Assembly: GCF_016526145.1 (NCBI RefSeq)
Contig: NZ_JADDUE010000002.1
Location: 513,121-577,120 of the forward strand
Direction of reading: 5' to 3'
Origin: Saccharopolyspora galaxeae
Lineage (GTDB): Bacteria; Actinomycetota; Actinomycetes; Mycobacteriales; Pseudonocardiaceae
DNA: 64,000 bases
The notes beneath the pieces are model-generated. The model searched no databases. It saw only the letters and a list, made by a program, of their open reading frames with translations, and was not told where the DNA came from. The translations under genes and the position numbers were made by a program. Within the stretch, counting starts at the first letter, position 1. The number at the start of each line of letters is the position of its first letter. Shown here one piece after another: positions 1-64,000 of this stretch.

Positions 1-20
1 GTCAAACGGTCCGTTCACTC
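1..20. repeat. Half copy of 51-base palindromic element
   Basis: The first 20 bases match the right arm of the 51-base palindrome described at 80-130. The left part lies outside the window, so it cannot be said whether the copy is complete. Confidence 0.6.
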
Positions 21-79
21 CGGAAACTGACGCGCTGCGCCGACATGCCTGCGCCTAGCCCGATCCGGTGAATCGATCC

Positions 80-130
80 GAGTGAACGGACCGCTCGTCC
101 CACTAGATTGGTCGAACGGTCCGTTCACTC
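80..130. repeat. 51-base palindromic element, copy 1
   Basis: This is an imperfect palindrome. The left arm is GAGTGAACGGACCG, the centre is around CCACTAGATTGG, and the right arm is CGGTCCGTTCACTC. Eight full copies of exactly 51 bases occur in the window, nearly all just beyond stop codons. This one lies past the 3' end of the minus-strand oxidoreductase gene ending at 203. The long stem suggests a factor-independent, bidirectional terminator, although no T-run follows; a protein-binding site is possible. Confidence 0.8.
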
Positions 131-202
131 CGGGGGAAGATGCGCTGATCGGGTGGCGTCCGGGAGTGTCGGCCGCGCGCCGGACTCCCATGGGAGCGGC
201 GG

Positions 203-1072
203 TCAGAGCTGGGCGATGATCTTTTCGCCGAAGCGGGCTATGGAGTCCTTCTTGGCCTGGAGATCCGCGTCGAAGGGGTGGCCGTCCAACAGCCACGGGA
301 CCGTGATGGCGTCGGTGACGCCGATGTCGGCCTGCTCCCGGTAGCCGTCCAAGCCGAAGCGGTCTACGCACACCGCCTGGATCTCGAAAGGTTCCGCCGC
401 GCGCCCGAATTCGGTGCGCAGCTCGGTGAGCCGGTCGATCGTCTCGCGCAGCTGATCCAGGCTCATCATCGCCGAAGCCCACCCGTCGCCGCGCAGCGCG
501 GCGCGGCGCAAGGCCCGCTTGCTGTGCCCGCCGATGTAGATCGGCACCCGCTCGGCCGGTGCCGGCGACATCTGAAGCCGGTCGAAGTCGAAGAACTCCC
601 CGTGGTGCTCCACCATTCCGCCGCCGAGGATCAGCCGCAGCACGTCGATCGCCTCGTCCACCCGCGGCCCGCGGTGCTCGAACGGCGCACCGCACCACTC
701 GAACTCCTCCGGGGTCCAGCCGATGCCGATCCCGAGCCCGAAGCGGTCGCCGGTCAGCCGGGCGGCCGAGGCGACCTGCCGGGACAGCAGCACCGGATTG
801 CGCGGACCGAGCTTGAGCACCGAGGTGTAGAACCGGATCCGCTCGGTCACCGCGCCCATCGCGCCCGCGGCCACGAGCGGATCGACCCACGGGGTCTCCG
901 CGTTCCACATCCGCTTGCCGTCCGCGGTGTACGGGTAGTCGGCAGCGACATCTTCGGAGTAGAACAGGGAATCCGGCAGCGCGATGGCCGAGAATCCGGC
1001 CTGCTCGGCGGTTCGGGCGAGTTCGGTGAGCTCTTCCAGCGGGCACATGGCCACCGACAACGTGAACTTCAT
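203..1072 (-). CDS. F420-dependent LLM-class oxidoreductase
   Basis: This 289-residue TIM-barrel flavin/F420 oxidoreductase belongs to the luciferase-like monooxygenase superfamily, TIGR03619-like. The N-terminal strand (KFTLSVAM), the segment LGPRNPVLLSRQVASAARL and the motif GLGIGIGWTPEEF near residues 115-130 are typical of the family. Its start codon shares one base with the ltp3 stop (TGATG), so it is the last gene of the minus-strand operon DUF35-ltp4-ltp3-LLM. By context it performs a hydride transfer on a sterol side-chain CoA intermediate, cytosolic; the substrate is unknown. It is not the closest relative of Rv3520c, which is at 4690. Confidence 0.85.
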   Translation of the reverse strand: MKFTLSVAMCPLEELTELARTAEQAGFSAIALPDSLFYSEDVAADYPYTADGKRMWNAETPWVDPLVAAGAMGAVTERIRFYTSVLKLGPRNPVLLSRQVASAARLTGDRFGLGIGIGWTPEEFEWCGAPFEHRGPRVDEAIDVLRLILGGGMVEHHGEFFDFDRLQMSPAPAERVPIYIGGHSKRALRRAALRGDGWASAMMSLDQLRETIDRLTELRTEFGRAAEPFEIQAVCVDRFGLDGYREQADIGVTDAITVPWLLDGHPFDADLQAKKDSIARFGEKIIAQL

Positions 1073-2241
1073 CAGCGCTCACCCGGCCGATCCGAACCGA
1101 CGACCCACATCGAGAAGTACTGCGAACCGCCGCCGTAGGCGTGCCCCACCGCGGTGCGCGCGCCGTCGACCTGGTTGTCCCCGGCGCGCTTCATTACTTG
1201 CTTGGCGGCTTCGGCGAAGCGCAGCATGCCGGAGGCGCCGATCGGATTCGAGGAGAGCACGCCGCCGGAAGGATTCACCGGCAGCCGACCGTCGATCGCG
1301 GTGGCACCGGACTCGGTCAGCCGCCAGCCGTCGCCTTCCGCGGCGAACCCCAGGTTCTCCAGCCACATCGGCTCGAACCAGGAGAACGGCACGTAGATCT
1401 CCGCGACATCCACTTCGGACAGCGGGTCGGTGATTCCCGCCTCCTTCCACAGCGCGGTGGCGGCGTCCTTGCCCGCCTGCGGACTCACCTGGTCGCGGCC
1501 GGAGAAGGTGATGGGCTCGGTGCGCATCGAGGTCGCGTGCACCCACGCGACCGGTGCCGCCGCGTCGCGGGCGGCGGTCTCGTCGCCGAGCACGATCGCG
1601 CAGGCGCCGTCCGAGGACGGACAGGTCTCGTCGTAGCGGATCGGGTCCCACAGCATCTGCGAACCCATCACCGACTCGACCGTCAGATCCGATTTGCGCA
1701 CGTGCGCGTAGGGATTCTTGCTGCCGTTGAGCCGATCCTTCACCGCGACCATCGCCCCGACGTGCTCCGGCGCGCCGGAACGGCGGATGTAGGAGCGCAC
1801 GTGCGGCGCGAAGTAGCCGCCCGCGCCCGCGCCGACCGGCATGTTGAACGGCGGTGAGATCGACAGCGCCCACATCGCGTTCGACTCGGACTGCTTCTCG
1901 AACGAGACCGCCAGCACCCGGCGGTGCACGCCGCCCTGCACCAGGCTCGCCGCGACGTTCGCGGTGGAGCCGCCGACGGAACCGGCGGTGTGCACCCGCA
2001 TCAGCGGTTTTCCGTTGGCGCCCAACGCATCGGCGAGCATCAGCTCGGGCATCATGACGCCCTCGAACAGATCCGGGGCCTTGCCGACCACGACCACGTC
2101 GATGTCCTGCCAGTCCACGCCCGCGTCGGCCATGGCGCGGTCCACCGCTTCGCGGCAGAGCCCGGCCATCGAGACGTCGGTGCGGCGGCTGGCGTGCTTG
2201 GTCTGCCCGGTGCCGAGTACGGCGGTGTGCTGCTTGCTCAT
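1072..2241 (-). CDS. ltp3: Thiolase-fold sterol side-chain aldolase Ltp3
   Basis: The product is a 389-residue SCP-x/thiolase-like lipid-transfer protein. Sequence and neighbours match mycobacterial Rv3523 (Ltp3). Such proteins work with a DUF35 partner as aldol lyases rather than thiolases, and Ltp3/Ltp4 have been linked to C24-branched sterol side chains in Rhodococcus. Visible landmarks are HTAGSVGGSTANVAASL near residues 80-100, CPSSDGACAIVLG, the segment VNPSGGVLSSNPIGASGML and a C-terminal GHAYGGGSQ. The start ATG overlaps the ltp4 stop as ATGA. A longer upstream reading frame was rejected because it runs into ltp4. The exact substrate is inferred. Confidence 0.88.
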   Translation of the reverse strand: MSKQHTAVLGTGQTKHASRRTDVSMAGLCREAVDRAMADAGVDWQDIDVVVVGKAPDLFEGVMMPELMLADALGANGKPLMRVHTAGSVGGSTANVAASLVQGGVHRRVLAVSFEKQSESNAMWALSISPPFNMPVGAGAGGYFAPHVRSYIRRSGAPEHVGAMVAVKDRLNGSKNPYAHVRKSDLTVESVMGSQMLWDPIRYDETCPSSDGACAIVLGDETAARDAAAPVAWVHATSMRTEPITFSGRDQVSPQAGKDAATALWKEAGITDPLSEVDVAEIYVPFSWFEPMWLENLGFAAEGDGWRLTESGATAIDGRLPVNPSGGVLSSNPIGASGMLRFAEAAKQVMKRAGDNQVDGARTAVGHAYGGGSQYFSMWVVGSDRPGER

Positions 2242-3302
2242 CGATTCCCGCCTTCCATCACGCACACGAGGTTCTGCTGCAGCGCGGGGCCGCTGGTGGC
2301 GTGTCCGAGCACTTTCCGAGCCGCGCCGTCCCAAACCCGGCTCGCGGCTTCGCCGATCCGGGAGAGTCCGGCCGAGAACATCGGGTTGCCGCACAACGCG
2401 CCACCGGAGGGGTTCACGCGCACGTCGTCGCCGAGCCCGATCGCCTCCCGCAGCAGGAGTTCCTGGTGGGTGAACGGTGCGTGCAGCTCGGCGACCTCGA
2501 CCTCCGCCGTACCGGCCGCGCGCGCCGCGCCTGCGGTCGACTCCGAGGTGGTGAGGTCGCGAATGCCCAGGTGAGCGGATTCGATGCGGTGTTCCAGGCC
2601 GGTGATCCACGCGGGACGGTCGCAGAGGTCGCGGGCGCGGCGCGCGCCGGCCAGCACGATCGCGGAGGCTCCGTCGGTGATCGGGGCGCAGTCGTGCTTG
2701 CGCAGCGGATCCGCCAGGTACGGCTCGCGGAGCAGGTCGGCGGTTTCGACCTCGCCCGACAACTGCGCGTTGGGGTTCTTCCTGGCATCGGCCCGGGATC
2801 GGGCCGCCACTTCGGCCATTTGCCGTTCGGTGAACCGCCCGGATTCCAGGCCGAGCCGGGCCTGCAATCCCGCGACACCGACCGAATCCGGCCACAGCGG
2901 CGCGACGAAGTACGGGTCCAGCTGCATCGCGAGCGTGCGCCGCAGGTCACCCGCCGAGGCCTTGCCGAAGCCGTACACCAGCGCGGTGTCCACCTCGCCG
3001 GTGCGGATCTTCACCCACGCCTCGTAGAGCGCCCACGCGGCGTCCATCTCCACGTGCGACTCGTTGATCGGTGGGAAGGCGCCGATCGCGTCGATGGCCG
3101 CGAGGAACGAGAACGCGCGACCGGCCATGTAGTCCGACGAGCCGGAGCACCAGAACCCGACGTCCTTGTTGGACATTCCGGTGTCCGCGAGAACCTGCTC
3201 GAACACCGGCACCAGCATCTCGACGCCGTTGGTGGTGCCGTCGGTGGCGCGGACGTTCGGCGCCTGGGCGAATCCGACGACGGCGACATCGTTGTCGGCC
3301 AT
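2238..3302 (-). CDS. ltp4: Thiolase-fold sterol side-chain aldolase Ltp4
   Basis: The 354 residues equal the length I recall for Rv3522 (Ltp4). It is a thiolase-superfamily protein with VAVVGFAQAP at the N-terminus, ITDGASAIVLAG in the middle and the glycine-rich VNPSGGALCGNP segment near the C-terminus. It probably pairs with Ltp3 and the DUF35 protein upstream to cleave an aldol CoA thioester of a branched sterol side chain. The ATG at 3302 follows a GGGAAGGAG ribosome site. Translation is coupled to ltp3 by a 4-base overlap. A roughly 310-base spacer containing a dispersed repeat separates it from the upstream DUF35 gene. Confidence 0.87.
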   Translation of the reverse strand: MADNDVAVVGFAQAPNVRATDGTTNGVEMLVPVFEQVLADTGMSNKDVGFWCSGSSDYMAGRAFSFLAAIDAIGAFPPINESHVEMDAAWALYEAWVKIRTGEVDTALVYGFGKASAGDLRRTLAMQLDPYFVAPLWPDSVGVAGLQARLGLESGRFTERQMAEVAARSRADARKNPNAQLSGEVETADLLREPYLADPLRKHDCAPITDGASAIVLAGARRARDLCDRPAWITGLEHRIESAHLGIRDLTTSESTAGAARAAGTAEVEVAELHAPFTHQELLLREAIGLGDDVRVNPSGGALCGNPMFSAGLSRIGEAASRVWDGAARKVLGHATSGPALQQNLVCVMEGGNR

Positions 3303-3416
3303 GCGCGCTCCTTCCCGATGTCGGTTGAGTTTTCCCGCGCAGCGGTGGGGTTTCACGCCCCGTCGGGAACGCGGTGGGGTGCTCTTAGGGGGCGTTTGAG
3401 TGTGGTGTCCGGATCT

Positions 3417-3615
3417 TTGTCTTGTCAGCGGCGGAGCCGCTGAGCAGTGACCATGCAAGCAACCGGCACCGCGGCGGGTTCTCAGCGGCTTCCTCGCGAG
3501 GACAGCGATTTCGCCGCGTAGGGTGCTACGTCAGAAATCGATCCCGGAGCGAGGGAGCCGCTGAGGTTCCGCTACCGGCACCGCTACGCAAATCATTCCG
3601 AAAGGACTCCTCAGA
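3417..3615 (+). repeat. 199-base dispersed structured repeat, copy A
   Basis: Copy A matches copy B (23123-23321) over its full length with 11 mismatches by my count; the first 104 bases are identical. Inverted segments predict a GC hairpin at the 5' end (CAGCGGC-GGA-GCCGCTG), a 15-pair stem (3481-3495 with 3551-3565), an inner stem CGATTTC/GAAATCG (3506-3512 with 3534-3540) and a cap hairpin CGTAG-GGTG-CTACG (3517-3530). The copy fills the spacer between the DUF35 gene and ltp4 in the orientation opposite to that operon, and its end supplies the DUF35 stop codon. The remaining spacer, 3303-3416, shows no gene. Confidence 0.85.
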
Positions 3616-4591
3616 GGTGGTGGGAGTAGGACTCGAAGGGCGCGTCCGGCTGCCCGGACGGCTCGAAGTGGTCGATGTTCTGCAACGTCGTGTCCCACTC
3701 CTCGCGCGGTTTCCACGCCGCGCGCACCCGCATCCCCATCCGCACGTCCTCGGCCGCGCAGCCGAGAACCAGGTGCAGGAACGGGATATCCGCGCCGTCC
3801 AGTAGCACGTAAGCGGCGACGTAGGGCGGGTCGATGCGCTGGCCGAGGAACGGCACGTTGACGATGCAGAAAGTGGTCACGATCCCGGTGTCCGGGAGTT
3901 CGACCTCTTCTTCGGTGGGCACCGCGTCGATCGGGCAGGAGCCGCGCGGCGGGATGTAGACCTTCTCGCAGACGGGGCAGCGCTGGCCGAGCAGCCTGCC
4001 TTCCGCGAGCCCGCGCAGGTAGCGGCTCTCCTCCGGTGAGGCGGAGTGCTGGTAGTGCAGGTGGATCGGGGTGGTCAGCATGGTGACCGGTTCATCGGAT
4101 TCCGGCGCCTCGGGCGGCTGTGCCTCGGGCGGCTGCGGCGCGTTGCCGGTGGCGGGCTCGAAGCAGGTGATGTCCCGGATGCTCCCGCAGGGCTCGTCCG
4201 TCCAACGTGGACGCACCCGCATCCCGGTGCGCATCCCGTCGGCGGAACCGGCGTCGACCGCGTGCAGCAGCGGGGTGTCCGCGCCGTCCAGGCGCACCAG
4301 CGCCCAGGCGAAGGCGTGCTGCAACGGCTGGCCCTCCAGCGGGTCCGGTGCCCAGGACCAGCTCAGCACCGTGCCCTCCGGGCCGACGTCGACGAGTTCG
4401 TCGAGGGGTTGGAAGGTGCTCGGGTCGTACTCGATCGCGGGCACGTGCACCCGGCCGTCCGATCCGCGCACTCCGGTGATCCGACGCTGCCGCAGCGCGG
4501 TGGCGAAGCGGCCGAGCACGGATCCCAGTGAACGGGTGTAGTCGAAACCGACTTCCAGCGGTGCGCTGAGCGGTTCGGAGATCTCAGTCAC
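3611..4591 (-). CDS. Tandem DUF35 OB-fold partner of Ltp aldolases
   Basis: This protein of about 326 residues resembles Rv3521. Two DUF35-type OB-fold units are visible: one in the first 150 residues and one from about residue 185 to 315. The second has a rubredoxin-like zinc ribbon (CPVCEKVYIPPRGSCP). DUF35 proteins such as ChsH2 dock to thiolase-like Ltp enzymes and complete the acyl-CoA site, so this is the likely partner of Ltp4/Ltp3. I prefer the GTG at 4591 (VTEISEPL), because the frame-extending ATG at 4627 would put the KstR-like box 4601-4614 inside the coding region. No Shine-Dalgarno sequence precedes that GTG, so the mRNA may be leaderless. Confidence 0.82.
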   Translation of the reverse strand: MTEISEPLSAPLEVGFDYTRSLGSVLGRFATALRQRRITGVRGSDGRVHVPAIEYDPSTFQPLDELVDVGPEGTVLSWSWAPDPLEGQPLQHAFAWALVRLDGADTPLLHAVDAGSADGMRTGMRVRPRWTDEPCGSIRDITCFEPATGNAPQPPEAQPPEAPESDEPVTMLTTPIHLHYQHSASPEESRYLRGLAEGRLLGQRCPVCEKVYIPPRGSCPIDAVPTEEEVELPDTGIVTTFCIVNVPFLGQRIDPPYVAAYVLLDGADIPFLHLVLGCAAEDVRMGMRVRAAWKPREEWDTTLQNIDHFEPSGQPDAPFESYSHHL

Positions 4592-4600
4592 GTCGATTAG

Positions 4601-4614
4601 TGAAACATGTTCTC
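4601..4614. promoter_or_regulatory. KstR-like operator (one mismatch)
   Basis: TGAAACATGTTCTC fits TNNAACNNGTTNNA except at the last base. It lies between the divergent DUF35-ltp4-ltp3 operon and the Rv3520c-like gene, where one site could control both. Confidence 0.6.
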
Positions 4615-4689
4615 GTAAATCGGGCAACGCTGGCGCAGGATGGGAGGACCGCGGCCGGACCGGCCGCCCGCCACGTCAGGAGGTCCATC

Positions 4690-5745
4690 GTGCGTCTCGG
4701 TCTGCAGCTCGGATATTGGGGTGCCGCACCGCCGGACAACGCCGCGGAACTCGTCGCGGAAGCCGAACGCGCCGGCTTCGACGGCGTTTTCGCCGCCGAG
4801 TCCTGGGGTTCCGACGCGTTCACGCCGCTGTCCTGGTGGGGCTCGGGAACCGACCGGGTCCGGCTGGGCACTTCGGTGGCCCAGTTGTCCGCGCGCTCGC
4901 CGACGTCCTGCGCCATGCACGCGCTGACGCTGGACCACCTTTCCGGAGGCCGTTGCGTGCTCGGGCTCGGCGTCTCGGGCCCGCAGGTGGTGGAGGGCTG
5001 GTACGGCGAGCCGTTCGGAAAACCGTTGGCGCGCACCAGGGAATACGTTTCGATCATCCGCCAGGTGCTGGCGCGGGAAGCGCCGGTGCGCAACGACGGT
5101 CCGCACTATCCGCTGCCGTTCGACGGTCCCGGCTCGCTCGGGCTCGGCAAGCCGCTGCGCCCGATCACCCATCCGCTGCGCGCCGACCTGCCGATCTGGC
5201 TCGGCGCCGAAGGTCCGCGGAACGTCGCGCAGACCGCGGAGATCGCGGACGGCTGGATCGCGGTGTACTTCTCGCCGCGCATCGCCGAGGTCTACCAGCA
5301 GTGGCTCGCGGACGGTTTCGCGCGTCCCGGCGCGCGCAACGACCGCTCCGGGTTCGAGGTGGCCGCCACCTGCCCGGTCGTCGTAACCGACGATCCCGTT
5401 GCGGAGAAGGCGAAGGTGAAGCCCTACCTGGCGCTCTACATCGGCGGCATGGGCTCGGAGCAGGTGAACTTCCACGCCGACCTGTTCCGCCGGATGGGCT
5501 ACGGCGAGGTGGTCGAGGACATCACCGGGCTTTTCCGCGCCGGTCAGCGCGCTGAGGCCGCAGCCGCGGTGCCGGACGAGCTGGTCGACGACGTCTCCAT
5601 CATCGGCGACCGCGAGCAGGTGCGCGCCGGCGTCCGGCGCTGGGAGGAGTCCGGTGTGGACACGCTGCTGGTCGGTTGCCGGGACGCGGCGCAGCTGCGC
5701 GCGGTCGCCGATGCGGTACTCGGCCCGGACTTGCCGCAATCGTGA
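4690..5745 (+). CDS. F420-dependent LLM oxidoreductase, Rv3520c-like
   Basis: This is a 351-residue luciferase-like oxidoreductase. Stretches such as LGLQLGYWGAAPP, GLGVSGPQVVEGWYG and ALYIGGMGSEQVNFHAD agree closely with Rv3520c of M. tuberculosis, which is likewise divergent from Rv3521. It is predicted to use F420 or flavin on a sterol-derived CoA intermediate in the cytosol; the reaction has not been established to my knowledge. The start is GTG at 4690 with AGGAGG six bases upstream. The stop TGA lies inside the KstR box of the next gene, fadD. Confidence 0.87.
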   Translation: MRLGLQLGYWGAAPPDNAAELVAEAERAGFDGVFAAESWGSDAFTPLSWWGSGTDRVRLGTSVAQLSARSPTSCAMHALTLDHLSGGRCVLGLGVSGPQVVEGWYGEPFGKPLARTREYVSIIRQVLAREAPVRNDGPHYPLPFDGPGSLGLGKPLRPITHPLRADLPIWLGAEGPRNVAQTAEIADGWIAVYFSPRIAEVYQQWLADGFARPGARNDRSGFEVAATCPVVVTDDPVAEKAKVKPYLALYIGGMGSEQVNFHADLFRRMGYGEVVEDITGLFRAGQRAEAAAAVPDELVDDVSIIGDREQVRAGVRRWEESGVDTLLVGCRDAAQLRAVADAVLGPDLPQS

Positions 5746-5756
5746 AACACGTTCTA
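5743..5756. promoter_or_regulatory. KstR operator (perfect match)
   Basis: TGAAACACGTTCTA fully matches TNNAACNNGTTNNA. It overlaps the stop codon of the LLM gene and lies 42 bases before the ligase start at 5798, so the ligase probably has its own repressible promoter. Confidence 0.7.
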
Positions 5757-5797
5757 GCTTTGTGGGCATTGTCGGCGTCCGGGAACAGGAGTGCACC

Positions 5798-7348
5798 GTG
5801 ACCGCTATCGGACTGTGGAACATCGCCGCGGAACAGCCCAGCCGGACCGCACTGGTCACTCCGGACGGGCGGGAGGCCGGCTACGGCGAACTCGCCGCCG
5901 AAGCCGACCGGATCGGGCGCGGGTTGCAGCGCATGGGCCTCTCGCCCGGCGACAGCATCGTGCTGCTGCTGCCGAACGGATTCGACCTGGTCGCGGCGTA
6001 CTTCGCGGCGATGCAGACCGGGCTGTACGTGGTCACGGTGAACTGGCACCTGGTCGGCGCGGAGATCGCCTACATCGTCGGGGACAGCGGCGCCAAGGCG
6101 TTCCTCGCGCACGAGCGGTTCGCCGAGGCGGCGGGGGAGGCCGCGGCGGAGGCCGGTCTTGCCGAAGAACGTTGCTTCGCCGTCGGCGAGGTGGCGGGTT
6201 TCCGCCCGCTGTCGGAACTCGGCGAGAAGGAACCCGTGGCGCGGCCGGACGTGCGCACCGCCGGTTCGCCGATGCTCTACACGTCCGGGACCACGGGGCG
6301 GCCGAAGGGCGTGCGCCGCGCGCTCAGCGGTGCCGACCCGGACGAGGTTCCGGCGCAGTCGCAGGGATTCTTCGGGATCTTCGGCCTGCAGGCGTTCGAC
6401 GATCATGTGCACCTGTGCGGTTCGCCGCTGTACCACACGGCGGTGCTGAACTTCGTGAGCATTTCGATCCAGCTCGGGCACACGGCGGTGCTGATGGATC
6501 GCTGGGATCCGGAGCGGATGCTGAAACTCATCGAGCAGCACCGGGTGACCCACACCCACATGGTTCCCACGCAGTTCCACCGCTTGCTGGCGCTGCCGGA
6601 GGAAACGCGGCAGCACTACGACGTCTCGTCGATGCGGGCCGCGATCCACGGTGCCGCGCCCTGCCCGATCGAGGTGAAGCGGCAGATGCTCGATTGGTGG
6701 GGTCCGGTGGTGATCGAGTACTACGCCGCGACCGAAGGCGGCGGCACGGTGATTCCGGCCGAGGAGTGGCTGCGCAAACCGGGTTCGGTCGGGTTGCCGT
6801 GGCCCGGTTCGGTGGTGCAGATCCTCGACGACGAGGGCGGGGAGCTGCCCGTGGGCGAGGTCGGCACGGTCTACATGCGGATGGGCGCGTCCACCTTCGA
6901 GTACCACCAGGATCCGGAGAAGACGCGGAAAGCCCGCGTCCGCGACATGTTCACGCTCGGGGACATGGGGTATCTGGACGACGACGGGTACCTGTACCTG
7001 TGCGACCGGAAGAGCGACATGATCATTTCCGGTGGCGTGAACATCTACCCGGCCGAGATCGAGAACGTGTTGTCGGTGCATCCGAAGGTCGCGGACATCG
7101 CCGTTTTTGGCGTGCCGCACCAGGACTGGGGCGAAGAGGTCAAAGCCGTGGTCCAGCCCGCCGAGGATGCCGCCGCCGGCGCCGAACTCGCCGCCGAACT
7201 CCTGGATTTCGCCCGCGGCAAGCTCGCTAAGTTCAAGCTCCCCCGCAGTGTCGAGTTCACCGCCGAACTCCCCCGCGACCCCAACGGCAAGCTCTACAAG
7301 CGCAAGCTGAAGGAGCCGTACTGGGCCGACTCCACCGCCAAGCATTAG
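5798..7348 (+). CDS. Acyl-CoA synthetase (AMP-forming), FadD family
   Basis: The product is 516 residues, usual for the ANL superfamily. The phosphate-binding P-loop is YTSGTTGRPKG near residue 165. The acyl/adenine segment YYAATEGGG is near residue 308. A GDMGYLDDDGYLYLCDRKSDMIISGGVNIYP-type hinge region follows, and the C-terminal lysine motif is PRDPNGKLYKRKL. It activates a carboxylate to its CoA thioester, probably a sterol side-chain or degradation acid, given the KstR box in front. It is neither FadD19 (9591) nor FadD17 (13919), and I cannot assign its substrate. GTG at 5798 is preceded by CAGGAG. Confidence 0.85.
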   Translation: MTAIGLWNIAAEQPSRTALVTPDGREAGYGELAAEADRIGRGLQRMGLSPGDSIVLLLPNGFDLVAAYFAAMQTGLYVVTVNWHLVGAEIAYIVGDSGAKAFLAHERFAEAAGEAAAEAGLAEERCFAVGEVAGFRPLSELGEKEPVARPDVRTAGSPMLYTSGTTGRPKGVRRALSGADPDEVPAQSQGFFGIFGLQAFDDHVHLCGSPLYHTAVLNFVSISIQLGHTAVLMDRWDPERMLKLIEQHRVTHTHMVPTQFHRLLALPEETRQHYDVSSMRAAIHGAAPCPIEVKRQMLDWWGPVVIEYYAATEGGGTVIPAEEWLRKPGSVGLPWPGSVVQILDDEGGELPVGEVGTVYMRMGASTFEYHQDPEKTRKARVRDMFTLGDMGYLDDDGYLYLCDRKSDMIISGGVNIYPAEIENVLSVHPKVADIAVFGVPHQDWGEEVKAVVQPAEDAAAGAELAAELLDFARGKLAKFKLPRSVEFTAELPRDPNGKLYKRKLKEPYWADSTAKH

Positions 7349-7398
7349 AGCGAACGGACTGTTCGTCCGAATAGATTGGTCAAACGGTCCGTTCGCTC
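7348..7398. repeat. 51-base palindromic element, copy 2
   Basis: The palindrome begins with the last base of the fadD stop codon (TAG 7346-7348). It is a likely terminator between fadD and the next co-directional gene. The arms are GAGCGAACGGACTG and CGGTCCGTTCGCTC. Confidence 0.8.
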
Positions 7399-7495
7399 AC
7401 CGACATCGGCGAGAGCTGTCCACAGGGAGCGGATTTGTCCACAGATCCGCGAAACCACACTTGCTCACGGAGCGGCATCGGAGCAACTTGGAAGG

Positions 7496-8461
7496 ATGCC
7501 GATTCGAGCGCGTGCAGATTGGGACGCAGTGGTCACTGCGGCGGATCGTGATGTCATCACGGTCCGCGAGCTTGATCAGCTCGGCGTACCGCGCCAGACG
7601 GTCTTTTACCGGGCATCGGACGCCGGATCGTGGACCAGACTGCTGCCCGGCGTAATGCTGCTTCGCTCGGGCGAAGCGACAACCGAACAACGTTATGCAG
7701 CGGCGCTGCGCTATGCAGGTGACGGTTCGATGATCACCGGTTTGGCTGGATGCGCGTTGCACGGGATTCGACGGCGGCCCGAGACCGACGTTGTCCACGT
7801 GTTGATACCGGTGGCTCGCAAGCGCGCCAGCAAGGGATTCGTGGAGGTCGAGCGAACCGAGCGCTTGCCGACAGCCGTAATCCGGAGCGGCTTCAGGGTG
7901 GCGCCGCTGGTCCGCGCACTGCTCGACGCGGCACGTCAGCTGACCTCGCTGGACGAGGTGCGCGCATTGCTCGCGGAGGCCGTGCAACGGGGCATGGTGA
8001 CCCCGGCCTCGTTAGCCGCGGAGCTCGCTGCCGGCTCACAACGTGGTTCGTCCCGGTGCAGAGTGGCGCTGGGCGAGATGTCGGTCAACGTCCATTCCGC
8101 TGCTGAGGGATGGGCTTACCGGTTGGTGCGGGGCTCCGACCTGCCCGCGATGTGGTGGAACGCGCGACTGCTGGCTGCGGACGGAACCCTGCTCGGCGTC
8201 CCTGATGGATGGATCGACGAGGTCGGCCTCGCTTGGCAGATCGACTCTCGCGCCTACCACCTATCGCCCGCTGATTACGAGAACACCGTCCGGCGGCACA
8301 CGATGATGACCGCTGCGGGGATCGTGGTCGTGCACAGCTTGCCTGCGCGCATACGTACCGAACCCGATGCCGTGCTCGACGAACTCAGGCGCTCGTACCA
8401 GGCGGCACGGCAACGCCCGCGCCCAGCTGTCACAGCGATTCCGGGCGTCACCCGCAGCTAA
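7496..8461 (+). CDS. AbiEi-type winged-helix domain protein with DUF559-like C-terminus
   Basis: This 321-residue protein is of a type common in actinomycetes. The first 60 residues carry a winged-helix segment like AbiEi antitoxins (VITVRELDQLGVPRQTVFYRA). The C-terminal third has the layout of a DUF559/Vsr-like nuclease fold (LLGVPDGWIDEVGLAWQIDS, then HTMMTAAGIVVVH). No AbiEii-type toxin gene is adjacent, so it is probably not half of a classical toxin-antitoxin pair. It has more Arg/Thr-rich, lower-bias codon use than its sterol neighbours and looks like an insertion between fadD and echA19. The function is unknown. The start at 7496 has only a weak ribosome site. Confidence 0.72.
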   Translation: MPIRARADWDAVVTAADRDVITVRELDQLGVPRQTVFYRASDAGSWTRLLPGVMLLRSGEATTEQRYAAALRYAGDGSMITGLAGCALHGIRRRPETDVVHVLIPVARKRASKGFVEVERTERLPTAVIRSGFRVAPLVRALLDAARQLTSLDEVRALLAEAVQRGMVTPASLAAELAAGSQRGSSRCRVALGEMSVNVHSAAEGWAYRLVRGSDLPAMWWNARLLAADGTLLGVPDGWIDEVGLAWQIDSRAYHLSPADYENTVRRHTMMTAAGIVVVHSLPARIRTEPDAVLDELRRSYQAARQRPRPAVTAIPGVTRS

Positions 8462-8497
8462 ACGCGGAAATCTTGCTTGCTCGCGCGGGACGATACC

Positions 8498-8548
8498 GAG
8501 CGAACGGACCGTTTGACCAATCTAGTGGGACGAACAGGCCGTTCACTC
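8498..8548. repeat. 51-base palindromic element, copy 3
   Basis: Full copy, with the centre in the opposite orientation (CCAATCTAGTGG). It lies between convergent genes, the AbiEi-like gene and echA19, together with copy 4. Confidence 0.8.
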
Positions 8549-8617
8549 GGCTCAATCTGCCCGGCTGGGGTGGCGCGTCGGGGTGTCAGCACGGGGGGCC
8601 TATGCGCGGTGGTCCGT

Positions 8618-8668
8618 GAGCGAACGGACCGTTCGTCCGAATAGATTGGGCGAACAGGCCGTTCACTC
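8618..8668. repeat. 51-base palindromic element, copy 4
   Basis: Full copy 69 bases after copy 3, facing the 3' end of echA19. The two copies have their centres in opposite orientations, so each could serve one of the convergent transcripts. Confidence 0.8.
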
Positions 8669-8704
8669 CGGAAGTTCGGGGTGCTCGGCTCCGGAAGTTG
8701 AAAG

Positions 8705-9520
8705 TCATTCGCCGCGGAATTCGGGTTTGCGCTTTTCGGCGAAGGCGCGCGGGCCCTCCTTGGCGTCGGCGCTGCGGAAGACGTCGAGGCCGAGGCGGGT
8801 GTCCACCGCGAACGCCTCGTTCTCCGGCATGCCTTCGGTTTCCCGCATCGTGCGCAGGATCGCCCGCACCGCCAGCGGCCCGTTGGCGGCCACCGCCTCG
8901 GCCAGTTCGAGCGCGGTGTTCAACGCCTCGCCGTCCGGCACGACCCGGCCGATCAGGCCGATCTCGCGTGCTTCTTCTGCGGTCAGGTGCCTGCCGGTGA
9001 GCAGGATTTCCGCCGCCAGCGTGTACGGGATCTGGCGCGGCAGCCGCACGGCCGAACCGCCCAGCGGGAACAGTCCCCACCGGCATTCGGAAACCCCGAA
9101 GCGCGCACTGCTGCCCGCGACGCGGATGTCGGTGGCCTGCAGGATCTCCGTGCCACCGGCGACCGCCGGGCCTTCCACGGCGGCGATGAGCGGCTTGCTG
9201 AGCCTGCGGCCCTTCAGCAGCGGCTCGATCACCGAGAGGTCGCCGTTGTCGTTGTCCCCGGGATGCGCGCTGCTCATCGCCTTGAGGTCCGCACCGGCGC
9301 AGAACGCCCCGCCCGCGCCGGTGAGCACGCAGGCCCGGATCTCGTCGTTGGCGTCGACCTCGTCCCACGCCTCGCGCATGATCGACATCATCTCGGCGGA
9401 GAGCGCGTTTCGCGCTTCGGGCCGGTTCAGCGTCACGACCAGCACCGGGCCGTGCCGCTGCACCAGGCAGTGCGCTTGCTCGGAGACTTCTCGGTTCTCT
9501 TGCGCCGGCGTGGCGGTCAT
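8705..9520 (-). CDS. echA19: Enoyl-CoA hydratase EchA19
   Basis: This is a 271-residue crotonase-fold protein. It has the oxyanion-hole segment [12 protein letters not shown] and a second motif [19 protein letters not shown], followed by [13 protein letters not shown]. In mycobacteria EchA19 hydrates the enoyl-CoA of the cholesterol side chain. The gene is divergent from fadD19, exactly as Rv3516 is from Rv3515c, which supports the assignment. ATG at 9520 is preceded by GGAGGA. The two share a 70-base promoter region with one KstR-like box. Confidence 0.9.
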
Positions 9521-9565
9521 GGGCGTCCTCCGGAGGATGTCGTGCGGCGGCCCGTTGCCACGCAC

Positions 9566-9579
9566 GATAACATGTTCTA
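9566..9579. promoter_or_regulatory. KstR-like operator (one mismatch)
   Basis: GATAACATGTTCTA differs from TNNAACNNGTTNNA only at the first base. It lies between divergent echA19 and fadD19, 12 bases ahead of the fadD19 start, where it could repress both. Confidence 0.6.
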
Positions 9580-9590
9580 GTTTCGATCGG

Positions 9591-11243
9591 GTGGCACACA
9601 ACATCGCAGATCTCTTCGAGCACGCCGTCGACCTGACACCGAACCGCGTCGCCGTGATCTGCGGCGAACGCCGGGTCACCTTCCTCGAACTGGAGCAGCG
9701 GGCGAACCGGCTCGCGCACCACCTCGCCGAACGCGGCCTCGGCCGGGGTTCGCACATCGGGGTTTACGCGCGCAACGGCATCGAGGCGCTGGAAGCCATG
9801 CTCGCCGCCTACAAGTTGCGGGCCGTCGCGGTCAACGTGAACTACCGCTACGTGCCCAACGAACTGCGCTACATCTTCGACGACGCGGACCTGTCCGCGC
9901 TGGTGCACGAGCGCCGCTACGCCGACCGGGTCGCCGAGTCGCTGCCCGACGGCTTGCGGCACGTGCTGGTCATCGAGGACGGCAGCGACCTCGATTTCGC
10001 CCGCTACGGCGGGGTTTCCTACGAGTCGGCGCTGCAGGGCGCCGCACCGGAGCGGGACTTCGAGCCGCGCTCGGACGGCGACCTGTTCCTGCTCTACACC
10101 GGTGGCACGACGGGAAATCCGAAGGGCGTGATGTGGCGCCACGAGGACGTCTGGCGCACCCTCGGCGGCGGGATCGACTTCATGACCGGCGAGCCGGTCG
10201 CCGACGAGTGGCAGCAGGCGCGCGAGGGCGCCGACAGCGGTGGCCTCGTCCGGTTACCGGCCGCACCGTTCATCCACGGCGCGGCGCAGTGGGCCACGTT
10301 CGGGAACCTGTTCGCGTGCAGCACGGTCGTGCTGCTGCCCGAGTTCGACGCGGACGAGATCTGGCGGGCCGTCGAGCAGCACTCGGTGAACGTCCTGGCC
10401 ATCACCGGTGACGCGATGGCCCGGCCGTTGATCGAGGCGTATCACTCGGGCGGCTACGACGCGTCGTCGGTGGTCGCGATTTCCAGCAGTGCGGCGCTTT
10501 TCTCGCCGTCGGTGCAGGAGCAGTACCTGGAGGCGCTGCCGAACGTGGTGCTCACCGACTCGATCGGCAGCTCGGAGACCGGGTTCAGCGGGATCGGCGT
10601 GCTGTCCAAGGGCGGTGCGCAGACCGGCGGCCCGCGGGTCAACGCGGACTCGTCGACCGCGATCATCGGCTCGGACGGCAACGTGCTGCCCGCCGACTCC
10701 AGCGAGGTCGGCCTGCTCGCCCGCGCCGGGCACGTGCCGCTGGGCTACTACAACGACCCGGAGAAGACGGCGAAGGTGTTCGTCGAGATCGACGGCACCC
10801 GCTACGTCGTGCCCGGTGACTACGCCCGCTACGAGGCCGACGGCACGGTGACGATGCTGGGCCGCGGCTCGATGTCCATCAACACCGGCGGCGAGAAGGT
10901 CTACCCCGAGGAAGTCGAGGCCGTGCTGAAAGCGCACCCCGACGTGTTCGACGCGCTGGTGTTCGGCGCGCCCGACGAGCGGCTCGGCCAGTGCGTCGCC
11001 GCCGTCGTGCAGCCCCGGCCGGGCGCGGACCTGGCCTGGCCGGAGCTCGAAGCGCACAACCGTGAGCGGATCGCGGGCTACAAGGTGCCGCGCAAGTTGT
11101 GGCTGGTCGACCAGGTGCAGCGCTCACCCAGCGGCAAACCGGACTACCGCTGGGCGCAGCAGCACGCCGAGCAGCACGAACCCAGCAGCACCAAGCAGCC
11201 GGGCACCGCAGCGGTGGCCGACGCAGTCGAAAGGAAGCCGTGA
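9591..11243 (+). CDS. fadD19: Steroid-26-oyl-CoA synthetase FadD19
   Basis: The product is 550 residues, matching Rv3515c in length and in many blocks: [45 protein letters not shown] (the P-loop, near residue 170), [11 protein letters not shown] and the C-terminal GYKVPRKLW with PSGKPDYRW, which carries the catalytic lysine. FadD19 activates the C26 carboxylate of sterols and is needed for C24-branched side chains. The GTG at 9591 follows the KstR-like box closely and has only a poor Shine-Dalgarno sequence. Its stop overlaps the next start by one base (TGATG), so the two form an operon. Confidence 0.92.
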
Positions 11244-12346
11244 TGCGCACCGCCCTCTGCGACCGACTCGGCATCGAGCAGCCGATCGTCGGGTTCACCC
11301 CGTCCGAGCACGTCGCCGCCGCGATCAGCCGCGCCGGCGGGCTCGGCGTGCTCGGCTGCGTGCGGTTCAACGACGCCGACGAGCTGGATTCGGTGCTGGA
11401 CTGGATGGACGAGAACACCGGCGGCCGCCCCTACGGGGTGGACGTCGTGATGCCGTCCACCGTGCCGACCGAAGTGTCCGATGTGGACATCGAGTCGATG
11501 ATTCCGGATCAGCACCGGGAATTCGTGCAGCAGACGATGACCCGGCTCGGGTTGCCCGAACTCCCGGAGGGCGAGCGGAGCGGGGACGCGGTGCTGGGCT
11601 GGCTGCACTCGGTGGCGCGCTCGCACGTCGACGTGGCGCTGAAGCACCCGGTGAAGCTGATCGCGAACGCACTCGGATCGCCGCCGCCGGACGTCATCGG
11701 GCGCGCGCACGAGGACGGCGTGCTGGTCGCGGCCCTCGCGGGCAAGGCCGAGCACGCTCGCCGCCACGTGGACAAGGGCGTGGACGTCGTGGTGGCGCAG
11801 GGCCACGAAGCCGGTGGGCACACCGGGGAAATCGCCACGATGGTGCTCGTGCCGGAGATCGTCGACGCGGTGGGGGAGGAGGTACCCGTGCTGGCCGCGG
11901 GCGGAATCGGCTCGGGGCGTCAGGTCGCGGCTGCGCTCGCGCTGGGTGCCAGCGGCGCGTGGATGGGCTCGTGCTGGCTGGCCACCAAGGAGTACGGCAT
12001 CGCCCTCGGTGGCGAGGCGATGCAGCGCGCGCTGGTCGGCGCGGACTCCAGCGACACGGTCCGCACCCGGATCTACACCGGAAAACCCGCGCGATTGCTG
12101 AAAACCCGCTGGACCGACGCTTGGGCCGAGCCGGACGCACCGGACCCGCTGCCGATGCCGCTGCAGAACATCCTGGTCAGCGAGGCCCACCAGCGGATCA
12201 CCCGCTCCGGCGATCCGGAGGTGGTGTCCATGCCGGTCGGCCAGATCGTCGGCCGGATGAACGAGGTCCGCCCGGTCGCCGACGTGATGGAGAGCCTGCT
12301 GCGCGAGGCGGGCGAAACCTTCGACCGGCTGGACAAGATCCGCTGA
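11243..12346 (+). CDS. Nitronate monooxygenase-like flavoprotein
   Basis: This 367-residue FMN TIM-barrel protein belongs to the 2-nitropropane dioxygenase family, of the Rv1533 type. SRAGGLGVLG near residue 30, VVAQGHEAGGHTGEIATMVLVPEIVDA near 190 and VLAAGGIGSGRQVAAALALGASGAWMG near 215 are the FMN and phosphate-binding segments. It is a distant paralogue of IpdC at 44908 but clearly a different type. Translational coupling to fadD19 suggests an oxidoreductase step on an activated sterol side chain. The actual substrate is unknown, and a detoxifying nitronate role is possible. Confidence 0.82.
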   Translation: MRTALCDRLGIEQPIVGFTPSEHVAAAISRAGGLGVLGCVRFNDADELDSVLDWMDENTGGRPYGVDVVMPSTVPTEVSDVDIESMIPDQHREFVQQTMTRLGLPELPEGERSGDAVLGWLHSVARSHVDVALKHPVKLIANALGSPPPDVIGRAHEDGVLVAALAGKAEHARRHVDKGVDVVVAQGHEAGGHTGEIATMVLVPEIVDAVGEEVPVLAAGGIGSGRQVAAALALGASGAWMGSCWLATKEYGIALGGEAMQRALVGADSSDTVRTRIYTGKPARLLKTRWTDAWAEPDAPDPLPMPLQNILVSEAHQRITRSGDPEVVSMPVGQIVGRMNEVRPVADVMESLLREAGETFDRLDKIR

Positions 12347-12355
12347 AGCGCGGGA

Positions 12356-12386
12356 GCGGGGATGCCATTGCGCATGGCGTTCCCGC
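12356..12386 (+). terminator. Hairpin terminator after nitronate monooxygenase-like gene
   Basis: The arm GCGGGGATGCCAT (12356-12368) pairs with ATGGCGTTCCCGC (12374-12386) over 13 pairs, including two G-T, around a 5-base loop. GTTT follows, but there is no longer T-run. Confidence 0.6.
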
Positions 12387-12581
12387 GTTTCCGTTGCGCA
12401 GGCCGAGGGTCCGGAAGGGACTCGCCGTCCTCCGTGATTTCGTAGATCTCGCCTTGCGCTTCTGGCAATTATTCAGTTGCCGGAAGTCGTTTGCCGGGGC
12501 CGTTGGTCCGGGCGAGCGAGTAGGGTTCCGCGCTACCGGGCGCGTTTCCTAATCTTGGCGAGGTCGAAGGAGGTCACGGCA

Positions 12582-12680
12582 GTGGGCGAAGAAAAGAACG
12601 ACCACTCGGTCGAGGACGACAAGCAGACCGGCAAGACCAGCGGAGACGTGGACCCGAAAAAATACGAGGACGACGCGTGA
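12582..12680 (+). CDS. Short acidic peptide preceding PIMT-like gene
   Basis: The GTG start has a textbook GAAGGAGG site 8 bases upstream, and the gene ends in a 4-base overlap (GTGA) with the methyltransferase gene, which indicates coupled translation. The product is only 32 residues, strongly hydrophilic, with ten Asp or Glu, five Lys and no Cys. It has no obvious leader-core boundary and no FxLD, lasso or graspetide motif. Stand-alone PIMT homologues coupled to tiny genes occur in aspartimide-forming RiPP systems, so a substrate peptide is the leading guess. A small regulatory or leader peptide is the alternative. Confidence 0.6.
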   Translation: MGEEKNDHSVEDDKQTGKTSGDVDPKKYEDDA

Positions 12681-13879
12681 CCCTCGCCGCCGATGATGAC
12701 GGCGTGCGTACGCTGATCGACGAATTGGAATCGGCCGGGGGCCTCCCGGCCGATTTCCGTTCGGTGCTGACCGCGGTCCCGCGCGAGTGGTTCATCCCCG
12801 ATCGCATGTGGGTGCGAGAGGCCGAGGACGGGCCGTACCTGGCGCTGGATCGGGCCGCGGAACCGGACCGCTGGCTCGCGGCGGTCTACTCCAACCGCGT
12901 CATCGTGACCCAGTTCGACGGTGGGGCGACCGCCTGGCCGGTGGTCGGCGATCGGCCTACCTGCTCGGCGTCCATGCCGTCGGTGGTGCTCGGCATGCTG
13001 GCCGAGTCGGACGTGCGTCCGGGGCACGTGGTTTTCGAGGTCGGCACAGGTACCGGGTGGAGTGCTGCGCTGCTCGCTCACATCGTCGGTGCGCGGGGGA
13101 GCGTCACCACGGTGGAGATCGACCCGGTGTTGGCGGCGGACGCGCGGAAGCGCCTGGAGACGGCGGGTTTCGCAGCGGTGGACGCCAGGTTGGCCGATGG
13201 GGTGGCCGACGTTCTGCCGGACCGGGTGGATCGCGTGATCTCGACCGCAGGTGTCCACGTAGGACAGTTGCCGTTCCCGTGGGTGGTGAACACCCGTCCG
13301 GGCGGGGTGATTCTCGCGCCGATGCGGACCGATCTCGCTTCCGGCCCGCTGGTGCGGTTCGTCGTCGGCGAGGACGGGACGGCGACCGGGCGCGCCACCG
13401 CCCTGCGAGTCGGTTTCATGGAGCTGCGTTCGCACCGGGTCGCGTCCGATCCTGTCGGGGCGGAACGCTTCGACGATCCGGCGGCGGACCTCGGCTTCAC
13501 CGATCTCGCGCCGTGGGTGCCACTACTGGCCGATGATCACCGCTGGCCGATCGCGGTCGCGGTGCCGTCGTGCCGGGTGAACGTGTGGGACCGCACCGAG
13601 GATCGGCCCGGAGTGGCGTGGTTGCGCGATCCGCTGTCCGGATCGTGGGCCAGCATCGTCCCGGAGGGCAACGATCGGTATGTGGTCCGCCAGTTCGGTC
13701 CGCGCCGGTTGTGGGACGCGGCCGAGGCGGCCTACCGCTGGTGGCAGCAACGCGGCGAACCGCCGCTGTCGGCGTGGCAGTGGACCATCACCCCGGACCG
13801 GCAGAGCGTTGCGCTGCCGCCCGATTCCGCGCTGCCGTCCGATTCCGGGAGGTCCCCGCGAGCCGAACTTTCGGAGTGA
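12677..13879 (+). CDS. PIMT-like O-methyltransferase with C-terminal extension
   Basis: The 400-residue protein has an N-terminal protein-L-isoaspartate methyltransferase fold: PREWFIPDRMWV, then TCSASMPSVV (residues 95-104, the substrate-lid motif), then SAM motif I VVFEVGTGTGW (GTGTG at 123-127). Repair PIMTs are about 210-230 residues. The extra 180 C-terminal residues (DLAPWVPLLADDHRW, AAYRWWQQRGEPPLSAWQWTI) are as in RiPP-associated PIMTs of graspetide, FxLD-lanthipeptide and imiditide systems. No ATP-grasp, LanB or LanC gene is nearby. The product would methylate an Asp and so promote aspartimide formation, possibly in the coupled peptide; that part is inference. Its TGA lies inside palindromic element copy 5. 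Confidence 0.8.
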   Translation: MTLAADDDGVRTLIDELESAGGLPADFRSVLTAVPREWFIPDRMWVREAEDGPYLALDRAAEPDRWLAAVYSNRVIVTQFDGGATAWPVVGDRPTCSASMPSVVLGMLAESDVRPGHVVFEVGTGTGWSAALLAHIVGARGSVTTVEIDPVLAADARKRLETAGFAAVDARLADGVADVLPDRVDRVISTAGVHVGQLPFPWVVNTRPGGVILAPMRTDLASGPLVRFVVGEDGTATGRATALRVGFMELRSHRVASDPVGAERFDDPAADLGFTDLAPWVPLLADDHRWPIAVAVPSCRVNVWDRTEDRPGVAWLRDPLSGSWASIVPEGNDRYVVRQFGPRRLWDAAEAAYRWWQQRGEPPLSAWQWTITPDRQSVALPPDSALPSDSGRSPRAELSE

Positions 13880-13924
13880 ACGGACCGTTTGACCAATCTA
13901 GTGGGACGAACAGGTCGTTCACTC
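13874..13924. repeat. 51-base palindromic element, copy 5, shared stop codons
   Basis: The symmetric ends GAGTGAAC supply the TGA of the PIMT-like gene on the plus strand (13877-13879) and the TGA of fadD17 on the minus strand (13921-13919). The element is the whole convergent junction and probably terminates both transcripts. Confidence 0.85.
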
Positions 13925-15538
13925 AGAGGCGGTGAGCTCGGCGGCGCGCTCGGGGGTCAGCAGCTCGAACGACGGGTCCTGGCCCGGGCGCCACCACACC
14001 GGGTCGGTGCAGTTCCAGCGTTCCGCCGCCAGCGGGCGTTTGAGGACCTTGTGCGTGGCGGTGCGCGGCAGGTCGGCGGCGATGCGGACGAAGCGGGGGA
14101 GCTGCTTGGGGGCCAGGTCCGGCTGCGCGGCGAGGAAATCGCCGAGCTCGGCGGCGGTAAGCGGTGCGTCCGCGAGCACGATCGCGGCCATCACCTGGTC
14201 GCCGACCTCGGCGTCGGGCACGGCGTAGACCGCTGCCTGCGCGATGCCGGGGTGGCGCAGCAGGATCCGTTCGACCGGGGCGGTGCCCAGGTTCTCGCCG
14301 TCCACCCGCAACCAGTCGCCGGAGCGGCCGACGAAGTAGCAGAACCCGTCCCTGTCCAGGTAGGCGAGGTCCCCGCTCCAGTACATGCCGCCGCGCATCC
14401 GCTGCGCGTTCTCCTCCGGCGCCTTGTAGTAGCCGGCGAACGAGCCCGCGCCCGCGGTGTTGACCAGTTCGCCGACCGCTTGATCCGGGTTCGTGACCCG
14501 GCCGTCGCGGTCGAATTCGGCGGCGGGGCAGCGCTGCTCGGTCGCCGGGTCGAGCACTGCCACTCCCGGCCCGGGACGGCCGAGCGCGCCGGTCGGTGTG
14601 TCGGGGGTGCGCTGCACGACCACGCCGCCTTCGGTGGAGCCGAAACCGTCCACGACCTGGCAGCCGAAGCGCTCGGCGAACCGGTCCAGGTCGTTTTCGG
14701 CGCCCTCGTTGCCGTAAACGATCCGCAGCGGGTTGTCGGCGTCGTCGTCCCGCGCCGGGGTCGCGAGGATGTAGGAGAGCGGTTTGCCGACGTAGTTCGC
14801 GTAGGTCGAGCCGAATCGCCGCACGTCGGCCAGGAACCCGGACGCGGAGAAGCGCCGGCGCAGCCCGAGCGCGGCACCGGCGGCCAATCCGACCGCCCAC
14901 CCCGCGAACAGCGCGTTCGAGTGGAACATCGGCATCGACAGGTAAACCCCGTCGCTGGGCGCGAGACCGAACCGGTTGGCCAGCATCCGCCCGGGAAAGG
15001 CGATCTTCTCGTGGGTGCAGCGGACGGCTTTCGGCTCACCCCCGGTGCCGGAGGTGAACAGCAGCGCGAGCAGGTCGTCCGGTTCGGCCGCCACCGGGTC
15101 CAGCGGCGAGCCGCGATGCTCGGCGAGCAGGCCCGCCCATTCGGCATCGTCGATGACCAGCACCCGCGCGGAATCCAAGTCCACTCCCGCGAGCAGCGCC
15201 GAGTGCTTGCTCTCGGTCACGACCAGTTCGCAGTCGGCCAACCGCACGTCGCGGCCCAGCGACTCGCCGCGCCGCCCGGTGTTGAGTCCGACCAGGACAG
15301 AGCCGGACAGCGCGGCCGCACCCAGCAGGAACGAGAACTCGGGAACGTTGTCCAGCAGCACGCCGACGTGGAACGGGCGATCGCCGCGGTGCAGCGCCTG
15401 CAGCAGGGCGGCGCGGTCGGCGCAGCACTGCACGTGCTCGGACCACGACCATTCCTGCTGCTCGAACTTGAGTCCCGGGCGCTCGTCGGCGGCGCGCGCG
15501 ACGAGCAGTTCGGTGACCGTCGGAACGTGCTCGGACAT
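13919..15538 (-). CDS. fadD17: Acyl-CoA synthetase FadD17
   Basis: This 539-residue AMP-forming ligase closely resembles Rv3506. Shared blocks include VGVLLDNVPEF, LFTSGTGGEPKAVRCTHEK (the P-loop, near residue 170), LRIVYGNEG, DGFGSTEGGVV and RVDGENLGTAPVERIL. FadD17 activates sterol side-chain acids of C24 or C26 length to CoA esters. As in mycobacteria it sits next to fadE26-fadE27, though here it is last in the minus-strand operon. GAGGGAG precedes the ATG. The family is about 500 residues; the extra length lies in loops and the C-terminal tail. Confidence 0.9.
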   Translation of the reverse strand: MSEHVPTVTELLVARAADERPGLKFEQQEWSWSEHVQCCADRAALLQALHRGDRPFHVGVLLDNVPEFSFLLGAAALSGSVLVGLNTGRRGESLGRDVRLADCELVVTESKHSALLAGVDLDSARVLVIDDAEWAGLLAEHRGSPLDPVAAEPDDLLALLFTSGTGGEPKAVRCTHEKIAFPGRMLANRFGLAPSDGVYLSMPMFHSNALFAGWAVGLAAGAALGLRRRFSASGFLADVRRFGSTYANYVGKPLSYILATPARDDDADNPLRIVYGNEGAENDLDRFAERFGCQVVDGFGSTEGGVVVQRTPDTPTGALGRPGPGVAVLDPATEQRCPAAEFDRDGRVTNPDQAVGELVNTAGAGSFAGYYKAPEENAQRMRGGMYWSGDLAYLDRDGFCYFVGRSGDWLRVDGENLGTAPVERILLRHPGIAQAAVYAVPDAEVGDQVMAAIVLADAPLTAAELGDFLAAQPDLAPKQLPRFVRIAADLPRTATHKVLKRPLAAERWNCTDPVWWRPGQDPSFELLTPERAAELTASE

Positions 15539-15617
15539 GCGACTCCCTCGTCAGATGCCGGGCGGCCGAATGCACTCGCGGACGCCCGCCGGGTGACTGC
15601 GCGAACGATGTCGCCGC

Positions 15618-16739
15618 TCAGTCCAGGTCGGGTCCGTCCGCACCGGCCAGCGCGGCGCCGATCCGGCGCAGGTTGGCGGAGGCGGCACCGAGGGCGAACT
15701 CGCGGCGCTTGGCGGCGACGAAATACCGGTGCAGGTGGTGTTCGAGGTCGATGCCCACGCCCCCGTGCACGTGCACGGCGGTGTGCGCCACGCGGTGACC
15801 TGCCTCGGCGGCCCAGAACTTCGCGGTCGCCACCTCGCTGTGGCAGGGCAGGCCCTCGGTCGCGCGCCAAGCGGCCTGCCAGGTGGTCAACCGGACCGCT
15901 TCGACGTCGACGAAGGCGTCCGCGAGGCGCTGCGAAACGGCCTGGAAACTCCCGATCGGACGCTCGAACTGGGTCCGTTCCCGGGCGTACTCGGCGGTCA
16001 GCTCCAGCGCGCGTTCCAGCACGCCGAGCTGTTCGGCGCACAGGCCGAGCGTGCTGCGCGCGGCGAGCCAGCTCGCGGCGTCCTCGCCGCCCAGCACCCG
16101 ATCATCGCCCAGCCGGACCTCGGTGAGGTCGAGCAGCGCTTCGCTGTCGGAGTCGACCACTTCCTGCCGCCGCACGGACACGCCCTCGTCGGACGCCCCG
16201 ACCACGAACACCAGCGGACCGCGCTCGGTGGCCGCGGGCACCAGGAAGAAGTCGGCGGCGCAACCGGCGGGCACGGCGACCTTCCGGCCGCTGAGGAACC
16301 ACTCGCCGCCGGAGCGATCCGCGCGGGTCGCGGGGGTTTCCGGCAGCGGGTCGGCATCTTCGGCGAGCGCGGCGGTCAGCACGATCTCGCCGTCACCCGC
16401 CGGGCGCGCGAACCGTTCCAGCTGCTGCTCGTCGCCGAAGCGGGCCACCGCGGAGGCGCCCGCCGCGATCGAGGTCAGGTACGGCACCGGCGCCACCGCC
16501 CGGCCCAGCTCCACCAGCACGCTGCACTGCTCGAGCAGTCCGCAGCCACCGCCGCCGAGGGATTCCGGCAGCGCCGCGCCGAGCACCCCGGCCTTCGCCA
16601 GGTCCGTCCACAGTGCACGGTCGAAGCGGTCGGGCTGGGACTCGACCTCGCGCAGCCGAGCCGTCGTCACCCGGTCGGTGAGGATGCTGCGGGTCAACTC
16701 GGTCAGATCTTGCTGAGCCTCGGTAGGTGCGAAATCCAT
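15618..16739 (-). CDS. fadE27: Acyl-CoA dehydrogenase FadE27 (ChsE5-type subunit)
   Basis: The product is 373 residues, the length I recall for Rv3505. It has an ACAD fold with a divergent N-terminal half, and the C-terminal helices carry RERTQFERPIGSFQAVSQRLAD and HVHGGVGIDLEHHLHRYF. In mycobacteria FadE26 and FadE27 form an alpha2-beta2 enzyme (ChsE4-ChsE5) that dehydrogenates the sterol side-chain CoA, with half the usual number of FAD sites. It lies 80 bases after fadE26, and fadD17 follows. Confidence 0.9.
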   Translation of the reverse strand: MDFAPTEAQQDLTELTRSILTDRVTTARLREVESQPDRFDRALWTDLAKAGVLGAALPESLGGGGCGLLEQCSVLVELGRAVAPVPYLTSIAAGASAVARFGDEQQLERFARPAGDGEIVLTAALAEDADPLPETPATRADRSGGEWFLSGRKVAVPAGCAADFFLVPAATERGPLVFVVGASDEGVSVRRQEVVDSDSEALLDLTEVRLGDDRVLGGEDAASWLAARSTLGLCAEQLGVLERALELTAEYARERTQFERPIGSFQAVSQRLADAFVDVEAVRLTTWQAAWRATEGLPCHSEVATAKFWAAEAGHRVAHTAVHVHGGVGIDLEHHLHRYFVAAKRREFALGAASANLRRIGAALAGADGPDLD

Positions 16740-16819
16740 CGGCTGCGGACTCCTTCGGGAAGGAACTGCCGGGCGGAACCTCGGCGGTGAACGTGTTCGG
16801 CAGGGGTCGGCGCAGGGGG

Positions 16820-17998
16820 TCAGCGCCGCGCAGGGGGCAGTCCGAGCCCAACGGTCGAGACGATGTCGCGCTGGACTTCGTTGGTGCCGCCGCCGAAGGT
16901 GAGGATCAGCGCCGAGCGGTGCATCCGCTCGACTCGGCCGTGCAGCGCGGCGCCGGGCGAACCTCCGCGGACGTGCGCGGCGGGCCCGAGCACCTCCATC
17001 AGCAGCCGGTAGGCCTCGGTGGCCAGCTCGGTGCCGTAGACCTTGGTCGCCGAGGCGGCCGCGGGAGCAGGCTGCTGCTCCGCGGTCCAGGCGATCTTCC
17101 AGTTCATCAGCTTCAACACCTCGGCACCCGCGTGCACCCGCGCGAGGTGCGTGCGCACCCACTCCTGGTCGATGACCCGGCGGCCGTCCGGCAGCTCGGT
17201 CTCCCGCGCCCATTCGCGGACCTGCGCCAGGGCGGAGCGGATCGGCGCGGCCGAGGTCAGCGCGACCCGCTCGTGGTTGAGCTGGTTGGTGATCAGCGGC
17301 CAGCCCTCGTTCTCGCCGCCGACCAGCGCCGTGGCCGGAACCCGCACGTCCTCGTAGTAGGTGGCGCTGGTGGTCGGCCCGGCGACGGTGTGCACCGGTG
17401 TCCAGGAGAAACCCGGTGCGTCCGTCGGGACGATCAGCATGCTCAGGCCCTTGTGCTTGCGGGCTTCCGGATCGGTCCGGCAGGCCAGCCACACGTAGTC
17501 GGCGTACTGCACCAGGCTGGTCCACATCTTCTGGCCGTTGATCACGTACTCGTCGCCGTCGCGGACCGCGGTGGTGCGCAGCGAAGCGAGGTCGGTGCCC
17601 GCTTCCGGCTCGGAGTAGCCGATGGAGAAGTGGATCTCACCGGCGGCGATGCCGGGCAGGAAGTGCGCCCGCTGCTCGGCGCTGCCGTAGCGCATGATCG
17701 TGGGCGCGACGCTGTTGAGCGTCAGGAACGGAACCGGCACTCCGGCGATGGCGGCCTCGTCGGTGAAGATGAGCTGCTCCAGCATCGTGCCGCCGTGCCC
17801 GCCGTGCTCCCGGGGCCAGCCGAGCGCGAGCCAGCCGTCGGAGCCGAGCTGGCGGACGATCCGCTTGTACGCCTCGCCGTCGCCGTAATCACCCCCGGTC
17901 GCGAGCTCCTCCCGGAGCTCGTCGGTCATCAGCTGCGCGAAGTAGTCGCGCAGGCGCTTGCGCAGCCGTTCCTGGTCGGAGTTGAAGCCGATGCGCAT
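16820..17998 (-). CDS. fadE26: Acyl-CoA dehydrogenase FadE26 (ChsE4-type subunit)
   Basis: This 392-residue acyl-CoA dehydrogenase has a YSEPEAGTDLASLRT FAD/substrate block near residue 135, INGQKMWTS near 165 and a C-terminal GGTNEVQRDIVSTVGLGL. It is the partner of FadE27, and the mycobacterial complex oxidises 3-oxo-sterol-26-oyl-CoA and shorter chains. ATG at 17998 is preceded by AGGAGG; a longer frame starting upstream at 18043 would cross the KstR box. It is divergent from the ferredoxin gene, with two perfect KstR boxes between them. Confidence 0.92.
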   Translation of the reverse strand: MRIGFNSDQERLRKRLRDYFAQLMTDELREELATGGDYGDGEAYKRIVRQLGSDGWLALGWPREHGGHGGTMLEQLIFTDEAAIAGVPVPFLTLNSVAPTIMRYGSAEQRAHFLPGIAAGEIHFSIGYSEPEAGTDLASLRTTAVRDGDEYVINGQKMWTSLVQYADYVWLACRTDPEARKHKGLSMLIVPTDAPGFSWTPVHTVAGPTTSATYYEDVRVPATALVGGENEGWPLITNQLNHERVALTSAAPIRSALAQVREWARETELPDGRRVIDQEWVRTHLARVHAGAEVLKLMNWKIAWTAEQQPAPAAASATKVYGTELATEAYRLLMEVLGPAAHVRGGSPGAALHGRVERMHRSALILTFGGGTNEVQRDIVSTVGLGLPPARR

Positions 17999-18035
17999 GG
18001 GGCCTCCTGGGCGAGCGACCCGGCCGGGCGCTGTG

Positions 18036-18049
18036 TGCAACAAGTTTCA
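18036..18049. promoter_or_regulatory. KstR operator (perfect match), fadE26 side
   Basis: TGCAACAAGTTTCA matches TNNAACNNGTTNNA. It sits 38 bases ahead of the fadE26 start, at promoter position for the minus-strand operon. Confidence 0.72.
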
Positions 18050-18134
18050 GTTACTTTAGACCGCCGGGTGCCCCGGAGTCGACCAGCGTGGTGACAACGT
18101 CTTTTTCCGCGCAGGCTTCCCTGGGTCGCTAATA

Positions 18135-18148
18135 TGCAACTTGTTCTA
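18135..18148. promoter_or_regulatory. KstR operator (perfect match), ferredoxin side
   Basis: TGCAACTTGTTCTA matches TNNAACNNGTTNNA. It lies 179 bases ahead of the ferredoxin start and 99 bases from the other box, so each divergent promoter has its own site. Confidence 0.72.
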
Positions 18149-18327
18149 CATCGTGTGCCGGCGATGAGCGGGCAGGCCGGAGCGGTGCGCGCCGGTGTCG
18201 CATGAGCGGTCAAGTTCCGATGGCCTCCGAATGGAGTAGTGAATCCCGCGGCACCGTCTCGTTGCCCTTCTAGGTCCGCCCGCGTCGAGCGCCCGATGAG
18301 CCGAGCCCTACGAACGCGGAGGAAGCG

Positions 18328-18537
18328 ATGGAGATCGGCGTGCGGACCGAGCTGTGCGAGGCGAACGGAGTCTGCGTCGGGCTGGCCCCGGCGGTGTTCG
18401 AGCTGGACGACGACGAGCTGTTGCAGATCCGGCACCCGGTACCGGACGAAGATGTAGAACGTGTTGCGAAAGCCGTGCATCTTTGTCCGAAAGGTGCACT
18501 GTTCATTGCAGGAAGTGAAGCTGACGACGACTCTTGA
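18328..18537 (+). CDS. fdxD: [3Fe-4S] ferredoxin, FdxD-like
   Basis: The 69-residue ferredoxin has Cys10, Cys16 and Cys53-Pro, the pattern of actinobacterial [3Fe-4S] ferredoxins in which the second of the four usual cysteines is missing. Rv3503c (FdxD) occupies the same place beside fadE26 in M. tuberculosis. It is a likely electron donor for a sterol monooxygenase (CYP or Rieske type) encoded elsewhere. GGAGGAAGC precedes the ATG. Confidence 0.87.
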   Translation: MEIGVRTELCEANGVCVGLAPAVFELDDDELLQIRHPVPDEDVERVAKAVHLCPKGALFIAGSEADDDS

Positions 18538-18544
18538 ACATCCT

Positions 18545-18558
18545 GAAAACAAGTTCTA
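18545..18558. promoter_or_regulatory. KstR-like operator (one mismatch)
   Basis: GAAAACAAGTTCTA has one mismatch (first base) to TNNAACNNGTTNNA. It sits in the short gap between the ferredoxin and alcohol dehydrogenase genes. Confidence 0.5.
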
Positions 18559-18619
18559 GTGTGTGTCGCACATAACAGCCGCTATGCGGCGTTCTCGGAC
18601 TTGGTGGGGAGACGGGCCG

Positions 18620-19708
18620 GTGAAGGCAGCGGTGCTCAACCAGATCGGCGACGACGCGCTGGACGTCCGCACGGACGTCCGGGTCGTGCCGCCGGGGCCG
18701 GGCGAGGTGCACCTGCGCGTCCGCGCCGCGGGGATCTGCCACAGCGATCTCTCGGCGATGAACGGTGGCCTTCCCGCGCTCGCTCCCGGAGTGCTGGGCC
18801 ACGAAGGGGCGGGCGAAGTGCTCGCGGTGGGCGAGCAGGTGACCGACCTGGCGCCGGGCGACCGCGTCACCATCGCGTTCGTCCCGCCGTGCGGCAACTG
18901 CCGGGACTGCCTCAACGCGCAGCCGCACCTGTGCCAGGTGCACGTGGTCGCGTCGTTCACCTCGCCCAGGTTCGAGGTCGGTGCCGCGCCCGCCTTCGGA
19001 TTCACCGGCACCGGCACGTTCGCGGAGGAGCTGGTCGTGCCCCGGGACGGCGTGGTCAAGGTCGAACCGGACGTGCCGTTCGAGGTCGCCGCGCTGCTCA
19101 GCTGCGGAGTGCTGACCGGGGTCGGCGCGGTGCTCAACACCGCGCGGGTCGAGCCGGGGTCCACAGTGGTCGTGATCGGCGCGGGCGGCGTCGGGATCTC
19201 GGTCATCCAGGGCGCCCGGATCGCCGGTGCGCGGCAGATCGTGGCCGTGGACCCGGTGACCGCCAAGCACGCCGGGGCGAAGCGGTTCGGTGCGACGCAC
19301 GCGACCACGCCGGAGGGCTTGGACGATCTCAAGCAGGAACTGACCGGCGGTGCCGGGTTCGACTACGCCATCGAGGTCGTCGGGCGCTCCGCCACGATCC
19401 GCGCCGCCTACGACGCGGCGCGGCGCGGCGGTGACGTGGTGCTCGTCGGTGCCGGTGGGCCGGACGAGAAGGTCGAGTTCTCCGCGCAGGAATTGTTCGT
19501 CAACGAGCGGAACATCCTGCCGTCGTTCTACGGCTCGGCCGACCCGCGCCGGGACATCCCGCGGCTGCTGGACTTCTGGCGGGCCGGACTGCTCGACCTC
19601 GAAGGCATGGTGAGCAGGCGGATCGCCCTTTCCGACATCAACGACGGGCTGAGCGCGCTGAGCAGCGGTGATGCCGCCTTGGTCCGCCAGATCGTCACTT
19701 TCGACTAG
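18620..19708 (+). CDS. Zinc-dependent alcohol dehydrogenase
   Basis: This 362-residue medium-chain dehydrogenase has the catalytic zinc ligands in GICHSDL and GHEGAGEV, structural zinc cysteines in PCGNCRDCLNAQPHLC near residues 90-105, and the Rossmann motif VIGAGGVGISVI near 185. GTG at 18620 (VKAAVLNQ) is chosen because family members start there and GGGGAG precedes it. It is the first enzyme of the run ADH, SDR, ALDH, SDR. A side-chain alcohol or aldehyde intermediate of sterol degradation is the likely substrate; that is inferred from position alone. Confidence 0.85.
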   Translation: MKAAVLNQIGDDALDVRTDVRVVPPGPGEVHLRVRAAGICHSDLSAMNGGLPALAPGVLGHEGAGEVLAVGEQVTDLAPGDRVTIAFVPPCGNCRDCLNAQPHLCQVHVVASFTSPRFEVGAAPAFGFTGTGTFAEELVVPRDGVVKVEPDVPFEVAALLSCGVLTGVGAVLNTARVEPGSTVVVIGAGGVGISVIQGARIAGARQIVAVDPVTAKHAGAKRFGATHATTPEGLDDLKQELTGGAGFDYAIEVVGRSATIRAAYDAARRGGDVVLVGAGGPDEKVEFSAQELFVNERNILPSFYGSADPRRDIPRLLDFWRAGLLDLEGMVSRRIALSDINDGLSALSSGDAALVRQIVTFD

Positions 19709-19769
19709 TGGAGTCACGAACCGCCGCGGCGGTGCGCAACCGCGAAACCCGCGACGAAGGAGTTCTACT

Positions 19770-20666
19770 GTGGACAGTCAGGCGTTGGACCTGCGCGGCA
19801 AGGTCGCCGTGGTGACCGGCGCGGGCGCCGGGCTCGGCCGTTCGGAAGCGCTCGCGCTGGCGGGCGCCGGTGCGGACGTGGTGGTCAACGACGTCTCGGC
19901 GGCCGCGGACGCGGTGGTCGGCGAGATCGAGGAGGCAGGCGGCAAAGCCGCCGCCGTGCGCGGCGACATCAGCGAACAGGCCGTGGCCGACGAGCTGCTC
20001 TCGACCGCGGTGCAGCGCTTCGGCGGACTGCACGTCGTGGTGAACAACGCCGGCCTGCTGCGCGACCGCATGGTCTTCAAGATGAGCGACCAGGAGTGGG
20101 ACGACGTCATCCGGGTGCACCTGCGCGGGCACTTCCTGGTCTGCCGCGGGGCCGCGGCGCACTGGCGCCAGCAGTCCAAGGACAACGGGTCGGCGGTGTA
20201 CGGGCGGATCGTGAACACCGCGTCGGAGGCGTTCCTGTTCGGCGCCGAAGGCCAGCCGAACTACGCCGCGGCGAAGGCGGGCATCGCCTCGCTGACGGTT
20301 TCCACCGCTCGCGCGCTGGCGCGCTACGGCGTGCGCGCGAACGCGATCTGCCCGCGTGCGCGGACGGCGATGACCGACCAGATCTTCGGCCCCGCTCCGG
20401 AAACCGGGGTCGATCCGCTGTCCACCGAGCACGTGGCGCCGTTCGTCAGCTACCTGGCCGCACCCGCGGCCGATGCCATCAACGGGCAGGTTTTCGTCGT
20501 GCACGGCGGGAAAGTCGCGCTGATGGCGCCGCCGAAGATCGAGCAGCGGTTCGACGCGGCAGGCGATACCTGGAGCACCGCGGAACTCGCGGAGGTGGTC
20601 GGCGGCTACTTCGCTGACCGCGGAGACGGCATGTTCTCCAGCACCGACCTGCTCTCGCTGGGCTAG
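19770..20666 (+). CDS. hsd4A: Short-chain dehydrogenase, Hsd4A-type
   Basis: The 298-residue SDR has the NAD site TGAGAGLG, the NNAG motif in HVVVNNAGLLRD, Tyr-x3-Lys in PNYAAAKAG, and the long C-terminal part seen in peroxisomal-MFE-type 3-hydroxyacyl-CoA dehydrogenases. Rv3502c (Hsd4A), next to fdxD in M. tuberculosis, has the same architecture and oxidises the 3-hydroxyacyl-CoA formed in side-chain beta-oxidation. GTG at 19770 has GAAGGAG 8 bases upstream. The assignment rests on similarity recalled plus synteny. Confidence 0.82.
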   Translation: MDSQALDLRGKVAVVTGAGAGLGRSEALALAGAGADVVVNDVSAAADAVVGEIEEAGGKAAAVRGDISEQAVADELLSTAVQRFGGLHVVVNNAGLLRDRMVFKMSDQEWDDVIRVHLRGHFLVCRGAAAHWRQQSKDNGSAVYGRIVNTASEAFLFGAEGQPNYAAAKAGIASLTVSTARALARYGVRANAICPRARTAMTDQIFGPAPETGVDPLSTEHVAPFVSYLAAPAADAINGQVFVVHGGKVALMAPPKIEQRFDAAGDTWSTAELAEVVGGYFADRGDGMFSSTDLLSLG

Positions 20667-20761
20667 CGCAGCAGGCAGGCGCGCGGCGGAGAACTTCCGG
20701 CGGTGCCGCGGATCCCGCGCCACGGGCAACCCGCGCCGGACGACCGACAGGAGTGACAACG

Positions 20762-22270
20762 ATGTCGCTGACCGTGCAACAGCATCGCGCACAGGTGGGG
20801 CTGCAGGACGGCTCGTTGTTCGTGGACGGCCAGTGGCGGCAGGCCCGCTCCGGCAAGACGTGGACGCATCTGCACCCGGCGACGCAGGAACCGGTGGGTA
20901 CGTTCCCGGTCGCCGATGCCGAGGACGTCGACGAAGCGGTCCGCGCCGCGCGCCGCGCCTTCGACGAAGGGCCTTGGCCGAACCTGCCAGCCGGGCAGCG
21001 CGTGAAAATCCTGCACCGCTACGCGGATCTGCTGCGCGAGAACGCCGACGAGCTGCGCGGGCTGCAAGCGCTCGACAACGGAGTTCCGCTGTCGTTCGGC
21101 AACGTCTACGCGGCTTCGGTGGACGCCGCCGCGGACGTCTTCGACCACCACGCGGGCTGGATCGACAAGGCCGGTGGCGAGACGCTGCCCGGTTATCAGG
21201 GCGGCGAGCACCTCGCGATGACGCTGCGGGAACCGATCGGCGTGGCCGCCGCGATCCTGCCGTGGAACGCGCCTTTCCTGCTCTACGCCCAGAAACTCGC
21301 TCCCGCGCTGGCGGCGGGCTGCACGGTCGTGCTCAAACCGTCCGAGTACGCGACGTTCGTCGTGCTGCGGATGGTGGAACTGCTGGCCGATGCCGGTGTG
21401 CCGGACGGCGTGGTCAACGTCGTCACCGGCACCGGCGAACCCACCGGCGGAGCGCTGATCGGCCACGAGCTGGTGGACAAGATCAGCTTCACCGGCAGCC
21501 GCGAGGTCGGCAAGCGCATCGTCGAGGTCTCCGCGGCCACGCTGAAGCGGGTTTCGCTGGAACTCGGCGGGAAAAGCCCCGCCATCGTCTTCCCGGACAC
21601 CGACGCCTCGCTGGCCGGGATGACCGCGATGGGCATGGTGACGCTCGGGTTGTCCGGGCAGGGATGCGTGGTGTGCAGCAGGGCGCTGGTGCACCGCGAC
21701 GTCTACGACGAGTTCCTGACCGCGGCCGAGATGATCGCGGGTTCGGTCACCTACGGCGACCCGTTCGACCCGGCCGTGCTCTCCAGCCCGCTGATCAACG
21801 ACAAGCAGCTGAACCGGGTGCTGAGCTTCGTCGAATCCGGCAAGCAGGACGGCGCCCGGCTGATCAGCGGCGGCGATCGGCCGGACGGCGAACTCGGTGC
21901 CGGGAACTTCGTGAACCCGGCGATCTTCGCGGACGTGGACAACAAGATGAGCATCGCCCAGCAGGAGATCTTCGGGCCGGTGCTCTCGGTCGTGCCGTTC
22001 TCGGACGAGGACGAAGCCGTGCGGCTGGCCAACGACACCGAATACGGCCTCGGCGCGGGCGTTTTCACCGCGGACGCGCAGCGCGCGTTCCGGGTCTCGC
22101 GCAGGTTGCGCGCCGGGACGGTCGGCATCAACGGGTTCCAGGTCGAGCCGCACCTGCCGTTCGGCGGATACAAGCAGTCCGGGCTGGGCCGGGAAGGCGG
22201 CCGCAGCTCCTTCGAGTCCTACACCGAAGTCAAAACGGTGCTCATGCCGTTGACCGACGAGATGATGTGA
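20762..22270 (+). CDS. Aldehyde dehydrogenase
   Basis: The product is a 502-residue NAD(P)-dependent ALDH. PWNAPFLL near residue 168, KPSEYA near 192, the nucleotide loop FTGSREVGKRI near 243, the general base in LELGG (Glu267) and catalytic Cys302 in GQGC are all intact. It would oxidise an aldehyde to the acid, for example a sterol 26-al before CoA activation, or an aldehyde released by an aldolase such as Ltp3/Ltp4. ATG at 20762 has AGGAG 8 bases upstream. Confidence 0.87.
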   Translation: MSLTVQQHRAQVGLQDGSLFVDGQWRQARSGKTWTHLHPATQEPVGTFPVADAEDVDEAVRAARRAFDEGPWPNLPAGQRVKILHRYADLLRENADELRGLQALDNGVPLSFGNVYAASVDAAADVFDHHAGWIDKAGGETLPGYQGGEHLAMTLREPIGVAAAILPWNAPFLLYAQKLAPALAAGCTVVLKPSEYATFVVLRMVELLADAGVPDGVVNVVTGTGEPTGGALIGHELVDKISFTGSREVGKRIVEVSAATLKRVSLELGGKSPAIVFPDTDASLAGMTAMGMVTLGLSGQGCVVCSRALVHRDVYDEFLTAAEMIAGSVTYGDPFDPAVLSSPLINDKQLNRVLSFVESGKQDGARLISGGDRPDGELGAGNFVNPAIFADVDNKMSIAQQEIFGPVLSVVPFSDEDEAVRLANDTEYGLGAGVFTADAQRAFRVSRRLRAGTVGINGFQVEPHLPFGGYKQSGLGREGGRSSFESYTEVKTVLMPLTDEMM

Positions 22271-22278
22271 GTCCCGTT

Positions 22279-23028
22279 ATGGCGCGTTTGCAAGGAAAGA
22301 CCGCGATCATCACCGGCGCGGCGAGGGGTCAGGGCGCGGCTGCGGCGCGGCGCTTCGTCGCGGAGGGCGCGAGCGTGCTGCTCGCCGACGTGGCCGACGA
22401 GCCGGGCAAGGCGCTGGCCGACGAACTCGGCGAGAACGCGCGCTTCGAGCACCTCGACGTGTCCGAACAGGACGAATGGCCGGTCGCGGTGCGGGCGGCC
22501 GAGTCCGCGTTCGGGCCGGTCGACGTGCTGCTCAACAACGCCGGAGTGCTGCACTTCGCCGAACTCGGCGAGACCGCGCTGGCCGACTACGAGCGGGTCG
22601 TGCGGATCAACCAGATCGGCACCTTCCTCGGGATGCGCGCGGTGCTGAGCTCGATGCCCGCGGGCGGCTCGATCATCAACGTGTCCTCTGTGGAGGGCCT
22701 GGGCGGGATGCCGTTCACGATCGCCTACACCGCCAGCAAGTTCGCCATCCGCGGGATGACCAAGGTCGCCGCGATGGAACTCGGCGAGCGCGGCATCCGG
22801 GTGAACTCGGTGCACCCCGGGATGATCGACACCGACATGGTGCGCAGCTTGGGCGGACCCGAGATGAACGACCACGTCGGCGCCCGGGTCGCGCTCAAGC
22901 GGGTCGGCCAGCCGGACGAGATCGCGCAGCTGGCGGTTTTCCTCGCCAGCGACGAAAGCTCGTACTCCACCGGCGCCGAATTCGTCGCCGACGGCGGCGC
23001 CACCGCCACGCACTCGCTGTCCCGATAG
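22279..23028 (+). CDS. SDR, 3-alpha/20-beta-hydroxysteroid dehydrogenase type
   Basis: This is a 249-residue classical SDR: TGAARGQG cofactor site, NNAGVLHF, catalytic Ser in NVSSVEG, YTASK, and HPGMIDTDM. It resembles actinobacterial 3-alpha(20-beta)-HSDs such as FabG3 (Rv2002). ATG at 22279 is used. A GTG at 22267 overlapping the ALDH stop is the alternative, and neither has a strong ribosome site. It is the last gene before the repeat-bearing gap in front of the Mce operon. Confidence 0.84.
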   Translation: MARLQGKTAIITGAARGQGAAAARRFVAEGASVLLADVADEPGKALADELGENARFEHLDVSEQDEWPVAVRAAESAFGPVDVLLNNAGVLHFAELGETALADYERVVRINQIGTFLGMRAVLSSMPAGGSIINVSSVEGLGGMPFTIAYTASKFAIRGMTKVAAMELGERGIRVNSVHPGMIDTDMVRSLGGPEMNDHVGARVALKRVGQPDEIAQLAVFLASDESSYSTGAEFVADGGATATHSLSR

Positions 23029-23122
23029 CACTGCAACCCGCTGCGACGAAAGGCATCAGTGCCATCGCTCGACCCGTAGCAACGGACGCTTCGCAGGAGT
23101 CGTTTCAGTATGATTTTCGGTC

Positions 23123-23321
23123 TTGTCTTGTCAGCGGCGGAGCCGCTGAGCAGTGACCATGCAAGCAACCGGCACCGCGGCGGGTTCTCAGCGGCTTCCT
23201 CGCGAGGACAGCGATTTCGCCGCGTATGGGCATACGTCAGAAATCGATCCCGCAGCGAGGGAGCCGCTGAGGTTCCGCTACCCGACCCGCTACGCAAATC
23301 ATTCTGAAAGAACTCCTTAGA
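23123..23321 (+). repeat. 199-base dispersed structured repeat, copy B
   Basis: This is the closest partner of copy A. Here the cap hairpin reads CGTATG-GG-CATACG (23223-23236) where copy A has CGTAG-GGTG-CTACG, so both strands of the hairpin changed together. The copy lies in the gap between the SDR gene and the Mce ATPase gene, in the direction of transcription, ending 23 bases before the TTG start. The rest of the gap (23029-23122) shows no gene. Confidence 0.85.
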
Positions 23322-23344
23322 AATCCTCTAGGTGGTGACCCGAG

Positions 23345-24364
23345 TTGGGTGTCGAAGTCGGGGTGCAGGGGCTCACGAAGTCCTTCGGCGCCCACCAGGT
23401 GTGGTCGGACGTGTCGCTGACGCTGCCGCACGGGGAGGTCAGCGCCATCCTCGGCCCGTCCGGAACCGGCAAGTCGGTGTTCCTGAAGTCGCTGATCGGG
23501 CTGCTGCGCCCGGACCGCGGCCGGGTCATGGTCGAAGACGTCGACATGTGCTCGTGTTCCGAGCGGGAGCTCTACGACGTCCGCAAGCGCTTCGGCGTGC
23601 TGTTCCAGGACGGTGCGCTGTTCGGCTCGATGAGCCTGTTCGACAACGTCGCCTTCCCGCTGCGCGAGCACACCCGCAAGTCCGAGGCGGAGATCCGCCG
23701 GGTCGCGTTGGAGAAGATGGAGCTGGTCGGCCTTTCCGGGGCGGAGGACAAGCTGCCCGGCGAACTGTCCGGCGGGATGCGCAAACGCGCTGGGCTGGCG
23801 CGGGCGCTGGTGCTCGAACCGGAGATCATCCTCTGCGACGAGCCGGATTCCGGGCTGGACCCGGTGCGCACCGCTTACCTCTCGCAGCTGCTGATCGACC
23901 TGAACGCGCAGATCGACGCGACGATCCTGCTGGTCACGCACAACATCGACGTGGCGCGCACGGTCCCGGACAACATCGGGCTGTTCTTCCGCGGCAAGCT
24001 GGTGCTCTTCGGCGCTCGCGAGGTGCTGCTGACCAGCGAAGAACCGGTGGTCGACCAGTTCGTCAACGGTCGCCGCGCGGGGCCGATCGGGATGAGCGAG
24101 GAGAAGGACTCGGGGACCGTGGCCGCCGAGCTGGCCGGGCTGGACGCCACGAGCGCGCCGGCCCCGCGCACCGTCGTCCCGCAGCTGACCCCCGGCCCCG
24201 GGTTGCCGGAGCGGATCGCGGTGCGCCGCCGCAAGCAGCGCATGATGCGCGACCTGAACGCCTACCCGCCCGCGGTGCGCGAGCAGGTGCTCGCCGGGTT
24301 GTCCGACGCCGAACGCCGCGAGTGGGGCGCCCCGCCGCGGCCTGGCCCCGGTGATCGCCCATGA
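23345..24364 (+). CDS. mceG: Mce transporter ATPase (MceG/Mkl type)
   Basis: The 339-residue ABC ATPase has Walker A GPSGTGKS, Q-loop LFQDGALF, signature LSGGMRKR, Walker B ILCDEPDSGLDP and H-loop VTHNID. A family-specific C-terminal tail of about 90 residues (YPPAVREQVLAGL) is typical of MceG. It energises the YrbE4A/B permease. The start is TTG at 23345 with AGGTGG upstream. Its stop overlaps yrbE4A as ATGA. In M. tuberculosis the single mceG lies outside the mce operons; here one heads the operon. Confidence 0.9.
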   Translation: MGVEVGVQGLTKSFGAHQVWSDVSLTLPHGEVSAILGPSGTGKSVFLKSLIGLLRPDRGRVMVEDVDMCSCSERELYDVRKRFGVLFQDGALFGSMSLFDNVAFPLREHTRKSEAEIRRVALEKMELVGLSGAEDKLPGELSGGMRKRAGLARALVLEPEIILCDEPDSGLDPVRTAYLSQLLIDLNAQIDATILLVTHNIDVARTVPDNIGLFFRGKLVLFGAREVLLTSEEPVVDQFVNGRRAGPIGMSEEKDSGTVAAELAGLDATSAPAPRTVVPQLTPGPGLPERIAVRRRKQRMMRDLNAYPPAVREQVLAGLSDAERREWGAPPRPGPGDRP

Positions 24365-25155
24365 GTTCTCCCGGTGCCAGCCACCGCGTCCCGCTGCGCG
24401 CCGCCTTCGTCGAAGTGGGCCGGTTGGCGACGCTGTCCTGGGAGGTGCTGCGCGCGATGCCGCGGCGGCCGTTCCAGGTGCGCGAATGGGTGCAGCAGGC
24501 CTGGTTCTTCGCCAGCGTGACGATCCTGCCGACCGCGATGGTCGCGATCCCGTTCGGCGCGGTGATCGCGATGCAGCTGGGATCGCTGACCCAGCAGATC
24601 GGCGCCCAGTCGTTCACCGGTGCGGCCAGCGCGCTGTCCATCCTGCAGCAGGCGAGTCCGCTGATCACCGCGCTGCTGGTGGCGGGCGCCGGTGGTTCCG
24701 CGGTGTGCGCGGACATCGGCGCGCGCAAGATCCGCGACGAGATCGACGCGATGGAAGTGCTCGGCATCTCCGCGATCCAGCGGCTGGTGGTGCCGCGGGT
24801 GCTCGGCGCGATCTTCGTGTCGGTGCTGCTCAACGGCCTGGTCAGCGTGGTCGGCGTGGTCGGCGGCTACTTCTTCAACGTGGTGCTGCAGGGCGGCACG
24901 CCCGGCGCGTACCTGGCCAGCTTCAACGCGCTGGCGCAGTTGCCGGACATCTACGTCAGCGAGCTCAAGGCGCTGATCTACGGGTTCGTGGCCGGTGTGG
25001 TCGCCGCCTACCGCGGGCTGAACCCCGCCGGCGGCCCGAAGGGCGTCGGCGACGCGGTCAACCAGGCCGTGGTGATCACCTTCCTGCTGCTGTTCGCGAT
25101 CAACCTCGTGATCACCGGCATCTACCTGCAGCTGGTCCCGCCGAAGGAATTGTGA
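24361..25155 (+). CDS. yrbE4A: Mce permease subunit YrbE4A
   Basis: This 264-residue MlaE-family integral membrane permease has several hydrophobic segments (for example VTILPTAMVAIPFGAVIAM, and FLLLFAINLVITGIYL at the end) and the family signature ADIGARKIRDEIDAMEVLGI. It forms the inner-membrane channel with YrbE4B for sterol uptake. Overlaps with neighbours show a tightly coupled operon. Confidence 0.92.
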   Translation: MSSPGASHRVPLRAAFVEVGRLATLSWEVLRAMPRRPFQVREWVQQAWFFASVTILPTAMVAIPFGAVIAMQLGSLTQQIGAQSFTGAASALSILQQASPLITALLVAGAGGSAVCADIGARKIRDEIDAMEVLGISAIQRLVVPRVLGAIFVSVLLNGLVSVVGVVGGYFFNVVLQGGTPGAYLASFNALAQLPDIYVSELKALIYGFVAGVVAAYRGLNPAGGPKGVGDAVNQAVVITFLLLFAINLVITGIYLQLVPPKEL

Positions 25156-25158
25156 GCG

Positions 25159-26028
25159 ATGGCCGCGACCGAGCAGTACCTGCCGCCGCCGACGGCCTGG
25201 CGCCGCCGGCTTTCCCTGCTGGTGTCCAAACCCGGTGACGCGATGGCCGGGCTGGGCTGGCAGCTGTCGTTCTACCTGCGCGCACTGGCGTTGTTCCCGT
25301 TGACGTTGCGCAAGTACCCGCGGGAGACGGGCAGGCTGCTGACCGAGGTGATGTTCGGCAGCGGCGCGCTGGCCGTCATCGGCGGAACGCTCGGCGTGAT
25401 GATCGGCATGACGGTGTGCACCGGCGCGATCGTCGGGTTGCAGGGCTATTCCTCGCTGGACCAGCTCGGCACGTCCGCGCTGACCGGGTTCATCGCCGCC
25501 TACTTCGACACCCGCGAGGTCGCGCCGATGGCCGCGGGCCTGGCGCTGTCGGCGACGGTCGGGTGCGGCTTCACCGCGCAGCTGGGCGCGATGCGGATCT
25601 CCGACGAGATCGACGCGCTCGAAGTGATGGGGGTGCGCACGGTGCCGTACCTGGTGACCAGCCGGGTGCTGGCCGGGCTGGCCGCGGTGATCCCGCTGTA
25701 CGTGGTGGGGCTGCTCGGCTCGTACTTCGCGTCCCGCGAGATCACGGTGCTGTTCTACGGGCAGTCGGCCGGTACTTACGACCACTACTTCCACTTGTTC
25801 CTGCCGCCGCAGGACGTGCTGTGGTCGTTCGGCAAGGTGCTGGTGTTCAGCCTCGTGGTGATTCTGACGCACTGCTATTACGGCTACACCGCCAGCGGCG
25901 GGCCGGCGGGTGTGGGGACCGCGGTCGGCCGGGCGGTGCGCACCTCGATCGTGCTGGTGGCCGTGCTCGATTTCTTCCTGAGCCTCGCGATCTGGGGTTC
26001 TACGACCACGGTCCGGATCGCGGGTTGA
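25159..26028 (+). CDS. yrbE4B: Mce permease subunit YrbE4B
   Basis: This 289-residue MlaE-family permease is the partner of YrbE4A. The signature MRISDEIDALEVMGV is near residue 150, and hydrophobic segments include ALAVIGGTLGVMIGM and TSIVLVAVLDFFLSLAI. The ATG lies 3 bases after the yrbE4A stop. Confidence 0.92.
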   Translation: MAATEQYLPPPTAWRRRLSLLVSKPGDAMAGLGWQLSFYLRALALFPLTLRKYPRETGRLLTEVMFGSGALAVIGGTLGVMIGMTVCTGAIVGLQGYSSLDQLGTSALTGFIAAYFDTREVAPMAAGLALSATVGCGFTAQLGAMRISDEIDALEVMGVRTVPYLVTSRVLAGLAAVIPLYVVGLLGSYFASREITVLFYGQSAGTYDHYFHLFLPPQDVLWSFGKVLVFSLVVILTHCYYGYTASGGPAGVGTAVGRAVRTSIVLVAVLDFFLSLAIWGSTTTVRIAG

Positions 26029-26049
26029 CCGGGGAACGAGGAGTGTCCG

Positions 26050-27414
26050 ATGAGGACTCGTGAACACCGCGGCCGGCGCCGCTACCAGCTCTACGGGCTG
26101 GTCTTCCTGCTGGTCTCGGCGTTGTTCTTCGCCGCCATGGTCGGCGTTTACCAGAAGGCGTTCACGCCGGTCGTGCCCGTCGCGCTGCACACCGACCGCG
26201 TCGGCAACCAGATGCGCGAAGGCGCCGACGTGAAGGTGCGCGGCGTGGTGGTCGGCGAGGTGCGTTCGGTGACCTCCGGGCAGGGCAACGCGGTGCTGAA
26301 CCTGGCGCTGCAACCGGGAATGGCCGCCGAGATCCCGGCCGGCGTCTCGGCGCGACTGCTGCCGAAGACGCTGTTCGGCGAGCGCTACGTCTCGCTGCAG
26401 ATGCCCGAGAAGAACTCCGGTGCGCATCTGGCCAGCGGTGACGTGATCGGCCAGGACCGCAGCGAGGCCGCGATGGAGATCGAGAAGGTGCTCGGCGACC
26501 TGCTGCCGCTGCTGCAGGCCGTGCAACCGCAGGACCTCGCGGCGACGTTGAACGCGGTGTCGCAGGCGCTGGACGGGCGCGGTGAGCAGCTCGGCCAGAC
26601 CGTGCGGGACCTGGACACCTACCTGGCGAAGTTCAACCCGCAGCTGCCGCGCCTGGAATCGGTCATCGACCGGGTCGACGACGTCGCGCGGACCTACCAC
26701 GAAGCGGCCCCGGACCTGCTGCGCGCGATGAACGACTTCACCACGACGAGCAAAACCGTTGCACAGCACCAGGATCAGCTCCAGCACCTGTGGCAGGCCA
26801 CCAACGTCACCGCGGTGAACGCGACCCGGTTCCTGGAAGCCAACCAGGACAACATGATCCGGCTCGCCTCCGACTCCCGGCAGACGCTGGAGCTGTTCGG
26901 CCGCTACGCGCCGCAGTACAAATGCGTGCTCGACCAGGTCAACGACAGCATCCCGCTGGCGGAGAAGGCGTTCGGCAAGGGCGATCCGGTGCCGATGCAG
27001 AAGGTGACCATCGAGGTCACCGGCAGCCGCGGGAAGTACCTGCCGGGCACCGACTCCCCGGAGTACAACGACAGCCGCGGCCCGCGGTGCTACCCGTGGG
27101 TCGAGCCGCCCGCCCGCTTCCCGCAATACCCGCCGGGCGGGGCGCTGAAGGACGGTTCGACGCATCCGCCTCCGCCGCACGGTCCCGGTGAGCAGCTGCC
27201 TGCCGGAGGCGAGGCCGCGGCTCCCGCGTCCACCAGCCCGCAGTCGGCCGGAGGGAGCGCGGGCGGCCCGCTGGAACCCAACTCACCCGCGGAACGCGAC
27301 CTGATCGCCGCGCTGCAGGCACCGTCGCTGCACCGGCAGCCGAGCGAGGTGCCGGAGTGGAGCAGCTTGCTCGTCGGCCCCGTCTACCGCGGAACGGAGG
27401 TGCAGCTGCGATGA
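26050..27414 (+). CDS. mce4A: Mce-family protein Mce4A
   Basis: The product is 454 residues. It has one N-terminal membrane helix (LYGLVFLLVSALFFAAMVGVY), the MCE domain at about residues 40-120 (NQMREGADVKVRGVVVGEV), a long helical region, and a Pro/Gly-rich C-terminal tail of about 90 residues. Mce proteins A-F form a periplasmic tunnel for lipids, here sterols. The proline-rich tail is longer than usual and may reach the cell wall. ATGA overlap with mce4B. Confidence 0.9.
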   Translation: MRTREHRGRRRYQLYGLVFLLVSALFFAAMVGVYQKAFTPVVPVALHTDRVGNQMREGADVKVRGVVVGEVRSVTSGQGNAVLNLALQPGMAAEIPAGVSARLLPKTLFGERYVSLQMPEKNSGAHLASGDVIGQDRSEAAMEIEKVLGDLLPLLQAVQPQDLAATLNAVSQALDGRGEQLGQTVRDLDTYLAKFNPQLPRLESVIDRVDDVARTYHEAAPDLLRAMNDFTTTSKTVAQHQDQLQHLWQATNVTAVNATRFLEANQDNMIRLASDSRQTLELFGRYAPQYKCVLDQVNDSIPLAEKAFGKGDPVPMQKVTIEVTGSRGKYLPGTDSPEYNDSRGPRCYPWVEPPARFPQYPPGGALKDGSTHPPPPHGPGEQLPAGGEAAAPASTSPQSAGGSAGGPLEPNSPAERDLIAALQAPSLHRQPSEVPEWSSLLVGPVYRGTEVQLR

Positions 27415-28445
27415 GGGGACTGACCGGGCCGCTGCTGAAGCTGATCGCGTTCACCGTCGTCACGGTCGTGCTCACGGCGCTGCTGGCGATGACCGTGGCC
27501 GCCTCCAACGTCGGCGGAACTTCCTCCTACGGCGCGAAGTTCGCCGACGCGTCCGGAATCGGCGAGGGCGACGAGGTCCGCATGGCCGGAGTCCGCGTCG
27601 GGCAGGTGTCCTCGCTGGAGGTCGTCGACGGCACCCGCGCACTCGTGCGCTTCGAGGTCGACTCCGCGCGCAAGCTGCCGACGAGCACGGTCGCCACCGT
27701 CAAGTACCGCAACCTCGCCGGACAGCGTTACCTCGCGCTGGACGCGGCGATGTCGCCGGGCAAGCCGGTGCTGCCGGCGGGCGGCACGCTGCCGGTGAGC
27801 CAGACCCGGCCCGCGCTGAACCTCACGGCGCTGTTCAACGGGTTCCGCCCGCTGTTCCAGGCGCTGCAGCCGCAGGACGTCAACAAGCTCTCCGGCGAGC
27901 TGATCCAGGTGTTGCAGGGCCAGGGCGGCACGATCGACAGCATCCTGCAGCACACCGCATCGCTGACCGCCACGATGGCGCAGAAGGACCAGGTGATCGG
28001 GCAGGTCATCGACAACCTGAACGCGGTGCTCGGGCAGGTCAACTCCCGCGGCCCGCAGCTGTCCGAACTGATCACCTCGCTGCAACGGCTGGTCAGCGGG
28101 TTCGCCGAGCAGCGCGAACCGATCGGTGAGGCGGTCGGCGCGCTGGACGAGCTCACCAACACCACGGCCGGCCTGCTCGAGCAGGCGCGGCCGCCGCTGA
28201 AGCAGGACGTCTCCGCGCTCAAGGACCTCTCGAAGGGCCTCAACGCCGGACTGCCCGGCCTGGAGCACGACCTGCAAACGCTGCCGAACCGGCTGGATTC
28301 GCTGACCCGCACGGTCAGCTACGGAAGCTGGTTCAACTTCTACCTGTGCCAGATGAACGGGACGGTCGGCATCGCCGGTCTGGACGTCACCGCGCAGGTG
28401 CTGCCGCTGCCCCTGACCGAGACGGCGACGAGGTGCCAGTCATGA
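27411..28445 (+). CDS. mce4B: Mce-family protein Mce4B
   Basis: The 344-residue protein has an N-terminal helix (LLKLIAFTVVTVVLTALLAM), an MCE domain with GEGDEVRMAGVRVGQV near residue 58, then coiled alpha-helical repeats and a C-terminal conserved YGSWFNFYLCQ. It is a component of the Mce4 tunnel. Start and stop overlap neighbours by 4 bases. Confidence 0.9.
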   Translation: MRGLTGPLLKLIAFTVVTVVLTALLAMTVAASNVGGTSSYGAKFADASGIGEGDEVRMAGVRVGQVSSLEVVDGTRALVRFEVDSARKLPTSTVATVKYRNLAGQRYLALDAAMSPGKPVLPAGGTLPVSQTRPALNLTALFNGFRPLFQALQPQDVNKLSGELIQVLQGQGGTIDSILQHTASLTATMAQKDQVIGQVIDNLNAVLGQVNSRGPQLSELITSLQRLVSGFAEQREPIGEAVGALDELTNTTAGLLEQARPPLKQDVSALKDLSKGLNAGLPGLEHDLQTLPNRLDSLTRTVSYGSWFNFYLCQMNGTVGIAGLDVTAQVLPLPLTETATRCQS

Positions 28446-29470
28446 GCACACCACTGCGGGACCGCGACCAGGCGACCGTCGGGATCGTCGCCCTCGGGCT
28501 GCTGATCACCGCCTGCCTGGTGGCGTTCTTCGCCAAGGACCTCCCGCTGATCGGCGGGGGCACCACCTACTCGGCGCGGTTCACCGAGTCGGCCGGGCTC
28601 ACCGCGGGCGACGAGGTCCAGCTCGCGGGCGTGAAGGTCGGCGAGGTCAGCGACGTGCGGCTGGAACGTGATCGAGTGCTGGTGCACTTCACCGTCGACG
28701 ACGCGCGGGTCGGCGACCGCAGCCGGGTGTCGTTGCAGATCAAAACGCTGCTGGGGGCGAAGAACCTCGCGTTGCAGCCGCAGGGCAGCGCCGAGCAGGA
28801 CCCGGACGAGACGATCCCGGCCTCGCGGACCGAGGTGCCGTTCGACATCCCGGACGCGCTGGACGAGCTGACCCGCACCACCGAGCGGATCGACACCGAC
28901 CAGCTCGGCCGCAGCTTCCAGGTGCTTTCCGAGACCTTGCGCGACACCCCGCAGCACTTGGGCGGCGCGGTCGACGGGCTCTCCGCGCTGTCGCGCACGA
29001 TCGCTTCCCGCGACCAGCAGCTTTCCGAGCTGCTGCACAACACCGCCGGGGTCAGCAAGGTCGCCGCGGACCGCAACGAGCAGGTCCGCAAGCTCGTCGA
29101 GGACGGCAACCTGCTGCTCGCGGAACTGCAGCACCGCAAGGAGTCGATCAGTTCGCTGCTGCGCGGCACGCAGGCGGTCTCCACCCAGATCCGCGGCATG
29201 ATCGCGGACAACCAGGCGGACCTGAACCCCGCGCTGCGCGAGCTCGAGAACGTCACCTCGATGTTGCAGCGCAACCAGGACAACCTCGCGAACACGATCG
29301 CCTCGCTCAAGCCGTACGTGACCGGCTTCAACAACACCGTCGGCAACGGGCGCTGGTTCGACGGCTACCTCTGCGGGCTGCTGCCGCCTTCGGTCAGCGC
29401 CGGTCCGCTGCAGGTCAATCCCGAGGGCTGCGATCTCGCGCAACAGCAAGGATCGGGGGGCGGACGATGA
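28442..29470 (+). CDS. mce4C: Mce-family protein Mce4C
   Basis: The 342-residue protein has a membrane helix (TVGIVALGLLITACLVAFF), an MCE domain with TAGDEVQLAGVKVGEV near residue 55, helical tunnel segments, and a C-terminal NGRWFDGYLCGLLPP. ATGA overlaps on both sides. Confidence 0.9.
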   Translation: MSTPLRDRDQATVGIVALGLLITACLVAFFAKDLPLIGGGTTYSARFTESAGLTAGDEVQLAGVKVGEVSDVRLERDRVLVHFTVDDARVGDRSRVSLQIKTLLGAKNLALQPQGSAEQDPDETIPASRTEVPFDIPDALDELTRTTERIDTDQLGRSFQVLSETLRDTPQHLGGAVDGLSALSRTIASRDQQLSELLHNTAGVSKVAADRNEQVRKLVEDGNLLLAELQHRKESISSLLRGTQAVSTQIRGMIADNQADLNPALRELENVTSMLQRNQDNLANTIASLKPYVTGFNNTVGNGRWFDGYLCGLLPPSVSAGPLQVNPEGCDLAQQQGSGGGR

Positions 29471-30678
29471 ACACCGCGACCGCGCGGCATCCCGCGGCCA
29501 CGGCGCTGATCGCGTTCGGCTGCGTGCTCGCGCTGCTGATCAGCGGCGGGCTGTGGTGGGCGTTCCGGAACCCGGACCTGCGCATCACCGCCTACTTCGA
29601 CCGGGCGGTGGGGCTCTACGAGCACTCGTCGGTGCGCGTGCTGGGCGTCGAAGTGGGCCAGGTGGATTCGGTCGTCCCGGCAGGCGGTCAAGTGCGGGTC
29701 GACATGACCGTCGACGAGGGCGTGGCCGTCCCGGCCGGGGCGAAGGCCGTGATGGTCGCGCCGAGCCTGGTCAGCGACCGCTACGTGCAGCTGACCCCGG
29801 CCTACACCGACGGGCCGACGATGGCTTCCGGTGCGGTGGTGCCGAAGGACCGCACCATGACGCCCGCGGACCTCGACGACCTCTACCGCAGCGCGAACGC
29901 GCTGTCCCAGGCGCTCGGGCCGAATGGCGCGAACAAGCGCGGGGACCTGTCGAACCTGCTGGACACGGCCTCAGCCAACCTCGACGGCAACGGGGAGAAG
30001 CTGAACGGCACGATCCAGCGGCTCGGCGAACTGTCCGGCACGCTGGAGCATTCGCAGGGCGACCTGTTCGCCACGGTGGACAACTTGAACGAGTTCACCG
30101 CGACGCTGGCTTCCAGCGACGCGCAGGTGCAGGAGTTCTACGGCCGGATCGCCGATGTTTCCGGTTTCCTCGCCGACGAGCGGCAGCAGACCGCGGCTTC
30201 GCTGAGTTCGCTGGCCACCGCGCTCGGCGACCTGGAGGGCTTCGTCCGGGACAACCGGGAATCCGCTTCGGCGAACGTGCACAACCTGGCCGGGGTCACC
30301 CAGGCGCTGGTGGATCAGCGCGAAGCGCTCGGTGAGGTGCTGGACATCGCGCCGACCGGGGCCAGCAACTTCATCAACGCCTACGACGCCGCGTCCGGTT
30401 CCGTCGCGGTGCGGGCGAACATCAACGAGCTGACCAATCCGCCGGTGCTGATGGTCTGCAAGCTGCTGGAGCACTCCACGCCGCAGCAGGTCCCGGAGGA
30501 TCTGCGCAAGGCGTGCGGTGAGTTGGCGCCGGTGCTGGACGGCACGCTCAAGCTGCCGTCGGTGGGCGAGACGGTGCACCACCTCGGCCAGGGCCAACTG
30601 CCGCCGCTGCCGTTGCCGCTGGCCGCGAACACGCCCACCGGGGGCGCCCCGGCCGCGCCGCCGAACGGGGGGCCGTGA
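29467..30678 (+). CDS. mce4D: Mce-family protein Mce4D
   Basis: The 403-residue protein has an N-terminal helix (ALIAFGCVLALLISGGLWWAF), an MCE domain with LYEHSSVRVLGVEVGQV near residue 48, a long helical body, and a Pro/Gly-rich end. It is a component of the sterol import complex. Coupled to mce4C by ATGA. Confidence 0.9.
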   Translation: MNTATARHPAATALIAFGCVLALLISGGLWWAFRNPDLRITAYFDRAVGLYEHSSVRVLGVEVGQVDSVVPAGGQVRVDMTVDEGVAVPAGAKAVMVAPSLVSDRYVQLTPAYTDGPTMASGAVVPKDRTMTPADLDDLYRSANALSQALGPNGANKRGDLSNLLDTASANLDGNGEKLNGTIQRLGELSGTLEHSQGDLFATVDNLNEFTATLASSDAQVQEFYGRIADVSGFLADERQQTAASLSSLATALGDLEGFVRDNRESASANVHNLAGVTQALVDQREALGEVLDIAPTGASNFINAYDAASGSVAVRANINELTNPPVLMVCKLLEHSTPQQVPEDLRKACGELAPVLDGTLKLPSVGETVHHLGQGQLPPLPLPLAANTPTGGAPAAPPNGGP

Positions 30679-31838
30679 TGCGACGCCTGCTGGTCTGCGC
30701 GCTGGTGACGCTGCTGCTGTCCGGCTGCGGGACCTCGCTGTACGAGGCCCCGCTGCCCGGCGGTGCCGATCTGGGCGATGAGCCGTACCGGGTGCGCGTG
30801 CACTTCGCCGACGTGCTGGATCTGGTGCCGCAGGCCGGGGTGAAGGTCAACGACGTGACCGTCGGCAAGGTCGAGAAGATCGGGCTGGCCCCGGACAACA
30901 CGACCGCGGTCGCCACCCTGGCGGTCAACGGCGACATGCGGCTTCCCGGCAATGCCGAGGCGCGGCTGCGCCAATCCAGCCTGCTGGGCGAGAAGTTCGT
31001 CGAACTCGCTCCGTCGGCGAACGAACCGGCGCGCGGTTCGCTGCGCGACGGCGCGGTGATCCCGCTGGAGCGCACGAACCGCAACCCGCAGGTGGAGGAG
31101 GTGCTGGGCGCGCTGTCGCTGCTGCTCAACGGCGGCGGAGTCGGCGAACTGCGCGGCATCGTCGACGAGCTGAACACCGCGATGTCCGGCAACGAGCCCA
31201 GAATCCGCTCCATGCTGTCCAGAGTGGACGAAGCGGTCACCCGGTTGGACGGGCAGAAGCAGGACATCACCCGCGCCCTGGACGGGCTCAACCGGCTCTC
31301 GGCCGACCTGCGCGCGCAGACCGGTGACCTGGTCGCCGGGCTGGACGGGCTGTCGCCGGGATTGCGCACGATCGAGCAGCAACGCGACCAGCTGGTGGCG
31401 ATGCTCCAGTCGCTGGACCGGTTCTCCGGGGTTGCGACGCACACCATCGATGCCAGCCAGGAAGATCTCGTCGCGGATCTGCGCGCGTTGGAGCCGACGC
31501 TGCGCGAGCTCGCCAAGGCCGGCGAGGGATTGCCGAAGGCGATCGGCTACCTGGCCACCTACCCGTTCCCGGAGGAGGCGATGCACCCGCTCAAGGGCGA
31601 TTTCGTGAACGTGGACGTGGACCTGGATCTCGACTTGACCAGCGTGCTCGGGAATCTCTCCAACAGTTCCGGGCCGCTGCTGCCGCTGCCCGGGCTCAAC
31701 GACGCGGCGCCGCAGGCACCGCAGGGGCCCGGCCGGTCCCCGGTTCCCGGCCTGCCTCCGGACTCGGCTCGGCCGGGACAGGCTCCGCCGCCCGGTCAGT
31801 CCGGCGGATTGCTCGACCACCTGCTCGGGGGGAAGTGA
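30678..31838 (+). CDS. mce4E: Mce-family lipoprotein Mce4E
   Basis: The 386-residue protein has a lipoprotein signal peptide with lipobox LLSGC (Cys17), as in the LprN-type E subunit of mce operons. An MCE domain (VPQAGVKVNDVTVGKVEKI) follows, then helical segments and a Pro-rich tail. ATG 30678 shares one base with the mce4D stop; the GTG just before it is the alternative. Confidence 0.9.
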   Translation: MRRLLVCALVTLLLSGCGTSLYEAPLPGGADLGDEPYRVRVHFADVLDLVPQAGVKVNDVTVGKVEKIGLAPDNTTAVATLAVNGDMRLPGNAEARLRQSSLLGEKFVELAPSANEPARGSLRDGAVIPLERTNRNPQVEEVLGALSLLLNGGGVGELRGIVDELNTAMSGNEPRIRSMLSRVDEAVTRLDGQKQDITRALDGLNRLSADLRAQTGDLVAGLDGLSPGLRTIEQQRDQLVAMLQSLDRFSGVATHTIDASQEDLVADLRALEPTLRELAKAGEGLPKAIGYLATYPFPEEAMHPLKGDFVNVDVDLDLDLTSVLGNLSNSSGPLLPLPGLNDAAPQAPQGPGRSPVPGLPPDSARPGQAPPPGQSGGLLDHLLGGK

Positions 31839-33007
31839 TGTTCAGCCGAGGCACCAAGATCCGGCTGGGGTTGTTCCTGGCCATCGCGGTCATCGGGATC
31901 GGTTTCACCGGTGCCCGGTACGCGGGCGTGGACCGGTTGTTCGGCGGCAACGGTTACGCCGTCACCGTGAACATGCCCGATTCCGGCGGGGTTTTCGTCA
32001 ATTCCGAGGTGACGTACCGCGGCGTGGCGGTCGGCCGTGTCACCGCGCTGCGGCTCACCGACCGCGGAATGGCCGCCGACCTGCACATCGAGAACGGAAC
32101 ACCGCCGATTCCCGCGGACGCGCGGGCCGCGGTGGCGAACCGCTCGGCGGTGGGCGAGCAGTACATCGACCTGCGCCCGGACGACAACCGCGGGCCGATG
32201 CTGGCGGAGGGTTCGGTGATCCCGGTCGAGCGCACCGAGTTGCCGCCACCGCCGGAGTCCCTGCTGGTGAACCTGGACAACCTGGTGACCAGCGTGCCGC
32301 TCGACTCGTTGCGCACCGTCGTGGACGAGACGGGGAAGGCTTTCCAAGGCACCGGCCCGCACTTGCAGCAGATGCTGGACAGCACCAGTTCGCTGGTCAA
32401 AGCGGCCGATCGGAACCTGCCGCAGACGACAGGGCTGCTGGACAACTCCGATGTGGTGCTGCGGACCCAGCAGCAGGAAGCGGACCGGATCACCGGTTTC
32501 AGCAAGGGTTTGCGGGACATCTCCGGGCAGCTCAAGAGCTCCGACCCGGACCTGCGGCGGCTGATCAACGCAGCGCCGCCTGCCGCGCAGGAGGTGGACG
32601 AGTTGCTGCGCACCAGCCGTTCCGGTTTCGAGAAGAGCACGGCGAACCTGCTGACCACCATGCAGCTGCTGGAGGTTCGCACGCCCGCGCTGGAGAACAT
32701 GCTCGTCGCGCTGCCGATCATGTCGGCGGCCAGCCACAGCGCGCAGGACGGCGATGGGCGGGGACATCTGGGCGTGGTGCTGAACTTCTTCAACCCGCTC
32801 GCGTGCGAGAAGGGCTACGAGGGAACCCAGCGCCGTCCCGGCAGCGACACCACACCGGCCCCGACCAACCGCGACATCGAGTGCCAGGAACCTCCGGGCA
32901 GCCCCACGAACGTCCGCGGCTCCGCCAACGTGCCGCGCGCCCCGATCCCCGACGCGGTAGCACCTCCCCAACAGGGCCAGCCGCCACTACCGTTCCCGCT
33001 CAACTGA
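31838..33007 (+). CDS. mce4F: Mce-family protein Mce4F
   Basis: The 389-residue protein has an N-terminal helix (LGLFLAIAVIGIGFTGARY), an MCE domain with VFVNSEVTYRGVAVGRV near residue 50, and Cys residues in PLACEKGYEG and DIECQEPP near the end that may form a disulfide. It is the last gene of the operon. No Mas (mce-associated) genes follow, unlike in mycobacteria. ATG 31838 shares one base with the mce4E stop. Confidence 0.9.
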   Translation: MFSRGTKIRLGLFLAIAVIGIGFTGARYAGVDRLFGGNGYAVTVNMPDSGGVFVNSEVTYRGVAVGRVTALRLTDRGMAADLHIENGTPPIPADARAAVANRSAVGEQYIDLRPDDNRGPMLAEGSVIPVERTELPPPPESLLVNLDNLVTSVPLDSLRTVVDETGKAFQGTGPHLQQMLDSTSSLVKAADRNLPQTTGLLDNSDVVLRTQQQEADRITGFSKGLRDISGQLKSSDPDLRRLINAAPPAAQEVDELLRTSRSGFEKSTANLLTTMQLLEVRTPALENMLVALPIMSAASHSAQDGDGRGHLGVVLNFFNPLACEKGYEGTQRRPGSDTTPAPTNRDIECQEPPGSPTNVRGSANVPRAPIPDAVAPPQQGQPPLPFPLN

Positions 33008-33072
33008 CCGGCTTGCCGGGAACCTGCGCCGGTTCAGAACGGAACCGTTCGGCCAGAACGGCCCGCTCACTC
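33008..33072. terminator. Hairpins after Mce operon, decayed palindrome
   Basis: CCGGC-TT-GCCGG (33008-33019) starts right after the mce4F stop. GAACGG-AA-CCGTTC (33037-33050) and a CGGCCCGCTCACTCGG-like end follow. The latter look like a decayed 51-base element. They probably end transcription between mce4F and the convergent secreted-protein gene. Confidence 0.45.
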
Positions 33073-33140
33073 GGGGTGAAGCCGATGCGGAACGGCCGGG
33101 CAGCATGGGTGGCTGCCCGGCCGAACGCGCCGAGATCGGC

Positions 33141-33503
33141 TCAGTTGTTGAGGTCGCGGCAGGCGGCCTCGGGAGCCGCGGCGGAGCCGGCCGTATTGCA
33201 CTTGACCGAGGTCGCGTTGTCCAGCGGGCCGTACTCGCGGAGGCGCTCGTCGCCGATCCAGAACTCGATGGTTTCGCCGGTGACGGGCTCGAATTGGTCC
33301 TGCTGACCGGCCGCCACCTCAGCGCGCCGGACTTCGCCGTTGTCGTCGATGAGCTTGTAGGTCAGGGTGTAGTCGCCCTGGTTGTCGATCAGCACCTGGC
33401 TCGGCGACCCCGGGCTCGCGGCCGCCATACCGGTGGCTCCGACGACACCGGTGACGGCCAGCAGGCCGCCGATGATCCCGCGCTTCGCAGCGGACATCTT
33501 CAT
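33141..33503 (-). CDS. Small secreted protein
   Basis: The 120-residue protein has a Sec signal peptide: KMSAAKR, a hydrophobic stretch IIGGLLAVTGVVGATGMA and likely cleavage after AAA. The mature part of about 90 residues is acidic and has two cysteines near the end (VKCNTAG and AACRD) that could form one disulfide. I recognise no family. AGGAGG precedes ATG 33503. It may be exported to the cell wall; no link to Mce4 is visible beyond position. Confidence 0.72.
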   Translation of the reverse strand: MKMSAAKRGIIGGLLAVTGVVGATGMAAASPGSPSQVLIDNQGDYTLTYKLIDDNGEVRRAEVAAGQQDQFEPVTGETIEFWIGDERLREYGPLDNATSVKCNTAGSAAAPEAACRDLNN

Positions 33504-33987
33504 GATCACGCCTCCTTGAACTCGATACATCCAGGAAAATGCGGTCGCGACCGTAGAACCTCACCGCGACCACCCGCACCGCCGAAGCACGGCCGTTTCC
33601 CCAGGTCACAGCCCACCTCCGGGAACATCCGGGAAAATTCCGGGGGTGCCGTGCGGGATTTCCCGCGCGAATCAGATTCGGTGGGAGGGACGGACCTCTT
33701 CGCCCCGAGAGATCGGTCGAAGGAGCCCTTCACTCGGAAACCCCGCCCGGGTTCGCGCACGTCCCGTTCTGAGTGAACAGCCTGTTCGTCCAATCCATTC
33801 GGACGAACGGTCCGTTCGCTCGGGAAGGAAGGGTGCGGGGGCGCGCCGGGGAGGAGTGGCGTGCCCCCGCGGGCCTCCGTCGCGCGGCGCCGTGTCGGGG
33901 CTGGGCGTCGCGGCGGGCAGGAGGCCGTCCTCGGGGCCCGGCGGCGGAGGGGCGGGAGAGCCGCTCGGGCCCGAGGAAGTTCAGGGA
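33504..33987. other. Gene-poor gap with palindrome remnants
   Basis: I see no convincing coding region here. The stretch holds a half-copy of the 51-base palindrome (about 33711-33736, ending CCCTTCACTC) and the full copy 33771-33821. The upstream part is the promoter region of the secreted-protein gene. Confidence 0.5.
33771..33821. repeat. 51-base palindromic element, copy 6
   Basis: Full copy with arms GAGTGAACAGCCTG and CGGTCCGTTCGCTC. It lies 167 bases beyond the 3' end of the minus-strand zinc-finger gene at 33988. Confidence 0.78.
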
Positions 33988-34218
33988 TCAGCCGAAGAAT
34001 CCGGTGATCTTCGGGAGTTCGCTGCGCAGCACCGCGTTGCAGGCTTCGCAGGTGGGAGCCCGGACCCAGTCCAGTTCGGGCACCTCGGCGGCCAGCTCTA
34101 CTTCGGTTCCGCACACCGCGGTCGCCTCGGTCTGCCCGCACCAGCGGCGCCCGCGGAAGGCGTGTCGCACCACATCACCGCTCGGACGCCAGAAATGCCG
34201 CGCGGACTCCTCAGACAT
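33988..34218 (-). CDS. Small actinobacterial zinc-finger-like protein
   Basis: The 76-residue protein has HFWRPSGDVVRHAF at the N-terminus, a Cys pair spread over RRWCGQ and AVCGTEV, and a C-terminal APTCEACNAVLRSELP. The pattern HxW..G..RHA...CG...PTC..C is found in short zinc-finger proteins next to XRE/DUF397 genes in actinomycetes. The function is unknown; DNA or protein binding is likely. The start ATG 34218 lies inside the end of the upstream gene. Confidence 0.65.
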   Translation of the reverse strand: MSEESARHFWRPSGDVVRHAFRGRRWCGQTEATAVCGTEVELAAEVPELDWVRAPTCEACNAVLRSELPKITGFFG

Positions 34219-34420
34219 CGCAGGCATCCAGGCACTTCCGGCACGCATCGCGGTCGAACTCCCCGTCCGGACACTCGCCACGCCGCAGATGCAGCGGCCC
34301 GTACACGAAAACCCCGCACACCGCCGGCAAAACGCCCCCATCCGTCCGCCGCACCGCGTGCCAGAACGAATCCACCGGCCCACACGACGCCGCCCACACT
34401 TTGACCGCTGCTTCCACCAC
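34211..34420 (-). CDS. Small Cys-rich protein
   Basis: A GTG at 34420 with AGGAGG six bases upstream gives 69 residues with five cysteines (SCGPVDSFWHAV, PAVCGVF, GECPDGEFDRDACRKCLDAC), probably metal-binding. It overlaps the next gene by 8 bases, so the two are co-translated. It is divergent from the XRE regulator gene, with paired operator-like sites between. The family is not recognised. Confidence 0.6.
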   Translation of the reverse strand: MVEAAVKVWAASCGPVDSFWHAVRRTDGGVLPAVCGVFVYGPLHLRRGECPDGEFDRDACRKCLDACDV

Positions 34421-34482
34421 GCAGACCTCCTCTTGTCGCGGCCCGTATCGCCGCGGTTCCGCACTCAGAAACCGGATTATCC

Positions 34483-34526
34483 AGTACACGTACTGTCACA
34501 TACTTAACCAAGTACGGGTACTGTCA
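34483..34526. promoter_or_regulatory. Paired palindromic sites between divergent genes
   Basis: AGTACACGTACTGTCA (34483-34498) and AGTACGGGTACTGTCA (34511-34526) are two copies of AGTAC-NN-GTACTGTCA spaced 28 bases apart. They lie between the Cys-rich gene and the XRE gene, and are probably an operator for the XRE regulator. Confidence 0.55.
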
Positions 34527-34584
34527 TAGATGATCACGATCAGGTGATTCGAGGTGTCCGCGTACTGCGTCTTAGGCTGATCAC

Positions 34585-35409
34585 ATGACGCTGCGACGGT
34601 TGATGCTGGGCAAGAGCCTGGAAAGGTGGCGCGAGAGTGCCGGGGTCACGCGCGCCGACATCGCGGCCGAACTCGGCTGCACCCCTGACCGGGTGCGCCA
34701 CTTGGAGAGCGGCCGCAATACGCCGTCCCGACCGGACCTGATCGTGATGTGCTCGGTCTACGGCGTTCCGGAAGATGAACGCGAAGTTCTGCTCACGACC
34801 CGGTCGGAGGCTCAGAAACCAGGCTGGTGGCAGACCCACCGCCTGCCCAAGTGGCTCGCGAACTACGTGACCTTGGAGTCCGAGGCGACACGGGTCCGCA
34901 ACTGGGAAGCCGAGCTGATCCCCGGCCTGCTGCAAACCGAGGCGTACGCGCGTCGGGTGGCCATGGGCGATCCGTCCGCATCGGATGCCGAAGTGGACAA
35001 ACGGGTCGCGGCCCGGATGCGTCGCCAGGATCGGCTCACAGCGAAGGACGACCCTCTGAATCTCGTGGCGGTGGTATCCGAATCGGCTATTCAACGGTGC
35101 GCAGCAGAGCGCGACCTCGCGGACGACCAGTTGGCCCACTTGATCAACGCCGCGAACCTGCCGCACGTGTCGATCCGCGTCATGCCAATGGATTCGGGGA
35201 TTCACCAGGCCATGGCCGGTGGTTTCGTGCTGTTGAACTTCCCTGCGGATACCTGGCCGGAAACCGGACACCAGGAGTACAACGTCGGCGGCCACCTGGT
35301 GGACGACCACGAGGCGGTGCAATCGCTCGCTACGCTGTTCGACGGGCTGCAAGAACGCGCGCTGTCGGAGCACGACACGGCGCACTTGCTCGCGCAGTAC
35401 ACACGTTGA
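34585..35409 (+). CDS. XRE-family regulator with DUF5753 domain
   Basis: The 274-residue protein has an N-terminal helix-turn-helix (VTRADIAAELGCTPDRVRHLESGRNTP, residues 21-47) and a C-terminal DUF5753 sensor-like domain with WEAELIPGLLQTEAYARRV and the conserved LVAVVSESAIQRC segment. Members pair with small DUF397 proteins, which follow here at 35427 and 35721. It is probably a self-regulating repressor or activator of the island; the target is unknown. Confidence 0.87.
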   Translation: MTLRRLMLGKSLERWRESAGVTRADIAAELGCTPDRVRHLESGRNTPSRPDLIVMCSVYGVPEDEREVLLTTRSEAQKPGWWQTHRLPKWLANYVTLESEATRVRNWEAELIPGLLQTEAYARRVAMGDPSASDAEVDKRVAARMRRQDRLTAKDDPLNLVAVVSESAIQRCAAERDLADDQLAHLINAANLPHVSIRVMPMDSGIHQAMAGGFVLLNFPADTWPETGHQEYNVGGHLVDDHEAVQSLATLFDGLQERALSEHDTAHLLAQYTR

Positions 35410-35426
35410 TCCGAAAGCGAACGAGC

Positions 35427-35624
35427 ATGGACCTCACACACGCCCAATGGCGCAAATCCAGCCGCAGCTCAGCACAAGGCCAGTGCGTCGAAGTTGCGAC
35501 GAACATCCCGGGAGTCTGCGGCATCCGGGACAGCAAGGAACCTGGTGGACAAGCCCTGGTGTTAGACGCAGCCAGGTTCGGCGACCTCATCCGGTCAGTG
35601 AAGGCCGACCGGTTCGACAGCTAG
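35427..35624 (+). CDS. DUF397 protein 1
   Basis: The 65-residue protein has the DUF397 hallmarks: QWRKSSRSS, QCVEVA, IRDSKEPGG and FGDLIRSVK. DUF397 proteins bind and modulate the XRE-DUF5753 regulators next to them. It starts 17 bases after the regulator gene. Confidence 0.88.
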   Translation: MDLTHAQWRKSSRSSAQGQCVEVATNIPGVCGIRDSKEPGGQALVLDAARFGDLIRSVKADRFDS

Positions 35625-35720
35625 GTGAACCGGCAGTTCCAGCCTCACGTCAGCGCTCAGCACTGGCGACTCCGTCGAGCTGCTGGGCAGCTACGCGCAG
35701 AAGTTGGAAGGGGAGAGAGC

Positions 35721-35918
35721 ATGACATCAAGCAAGATCACCGGGTGGCGTACCAGCAGCCGCACAAGCGCGACCCAAACCTGCGTCGAAGTCGGCGGCGC
35801 TCCGGGCATCGCGGGAGTGCGGGACACCAAGGACCGCGACGGCGGCGCCCTCCGCATCACGTCACCACGATGGAGCGACTTCATCAGCGCGATCAAGTCC
35901 GGTAGATACGAATACTGA
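35721..35918 (+). CDS. DUF397 protein 2
   Basis: This is a second 65-residue DUF397 protein (GWRTSSRTS, TCVEV, VRDTKDRDGG, WSDFISAIKSGRYEY). GGGGAGAG precedes the ATG. It may originally have belonged to the now-broken regulator gene that follows. Confidence 0.85.
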   Translation: MTSSKITGWRTSSRTSATQTCVEVGGAPGIAGVRDTKDRDGGALRITSPRWSDFISAIKSGRYEY

Positions 35919-35941
35919 GAGTTTCGTTCGCAGGAGGTGCA

Positions 35942-36355
35942 GTGGGGGAGCCGTACCGCATCGGTTCGCAGAAGCCCGGCGACCTCGAAGTGGCGAGCTG
36001 GAAGCGGCAACTGCGGACCGGGCATCAGCAACGGCAAGATCAAAGTCGCGAGGCCGAAGAGCAAGCCGACGCGATCCGCGCCTTCGAGCTTGTAGTCGTG
36101 CCCGGCCTCGTGCAGACGGCGCACTACGCTCGTCACGTGTTCAGTACGTCTGCTGAACTCCAGCAAGTACCACAGGACACCGATGCCGCCGTCCAAGTAC
36201 GCCTCGAACGGCAGCACGCGCTGTACGACTCGGCGAAACATGTGGAGCTGCTGATCGCGGAATCGGCCCTGCGCTACTTCGCGTGCCCGGCCCACGATGT
36301 TGGCGCAGATCGACCGGCTGCTGGCGCTGTGCAAGCAGGGGGCTCTGCTTGACCA
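35942..36355 (+). pseudogene. Decayed DUF5753 regulator
   Basis: The open part (136 codons) shows the DUF5753 core (FELVVVPGLVQTAHYARHV, RQHALYDSAKHVELLIAESALRYF) but no helix-turn-helix. After PAH at about 36290 the expected continuation, MLAQIDRLLALCKQG, is in another frame, so there is a frameshift, and the C-terminal third is missing. It is therefore a remnant lacking both ends. A good AGGAGG site still precedes the GTG. Confidence 0.7.
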
Positions 36356-36846
36356 TGCCCGATCGACGCTGGCCAGACGAACTCGCGACCGGCGAACTGC
36401 GGCTCCAGCTAGATTTTCTTCAATTCCTACGGCAGACTGCGGTCGGCAAAGTCGCCGGGCTCACTCACACACTCGCCGCCGCGGCACCGCTCGCCACTTC
36501 ACCCCACACGACCGCGCTCGGTGTGATCAAGCACCTCACCGCCGTGGAACGGTACTGGATCTCGATCACCGCTGCGGGCGCCGACCTGCCCTCCCTGTGG
36601 AAAGGCAGCCCGGACCCCTCGTGGAACCTCTCCGACACCGACACACCCCAGACGGTCATCGCCGCCTATCAGGCGGAGTGGACCCATTCCGCCGACGCGG
36701 TTGTCGACAAAGGACCGGATGACCTGGCGGCGGACGGCCAACGAACCATCCGGTGGATCATGGCTCACGTCAACCAAGAAACCGGCCGACACGTCGGCCA
36801 CCTCGACCTCCTGCGTGAACTCGCTGACGGCGAAGTCGGCGAGTGA
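36355..36846 (+). CDS. DinB/DUF664 family protein
   Basis: The 163-residue protein has the four-helix DinB-like layout and putative metal-binding His in VIKHLTAVERYW and the pair in WIMAHVNQETGRHVGHLDLLREL. Such proteins are often mycothiol-dependent enzymes in actinomycetes. The ATG overlaps the remnant regulator region. Substrate unknown. Confidence 0.8.
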   Translation: MPDRRWPDELATGELRLQLDFLQFLRQTAVGKVAGLTHTLAAAAPLATSPHTTALGVIKHLTAVERYWISITAAGADLPSLWKGSPDPSWNLSDTDTPQTVIAAYQAEWTHSADAVVDKGPDDLAADGQRTIRWIMAHVNQETGRHVGHLDLLRELADGEVGE

Positions 36847-37072
36847 CCCAAGATCACAAGGTGCGGCTGCCGTATTGGTGACAGCGACGTTGGCGCAGGT
36901 TTCGCAAGCGATCAAGGCCGGTCACTGCGACCGTTGATGAGCTGATCGGCCCGTTAAGCCCGATCCGGTCGGCGCTGCGGCGGCGTCATCCGATCACTCA
37001 CCGGCTGCTGCGTTCGGTTGATCACTCCGTCTTGTGCGCCGTGGAGGGCTTCTCGGGCGGCATACTCGGCGC

Positions 37073-37729
37073 ATGCGGGAATCGGATGAGGACCGAGCCA
37101 AAACGCACAACTCGATCTCCGCCGAGTCCAGGGGACCGACGGTGCAAACCGGCTCGGCGCGCGACATCTACTTCGGCAGGCCGAGCGGCCCGGTGAAGTG
37201 GATCGGCATCATCCTGGCCTGCGCCTTGGCCGTCGTCATCGTCCTGGCCGCGGTCGATCGGTTCGGTCGTGGCGAGGACGGTGTCCCGGCCGCCGGGCAG
37301 CCGAGCTCGGGCACCGCCAACTCGGGAATCGCCGCGGTCCGTTCCGAAGGCAGGGTCGATCTCCGCAACGTGAACCTCGACCTGAAACCGCCGAACATCC
37401 AGTCCGACGGGTCCCAACGCAGCGTGTGGGCCAGCGGCATCGATCCCCACGGCGAGGCGGGGGAGCCCGAATTGCACGGACTCGGCCCGGGAACCTCCAA
37501 CACCCCACCCACCATCGCTGCGTGGAACGGTCCTGACGACCCGAACCGCCAGCAGTGCGCGGACCGGATCGGCAAGCAGGGTGCCGCGAAGTTGACGCTC
37601 ACCGACTCCAGCCGGTTCTGCGTGCGCACCGCCGGCAACCGGATCGCCTACATCGACGAGGTTTCGTTCGATCCGGCCAAGAACACCGTCACCGCATTCG
37701 CGAGAGTCTGGGAGAGCACCGGCAGCTGA
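37073..37729 (+). CDS. Single-pass membrane protein
   Basis: The 218-residue protein has a basic, Ser-rich cytoplasmic head, one membrane helix (IGIILACALAVVIVLAAV, about residues 43-60) and an extracytoplasmic domain of about 155 residues with two cysteines (QQCADRIG and SRFCVRTAGNRIAYI). The C-terminal CADRI...FCVRTAGNRIAYIDEV part recurs in actinomycete surface proteins, but I cannot name it. It ends 6 bases from the convergent fadE33. Confidence 0.7.
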   Translation: MRESDEDRAKTHNSISAESRGPTVQTGSARDIYFGRPSGPVKWIGIILACALAVVIVLAAVDRFGRGEDGVPAAGQPSSGTANSGIAAVRSEGRVDLRNVNLDLKPPNIQSDGSQRSVWASGIDPHGEAGEPELHGLGPGTSNTPPTIAAWNGPDDPNRQQCADRIGKQGAAKLTLTDSSRFCVRTAGNRIAYIDEVSFDPAKNTVTAFARVWESTGS

Positions 37730-37735
37730 GCCGGT

Positions 37736-38854
37736 TCAGCCCGCGGCGGAACCGGCCAACCCGAGCAGATCCTCCAGCCGCTCCCGGTGCCGTCGCGGCG
37801 TGCCGAACAGGTGGGTCGCGGAGTGCGCACGTTTGAGGTGCAGGTGGGCCTCGTGCTCCCAGGTGATGCCGATGCCGCCGTGCAGCTGGATTCCTTCGGC
37901 GGCCACGTCGGCGTAGGTCTCGCAGCAGAAGGACTTCGCCATCGCCGCGAATTCCGCGGCGCGGTCGTCGCGGGTGGCCACGGCCCAACCGGCAGCTTGG
38001 GACAGCGACCGGGCCGATTCGACCGCCACGAACAGGTCCGCGAGCCGGTGTTTGACGGCCTGGAACGAGCCGATCGCGCGGCCGAACTGCTCGCGCACCT
38101 GAACGTAGGCGACCGTCTCCTCCAGCCATCGCGTGGCGGCACCGACGTTCTCGGCGGCGAGCGCGGCGGCGGCGACGTCCAGGCAGCGGGTGAGCGCCGG
38201 TGCGGCCTGGCCCTCGGCTCCGATCAGCCGAGCGGACGTTTCGTGCAGGTGCAGCTCGGCCATCGGCCGGGTCAGGTCCATCGGGGCGGAAGCGGCCGGC
38301 TCCGCGGCGTCCACTTCGAACAGTGACAGCCCGTTCTCCGTCGCCGCTACGACCAGGACGGCATCCGCCTGCGCCCCGTCCAGCACGAAGCTCTTCTCAC
38401 CGGTCAGGTGCCAGTTTTTGCCGTCACGGCGCGCTTTCGTGGCGCACGTCGAAGTGCTCCACCAGCTCTGCGGCTCGGCCCACGCGAGCGCGACCACCCG
38501 CTCACCCGAGGCGATCCCGGGCAGCAGCCGGGAGCGCGCGTCCGCGTCGTCGGTGGCCAGCAGCAGTTCCGCGCTGATCACCGCGCTGCCCAGGAACGGA
38601 CCGGCGACGAGCCGCCTGCCGAGTTCTTCGGCGACGATGCCGCTTTCCACCAGGCCGCAACCGATCCCGCCGAACTCCTCGGGCACGCTGAGCCCGGCCG
38701 CGCCGATCTCACCGGCCAGCCGCCGCCACAACTCCGTGTCGTGCTCGGCGATCGACGCCTCCGGATCCGGGATGTGCGGCCCGCCGCCGCGGTCCACCAG
38801 CGCGCGGACTGCCCGCCGCAGGTCTTCCTGCTCCTCGGTGAACGCGAAACGCAT
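37736..38854 (-). CDS. fadE33: Acyl-CoA dehydrogenase FadE33
   Basis: This is a 372-residue ACAD of the Rv3564 type. RFAFTEEQEDLRRAVRAL is at the N-terminus, QVREQFGRAIGSFQAVKHRLAD is near residue 250, and QLHGGIGITWEHEAHLHLKRAH follows. It forms part of an alpha2-beta2 dehydrogenase, probably with FadE31, acting on CoA thioesters from rings C/D. It is the last gene of the minus-strand block echA-fadE31-fadE32-fadE33. There is a 103-base gap from fadE32. Confidence 0.86.
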   Translation of the reverse strand: MRFAFTEEQEDLRRAVRALVDRGGGPHIPDPEASIAEHDTELWRRLAGEIGAAGLSVPEEFGGIGCGLVESGIVAEELGRRLVAGPFLGSAVISAELLLATDDADARSRLLPGIASGERVVALAWAEPQSWWSTSTCATKARRDGKNWHLTGEKSFVLDGAQADAVLVVAATENGLSLFEVDAAEPAASAPMDLTRPMAELHLHETSARLIGAEGQAAPALTRCLDVAAAALAAENVGAATRWLEETVAYVQVREQFGRAIGSFQAVKHRLADLFVAVESARSLSQAAGWAVATRDDRAAEFAAMAKSFCCETYADVAAEGIQLHGGIGITWEHEAHLHLKRAHSATHLFGTPRRHRERLEDLLGLAGSAAG

Positions 38855-38957
38855 CGGATTCCTCTTCGAACTCGGGATTTGGGAGGTGGTTTGCGCAGGT
38901 GGTCGCCTGGGCTCGCGGCGGTGCCGGGTGGCCGTTAGCAAGCGGCCGACGCCGCAC

Positions 38958-39953
38958 CTACGCCCCGACCGGCGCGGTTTCACCCGCGGCCAACGCAGCG
39001 GCGACCCGTCGCCGGTGCCAGGTCGTGGTGCCCCACGCCGCGTGCAGCGCCGTGGCCTTGGTCGACCACAGGTGCAGATCGTGCTCGGCGGTGTAGCCGA
39101 TGGCGCCGTGCACCTGCAGCGCGATGCGGCCCGCGAAGTACGCGGCGTCCGAGGCGGCGATCTTCGCTGCCGAAATGTCCCGGGAACGGTGCCGGGGCTC
39201 GGCGAGGCAAGCTCCGTGCACCAGCGGCCGGGCGAATTCGAGCCGCACCGCCACGTTCGCCAAGTGGTGCTTGACCGCCTGGAACCGCCCGACCGGCCGG
39301 CCGAACTGGTGGCGTTCCTGCACGTACCGGGTGGACATGTCGAGCAGCCGCTGCCCGATGCCGAGCAGCTGCGCCGCGCAGCCGAGCGCGCCGAGGTCGA
39401 ACGCCTCGGCGACCTGCGCGCCCGGAACCGGCTCACCAGCGGATTCGATCGTCCACAAGCGACGGGCCGGGTCGATGGAGTGCTGCGCCACCGCATCCGG
39501 CCGTTCCGCGACCGTGGCGCGCTCCCCGTCGCACTGGAACACCGCGTCGGCGGCGTCGGCGTCCAGCGCCCGCGGCACGTGCTCGGTGAACGTCGCGGTG
39601 CCGACCGCGTTGCCGGAAGCGATCCCGGGCAGCCACCGCTCGGCCGCGGCGGTGTCCGCGAGCAGCGCAGGCACGACGGCGATCGACTCGACGCACGGCC
39701 CGGGAAGTCCGGCGCGCCCGAGCTCTTCCAGGCAGGTCACCAACTCGACCGGCCCGAGGCCGAGACCGCCGAACCGCTCCGGAACGGCGACCCCGCACAA
39801 CCCCATCTCGCCGAGCTGCGCCCAAATCCGGCGCCACGGAGCCGCGTCGCCCGCGGCCCAGCTGCGCGCGATCGCCGCGCCGTCGCCTGCGTCGAACAAC
39901 GCGCGCAACGCCTCGGCCATGTCCTGCTGTTCGGTGGTGCGGGTGAACCTCAA
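38958..39953 (-). CDS. fadE32: Acyl-CoA dehydrogenase FadE32
   Basis: This 331-residue ACAD resembles Rv3563: TEQQDMAEALRALFD, VPERFGGLGLGPVELV, QERHQFGRPVGRFQAVKHHLANV and QVHGAIGYTAEHDLHLW. Mycobacterial FadE31-FadE32 forms a heterotetramer late in ring C/D breakdown. It starts with a TTG whose TGA overlap (TTGA) couples it to fadE31, which fits subunits made in equal amounts. Confidence 0.86.
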   Translation of the reverse strand: MRFTRTTEQQDMAEALRALFDAGDGAAIARSWAAGDAAPWRRIWAQLGEMGLCGVAVPERFGGLGLGPVELVTCLEELGRAGLPGPCVESIAVVPALLADTAAAERWLPGIASGNAVGTATFTEHVPRALDADAADAVFQCDGERATVAERPDAVAQHSIDPARRLWTIESAGEPVPGAQVAEAFDLGALGCAAQLLGIGQRLLDMSTRYVQERHQFGRPVGRFQAVKHHLANVAVRLEFARPLVHGACLAEPRHRSRDISAAKIAASDAAYFAGRIALQVHGAIGYTAEHDLHLWSTKATALHAAWGTTTWHRRRVAAALAAGETAPVGA

Positions 39954-41101
39954 CGCGGCTCCCTGGGCAGGCCGAGCACGCGCTCGGCGATGACGTTGCG
40001 CTGGATCTCGTTGGTGCCCGCGTAGATCGGCCCGGCCAGCGCGAACAGGTAGCCGTCCGGCCAGGCGCCGCCCTCCGGTGCGGCGGGCGATCCGGCGGTG
40101 AGTTCGGCGTCCGGCCCCAGCAGGTCCATCGCCGCCTCGTGCAGCGCGATGTCCAATTCGGACCAGAAGACCTTGTTCATGCTGGACTCCGGCCCGACCG
40201 GGCTGCCCGCGAGGACCTTCGTGACGGTCTCGAAGGTCGCCAGCCGGTAGGCGCTCGCGCCGATCCAAGCGTCGACCACCCGGTCCTGCAGCTGCGCGGC
40301 ACCGTTCCACGACTCGACGAGCCGCTGCGCCGCGGCGAGGAACCTGCCCGGGCTGCGCAGCGACAACCCGCGCTCGCTGCCGGTGGTGCTCATCGCGACC
40401 CGCCAGCCTTCGCCGACCTCGCCCAGCACGTCGGAGTCCGGCACGAAGACGTCGTTGAGGAAGATCTCCGCGAACGCCGGCTTGCCGTCGATCCGCCCGA
40501 TCGGCCGCACCGTCACGCCCGCGGCGTCGAGCGGGAACAGGAAGTACGTCAGCCCGCGGTGCCGCTCGGCATCGGGATCGCTGCGGAACAGCCCGAACGC
40601 CCGGTCCGCGAACGCGGCCCGCGAACTCCACGTCTTCTGCCCGGACAACCGCCAGCCGCCCGGCACCCGGCGCGCTCGGCTGCGGATTCCGGCCAGGTCG
40701 CTGCCCGCTTCCGGCTCCGACCAAGCCTGCGCCCAGACGTCCTCGCCGGAAGCCATCCGCGGCAGGAAGCGTTCCCGCTGCTCGGCCGTGCCGTGCTCGA
40801 ACAGCGTCGGCGCGAGCAGGAAGATCCCGTTCTGCCCGACCCGGCCGGGCGCGCCCGCGGCGTAGTACTCCTCCTCGAACAGCAACCACTGCACCAGCGA
40901 GACGTCCCGGCCGCCGAACTCGACGGGCCAGGACACGACCGAGAAACCGGCCGCGTGCAGGGTCTTCTCCCACTGCCGGTGCGCGGCGAAACCGGTTTCG
41001 GTCTCCAGCGACGGCAGCGGTTCGGCGGGCACGTTCGCCCGCAGCCAGGTGCGCACCTCGTCGCGGAAGGCGAGGTCTTCGGCGGAGAACGTCAGATCCA
41101 C
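39950..41101 (-). CDS. fadE31: Acyl-CoA dehydrogenase FadE31
   Basis: The 383-residue ACAD has the full FAD/substrate set: WSEPEAGSDLAGIRS, LSGQKTWSSRAAFADRAFG and a C-terminal GTNEIQRNVIAERVLGLP. It matches Rv3562. It is the catalytic-type subunit that pairs with FadE32 or FadE33. It lies 16 bases after the enoyl-CoA hydratase gene and overlaps fadE32. Confidence 0.88.
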   Translation of the reverse strand: MDLTFSAEDLAFRDEVRTWLRANVPAEPLPSLETETGFAAHRQWEKTLHAAGFSVVSWPVEFGGRDVSLVQWLLFEEEYYAAGAPGRVGQNGIFLLAPTLFEHGTAEQRERFLPRMASGEDVWAQAWSEPEAGSDLAGIRSRARRVPGGWRLSGQKTWSSRAAFADRAFGLFRSDPDAERHRGLTYFLFPLDAAGVTVRPIGRIDGKPAFAEIFLNDVFVPDSDVLGEVGEGWRVAMSTTGSERGLSLRSPGRFLAAAQRLVESWNGAAQLQDRVVDAWIGASAYRLATFETVTKVLAGSPVGPESSMNKVFWSELDIALHEAAMDLLGPDAELTAGSPAAPEGGAWPDGYLFALAGPIYAGTNEIQRNVIAERVLGLPREPR

Positions 41102-41117
41102 GGCAGCCTCCCCGCGC

Positions 41118-41963
41118 TCACTCGGCGGCGCGCTTCATGCTCTTGGCGTCCATGCCGCTGAGCGAGTCCTGCTCGACCTCGGCGTTGTGCGCGTGCGCCA
41201 GGTGGTGCAGCCCGAACGCGGAATCGAGCCCGCTGTGCCGCCCCATGAGGTCTTCGGCCTGGTTGACGGCCTTCTTCGCCAGCGCCAGCCCGAACCGCGG
41301 CATCGCGGCGATCTCGCCGGCCAGTTCCAGCGAGGTATCGGTCAACTGCTCGCGCGGGACGACCCGGTTGACCATCCCCACCTCGTAGGCCCGCTGCGCG
41401 CTCATCCGCTTGCCGGTGAACAGGAACTCCTTCGCGATTCGCGGCCCGAGCACCCACGGGTGCACGAAGTACTCCACGCCCGGAATGCCCATCCGCACCA
41501 CGGGATCGGCGAAGAACGCGTCCTCGGCGGCCACGATCACGTCGCACACCCACGCCAGCATCAGGCCACCGGCCACGCACGCGCCGTGCACGCTCGCGAC
41601 GACGGGTTTCGGCATGTCCCGCCACCGGCGGCACATTCCCAGGTAGACCTCCTGCTCGCGGGCGAACCTGGACTCGCCGCCCGCCTTGTCGGTGTGGCCC
41701 CACCACAGGCCCGCGCGGCGCTCGTAGTCCACGTCGACATCGCGGCCCGGTGAGCCGATGTCGTGCCCGGCGGAGAAGTGCTCACCCGCTCCGGCCAGCA
41801 CGATGACCTGGACCTCGTCATCGGCGCAGGCGCGGTAGAAGGCGTCGTCCAGTGCATAGGTCATCGCGGAGTTCTGCGCGTTGCGGTAGTTCGGCCGGTT
41901 CATCGTCACGACCGCGGTCGGACCGTTGCGCTCGTAGCGCACGACCGGTTCCTCTTCGGCCAT
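41118..41963 (-). CDS. Enoyl-CoA hydratase/isomerase
   Basis: The 281-residue crotonase has an oxyanion segment EHFSAGHDIGSP near residue 65, an unusual HTDKAGGESRFAREQEVYLGMC insertion and ASVHGACVAGGLMLAWVCDV. It resembles actinobacterial EchA13-type hydratases. ATG 41963 is chosen because AGGAGG lies 6 bases upstream. It is the first gene of a KstR2-type operon, so it likely hydrates a ring C/D-derived enoyl-CoA; the reaction is inferred. Confidence 0.82.
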   Translation of the reverse strand: MAEEEPVVRYERNGPTAVVTMNRPNYRNAQNSAMTYALDDAFYRACADDEVQVIVLAGAGEHFSAGHDIGSPGRDVDVDYERRAGLWWGHTDKAGGESRFAREQEVYLGMCRRWRDMPKPVVASVHGACVAGGLMLAWVCDVIVAAEDAFFADPVVRMGIPGVEYFVHPWVLGPRIAKEFLFTGKRMSAQRAYEVGMVNRVVPREQLTDTSLELAGEIAAMPRFGLALAKKAVNQAEDLMGRHSGLDSAFGLHHLAHAHNAEVEQDSLSGMDAKSMKRAAE

Positions 41964-42015
41964 CGTCACCCTCCTCTTCCGGGAGTCGCGCCGTCGTGCT
42001 CCGAGGTTAGCGAAA

Positions 42016-42033
42016 CTAGCAAGTGCTTGGTAG
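42016..42033. promoter_or_regulatory. KstR2 operator (perfect match)
   Basis: CTAGCAAGTGCTTGGTAG is an 18-base near-perfect palindrome containing ANCAAGNNCTTGNT (42018-42031). It lies between the divergent enoyl-CoA hydratase-fadE31-32-33 and fadE30-ipdF operons. Confidence 0.78.
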
Positions 42034-42117
42034 GCTTCGTTTTCCAGCGGGGGTGTCCAGCGGGCTCAGAACCGCTTTCCAGCGGGCTCAGACCGCGATC
42101 GGCCGGAGGTGCTTCGG

Positions 42118-43293
42118 ATGGATCTCACCGACAGCGCGCAGGAAGCGGCGTTCCGCCGGGAAGTGCGGGAATGGCTCGGCGACAACCTCACCGGCGAGTT
42201 CGCCCGGGCGCGGGGGCTCGGCGGACCGGGGCGCGAGCACGAAGCGTTCGACGTGCGGCTCGCCTGGGATCGGCACCTGGCCGCGGCGGGCTGGACCTGC
42301 CTGGGCTGGCCGGAGGAGTTCGGCGGCCGCGGCGCGTCCATCGCCCAGCAGGTGATCTTCCACGAGGAGTACGCCAAGGCGGGCGCGCCGGTTCGGGTCG
42401 GGCACATCGGCGAGGAGCTGATCGGTCCCACGATCATCGCGTTCGGCACCGAGCAGCAGCAGCGGCGGTTCCTGCCGCCGATCGTGGGCGTGCGGGAGCT
42501 GTGGTGCCAGGGCTACTCCGAGCCCGGCGCAGGGTCCGACCTGGCGAACCTGTCCACCGCGGCGCACCGCGACGGCTCGGACTGGGTGGTGCACGGCCAG
42601 AAGATCTGGACCTCGCACGCGCACGTGGCCGACTGGTGCTTCCTGCTCGCGCGCACCGATCCCGCCGAGCGCAGGCACCGCGGGCTGTCCTACCTGCTGG
42701 TGCCGATGGATTCCGCGGGCATCGAGGTGCGGCCGATCGTGCAGCTCACCGGCACTTCCGAGTTCAACGAGGTGTTCTTCGACGGCGCGCGCACCGACGC
42801 GGCCAACGTCGTCGGCGAGCCCGGCGACGGCTGGCGGGTCGCGATGGGCACGCTCGGTTTCGAACGCGGCATCGGCACCGTCGACCAGCAGGTGGTGTTC
42901 CGCCGCGAGCTGGAAAGCATCACCGAGCTCGCCCGTTCCGGCGGTGCGCTGGACGACCCGGTGCTGCGGGACAAGATCAGCCGGGCCTGGATCGGCCTGG
43001 AGATCATGCGGTTCAACGCGCTGCGCACGCTGACCGGGGTCGCCGAGGGGACCGCGGGACCGGAGGCGTCCATCGCGAAGCTGTACTGGGCGAACTTCCA
43101 CCGCGGGCTCGGTGAGCTGGCCGTCGAGGTCGCCGGTGCGTGCGGCCTGGTCGCGCCGGACGGCGAGCTCGACGAGCGGCAGCGGCTGTTCCTGTTCACC
43201 CGCGCCGACACGATCTACGGCGGTTCCGACGAGATCCAGCGCAACATCATCGCCGAGCGGGTGCTCGGGTTGCCGAAGGAGGCCCGGCCTTGA
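42118..43293 (+). CDS. fadE30: Acyl-CoA dehydrogenase FadE30
   Basis: The 391-residue ACAD has [53 protein letters not shown] and a strong overall match to Rv3560c. FadE30 dehydrogenates 5-hydroxy-HIP-CoA, an early step of ring C/D breakdown. ATG 42118 has GGAGG 8 bases upstream; an in-frame GTG at 42109 overlaps that site and is less likely. Coupled to ipdF by a TTGA overlap. Confidence 0.9.
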   Translation: MDLTDSAQEAAFRREVREWLGDNLTGEFARARGLGGPGREHEAFDVRLAWDRHLAAAGWTCLGWPEEFGGRGASIAQQVIFHEEYAKAGAPVRVGHIGEELIGPTIIAFGTEQQQRRFLPPIVGVRELWCQGYSEPGAGSDLANLSTAAHRDGSDWVVHGQKIWTSHAHVADWCFLLARTDPAERRHRGLSYLLVPMDSAGIEVRPIVQLTGTSEFNEVFFDGARTDAANVVGEPGDGWRVAMGTLGFERGIGTVDQQVVFRRELESITELARSGGALDDPVLRDKISRAWIGLEIMRFNALRTLTGVAEGTAGPEASIAKLYWANFHRGLGELAVEVAGACGLVAPDGELDERQRLFLFTRADTIYGGSDEIQRNIIAERVLGLPKEARP

Positions 43294-44069
43294 GAACACC
43301 GACCGAACCGGAACCGCACGGCCTGCTGGCGGGCAGGACCGCGGTGGTGACCGCGGCCGCCGGGACCGGCATCGGCTCCGCGGCCGCGCGCCGGATGATC
43401 CGGGAAGGCGCACGCGTCGTGATCAGCGACTCGCACCAGCGGCGGCTGGAGGCCACCCGCGCCGAGCTGGCCGAACTGTTCGGTGCCGAAGTCATCGCGG
43501 TGCCCTGCGACGTCACCGACGTCGAGCAGGTCGAGCACCTGCTGGACGCCGCGGCCGAGGCGTTCGGGCGGCTCGACGTGCTGGTCAACAACGCCGGGCT
43601 TGGCGGGACGGCGCCGATTCAGGACATGACCGACCAGCAGTGGAGCCGCGTGCTGGACGTGACGCTGAACGGCACGTTCCGGTGCACGCGGGCCGCGATC
43701 CAGCGCTTCCGAGATCAGGGCGGCGGGGGCGTGGTCGTCAACAACGCCTCGGTGGTCGGCTGGCGCGCGCAGGCCGGGCAGGCACACTACGCCGCGGCGA
43801 AAGCGGGCGTGATGGCGCTGACCAGGTGCGCGGCGGTGGACGCCGCGGAGTTCGGGGTGCGGGTGAACGCGGTGGCGCCGAGCCTGGTGATGCACGAGAA
43901 CCTGGCGAAGGTGACCTCCGACGAGCTGCTGACCGAGCTGGAGTCCAAAGAGGCGTTCGGCCGCTCCGCCGAACCTTGGGAGATCGCCAACGTGATCGTC
44001 TACCTGGCCGGTGACTACTCGTCCTACCTCACCGGCGAGGTCATCTCCGCCAGCAACCAGCATCCGTGA
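43290..44069 (+). CDS. ipdF: SDR IpdF (HIP-CoA 5-hydroxy dehydrogenase)
   Basis: The 259-residue SDR has the cofactor motif TAAAGTGIGSA, NNAGLGGTAPI, YAAAK and NAVAPSLVMHENLAKVTSDELL, matching Rv3559c. In mycobacteria IpdF interconverts 5-hydroxy and 5-oxo HIP-CoA. The TTG at 43290 is taken as the start because AAGGAGG lies 8 bases upstream and it overlaps the fadE30 stop. A palindromic element follows at 44086. Confidence 0.88.
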   Translation: MRTPTEPEPHGLLAGRTAVVTAAAGTGIGSAAARRMIREGARVVISDSHQRRLEATRAELAELFGAEVIAVPCDVTDVEQVEHLLDAAAEAFGRLDVLVNNAGLGGTAPIQDMTDQQWSRVLDVTLNGTFRCTRAAIQRFRDQGGGGVVVNNASVVGWRAQAGQAHYAAAKAGVMALTRCAAVDAAEFGVRVNAVAPSLVMHENLAKVTSDELLTELESKEAFGRSAEPWEIANVIVYLAGDYSSYLTGEVISASNQHP

Positions 44070-44085
44070 CACCCGCGCGCCCCCG

Positions 44086-44136
44086 GAGCGAACGGACCGC
44101 TCGTCCCAATAGATTGGGCCAACGGGCCGTTCGCTC
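44086..44136. repeat. 51-base palindromic element, copy 7
   Basis: Full copy 16 bases after the ipdF stop. It probably ends the fadE30-ipdF transcript before kstR2, which then has its own promoter within 44137-44225. Confidence 0.8.
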
Positions 44137-44225
44137 CGAAAACCAGAGCACTCCGAGAACACGGGCACTGCCGGCGGAACGAGCGGGTGCGCGGGGTCGG
44201 CAACGGCCAGTGAGAGGATGAGGAC

Positions 44226-44867
44226 ATGGCGGAGACCAAGCGCTCGACCGGTCGCGCGCAGCGCCCGGCGGCGGCTGAGGCGGGCGGTTCGCAGCGGCGC
44301 GCGGAGCTGCTGGCGATCGCCGCCGACCTGTTCGCCGAGCGCGGTTTCGTGGTCACCACCGTGCGCGAGATCGCCGACGCCGCGGGCATCCTCTCCGGCA
44401 GCCTCTACTACCACTTCGATTCCAAGGAATCGATGGTCGACGAGATCCTGCGCGAGTTCCTGGACTTCCAGCAGCGGCTCTACGACGAGGTGCTGCACGA
44501 GAAGACCGACCCGCGCGGCACCATCACCGAGCTGGTCCGGCAGTCGTTCCGCGCGATGAACGAGTACCGCTCGGCGGTCACGATCTACCAGAACGAGGCG
44601 AAGTACCTCCAGCAGTTCGAGCGCTTCAGCTACCTGCGCCGCGCCGCGAACGACTTCGAGCGCACCTGGATGAAGGTGCTGCAGCAGGGCCAGCAGGCCG
44701 GGATCTTCCGCAGCGACCTCAACGTGAAGATCGCCTACCGGTTCATCCGGGACACCGTTTGGACCACGGTGCACTGGTACAACCCGCGCGGCCGGTTGAA
44801 CGCCGACGTGATCGCCGAGCAGCACATCACGATCCTGTGCGAAGGGATCATGACCGGGCAGGGGTGA
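44226..44867 (+). CDS. kstR2: TetR-family repressor KstR2
   Basis: The 213-residue TetR protein has helix-turn-helix TTVREIADAAGILSGSLYYHFDSKESMVDEIL near residues 42-73 and ligand-domain blocks YQNEAKYLQQFERFSYLRR and FIRDTVWTTVHWY, as in Rv3557c. KstR2 represses the HIP (ring C/D) genes and is released by HIP-CoA. Neighbours on both sides are its known regulon. I see no perfect KstR2 site directly ahead of the gene. Confidence 0.92.
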   Translation: MAETKRSTGRAQRPAAAEAGGSQRRAELLAIAADLFAERGFVVTTVREIADAAGILSGSLYYHFDSKESMVDEILREFLDFQQRLYDEVLHEKTDPRGTITELVRQSFRAMNEYRSAVTIYQNEAKYLQQFERFSYLRRAANDFERTWMKVLQQGQQAGIFRSDLNVKIAYRFIRDTVWTTVHWYNPRGRLNADVIAEQHITILCEGIMTGQG

Positions 44868-44907
44868 GCCTGCCCGGCCGCGTTCGCCCGCGGCGCGCGA
44901 TCGGTGG

Positions 44908-45981
44908 TCACGAAGCGGATTCCCGCGGGCCGCGGGAAGCGGATTCGAGTGCGCGCACGGCCTCGTCCACGATCCGCTCGATGAGTTCGGCGCAGCTGGG
45001 CAGTTCGCCGATCATTCCCACGGATTGCCCGGCGGGCAGCACGCCCGCGTCGGCGTGACCGTCCACCAGACCGGCCTTGATCAGCATCGGCGTGTTCGCG
45101 GCCAGCAGCACCGCGCTCCACGGCAGTTCGCTGTTGCGGCGCATCGCGATTCCGTCGCTGATCAGCTGCTTCCAGGACATGCCGCTCATCGCCTTGAACG
45201 CGGCCGCTTGCCGCAGCGCGCCCGGCAGGCGGCGCAACCGGCTCGCGGACTCGGCCGCGTCGGTGAGCCCGGTGCGCAGCATCCGGTGCGGCAGCCCGTC
45301 GACCCGCGAAGTGACCAGGGTGTCCCCGGACGCTGCCGCCAGGTACCGCTGCTTCACCTCGTCCGGCACGGCGCTGTCGCTGGTCAGCAGGAACCGCGTG
45401 CCCATCCCGATGCCCGCGGCGCCGTAGCACAGCGCGGCGGCCAGCCCGCGGCCGTCGAAGAACCCGCCCGCGGCGATCACCGGAATGTCCACGGCGTCGA
45501 CGACCTGCGGCAACAGCAGCGTGGTGGCGACCGAGCCGGTGTGCCCGCCGCCTTCGCCGCCCTGCACGAGCACGGCGTCGGCGCCCCACGAGGCGACCTT
45601 CTCCGCGTGCCGCTTGGCACCGACCGAGGGGATCACGACGATGCCCGCGTCCTTGAGCTTGCCGATCAGCCGCTTGTCCGGCGCCAGGGCGAACGAGGCG
45701 ACTCGCACGCCTTCCCGGATCAGCAGGTCCACGCGCTCCTCCGCGTCGCCCGCGTCGGCCCGCAGGTTCACGCCGAACGGTTCCTCGGTGCGCTCGCGCA
45801 CTTCCCGGACCGCCGAGCGCAACTGATCCATGGTCATCGTCGCGGAGGCGAGCACGCCGAGCCCGCCCGCTTCGGCGGTGGCCGACACGAGCCGCGGACC
45901 GGCCACCCAGCCCATTCCGGTCTGCACCACGGGATGCCGCACGCCGACGAGCCGGGTCAGCGCCGTGCCGAGCCCGCTCAC
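44908..45981 (-). CDS. ipdC: IpdC flavin-dependent CoA reductase
   Basis: The 357-residue FMN TIM-barrel protein of the nitronate-monooxygenase fold matches Rv3553. HPVVQTGMGWVAGPRLVSA is at the N-terminus, VQGGEGGGHTGSVATTLLLPQVV is near residue 140, and IPVIAAGGFFDGRGLAAAL follows. IpdC works before IpdAB to prepare the ring C CoA thioester (COCHEA-CoA). The GTG start overlaps the ipdB stop (GTGA). It converges on kstR2 with only 40 bases between. Confidence 0.9.
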   Translation of the reverse strand: MSGLGTALTRLVGVRHPVVQTGMGWVAGPRLVSATAEAGGLGVLASATMTMDQLRSAVREVRERTEEPFGVNLRADAGDAEERVDLLIREGVRVASFALAPDKRLIGKLKDAGIVVIPSVGAKRHAEKVASWGADAVLVQGGEGGGHTGSVATTLLLPQVVDAVDIPVIAAGGFFDGRGLAAALCYGAAGIGMGTRFLLTSDSAVPDEVKQRYLAAASGDTLVTSRVDGLPHRMLRTGLTDAAESASRLRRLPGALRQAAAFKAMSGMSWKQLISDGIAMRRNSELPWSAVLLAANTPMLIKAGLVDGHADAGVLPAGQSVGMIGELPSCAELIERIVDEAVRALESASRGPRESAS

Positions 45982-46715
45982 GCCGGAACCTCCTGGTGCC
46001 GCAGACCGTCCGGGTCGAGGACCGTGCGGATCAGCTCCAATTCCACATCGGACGGCATCCGGGTCTGCTCCACCGAGCCGGTGTCCAGCTCGAACCCGGT
46101 GCTGTCCTGCACCTGCTCGACCGTGACCCCGGGATGCACCGAACGCAGCCGCATCGCGGAATCCGGCCCGGCGAAGTCGAGCACGCCGAGATCGGTGACG
46201 ACCACCTGCACGTCGTGGAAGGGCCCGCCGTCCCGGTCGTGCCCGACACCGGAGACCAGGTCCACCGACCCCACGAAGATCCGCTTGCCGTGCTTGGGAA
46301 CCCAGTAGTTCGTGGTGTGGTTGACCGAGTTGCCCGGCGCGCCGCGCACCCCGATCAGCTGCACCTTCGGCCGGTCCCATGGACCGATCCGGGAGATGTT
46401 CTGGTTGCCGTAGCGGTCGATCTGGGTGGCGCCCATCATCACCCGCCTGCGGCCGCCGGCGAGCAGGTCGAGCACCTGCCGGTAGGGCATCCAGCCCTCG
46501 ACGACGCCGCCTTCCCTGCCGAGCGGCGGTGGTTCGGCGGTCAGCAGCGCCTCGCCGTCGGTAAGCAGCAGGTCCGGCGCGGTGGTCATCCGGGCGAGCC
46601 GGGCGCCGAGCGAGGGGATCAGCCCGATCGGCGATGCCAGCACTTCGCCCGCGTCGCGCCAGGTGTCGGCGCAGGCGACGGCGCAGATCTCCGCGCGGGT
46701 CACTTCTGCGTTCAC
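45978..46715 (-). CDS. ipdB: Ring-cleaving CoA hydrolase beta subunit IpdB
   Basis: The 245-residue protein belongs to the class I CoA-transferase fold, matching Rv3552. ICAVACADTWRDAGEVLASPIGLIPSLGA and VMMGATQIDRYGNQNISRIG are clear landmarks. IpdAB lacks transferase activity in mycobacteria and instead hydrolyses the last steroid ring of COCHEA-CoA. The GTG start overlaps the ipdA stop by 4 bases. Confidence 0.92.
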   Translation of the reverse strand: MNAEVTRAEICAVACADTWRDAGEVLASPIGLIPSLGARLARMTTAPDLLLTDGEALLTAEPPPLGREGGVVEGWMPYRQVLDLLAGGRRRVMMGATQIDRYGNQNISRIGPWDRPKVQLIGVRGAPGNSVNHTTNYWVPKHGKRIFVGSVDLVSGVGHDRDGGPFHDVQVVVTDLGVLDFAGPDSAMRLRSVHPGVTVEQVQDSTGFELDTGSVEQTRMPSDVELELIRTVLDPDGLRHQEVPA

Positions 46716-47572
46716 TGCGCCACCTCCGGTGCCCGGACGGCGGCCTGGTAGGCCTGCTCGTCGCCGCTGAGGAACTCGTCGCGGAACGCCCGCCAGCTCT
46801 CCTCGTCGGAGGCGCTGGCCGCGTACCGCCGCTGGAAAGCCTCGTCCCGCTCGTAGTCGGGGACGCAGCTGGTGAAGTGCGCGCCGTTCGGCGTCTCGGC
46901 CACGGCGTCGGTGTGCGTCCGGTTCAGCAGCAACGACTGCACCGGGGCCTTCTGCAGCAGCTCCTCGGTGGGCACCACCTGCTCGCAGGTGACGTAGCCG
47001 CGATCGGCCGCCGCGCACATCAGATCGTCGAAGTAGGGGTCCGGCCCGAGGTATTGCGCGTTGCCGTGCCGGTCGGCTCGGTTGAGATGCACCAGCGCGG
47101 CATCCAGCCGCAGCGCGGGCATCGCCATCAGCTCTTCGCCGTCGTCGTAGGGAGAGAGCACGGTCCGCAGCCCCGGGTTCAACGCGGGCACGTCGGAGCC
47201 GATCCCGGCCCGCGTCGGGTGGAACGGCACCCGCGCCGCCGCCGCGCGCAGCCCGGCGAGGATCATCCCCTCGTCGTACTCGGCGACTTCGAGCTCCCCG
47301 CGCTGGCGCGCCGCCCGGAAGTGCGGGTCCAGCGGGATCGAATCCAGCGAGACGAACCCGTAGACGACCTTGCGCAACTTGCCCGCCGCCGCCAGCAATC
47401 CCACGTCCGGACCGCCGTAGGACACCAGCGTCAGATCGCGAAGCTGCGAGCGCAGAATGGCGCGCACCAGCGCCATCGGTTTGCGCCGCGATCCCCAGCC
47501 GCCGATGCCGATGGTCATGCCGTCCCGCAACGATCCGACGATCTCGTCGACGTTGACCTGCTTGTCCCGCAC
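46712..47572 (-). CDS. ipdA: Ring-cleaving CoA hydrolase alpha subunit IpdA
   Basis: The 286-residue alpha subunit has GMTIGIGGWGSRRKPMALVRAI, YGGPDVGLLAAAGK, VYGFVSLDS and LDAALVHLNRADRHGNAQY, a close match to Rv3551. The GTG at 47572 (VRDKQ) is chosen because it aligns with the mycobacterial start and AAAGGCGG precedes it. A GTG at 47587 that overlaps the echA20 stop would add five residues. Confidence 0.92.
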   Translation of the reverse strand: MRDKQVNVDEIVGSLRDGMTIGIGGWGSRRKPMALVRAILRSQLRDLTLVSYGGPDVGLLAAAGKLRKVVYGFVSLDSIPLDPHFRAARQRGELEVAEYDEGMILAGLRAAAARVPFHPTRAGIGSDVPALNPGLRTVLSPYDDGEELMAMPALRLDAALVHLNRADRHGNAQYLGPDPYFDDLMCAAADRGYVTCEQVVPTEELLQKAPVQSLLLNRTHTDAVAETPNGAHFTSCVPDYERDEAFQRRYAASASDEESWRAFRDEFLSGDEQAYQAAVRAPEVAQ

Positions 47573-47583
47573 CTGCCCGCCTT

Positions 47584-48342
47584 TCACCCGTCCGCCGGGC
47601 GCTCGCCGTCGACGAACGCCTCCCGCGCCCGGTCGGAGACACCGCTGAGGTTGAGTTCGAAGGTGAAGCCCTGCTCGAACCGATAGCTGCGGTTCACGTC
47701 GACCGGGTCGATGCCGTTGAGCGCTTCCTTGGCCCGGCGCACGACCAGCGGTTCCTTGTCCGCGATCGAGCCGGCCAGCTCCAGCGCGGCGTCGTGCAGC
47801 CGCTCCGGTTCGACGACCTCCCACACCGAGCCGAACCGCGCCAAGTCGTGCGCGGTTGCGGTGCGGCCGGTGTAGAACATCGCCCGCGCGTAGTGCTGCG
47901 GCACGAGCCGTTGCAGGTGCGTGGCCGCGCCGAGCGCACCGCGGTCCACTTCGGGCAGTCCGAACGTCGCGTCCGCGGAGGCGATGATGATGTCCGAGTT
48001 GCCCACCAGGCCGATCCCGCCGCCGAGGCAGAACCCGTGCACCGCGCTGATCACCGGGACCGGGCACTCGTAGACGCTCTTGAACGCCTCGTAGCAGCCG
48101 TGGTTCACGGCGACGAGCTTGCTGTGCCCGGGATCCGCGGTGAGTTCCTTGATGTCCACGCCCGCGTTGAAGCCGCGGCCTTCGGCCTGCAGCACCACGA
48201 CGCGGGTCCGCTCGTCCGCACCGGCCTGCCGCAGCGACTCCGCGAGTTCCTGCCAGCCGTGCGCGGGCAGCGCGTTCACCGGTGGGTTGTCCATGGTCAG
48301 CACCACGATCCCGTTGTCGTGGCGCCGGATTCTCGTGCTCAT
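47584..48342 (-). CDS. echA20: EchA20, ring-D hydrolase of the crotonase fold
   Basis: The 252-residue crotonase matches Rv3550: EGRGFNAGVDIKEL near residue 57, HGFCLGGGIGLVGNSD near 100, LPEVDRGALGAATHLQRLVPQH and the C-terminal YRFEQGFTFELNLSGV. In mycobacteria EchA20 hydrolyses ring D of HIEC-CoA. It is first in the operon echA20-ipdA-ipdB-ipdC, and a KstR2-like site lies 14 bases upstream. An in-frame GTG at 48348 is the alternative start. Confidence 0.92.
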   Translation of the reverse strand: MSTRIRRHDNGIVVLTMDNPPVNALPAHGWQELAESLRQAGADERTRVVVLQAEGRGFNAGVDIKELTADPGHSKLVAVNHGCYEAFKSVYECPVPVISAVHGFCLGGGIGLVGNSDIIIASADATFGLPEVDRGALGAATHLQRLVPQHYARAMFYTGRTATAHDLARFGSVWEVVEPERLHDAALELAGSIADKEPLVVRRAKEALNGIDPVDVNRSYRFEQGFTFELNLSGVSDRAREAFVDGERPADG

Positions 48343-48355
48343 CCGCACCTACCAA

Positions 48356-48369
48356 ACCTAGCACTTGTT
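48356..48369. promoter_or_regulatory. KstR2 operator (one mismatch)
   Basis: ACCTAGCACTTGTT fits ANCAAGNNCTTGNT with T for A at position 4; the flanks extend to CTTGTTAG. It lies between divergent echA20 and the Rv3549c-like SDR gene. Confidence 0.68.
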
Positions 48370-48434
48370 AGGTTGGGTTGGTACGTTAGCAACCGAGGCG
48401 AAGGCCCCGCCAGGGGCGAACCCCGGAGGAACTC

Positions 48435-49214
48435 GTGGGCGTCGAGATCGACCTTTCCGGCCGAGTGGTGCTGGTGACCGGCGGAACGCGCGGCATCGGC
48501 GCCGGAATCTCCGAAGTCCTGCTGCGGGCGGGCGCGCGGGTGCACGTCTGCTCGCGCGGCGAACCCGAGCGGTTGCCCGAGCACGACGGCGTCCGCGCCG
48601 AGTTCGTGCAGGCGGACGTGCGCGATCCCGAGCAGGTGGACGGGTTGATCGACGAGGTCGTGCGCCGCGACGGCAGGCTCGACTCGGTGGTGAACAACGC
48701 CGGTGGGGCGCCACCTGCGGACACCGCGACCGCGTCGCCCCGGTTCCACTCCAAGATCGTCGAGCTGAACCTGCTGGCACCGCTGCTGGTGTGCCAGCGG
48801 GCCTGGCCGGTGATGCGGGACAGCGGCGGCTCGATGACCATGATCAGCAGCGTCGCCGCGCAGCGCGCCGCGCCCACCATCGCCGCTTACGCCGCGGCCA
48901 AGGCCGGGGTGGAAAGCCTCACCCGCACGCTCGCGCTGGAGTTCGCGCCGAGCGTGCGGGTCAACGCGGTGTCCGTCGGGGTGGCCCGCACCGACAACTT
49001 CCGGGAGCACTTCGGCGCGGAGGCCGAGCAGTCCGGCTTCGCCGAGACCATCCCGATGGGCAGGCCCGCCGAGCCGGTCGAGGTCGGCAACGCCTGCGCG
49101 TTCCTGGCCTCGCCGCTGGCCGAATACCTCACCGGCGCGGTGCTGGCCGTGGACGGCGGCGGCGAACCGCACCCGCACCTCAAGCAGCTCGCCCGGGAAT
49201 TCTCCCGGGACTGA
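48435..49214 (+). CDS. SDR of the HIP regulon, Rv3549c-like
   Basis: The 259-residue SDR has TGGTRGIGAGI, NNAGGAPPADT, catalytic Tyr-x3-Lys in YAAAK and NAVSVGVARTDNF. Length and place, divergent from echA20 and followed by a second SDR, equal those of Rv3549c. It probably oxidises a hydroxyacyl-CoA in ring C/D breakdown; the exact step is unproven. CGGAGGA precedes the GTG. Confidence 0.86.
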   Translation: MGVEIDLSGRVVLVTGGTRGIGAGISEVLLRAGARVHVCSRGEPERLPEHDGVRAEFVQADVRDPEQVDGLIDEVVRRDGRLDSVVNNAGGAPPADTATASPRFHSKIVELNLLAPLLVCQRAWPVMRDSGGSMTMISSVAAQRAAPTIAAYAAAKAGVESLTRTLALEFAPSVRVNAVSVGVARTDNFREHFGAEAEQSGFAETIPMGRPAEPVEVGNACAFLASPLAEYLTGAVLAVDGGGEPHPHLKQLAREFSRD

Positions 49215-49240
49215 TCGGGCGCAGGAAGTAGCGGGCCGGT

Positions 49241-49313
49241 TCAGCGGGGGCTGCTTCCGGAGCGGGGAAGCCGCCGAGGATCCGCTAGGCAAATCATTCC
49301 GAAGGGAGTCCAC
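49241..49313 (+). repeat. Remnant of the 199-base structured repeat, copy C
   Basis: TCAGCGGG...CTGCTTCCGGAGCG..GGAAGCCGCCGAGGATCCGCTA and the tail GGCAAATCATTCCGAAGG align with the outer stem and 3' tail of copies A and B; the inner stems are missing. The tail supplies the GGGAG ribosome site of the next gene. Confidence 0.6.
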
Positions 49314-49314
49314 A

Positions 49315-50226
49315 GTGCCCGGCATCTGCGAAGGCAGGGTCGTCGTCGTGACCGGCGCGGCCCGGGGTTTGGGCCGCGCGCACGCGCTGGAGTTCGCTCG
49401 CCACGGAGCTTCGGTGGTGGTCAACGACGTCGGCGTGCAGCTCGACGGCACCGGCGGTGACGAGCAGCCCGCTGCCGAAGTCGCCGCGGAAATCCGTTCG
49501 CTCGGCGGGAAAGCGGTCGTCGACGGGGCGGACGTGGCCGACTGGGATCAGGCCCGGCAGCTCGTGGCGCGGGCCGTGGACAGCTTCGGCAGGCTCGACG
49601 TGCTGGTCAACAACGCCGGCGTCGTGCGGGACCGGATGTTCGTGAACCTCTCCGAGCAGGAGTGGGACGACGTGCTGCGGGTGCACCTCAAAGGCCACGC
49701 TGCGACCATTCGGCACGCCGCGGCGCACTGGCGGGACCTGGCGAAGGCCGGGGAGGCCGTCGACGCGCGGATCATCAACACCTGCTCCGGTGCCGGTCTG
49801 CAGGGCAGCATCGGCCAGAGCAACTACGCCGCGGCGAAAGCCGGGATCGCCGCGCTCACCGTGAACACCGCCGCCGAACTCGGCCGCTACGGCGTCACCG
49901 TCAACGCGATCGCGCCGTCCGCGCGCACCCGCATGACCGAGGACGTGTTCACCGAAGCCATGTCGCAGCCGACCGACGGGAGTTTCGACGCGATGGCGCC
50001 GGAGAACGTCTCACCGCTGGTGGCTTGGCTGGGCAGCGCGGAATCCGCCGACGTCACCGGGCGGGTCTTCGAGGTGGAGGGCGGCGCGGTCCGCGTCGCC
50101 ACCGGCTGGCGCCACGGCGCCGAGCACGACGCGGGCCGCCGCTGGTCCCCTACCGAACTCGGTCCCGTCGTCCGCGACCTGCTCGACCGGGATCCGCGCC
50201 CGGAACCCGTCTACGGCACCACCTGA
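49315..50226 (+). CDS. SDR/hydroxyacyl-CoA dehydrogenase, Rv3548c-like
   Basis: The 303-residue protein has the extended MFE-type SDR layout: TGAARGLGRAHALEFARHGA, NNAGVVRDRMFVNLSEQEWDDVLRVH, YAAAKAG, then a C-terminal part with GRVFEVEGGAVRVATGW. It matches Rv3548c in length and context. It is likely a 3-hydroxyacyl-CoA dehydrogenase for a ring C/D intermediate. The start is GTG 49315, with its ribosome site inside the repeat remnant. It resembles the Hsd4A-type SDR at 19770, a paralogue in the other regulon. Confidence 0.86.
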   Translation: MPGICEGRVVVVTGAARGLGRAHALEFARHGASVVVNDVGVQLDGTGGDEQPAAEVAAEIRSLGGKAVVDGADVADWDQARQLVARAVDSFGRLDVLVNNAGVVRDRMFVNLSEQEWDDVLRVHLKGHAATIRHAAAHWRDLAKAGEAVDARIINTCSGAGLQGSIGQSNYAAAKAGIAALTVNTAAELGRYGVTVNAIAPSARTRMTEDVFTEAMSQPTDGSFDAMAPENVSPLVAWLGSAESADVTGRVFEVEGGAVRVATGWRHGAEHDAGRRWSPTELGPVVRDLLDRDPRPEPVYGTT

Positions 50227-50240
50227 TCTCCGAACTTTCC

Positions 50241-50291
50241 GAGTGAACGGCCTCTTCGCCCAATCTATTCGGACGAAAGTTCCGTTCACTC
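50241..50291. repeat. 51-base palindromic element, copy 8
   Basis: Full copy (arms GAGTGAACGGCCTC and AAGTTCCGTTCACTC) 14 bases after the SDR stop, between convergent SDR genes. It is a probable bidirectional terminator. Confidence 0.78.
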
Positions 50292-50407
50292 CGGGCGGGG
50301 TTCCGCGGTGCGGGGGACGCACGGGCGTGTCGGGCGACGGGGCCGGGACCGCGGAGACGGATGGAGGGGACAGCCGTCCGCAACGGGTGGGCGTTCGTGA
50401 GGCCGGG

Positions 50408-51199
50408 CTACAGCGACCAGACCGCAGGCCAGTCCTTCGGGCGCAGTGCGGCGTCGGTGCCGCCGTCGGCGTAGACGACCGAGCCGCACAGCAGCGCGCC
50501 TTCCGCGCCGAGCAAGAAGTCGATCAGCGCGGCCACCTCCGCCGGACGGCCGGGAGCTCCGCGCGGAGTGGGGAAGGCTTCGAGCGCTTCACCCAGCGCC
50601 GGATCGCGCCGCACCTCGGCGGTCATGCCCGTCTCGATGTGCCCGGGCGCGACGGCGTTGAGGCGGATCCCGGCGCCGGTCCACTCCGCCGCGGGCGCGT
50701 GGCTGCGCACGTACCAGGCGATCGCGGCCTTCGTCGCCGGGTATGCGCCGACGGCTCCGTGCTCGTCGGCCAGTTCCCGCGCCCGCTCCTCTTCGTCGGC
50801 GAAGCAGGCTTCGGCGACCGGTACCGGCCAATTCGGTTGGCACGTCGCGGAATTCGAGCTCAGGCACACCGCGGCCGGTCGCTCGGCGGCGGCCAGCGCC
50901 GGACGCAGCCCGCGCAGCAGGGCGACGGTGCCGAAGTAGTTCACCGACACCAGCGCTGACCCCTGCCGCGTCGGAACGCCGGGAATGCCCGCGCAGGTCA
51001 CCAGGCCGTCGAGGCGGCCATCGCACTCCGCGGTGATCCGGTTCACGGCCTCCGCGCGCCCTTCGCCCGTCCCGAGGTCGCACGCGACCTCGGCTCCGTG
51101 CATGTCGACGCCGAGCACCCGGTGGCCCTGCTGTTCGAGCCGTTCGCGGGTCGCCGCACCGATGCCCGATGCCGAACCGGTGATCGCGATGGTGCCCAT
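50408..51199 (-). CDS. SDR, 3-alpha-hydroxysteroid dehydrogenase-like
   Basis: The 263-residue SDR of the divergent 3-alpha-HSD/carbonyl reductase type starts with ITGSASGIGAATRERL. It has a short-loop VTCAGIPG motif, catalytic Ser in CLSSNSATC, Tyr-x3-Lys in YPATKAAI and APGHIETGM. It likely oxidises or reduces a steroid hydroxyl; the position is unknown. GGAGGAAC precedes the ATG. It is divergent from fadA6. Confidence 0.83.
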   Translation of the reverse strand: MGTIAITGSASGIGAATRERLEQQGHRVLGVDMHGAEVACDLGTGEGRAEAVNRITAECDGRLDGLVTCAGIPGVPTRQGSALVSVNYFGTVALLRGLRPALAAAERPAAVCLSSNSATCQPNWPVPVAEACFADEEERARELADEHGAVGAYPATKAAIAWYVRSHAPAAEWTGAGIRLNAVAPGHIETGMTAEVRRDPALGEALEAFPTPRGAPGRPAEVAALIDFLLGAEGALLCGSVVYADGGTDAALRPKDWPAVWSL

Positions 51200-51310
51200 G
51201 TTCCTCCGCTCGGCCGTACAGGTACCGGGGCCCGGCCCCGAACGGCCGAAGGGTTGCGCTCCGCGGCCGTAGCGAGTTCCGGTGACCGGCGGAAACTGGT
51301 TGAGCCCAAC

Positions 51311-51324
51311 AATAACATGTTACA
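51311..51324. promoter_or_regulatory. KstR-like operator (one mismatch)
   Basis: AATAACATGTTACA differs from TNNAACNNGTTNNA only at position 1. It lies between the divergent SDR gene and fadA6, beside a separate CAAGCG-GG-CGCTTG palindrome at 51331-51344. Confidence 0.5.
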
Positions 51325-51330
51325 TTTACC

Positions 51331-51344
51331 AAGCGGGCGCTTGC
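51331..51344. promoter_or_regulatory. CAAG/CTTG palindrome before fadA6
   Basis: CAAGCGGGCGCTTG is a perfect 6-2-6 inverted repeat carrying the CAAG/CTTG half-sites of KstR2, but with six bases between them instead of two. It lies 42 bases before the fadA6 start. It could be a variant KstR2 site or an operator of another TetR protein. Confidence 0.4.
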
Positions 51345-51385
51345 TCAGTGATCGCTCGTTCAGCGCAACCCGGGAGGGATCGAGC

Positions 51386-52546
<1,161 letters not shown>

Positions 52547-52779
52547 GTTGTTCGGGGAGCGGTTTGCGCAGGTGCTCTGGCCGGGCCGGGTTTCGGGCAC
52601 CGCACGCGGCCGGCGCCGCTACTCGCGTTCGCGCGGGTGGCGGCCGCCTCGCTGCGGGATCACCGCCCGGAGCGGCTCGCGATGATCGCGGGCGGATTGT
52701 GTTCTAGCACGCACGTGACCACCTGAGGGCATTTCACGTTTACCTTGTCAGGGCGACTGTCACGACTCGGGAGGTGCAC

Positions 52780-53811
52780 TTGGCAAGCGTCGACGTGGCG
52801 CACGGGCGGCACGACTGGCTGCGCGCCGGCGCGTTCGAGGTGGCGCCGGGGGTGCACCGCATCCCGCTGCCGATGCCGGGCGACGGGCTGCGCGCGGTCA
52901 ACGTGTACGCGATCCGGGACGGCGACGGGCTCGTGCTGGTGGACTCCGGCTGGGCCATCCCGCAAGCCCGCGCCGCGCTCGAAACCGCGCTGGGCGAGCT
53001 GGGCTGCGGCCTCGGTGACGTGCGCCGCTACCTGATCACGCACCTGCACCGGGACCACTACACCCTGGGCATCGAGCTGCGCAGCACGTTCGGCACCCCC
53101 GTGGCGGTGGGCGCCGGAGAGCGGCCGTCCCTGGAGGTTCTGCTGGCGGGCACGCACGATCAGCAGCTGTCCCAGCTGGACCGGGGCGGCGCGAGCGAGC
53201 TCGCCGAACTCATCCGCTCCGCGCAGGGCCCGGAGACCGAGCGGCCCGAGGAAGGTTTCGAGCACCCCGACGAATGGCTCGAGGGCGGTGCCGAGATCGA
53301 ACTCACCGACCGCACCCTGCGAGTCGTCGACACTCCCGGCCACACCCGCGGGCACGTCGTGTTCGTCGACGAGCGGAACTCGCTGCTGTTCGCCGGGGAC
53401 CACGTGCTGCCGCACATCACGCCGTCCATCGGGCTCGAAGCCGCGCGGACGGAGCTGCCGCTGGGTGACTACCTCGACTCGCTGCGGCGCGTGCGCGAAC
53501 TCCCGGACCTGCGGCTGCTGCCCGCGCACGGGCCGGTGACCGGCAGCGCGCACTCCCGGGTGGACGAACTGCTCGCGCACCACGAGGACCGGCTCGACCG
53601 GACCGAGCGGGCCGTCCGCACCGGGGCGGCGACGGCCCGCGAAGTCGCGGGTGAACTCGGGTGGACCCGGCGCGAGCGGTCCTTCACCGACCTCGACCCG
53701 TTCAACCAGGTCCTGGCCGTGGGTGAAACCGCGGCGCACCTGGACGTACTCGTCGCGCGCGACCGGCTGCACCGGGTCGTGGACGGGGTGGCGAGGTACC
53801 GGGCGATCTGA
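52780..53811 (+). CDS. Metallo-beta-lactamase-fold hydrolase
   Basis: The 343-residue protein has the zinc motif THLHRDH (His88, His90, Asp92, His93), then DTPGHTRGH, FAGDHVLP and LLPAHGP, so all metal ligands are present. The C-terminal segment ATAREVAGELGWTRRERSFTDL resembles the winged-helix tail of glyoxalase II/LACTB2-like thioesterases. It could hydrolyse a CoA thioester or lactone of the pathway. The TTG at 52780 is preferred since GGGAGG lies 5 bases upstream and overlaps the alternative GTG at 52774. Confidence 0.8.
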   Translation: MASVDVAHGRHDWLRAGAFEVAPGVHRIPLPMPGDGLRAVNVYAIRDGDGLVLVDSGWAIPQARAALETALGELGCGLGDVRRYLITHLHRDHYTLGIELRSTFGTPVAVGAGERPSLEVLLAGTHDQQLSQLDRGGASELAELIRSAQGPETERPEEGFEHPDEWLEGGAEIELTDRTLRVVDTPGHTRGHVVFVDERNSLLFAGDHVLPHITPSIGLEAARTELPLGDYLDSLRRVRELPDLRLLPAHGPVTGSAHSRVDELLAHHEDRLDRTERAVRTGAATAREVAGELGWTRRERSFTDLDPFNQVLAVGETAAHLDVLVARDRLHRVVDGVARYRAI

Positions 53812-53849
53812 TGGCGGCGCGCAGGAAAGCTCCCGAACCCGCGCCCGGC

Positions 53850-54479
53850 TCAGCGCAGCAGCAGCCGAACGGTCAGCTCCAGCCGGTTCGACACGTCGGT
53901 CGCCGAAGCGCGCCTGGTCACCCAGGCGACCAGGTTGGACAGCCAGACGTCCGCGATCACCCGGGCGATCGCGCGCTGCTCTTCGGTCGGCTCGTCCTCG
54001 CCGGTGACCATGGCGCCGCTGAACAGCGTCTCGGTCAGCGAGCCGACGGCGTCCACCTCGTTCGCCGCCGAGGTGTCGGCGAACATGAACGCCCGGGTCA
54101 TCGCCTCGGTCAGCTGCGGGTTGCGCTGCATGGTGCGGGTCGTGCGGCCGAGTACGTACAGCACCCGGTCGTACGGGGTCTCACCGGGGATCTTGGCGCG
54201 GTCCAGCCGTTCCTGGGAACGCTCGAACTCGCGCGCCAGGCCGGTCACCAGCAGGTGGATCTTGGACGGGAAGTAGCGGTAGAGCGTGCCCAGCGCCACG
54301 TCGGCGCGTTCGGCCACGGCGCGCATCTGCACCGCCTCGTACCCGCCCTTTCCTGCCAGGGCGATCGTGGCGTCGATGATGCGTTTGCGGCGCGCGTTCT
54401 GCGCCGCGGACCCGCCCTGGTCGGCCAGCAGACTGACCGGTTGCGCCGCAGCGGAGCCGCGTCGCGGCGTCGTACCCAT
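53850..54479 (-). CDS. kstR: TetR-family repressor KstR
   Basis: The 209-residue TetR protein closely resembles Rv3574. KGGYEAVQMRAVAERADVAL and GTLYRYFPSKIHLLV form the helix-turn-helix (about residues 44-78), and QRNPQLTEAMTRAFMFAD plus VISDVWLSN-type VIADVWLSNLVAWVTRRASATDV lie in the ligand domain. KstR represses side-chain and ring A/B genes and is relieved by 3-oxo-cholestenoyl-CoA. A KstR-like box precedes the gene, fitting autoregulation. It ends 38 bases from the convergent hydrolase gene. Confidence 0.94.
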   Translation of the reverse strand: MGTTPRRGSAAAQPVSLLADQGGSAAQNARRKRIIDATIALAGKGGYEAVQMRAVAERADVALGTLYRYFPSKIHLLVTGLAREFERSQERLDRAKIPGETPYDRVLYVLGRTTRTMQRNPQLTEAMTRAFMFADTSAANEVDAVGSLTETLFSGAMVTGEDEPTEEQRAIARVIADVWLSNLVAWVTRRASATDVSNRLELTVRLLLR

Positions 54480-54572
54480 GAGGTCGGTCCTCTCGTGCGT
54501 CGGAGTCGGTGTGCGCCCGACTGTTCAAGTACTGCCTGGCTCGGCGGGTCTGCGCTGACCTCATGTTCAAAA

Positions 54573-54586
54573 GAGAACATGTTCCA
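54573..54586. promoter_or_regulatory. KstR-like operator at kstR (one mismatch)
   Basis: GAGAACATGTTCCA departs from TNNAACNNGTTNNA only at the first base. It lies 94 bases upstream of kstR, as expected for autoregulation. Confidence 0.6.
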
Positions 54587-54656
54587 CTCTACCCGTTGCG
54601 TGCCGCGGCGGCTGCAACACCTGTCTCGGAACCCTTGTTCGGTGTGGTCGTTGCAT

Positions 54657-54825
54657 GTCTCGAAGCGGCGAAGCCGCTTGCACCACCTATGCAACCGGCA
54701 CCGCCGCGGGTTCTCAGGTGTCTGCTCGCGAGGACAGCTCCGACGCCTAGTAGGGCGCTACTTCAGGAGGAGATCCCGCAGCGAACAGGCGCCTGAGGTT
54801 CCGCCAAGCGACCAGCTACGCAAAG
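54657..54825 (+). repeat. Divergent structured repeat, copy D
   Basis: Copy D has the same order of elements as copies A and B but much diverged sequence. The 5' hairpin is AAGCGGC-GAA-GCCGCTT (54663-54679), and the long stem CTCAGGTGTCTG (54713-54724) pairs with CAGGCGCCTGAG (54786-54797) using two G-U pairs. The cap hairpin is AGTAG-GGCG-CTACT (54749-54762). Unpaired landmarks ACCGGCACCGC, CGCGAGGACAG, GATCCCGCAGCGA and TACGCAAA are kept. It lies in the leader of the glycosyltransferase operon, same strand. Confidence 0.75.
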
Positions 54826-54859
54826 CGAGCACCGGGACTGTGACTCAGGAGGTGAGCTC

Positions 54860-56110
54860 GTGCGAATAGCTCTTTTGTCCTATCGGAGCAAGCCGCACGT
54901 CGGCGGGCAGGGCGTCTACGTCCGGAACCTGAGCCGGGAACTGGCCGGGCTCGGGCACCGCGTCGAGGTCTTCTCCGGCCCGCCGTACCCGGAGCTGGAT
55001 CCGGGCGTCGAGCTCACCAAGGTGCCCAGCCTGGACCTGTACCGGGATCCGGACCCGTTCCGCACCCCGCACTGGCGCGAGTTCCGGGACTCCACCGACG
55101 TGCTCGAACTCGCGACCATGTGGTCGGCGGGCTTCCCGGAGCCGCTGACGTTCACGCTGCGCGCGGCGAAGCTGCTGCGCGAGCGGGCGTCGGAGTTCGA
55201 CGTGGTGCACGACAACCAGTCCCTCGGCTACGGCCTGCTCGCCCTGCGCAAGGCGGGATTGCCGCTGGTGGCGACGGTGCACCACCCGATCACGCACGAT
55301 CGGCGGCTGGAGCTGGCCGCCACCAAGGGCTGGCGCAAGCTCGGCGTCCGCCGGTGGTACGGCTTCCTGCGGATGCAGCGCCGGGTCGTGCAGCGCATTC
55401 CCGAGCTGCTGACCGTCTCCGAATCCTCGGCCCGCGACATCGTCGAGGACTTCCGCGTGCGCCCGGACCGGCTGCGGGTGGTGCCGCTCGGCGTCGATCA
55501 CGAGGTGTTCGAGCCGCCGCAGACGCCGCGGGTTCCGGGCCGGATCGTGGCGATGGCCAGCGCGGACACCCCGCTGAAGGGCATCGGCACGCTGCTGGAA
55601 GCGGTGGCGAAGCTGCGCACCGAGCGGGAAGTGGAGCTGGTGCTGGTGGCCGACCCGACGCCGGGCGGCCCGACCGATCGGCTGATCGACGAACTCGGCA
55701 TCCAGGACGCGGTGCGCACGGTCAGCGGCATCAGCGACGAGGAGCTCGCCGCGCTGCTCGGTTCGGCGGAGATCGCGTGCGTTCCGTCGCTGTACGAGGG
55801 CTTTTCGCTGCCCACCGTGGAATCCATGGCCTGCGCGACACCGCTGGTGGTCAGCCGCGCGGGCGCGATCCCGGAGGTGGTCGGACCGGACGGGGAGTGC
55901 GCCGACCTGGTACCGCCCGGCGACGCGGAAGCGCTGGCAGGGGCGCTCGGCGCGCAGTTCGACGATCCGGCGCGCAGGCGGCGGCTGGGGGCCTCCGGCA
56001 GGCGCCGGGTGCTGAGCCGGTATAGCTGGGCTTCGGTGGCCGCGGCCACCGCGGAGTGTTACGCAGAAGCGGTTGAAGCGGGAACGGAAATGGCGGCTGA
56101 CCAGTGCTGA
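54860..56110 (+). CDS. GT4-type glycosyltransferase
   Basis: The 416-residue GT-B retaining glycosyltransferase has an N-terminal ALLSYRSKPHVGGQGVYVRNLSREL and the donor-site E-x7-E motif in YEGFSLPTVESMACATPLVVS near residue 312. No membrane segment is present, so it is cytosolic. It transfers a sugar to an unknown acceptor, perhaps the lipid handled by the two genes that follow. AGGAGGTGA precedes the GTG. The end overlaps the methyltransferase start by 7 bases. Confidence 0.87.
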   Translation: MRIALLSYRSKPHVGGQGVYVRNLSRELAGLGHRVEVFSGPPYPELDPGVELTKVPSLDLYRDPDPFRTPHWREFRDSTDVLELATMWSAGFPEPLTFTLRAAKLLRERASEFDVVHDNQSLGYGLLALRKAGLPLVATVHHPITHDRRLELAATKGWRKLGVRRWYGFLRMQRRVVQRIPELLTVSESSARDIVEDFRVRPDRLRVVPLGVDHEVFEPPQTPRVPGRIVAMASADTPLKGIGTLLEAVAKLRTEREVELVLVADPTPGGPTDRLIDELGIQDAVRTVSGISDEELAALLGSAEIACVPSLYEGFSLPTVESMACATPLVVSRAGAIPEVVGPDGECADLVPPGDAEALAGALGAQFDDPARRRRLGASGRRRVLSRYSWASVAAATAECYAEAVEAGTEMAADQC

Positions 56111-56841
56111 CGGTGAATTTCGAACTGCTCGGGGTGCGTGCGGGGCAGCGGGTGCTCGACCTCGGGTGCGGTGCGGGCAGGCACGCTTTCGAGTGCTACC
56201 GGCGCGGTGCGGACGTGGTGGCGTTCGACCAGGACGCCGAGGCGCTGACCGAGGTCAAGACGATGTTCGGGGCGATGGAAGCGGGCGGTGAAGCGCCCGA
56301 GGGCGCGACCGCGACCACCGTCACCGGCGACGCGCTCGCCCTGCAGTTCCCGGACGACCACTTCGACCACGTGATCGCCTCCGAGATCCTGGAGCACATC
56401 CCGCAGGACTGGCGGGTGATGAGCGAACTGGTGCGGGTGGTCAAGCCCGGCGGCCGGGTCGTGGTGACCGTGCCGCGCTGGTTCCCGGAGCGGGTGTGCT
56501 GGGCGCTGTCCGACGACTACCACCAGGCCGAAGGCGGCCACGTGCGGATCTACCGGCGCGAGCAGCTGGTCGAGCGGCTGCGGATCGCCGGTCTGAAACC
56601 GGTGCACCACCACTACGCGCACGCGCTGCACGCGCCGTTCTGGTGGTTGAAGTGCGCGGTCGGGGTGGATCGCGAAGATCACCCGCTGCCGAAGCTCTAC
56701 CACAAGCTGCTGGTGTGGGACCTGATGAGCAAGCCGTGGGTGACGCGGGCGGCCGAGCAGGCGCTGGACCCGTTCCTCGGCAAGAGCCTCGCGGTCTACC
56801 TGTACAAACCCCGGCACGAATCGGACCTCGGCGGTGTCTGA
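56104..56841 (+). CDS. Class I SAM-dependent methyltransferase
   Basis: The 245-residue methyltransferase has VLDLGCGAGRHAFECYRRGADVVAFDQD (motif I and acidic loop) and an ASEILEHIPQDWRVMSELVRVVKPGG block of the UbiE/Methyltransf_11 type. A C-terminal half with HALHAPFWWLKCAVG is characteristic of the Rv0224c-like family. It probably methylates a lipid or glycolipid intermediate. Overlaps on both sides tie it to the glycosyltransferase and the cyclase-like gene. Confidence 0.85.
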   Translation: MLTVNFELLGVRAGQRVLDLGCGAGRHAFECYRRGADVVAFDQDAEALTEVKTMFGAMEAGGEAPEGATATTVTGDALALQFPDDHFDHVIASEILEHIPQDWRVMSELVRVVKPGGRVVVTVPRWFPERVCWALSDDYHQAEGGHVRIYRREQLVERLRIAGLKPVHHHYAHALHAPFWWLKCAVGVDREDHPLPKLYHKLLVWDLMSKPWVTRAAEQALDPFLGKSLAVYLYKPRHESDLGGV

Positions 56842-57910
56842 GCCGCCCGCGGTCGACGGGGTGCTCTCGGCGGCGGATGCGCTGGCGACCGCCCGGTCCA
56901 TCGCCGCGGTGCAGGAGCGCTCCGGTGCGGTGCCGTGGTTCCACGGCGGGCACGTGGACCCGTGGGACCACGTCGAGTCGGCGATGGCGCTGTCCGCGGC
57001 GGGTCTGCTGTCCGAGGCCGAACGCGCCTACGACTGGCTGCGCCGCACGCAGCGCCGGGACGGTTCCTGGCCGCTGCGGGTGCGGGCCGGTGTGGTCGAG
57101 GACGCCGCCGCCGACACGAACTTCTGCGCGTACCCGGCGGTGGGGGTGTGGCACCACTTCCGGATCACCCGCGACGAGCGGTTCGCCGAGCGCATGTGGC
57201 CGGTGGTGCGCCGGGCGATCGATTTCGTGCTCGGCTTGCAACGCGACCGCGGCGAGATCGACTGGGCGCGCGGCGCGGGCGGTTCCGCGATTGGTGAGGC
57301 GCTGCTGGCGGGTTCCTCCAGCATTCATCACAGCCTGGTGTGCGCCCTCGAGCTGGCCGTGCACTTCGGGTGCGCGCAACCGGACTGGGAGGTGGCGCTG
57401 GACCGGCTCGCGCACGCGCTGCGGCACCACCCGGAGGCGTTCGCGGAGAAGGACCGCTACGCCATGGACTGGTACTACCCGGTGCTGGCGGGCCCGCTGC
57501 GCGACGACGCCGGGCGGGACCGGATCGTCCGGCGGTGGCCGGATTTCGTGGTCGACGGGCTCGGCGTGCTGTGCGTGGACGACCACCCGTGGGTCACCGG
57601 CGCGGAGACGTGCGAGCTGGTGCTGAGCCTGGACCTGCTCGGCTGGCGCGAGCACGCGGTCGAGGTGCTCGCTTCCATGCAGCACCTGCGCGAGCAAGAC
57701 GGTTCTTACTGGACCGGGTACGTGCACGCCGACGGCAAGCGCTGGCCCGATGAGCGCACCACGTGGACGGGCGCGGCGGTGATCCTCGCCGCCGACGCGC
57801 TGTCCGGGGCCACACCCGGCGGCGACATCTTCCGCACCGGCGTGCCGCGCGCGGGCTTACCGGTCGACGACGGCTGCGGCTGCTCGGCACCGGTCCCGGT
57901 CGGCGAGTAG
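56834..57910 (+). CDS. Prenyltransferase/squalene-cyclase-like alpha-toroid protein
   Basis: The 358-residue protein of the terpenoid-cyclase/prenyltransferase alpha/alpha-toroid fold has QW-like repeats RTQRRDGSWPLR (near residue 74) and HLREQDGSYWTGYVH (near 290), plus AADTNFCAYPAVGVWH. The DxDD motif of squalene-hopene cyclases is not seen, so it is probably not a true cyclase. The ending GCGCS may bind a metal. It may act with the preceding GT and methyltransferase on an isoprenoid or lipid substrate; no product is known to me. Confidence 0.78.
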   Translation: MSEPPAVDGVLSAADALATARSIAAVQERSGAVPWFHGGHVDPWDHVESAMALSAAGLLSEAERAYDWLRRTQRRDGSWPLRVRAGVVEDAAADTNFCAYPAVGVWHHFRITRDERFAERMWPVVRRAIDFVLGLQRDRGEIDWARGAGGSAIGEALLAGSSSIHHSLVCALELAVHFGCAQPDWEVALDRLAHALRHHPEAFAEKDRYAMDWYYPVLAGPLRDDAGRDRIVRRWPDFVVDGLGVLCVDDHPWVTGAETCELVLSLDLLGWREHAVEVLASMQHLREQDGSYWTGYVHADGKRWPDERTTWTGAAVILAADALSGATPGGDIFRTGVPRAGLPVDDGCGCSAPVPVGE

Positions 57911-58166
57911 CCGCGACTTCGTGCGGCCGTTGCACCGGGTCGTCCAGTTCCGTCGCCCACTCCGGCGCGGCTGCGTCCGAGTCGCAACAGGACGGTGCGC
58001 GCTTGACGGGGTCGTGATCCCGGCGAGTTCGTGAAGCTGTCCGCCGACCCGGTTCCTTTGACATCGTGTGATCGGTTGTCTAGTGACAACAGGTGCACGA
58101 GCTGATCCGTGCTGTGGTTTCGCGGCCGTCTCGTGCCACGGGCGAGTCGAGGTATGGAGGAAGTTC

Positions 58167-58693
58167 GTGGAGCACAGCACGAATCGGCTGCTGACCACCC
58201 ACGCCGGAGCCCTGTGGAAGAGACCATGGTCGACCGGCCGCACCAGCCGGAGTCCTTCGCCGATCTCCTGCCGCGGAGCGTGGCGGGCGTCGTCGAGCAG
58301 CAGCGCGCCGCCGGTCTCGACGTGGTCAACGACGGCGAGATGGGAAAGCCCGAGTGGTCCTGGTACGTGACGAGCCGCTTGTCCGGTTTCGAACATCGGC
58401 CCGCCGAGCGCACCGAGGCGCTGAACGGTCAGGACCAGCGCGATTTCCCCGGCTACTACGCGGACGCCATCGAGAACGGGCTTTGGTACGGCAACACGAA
58501 CAGCCTCGTGGCCACGGCCCGTGCGCAGACGCCGGTGTGCACCGGTCCGATCGAGTACGACCCCACGCAGGTGCGCCGTGATATCGAGAACCTGCGCAGC
58601 GCGCTGCAGGGCAGCGACGCGGTGGAGGCGTTCCTCCCGGTGGTCGCGCCCGCGAGCGCGGCGGTCGGGCAGCGCAACGAGTACTACAGCTGA
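58167..58693 (+). pseudogene. Broken cobalamin-independent methionine-synthase-like gene
   Basis: The 5' part (EHSTNRLLTTHAGALWKRP) reads in one frame. After about 58215 the continuation (ESFADLLPRSVAGVVEQQRAAGLDVVNDGEMGK) is in another, so there is a frameshift. Homology ends at LPVVAPASAAVGQRNEYY, where a stop follows; intact MetE-like proteins of this class are around 370 residues, so nearly half is missing. Some actinomycetes use such paralogues for other methyl transfers. It is an inactive remnant. Confidence 0.72.
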
Positions 58694-59188
58694 CCGAAGG
58701 TGCCGCGTTGGCCAGTGAGCGGCTGTGGGGATCGCGGCGGTGCTCTCCTGGGCGGCCTGCCCAGGTTGATCAACGTACGGATCTCGCGGGCGGTAGCTCG
58801 TCGCCGGGATCGTGCGAGTCCGGCTCGGCGATTTACAAGTCGTATTGAGCGTTACTTTGTGAGAGCACTGCCACAAATGAACGTGCGAGCTTTTCGAAAT
58901 CGACGGCTCGGCTCGTGTTTGGTAACTACAAGCAACTCACCGTACTGTCGGCATTGATTCGCAGAAGTTATCGAATCGTTTTCGGCGATGTGTGTCTCGC
59001 CCTATTTCTCCGCCGCTTCCGTTGTCAGGATTGCCCTTCGCATGGTCGGGGTCCTGAAACTGAATCCAGCCGTTCCGCGCCGCAGCGCAGCGCGGTCCGT
59101 CAGAGCATGTCGACGTGGCCTGCCGCAGCGCGTTTTCACGGGCGGGAGTCCACGTCCGGAATGTCTGGCCAGGCGAAGGGAGTAGCAC
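58694..59188. other. Gap without recognised gene
   Basis: It holds a perfect hairpin CCTGGGC-GGCCT-GCCCAGG (58747-58765) just after the metE-like remnant. It then holds about 200 bases clearly richer in A/T than the surroundings (58820-59000), probably the lost 3' half of the remnant or a promoter region. I see no RNA gene in it. Confidence 0.5.
58747..58765. terminator. Hairpin after metE-like remnant
   Basis: There are seven perfect G/C-rich pairs around a 5-base loop, followed by TTGATC. It is probably the terminator of the GT-methyltransferase-cyclase operon or of the broken gene. Confidence 0.5.
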
Positions 59189-59536
59189 GTGAGCGACACC
59201 GACACCCCGAATCCGCACAGCAAGGACCTGGAACAGGCGCTGCGCGTGTTCGAAGCCAGATTGGCCGAGATCGCCCCGGACGGGCAGCGGCACGCGAGCC
59301 CGGACGCCGATGACGAGCGCCTGCACGAACTGCGATCGATCGTGATCCGCCGGGCCGAAGCGCTGCCGAGCGCCGTCTGGCCGCGCGCCAAGTGCGAACA
59401 TTGCACAGGACAACGCGAAGTCGAGGCGCTCCAAGCGCGCTACACCGATGGCGCCGCGGCGCCGCAATTCGATTCCCGCCCCCGCACGTGCCCGAAGTGC
59501 TGGGGGACCGGACTCACCTTGAACTGCTCCGGGTAG
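59189..59536 (+). CDS. Small zinc-ribbon protein
   Basis: The 115-residue protein is acidic and helical in its first 60 residues. It then has two CxxC pairs, Cys69/Cys72 (CEHC) and Cys101/Cys104 (CPKCWGTG), the latter like a DnaJ-type zinc-finger repeat. It probably binds zinc and a nucleic acid or a protein. I recognise no specific family. AAGGGAG precedes the GTG. Confidence 0.68.
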   Translation: MSDTDTPNPHSKDLEQALRVFEARLAEIAPDGQRHASPDADDERLHELRSIVIRRAEALPSAVWPRAKCEHCTGQREVEALQARYTDGAAAPQFDSRPRTCPKCWGTGLTLNCSG

Positions 59537-59552
59537 CGGCGCCGCGTTCGCT

Positions 59553-62522
<2,970 letters not shown>

Positions 62523-62529
62523 CTAGAAC

Positions 62530-62543
62530 TAGAACAAGTTTCA
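62530..62543. promoter_or_regulatory. KstR operator (perfect match)
   Basis: TAGAACAAGTTTCA matches TNNAACNNGTTNNA. It lies 32 bases before fadE28, so the fadE28-fadE29 pair has its own promoter. Confidence 0.75.
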
Positions 62544-62575
62544 TTTGGGATGGCTGGACGAGGCGAGGAGCCGGT

Positions 62576-63655
62576 GTGGAGTTCGCGCTCGACGACACGC
62601 AGCAATCCGTGCGGGACCTGGCGACCGAGGTGCTGAGCCGGGAGCGGGACCGCGAGCAGCCCGCCGATGCTGAAGCCGGTTCGCTGTGGAAGGCGATGGC
62701 GGCGGCGGGCCTGCTCTCGCTGGCGGTGCCGGAACGGCTCGGCGGCGCGGGCCTCGGTCCGATGGCCACCGGCGTGCTGCTCACCGAAGTGGGCCGGTAT
62801 GCGGCGCAAGTCCCCGCGCTGGCCACGCTGGCTCTCGGCGTGCTGCCGATCGCACGGCACGGCACGGAACAGCAGCAGGATCGCCTGCTGCGCGAAGCGG
62901 ACTCCGGGCAGATCCTCACCGCCGCCGTGAACGAGCCCTCCGCCCCGCTGCCGCGCGCGCCGAAAACGTTGGCACGGCAGGAAAAGGACTCACTCGTGGT
63001 GTCCGGTACGAAGACGGACGTGCTGCACGCCGATTCGGCGCGGGAAATCCTCGTTCCGGTCACAGTGGACGGTGGCGGCACAGCGATCGCCGTCGTGCGG
63101 CCGGATGCGGCCGGGCTTTCGCGGGAAACCGGCCCGATGTCCGGCGGGCGAGCCTCGACGTTGCGGTTCGAGCAAGTGCGGGCCGAACGGCTCGGCGAAG
63201 ATCCCGGGGCCGTGGCGGACCTGTACCGCTGCGCACTAGCGGGCATGTGCGCGCTCGGCGACGGCGCGGTGGGCGGCGCGCTCGACCTGACCACCGAGCA
63301 CGTGCGCACCCGCACCCAGTTCGGCCGCCCGCTGGCCACTTTCCAAGCCGTGGCGGGGCAAACCGCCGACATCTACGTCACCGCGCGCACGCTGCACCTG
63401 GCGGCGCTGTCCGCGTGCTGGCGACTGGCCGAAGGCCGCGATGCCGACGACGACCTGGCCGTCGCGGCCCTGTGGCTCGCCGAGGAGGCACCGGCGGCCA
63501 TGCACGTGGCCCAACACCTGCACGGCGGCGTCGGGGTGGATTCGACCTACCCGTTGCACCGGCATTATTCGCTGGTCAAAGACTTGGCGCGGCTGGTGGG
63601 CGGCGCCGGCCACCGCGTCGACGCGCTCGCCGACCAGCTCGCGATGGAGTGCTGA
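62576..63655 (+). CDS. fadE28: Acyl-CoA dehydrogenase FadE28 (ChsE2)
   Basis: The 359-residue ACAD subunit is like Rv3544c. VPERLGGAGLGPMATGVLLTEVGR, ALNEP-type AVNEPSAPLPRAPKT, TRTQFGRPLATFQAVAGQTADIYVTARTL and HLHGGVGVDSTYPLHRHYSLVKDL are the landmarks. In mycobacteria FadE28-FadE29 forms an alpha2-beta2 enzyme that dehydrogenates 3-oxo-pregn-4-ene-20-carboxyl-CoA. GTG 62576 has GAGGAG upstream. The stop shares one base with the fadE29 start. Confidence 0.92.
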   Translation: MEFALDDTQQSVRDLATEVLSRERDREQPADAEAGSLWKAMAAAGLLSLAVPERLGGAGLGPMATGVLLTEVGRYAAQVPALATLALGVLPIARHGTEQQQDRLLREADSGQILTAAVNEPSAPLPRAPKTLARQEKDSLVVSGTKTDVLHADSAREILVPVTVDGGGTAIAVVRPDAAGLSRETGPMSGGRASTLRFEQVRAERLGEDPGAVADLYRCALAGMCALGDGAVGGALDLTTEHVRTRTQFGRPLATFQAVAGQTADIYVTARTLHLAALSACWRLAEGRDADDDLAVAALWLAEEAPAAMHVAQHLHGGVGVDSTYPLHRHYSLVKDLARLVGGAGHRVDALADQLAMEC

Positions 63656-64000
63656 TGTTCATCGAATGCACCGAACAGCAGGAGGCGCTGCGCGCGCAGC
63701 TGCGCGAGTACTTCGCGGGCTTGATGTCGCCGGAAGAGCGCGCGGAGATGGCCGCCGACCGGCACAACGCGGTGTACCGCGAGGTCGTGCGGCGGATGGG
63801 CCGGGACGGCTGGCTCGGCGTCGGCTGGCCCGTCGAGTACGGCGGGCACGGGTTCGGCGACGTGGCCCAGCACATCTTCGCCAGCGAGGCGGCGCGCGCC
63901 GACATCCAGCTCCCGTCGGTCACGCTGCAAACGGTCGGGCCGACGCTGCTGGCCTACGGCACGCAGCAGCAGAAGGACCTGTTCCTGCCGAAGATCCTCG
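63655..64000 (+). CDS. fadE29: Acyl-CoA dehydrogenase FadE29 (ChsE1), cut by window end
   Basis: The first 115 codons are present: FIECTEQQEALRAQLREYF, MGRDGWLGVGWPVEYGG, LPSVTLQTVGPTLLAYGTQQQK. This matches the N-terminus of Rv3543c. It is the partner of FadE28 for dehydrogenation of the three-carbon side-chain CoA. ATG 63655 overlaps the fadE28 stop as TGATG. The gene continues beyond the window. Confidence 0.9.
   Translation, partial: MFIECTEQQEALRAQLREYFAGLMSPEERAEMAADRHNAVYREVVRRMGRDGWLGVGWPVEYGGHGFGDVAQHIFASEAARADIQLPSVTLQTVGPTLLAYGTQQQKDLFLPKIL

Follow-up and report, generated by a model that had tools for sequence, protein, structure and literature searches.

The structured repeat described here is flanked by genes for a TetR protein and a glycosyltransferase in Saccharopolyspora galaxeae and lies 31 nt before the glycosyltransferase start, in the sense orientation. 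It has a core of ~170 nt, which grows to ~235 nt with its degenerate inverted-repeat flanks, and it is one of three copies in the 64-kb window (by which we mean the whole stretch of 64,000 nucleotides that was analysed). All three copies give strong covariance-model matches on the plus strand, with scores of 178–202 bits; that of the focal copy is given in Table 1, and the other two are at 3425–3596 and 23131–23302. The remaining model matches in the window are palindromic self-matches or score at most 19 bits. The initial annotation called the focal copy “D”, a label that implies a fourth copy, but the covariance model finds no fourth strong match in the window.

Table 1 Coordinates of the element and its parts in the window
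Feature	Position	Strand	Comment
Whole focal element including degenerate inverted-repeat flanks	54613..54848	+	Orthologous site empty in G001 and G004; ends approximate
Structured core	54662..54828	+	Covariance-model match, 178.2 bits
5′ hairpin AAGCGGC-GAA-GCCGCTT	54663..54679	+	Consensus helix 1; both-side changes at 6 of 7 pairs in named copies
A/C-rich linker with conserved ACCGGCACCGC motif	54680..54705	+	Alignment A1 (own-genome copies)
Long hairpin domain: GCGG/CCGC base, GTT/GTT internal loop, CTCAG..CTGAG long stem	54706..54804	+	Helices 2–8
87 nt deleted in conspecific G074	54711..54797	+	Ends ambiguous by ~2 nt
Conserved internal-loop motif GAGGACAGC	54730..54738	+	A1 columns mostly (nearly) invariant; present in the 12 A3 rows printed
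Cap hairpin AGTAG-GGCG-CTACT	54749..54762	+	Helix 8; both-side changes at 5 of 5 pairs, outermost often unpaired
Conserved internal-loop motif GATCCCGCAGC	54772..54782	+	Alignment A1; replaced in L009 and L010
Right end region; by eye, repeats the left flank in inverted, degenerate form	54829..54848	+	Reaches the ribosome-binding site of the following gene
Copy A, subfamily A	3417..3615	+	Starts directly past the TGA of its convergent 3′-side neighbour
Copy B, subfamily A	23123..23321	+	Sense gene on the 3′ side, hence unusual position

Two subfamilies can be distinguished, namely A (stem CAGCGGC) and B (stem CAGGCGTC or CAGACGTC), and the focal copy is of type B. Within the same genome, the best subfamily A copies are 92–95% alike to the query and others are down to 84% alike. 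Some full subfamily A copies in this genome and in the congeners G001 and G003 have imperfect inverted repeats, roughly CTNAGGRGTCCTTTCAGAATGATC as judged by eye. Such repeats would add a basal stem to the fold, and elsewhere the ends are degenerate or different.

A second, unrelated family is also present in the window. It is a 51-nt imperfect palindrome, GAGYGAACGG.CCGTTCG ... CGAACGG.CCGTTCRCTC, at positions 80, 7348, 8498, 8618, 13874, 33685, 33771, 44086 and 50241. The nine copies are 66–100% alike to one reference copy and occur in both orientations, and some adjoin genes that, by eye, resemble acyl-CoA or short-chain dehydrogenase genes. This palindrome could be the double operator of one regulator, or it could be another mobile palindrome.

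The predicted fold is supported by covariation. RNAalifold predicts 42 base pairs from 26 own-genome copies, and 13 of these pairs have changes on both sides. A covariance model built from own-genome copies only was then used to align 85 matches from 80 named loci. The structure thus comes from copies other than those tested, but the model-fitted alignment leans towards the structure. In these 85 named-genome copies, 96.9% of cells pair, compared with a shuffled mean of 84.0, and both-side changes occur at 24 of the 42 pairs, compared with a shuffled mean of 16.9. The covariation score is 0.328 (shuffled mean 0.111). None of 500 shuffles was as high in pairing or in covariation score, and only 41–52% of cells pair when the partner is slid by 1–3 columns. 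Alignments A2 and A3 are both model-fitted. Since the copies are related, the cell counts represent non-independent events.

Changes on both sides occur in the long stem, the 5′ hairpin, the middle stem and the cap, and there are none in the basal GCGG/CCGC helix. The weakest pair is the outermost pair of the cap, which is unpaired in 22 of 80 cases. The compensatory changes proposed in the initial annotation are both real and general. The long stem that it quoted, CTCAGGTGTC/GGCGCCTGAG, the C-G to A-T change in the 5′ hairpin and the cap variants CGTAG/CTACG, CGTATG/CATACG and AGTAG/CTACT can all be found in the sequence. That every stem survives in the focal copy is nearly right, with the exception of one C-A mismatch in the long stem (columns 75–163 of alignment A1). 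The GTT/GTT loop is kept in copies A and B, as was claimed, but it is not restricted to them and occurs in all three window copies.

This loop is nearly constant in the own-genome copies, as are the internal-loop motifs GAGGACAGC and GATCCCG(C/G)AG. Copies L009 and L010 are the exception to the second motif. In these two own-genome copies, the right side of the internal loop differs and is 13 nt longer, with about GCGGTCACACCGGCAAGGGGC replacing GATCCC.

The G-T pairs of the focal copy had been said to work only in plus-strand RNA. This is too strict, since the focal C-A mismatch would be a wobble on the minus strand, but the plus strand does have moderate support in the hairpin. In the long stem (helix 4), the plus strand has 90 G-U cells and 14 A-C cells, with 51 of the 90 at one pair. 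The 26 own-genome copies have a G-U to A-C ratio of 55 to 5, in which 26 of the G-U cells come from one constant pair. Over all pairs with a Watson-Crick majority, the ratio is only 67:47. For the hairpin alone, plus-strand RNA is more stable in 22 of 24, 32 of 48 and 52 of 71 copies in three sets; for the whole element, minus-strand RNA is more stable in two of three sets and there is no difference in the third. Plus-strand pairing of the hairpin is thus moderately supported, which does not separate RNA from single-stranded DNA. The same holds for covariation, so that of the selected RNA structure originally proposed, the selection on base pairing is well supported and the choice of RNA over single-stranded DNA is not settled by it. 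In the mRNA of the abutting gene, the element is represented by its minus strand, opposite to the strand in which long-stem pairing is better kept. The wobble bias towards the plus strand therefore speaks against a simple minus-strand 3′ UTR, and a role as plus-strand RNA or as DNA is possible.

The best evidence here that the pairing is selected in place, and not copied between repeats, comes from copies behind gatB. In one genus, a strong copy occurs behind this gene at orthologous places in three of the four genomes searched (G095, G122 and G142), and the fourth has its copy elsewhere. At these three loci, the element is 84–92% identical by column and gatB is 92–94% identical, compared with 30–37% by column (49–65% of ungapped positions) in the 170 nt upstream. 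All 15 long-stem pairs are kept in the three copies, with six changed on both sides and two on one side. Given that the model matches only two places in G095 and one each in G122 and G142, conversion among many copies cannot explain the kept pairs. In other genomes, a copy is found behind recA in one case and behind murC in another.

The covariance model matches 31 of 120 Pseudonocardiaceae genomes, including the genome studied here, and 12 of 46 genera. Matches per genome range from 1 to at least 23, where up to 23 candidates were scored in each of the 120 genomes; for ten few-copy genomes, up to 150 candidates each yielded one to four matches apiece. With one copy as the query, the own genome yields 50 matches, some of which are pieces or palindromic self-matches. 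A DNA search was positive in 12 of 60 genomes, again with the own genome included, and none of 24 genomes outside the Pseudonocardiaceae matched. Among the matches listed, the named holders are mostly Saccharopolyspora, joined by Amycolatopsis bartoniae, a Saccharomonospora and Halopolyspora. The distribution within the family is patchy.

Rfam has no match in the window at the gathering threshold. Under relaxed settings there is one sub-threshold match (17 bits, where the threshold is 100) and none at E ≤ 1 in eight loci. A search of viral contigs with one exact pattern found no match, and neither did a distant DNA search of plasmids and phages. The repeat family is unnamed in the titles and abstract openings listed by term searches of the literature, and its copies are possibly listed, unnamed, in the S. 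erythraea supplements of PMC3610266 and PMC3827479.

For each of the three window copies, at least two congeners lack the element at the corresponding site. The focal site is empty in G001 and G004, where the flank matches are about 5 nt apart and no model match is found near the junctions. The element at 3417 is absent from all four congeners, G001–G004, and that at 23123 is absent from G002 and G003; G004 gave no joined match at the latter site, and G001 has 131 nt of other sequence there. A weak model match at this G001 site (L186 1386–1504, opposite strand, 23.5 bits, E 0.00045) is maybe the remnant of an older copy, and apart from it there is no model match of note at the junctions examined. 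Copy L008 of the own genome is missing in the conspecific G074, a presence/absence difference of 222 nt; G074 has about 60 nt of other sequence slightly further on. The direction of change at the presence/absence sites, gain or loss, is not polarised.

The long hairpin of the focal copy is deleted in the conspecific G074, at a short microhomology (Table 1), and this copy is therefore dispensable. A precise GTT-to-GTT excision of the hairpin is ruled out, as the G074 junction reads GCGGGG; the pattern expected of precise excision has three matches in six genomes. At one further site, the own strain has a degraded, hairpin-less copy (G000:C33:182802) and G074 an intact, young-looking one (C1:6003561, locus L212) that resembles other young copies. 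The flanking pieces are 94–97% identical, and the copy was possibly renewed via conversion or re-insertion. Copies L024 and L029 are shortened, apparently by deletion between short direct repeats inside the element, and the palindrome thus seems to be deletion-prone. Other sequence, perhaps an insertion sequence, seems to cut L011 close to the end of own-genome contig C12. The flanks of the G074 copy at locus L214 map to two own-genome contigs, C8 and C3.

We found no clean target-site duplication at the sites inspected by eye. A parent transposon was not found in the fetched loci, where 47 end matches include only one without the downstream core marker, and this one is a variant copy, L025. 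The Y1 transposase (PF01797) occurs in the own genome and in G074, and in none of G001–G004, which carry many copies; G001 alone holds dozens. Mobilisation in the manner of IS200/REP is unsupported, because this transposase is missing in four of the six genus genomes. A bias in replication strand looked weak by eye in G001 coordinates (uncounted).

The copies have a pronounced position relative to genes. We placed 110 of 172 copies using ORFs from a G+C-based script, so that gene calls are approximate, and 109 of these are distinct because one copy is present in two sets (L280 = L100). The 3′-side gene is convergent in 86 of the 109 (19/21 own, 41/54 named and 26/34 other copies), and its stop codon is 8–28 nt from the core end in 65, although this range was chosen after the distances had been seen. 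Random intergenic points from own and named loci are followed by a convergent gene in 47.5% of cases and have a stop codon at 8–28 nt in 3.1%. Where the genes on both sides are co-directional, the element is antisense to them in ratios of 12:1, 27:9 and 12:7, the last of which is not significant. A sense gene on the 3′ side was found for only 23 of the 109 copies, and the 5′-side genes lie in either orientation without bias (52 plus, 57 minus).

The elements abut diverse genes: 58 proteins from own and named loci yield seven clusters of two or three. Ten recognisable adjacent proteins that we picked (YebC, ClpP, GAPDH, SOD, PurH, GpsA, KatG, GatB, RecA and MurC) all align with family models up to, or close to, the C terminus; RecA has a tail of 20 residues, SOD one of 10 and MurC one of 9. 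The elements therefore follow native stop codons. At the 3417 site, the TGA is at the same place in congeners that do not have the element. Two of the three window copies, the focal one and that at 23123, go against the usual pattern by having a sense gene on the 3′ side. The focal copy is thus atypical, and its leader-like site fits the leader suggested in the initial annotation for this copy alone. An intrinsic terminator is unlikely, given that no U-run follows either hairpin: there is none after the long hairpin in alignment A1, and the 10 nt beside the 5′ hairpin have 7% A on the plus strand, equivalent to 7% minus-strand U (170 copies).

The family combines many dispersed copies, orthologous sites at which the element is present or absent, imperfect inverted repeats at the ends of some members, covariation that extends to low-copy orthologues and a strong tendency to lie right past a native stop codon, with the 3′ end of the element towards that gene. 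We think the chances are about even that it is a miniature, non-autonomous, mobile-type intergenic family, specific to the Pseudonocardiaceae lineage, whose internal fold is selected and acts at mRNA 3′ ends. The putative 3′-end role is suggested by the position of the copies and, at gatB, by a conserved stretch that reaches from the stop codon to the 5′ hairpin. The fold might be a 3′-end module that serves as a transcript boundary, as a shield against 3′–5′ exonucleases or as a barrier between converging transcripts. Copies would then survive where action at the 3′ end is harmless or useful, and a trans-acting transposase is a candidate for their spread. It is possible, although we regard it as tentative, that the element is mobile with the selected RNA fold as its cargo. 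Such a portable mRNA 3′-end module would land in a fixed orientation past native stops and could be domesticated via compensatory evolution, as at gatB.

A less probable explanation is that the element is purely a MITE, with a fold that serves only its own movement through transposase binding or hairpins in single-stranded DNA, and that the place after a stop codon is simply the safest for landing. The inverted-repeat ends in part of the family, the presence/absence sites and the patchy copy numbers favour this, as does the fact that folds of single-stranded DNA would likewise tolerate G-T better than A-C. However, it does not account for compensatory change and conservation at gatB in genomes with one or two matches, and the anchoring of one end near stops (65/109 copies, against 3%) exceeds mere gene avoidance. 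Moreover, Y1, the only transposase type sought, is missing in four of the six genus genomes, among them G001 with its dozens of copies. We consider it fairly unlikely that the element is instead a stand-alone small RNA on the plus strand, multiplied by transposition and running towards the convergent neighbour. The plus strand is indeed favoured in the long stem, and the unpaired A/C-rich linkers would suit such an RNA, as would internal-loop motifs that hardly vary, but no upstream conservation marks a promoter at the gatB locus, the orientation of 5′-side genes is unbiased and there is no U-run terminator.

Matching arms could also arise when template switching corrects the palindrome and conversion acts between copies, so that pairing is not selected at all. 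The hairpin is a deletion-prone palindrome, and the G074 copy at C1:6003561 looks renewed next to its degraded conspecific counterpart. Nevertheless, this process is improbable here: internal loops remain unpaired and conserved, the wobble pattern in the long stem is strand-biased and compensated pairs are present in low-copy genomes. The probability is slighter still that the element is a riboswitch-like cis-regulatory leader of the glycosyltransferase gene. The focal copy does precede this gene closely and in sense, but two congeners have no copy at this site, and in the conspecific the hairpin of the copy is gone. As the role of the family, a leader or riboswitch is effectively refuted by the scarcity of sense genes on the 3′ side. 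The suggestion of an undescribed non-coding RNA or leader is partly supported. No Rfam family matches at threshold; a leader or a discrete RNA gene at this locus is unsupported for a family of dispersed repeats with empty sites and a position near stop codons.

If the preferred reading of a mobile-type family acting at mRNA 3′ ends is correct, antibiotic-producing actinomycetes of one family would carry an abundant structured element that Rfam lacks. It joins covariation that spans genera with transposon-like presence/absence. Since dozens of similar 3′-end structures lie behind unrelated genes, the effect of the repeat on mRNA ends and lifetimes is directly testable.

Several known systems have features in common with the element. 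The REP/BIME sequences of enterobacteria are dispersed, palindromic and intergenic, are often located right past stop codons and have been proposed to shield mRNA 3′ ends. The element is likewise a palindromic, dispersed repeat near gene 3′ ends, but it is much larger, has complex covarying internal loops and is found in genomes of which four of six in the genus lack the Y1 transposase. The ERIC/IRU sequences, of about 130 nt, are palindromic, MITE-like and intergenic, as is the element. However, they belong to another phylum, and the element shows covariation across genera and has one end anchored near stops. MITEs of DDE insertion sequences are short and non-autonomous, with inverted-repeat ends and empty sites. 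The element is similarly short, multicopy and dispersed, with empty orthologous sites, although neither a parent transposase nor a clean target duplication was found for it and its internal structure is conserved more than its ends. Finally, the alphaproteobacterial “cuckoo” RNAs form multicopy families of structured RNA that lie between genes and are rich in C where unpaired. The element, which is known here from DNA alone, is also multicopy, structured and intergenic with C-rich unpaired stretches, and differs from them in its transposon-like presence/absence at orthologous sites.
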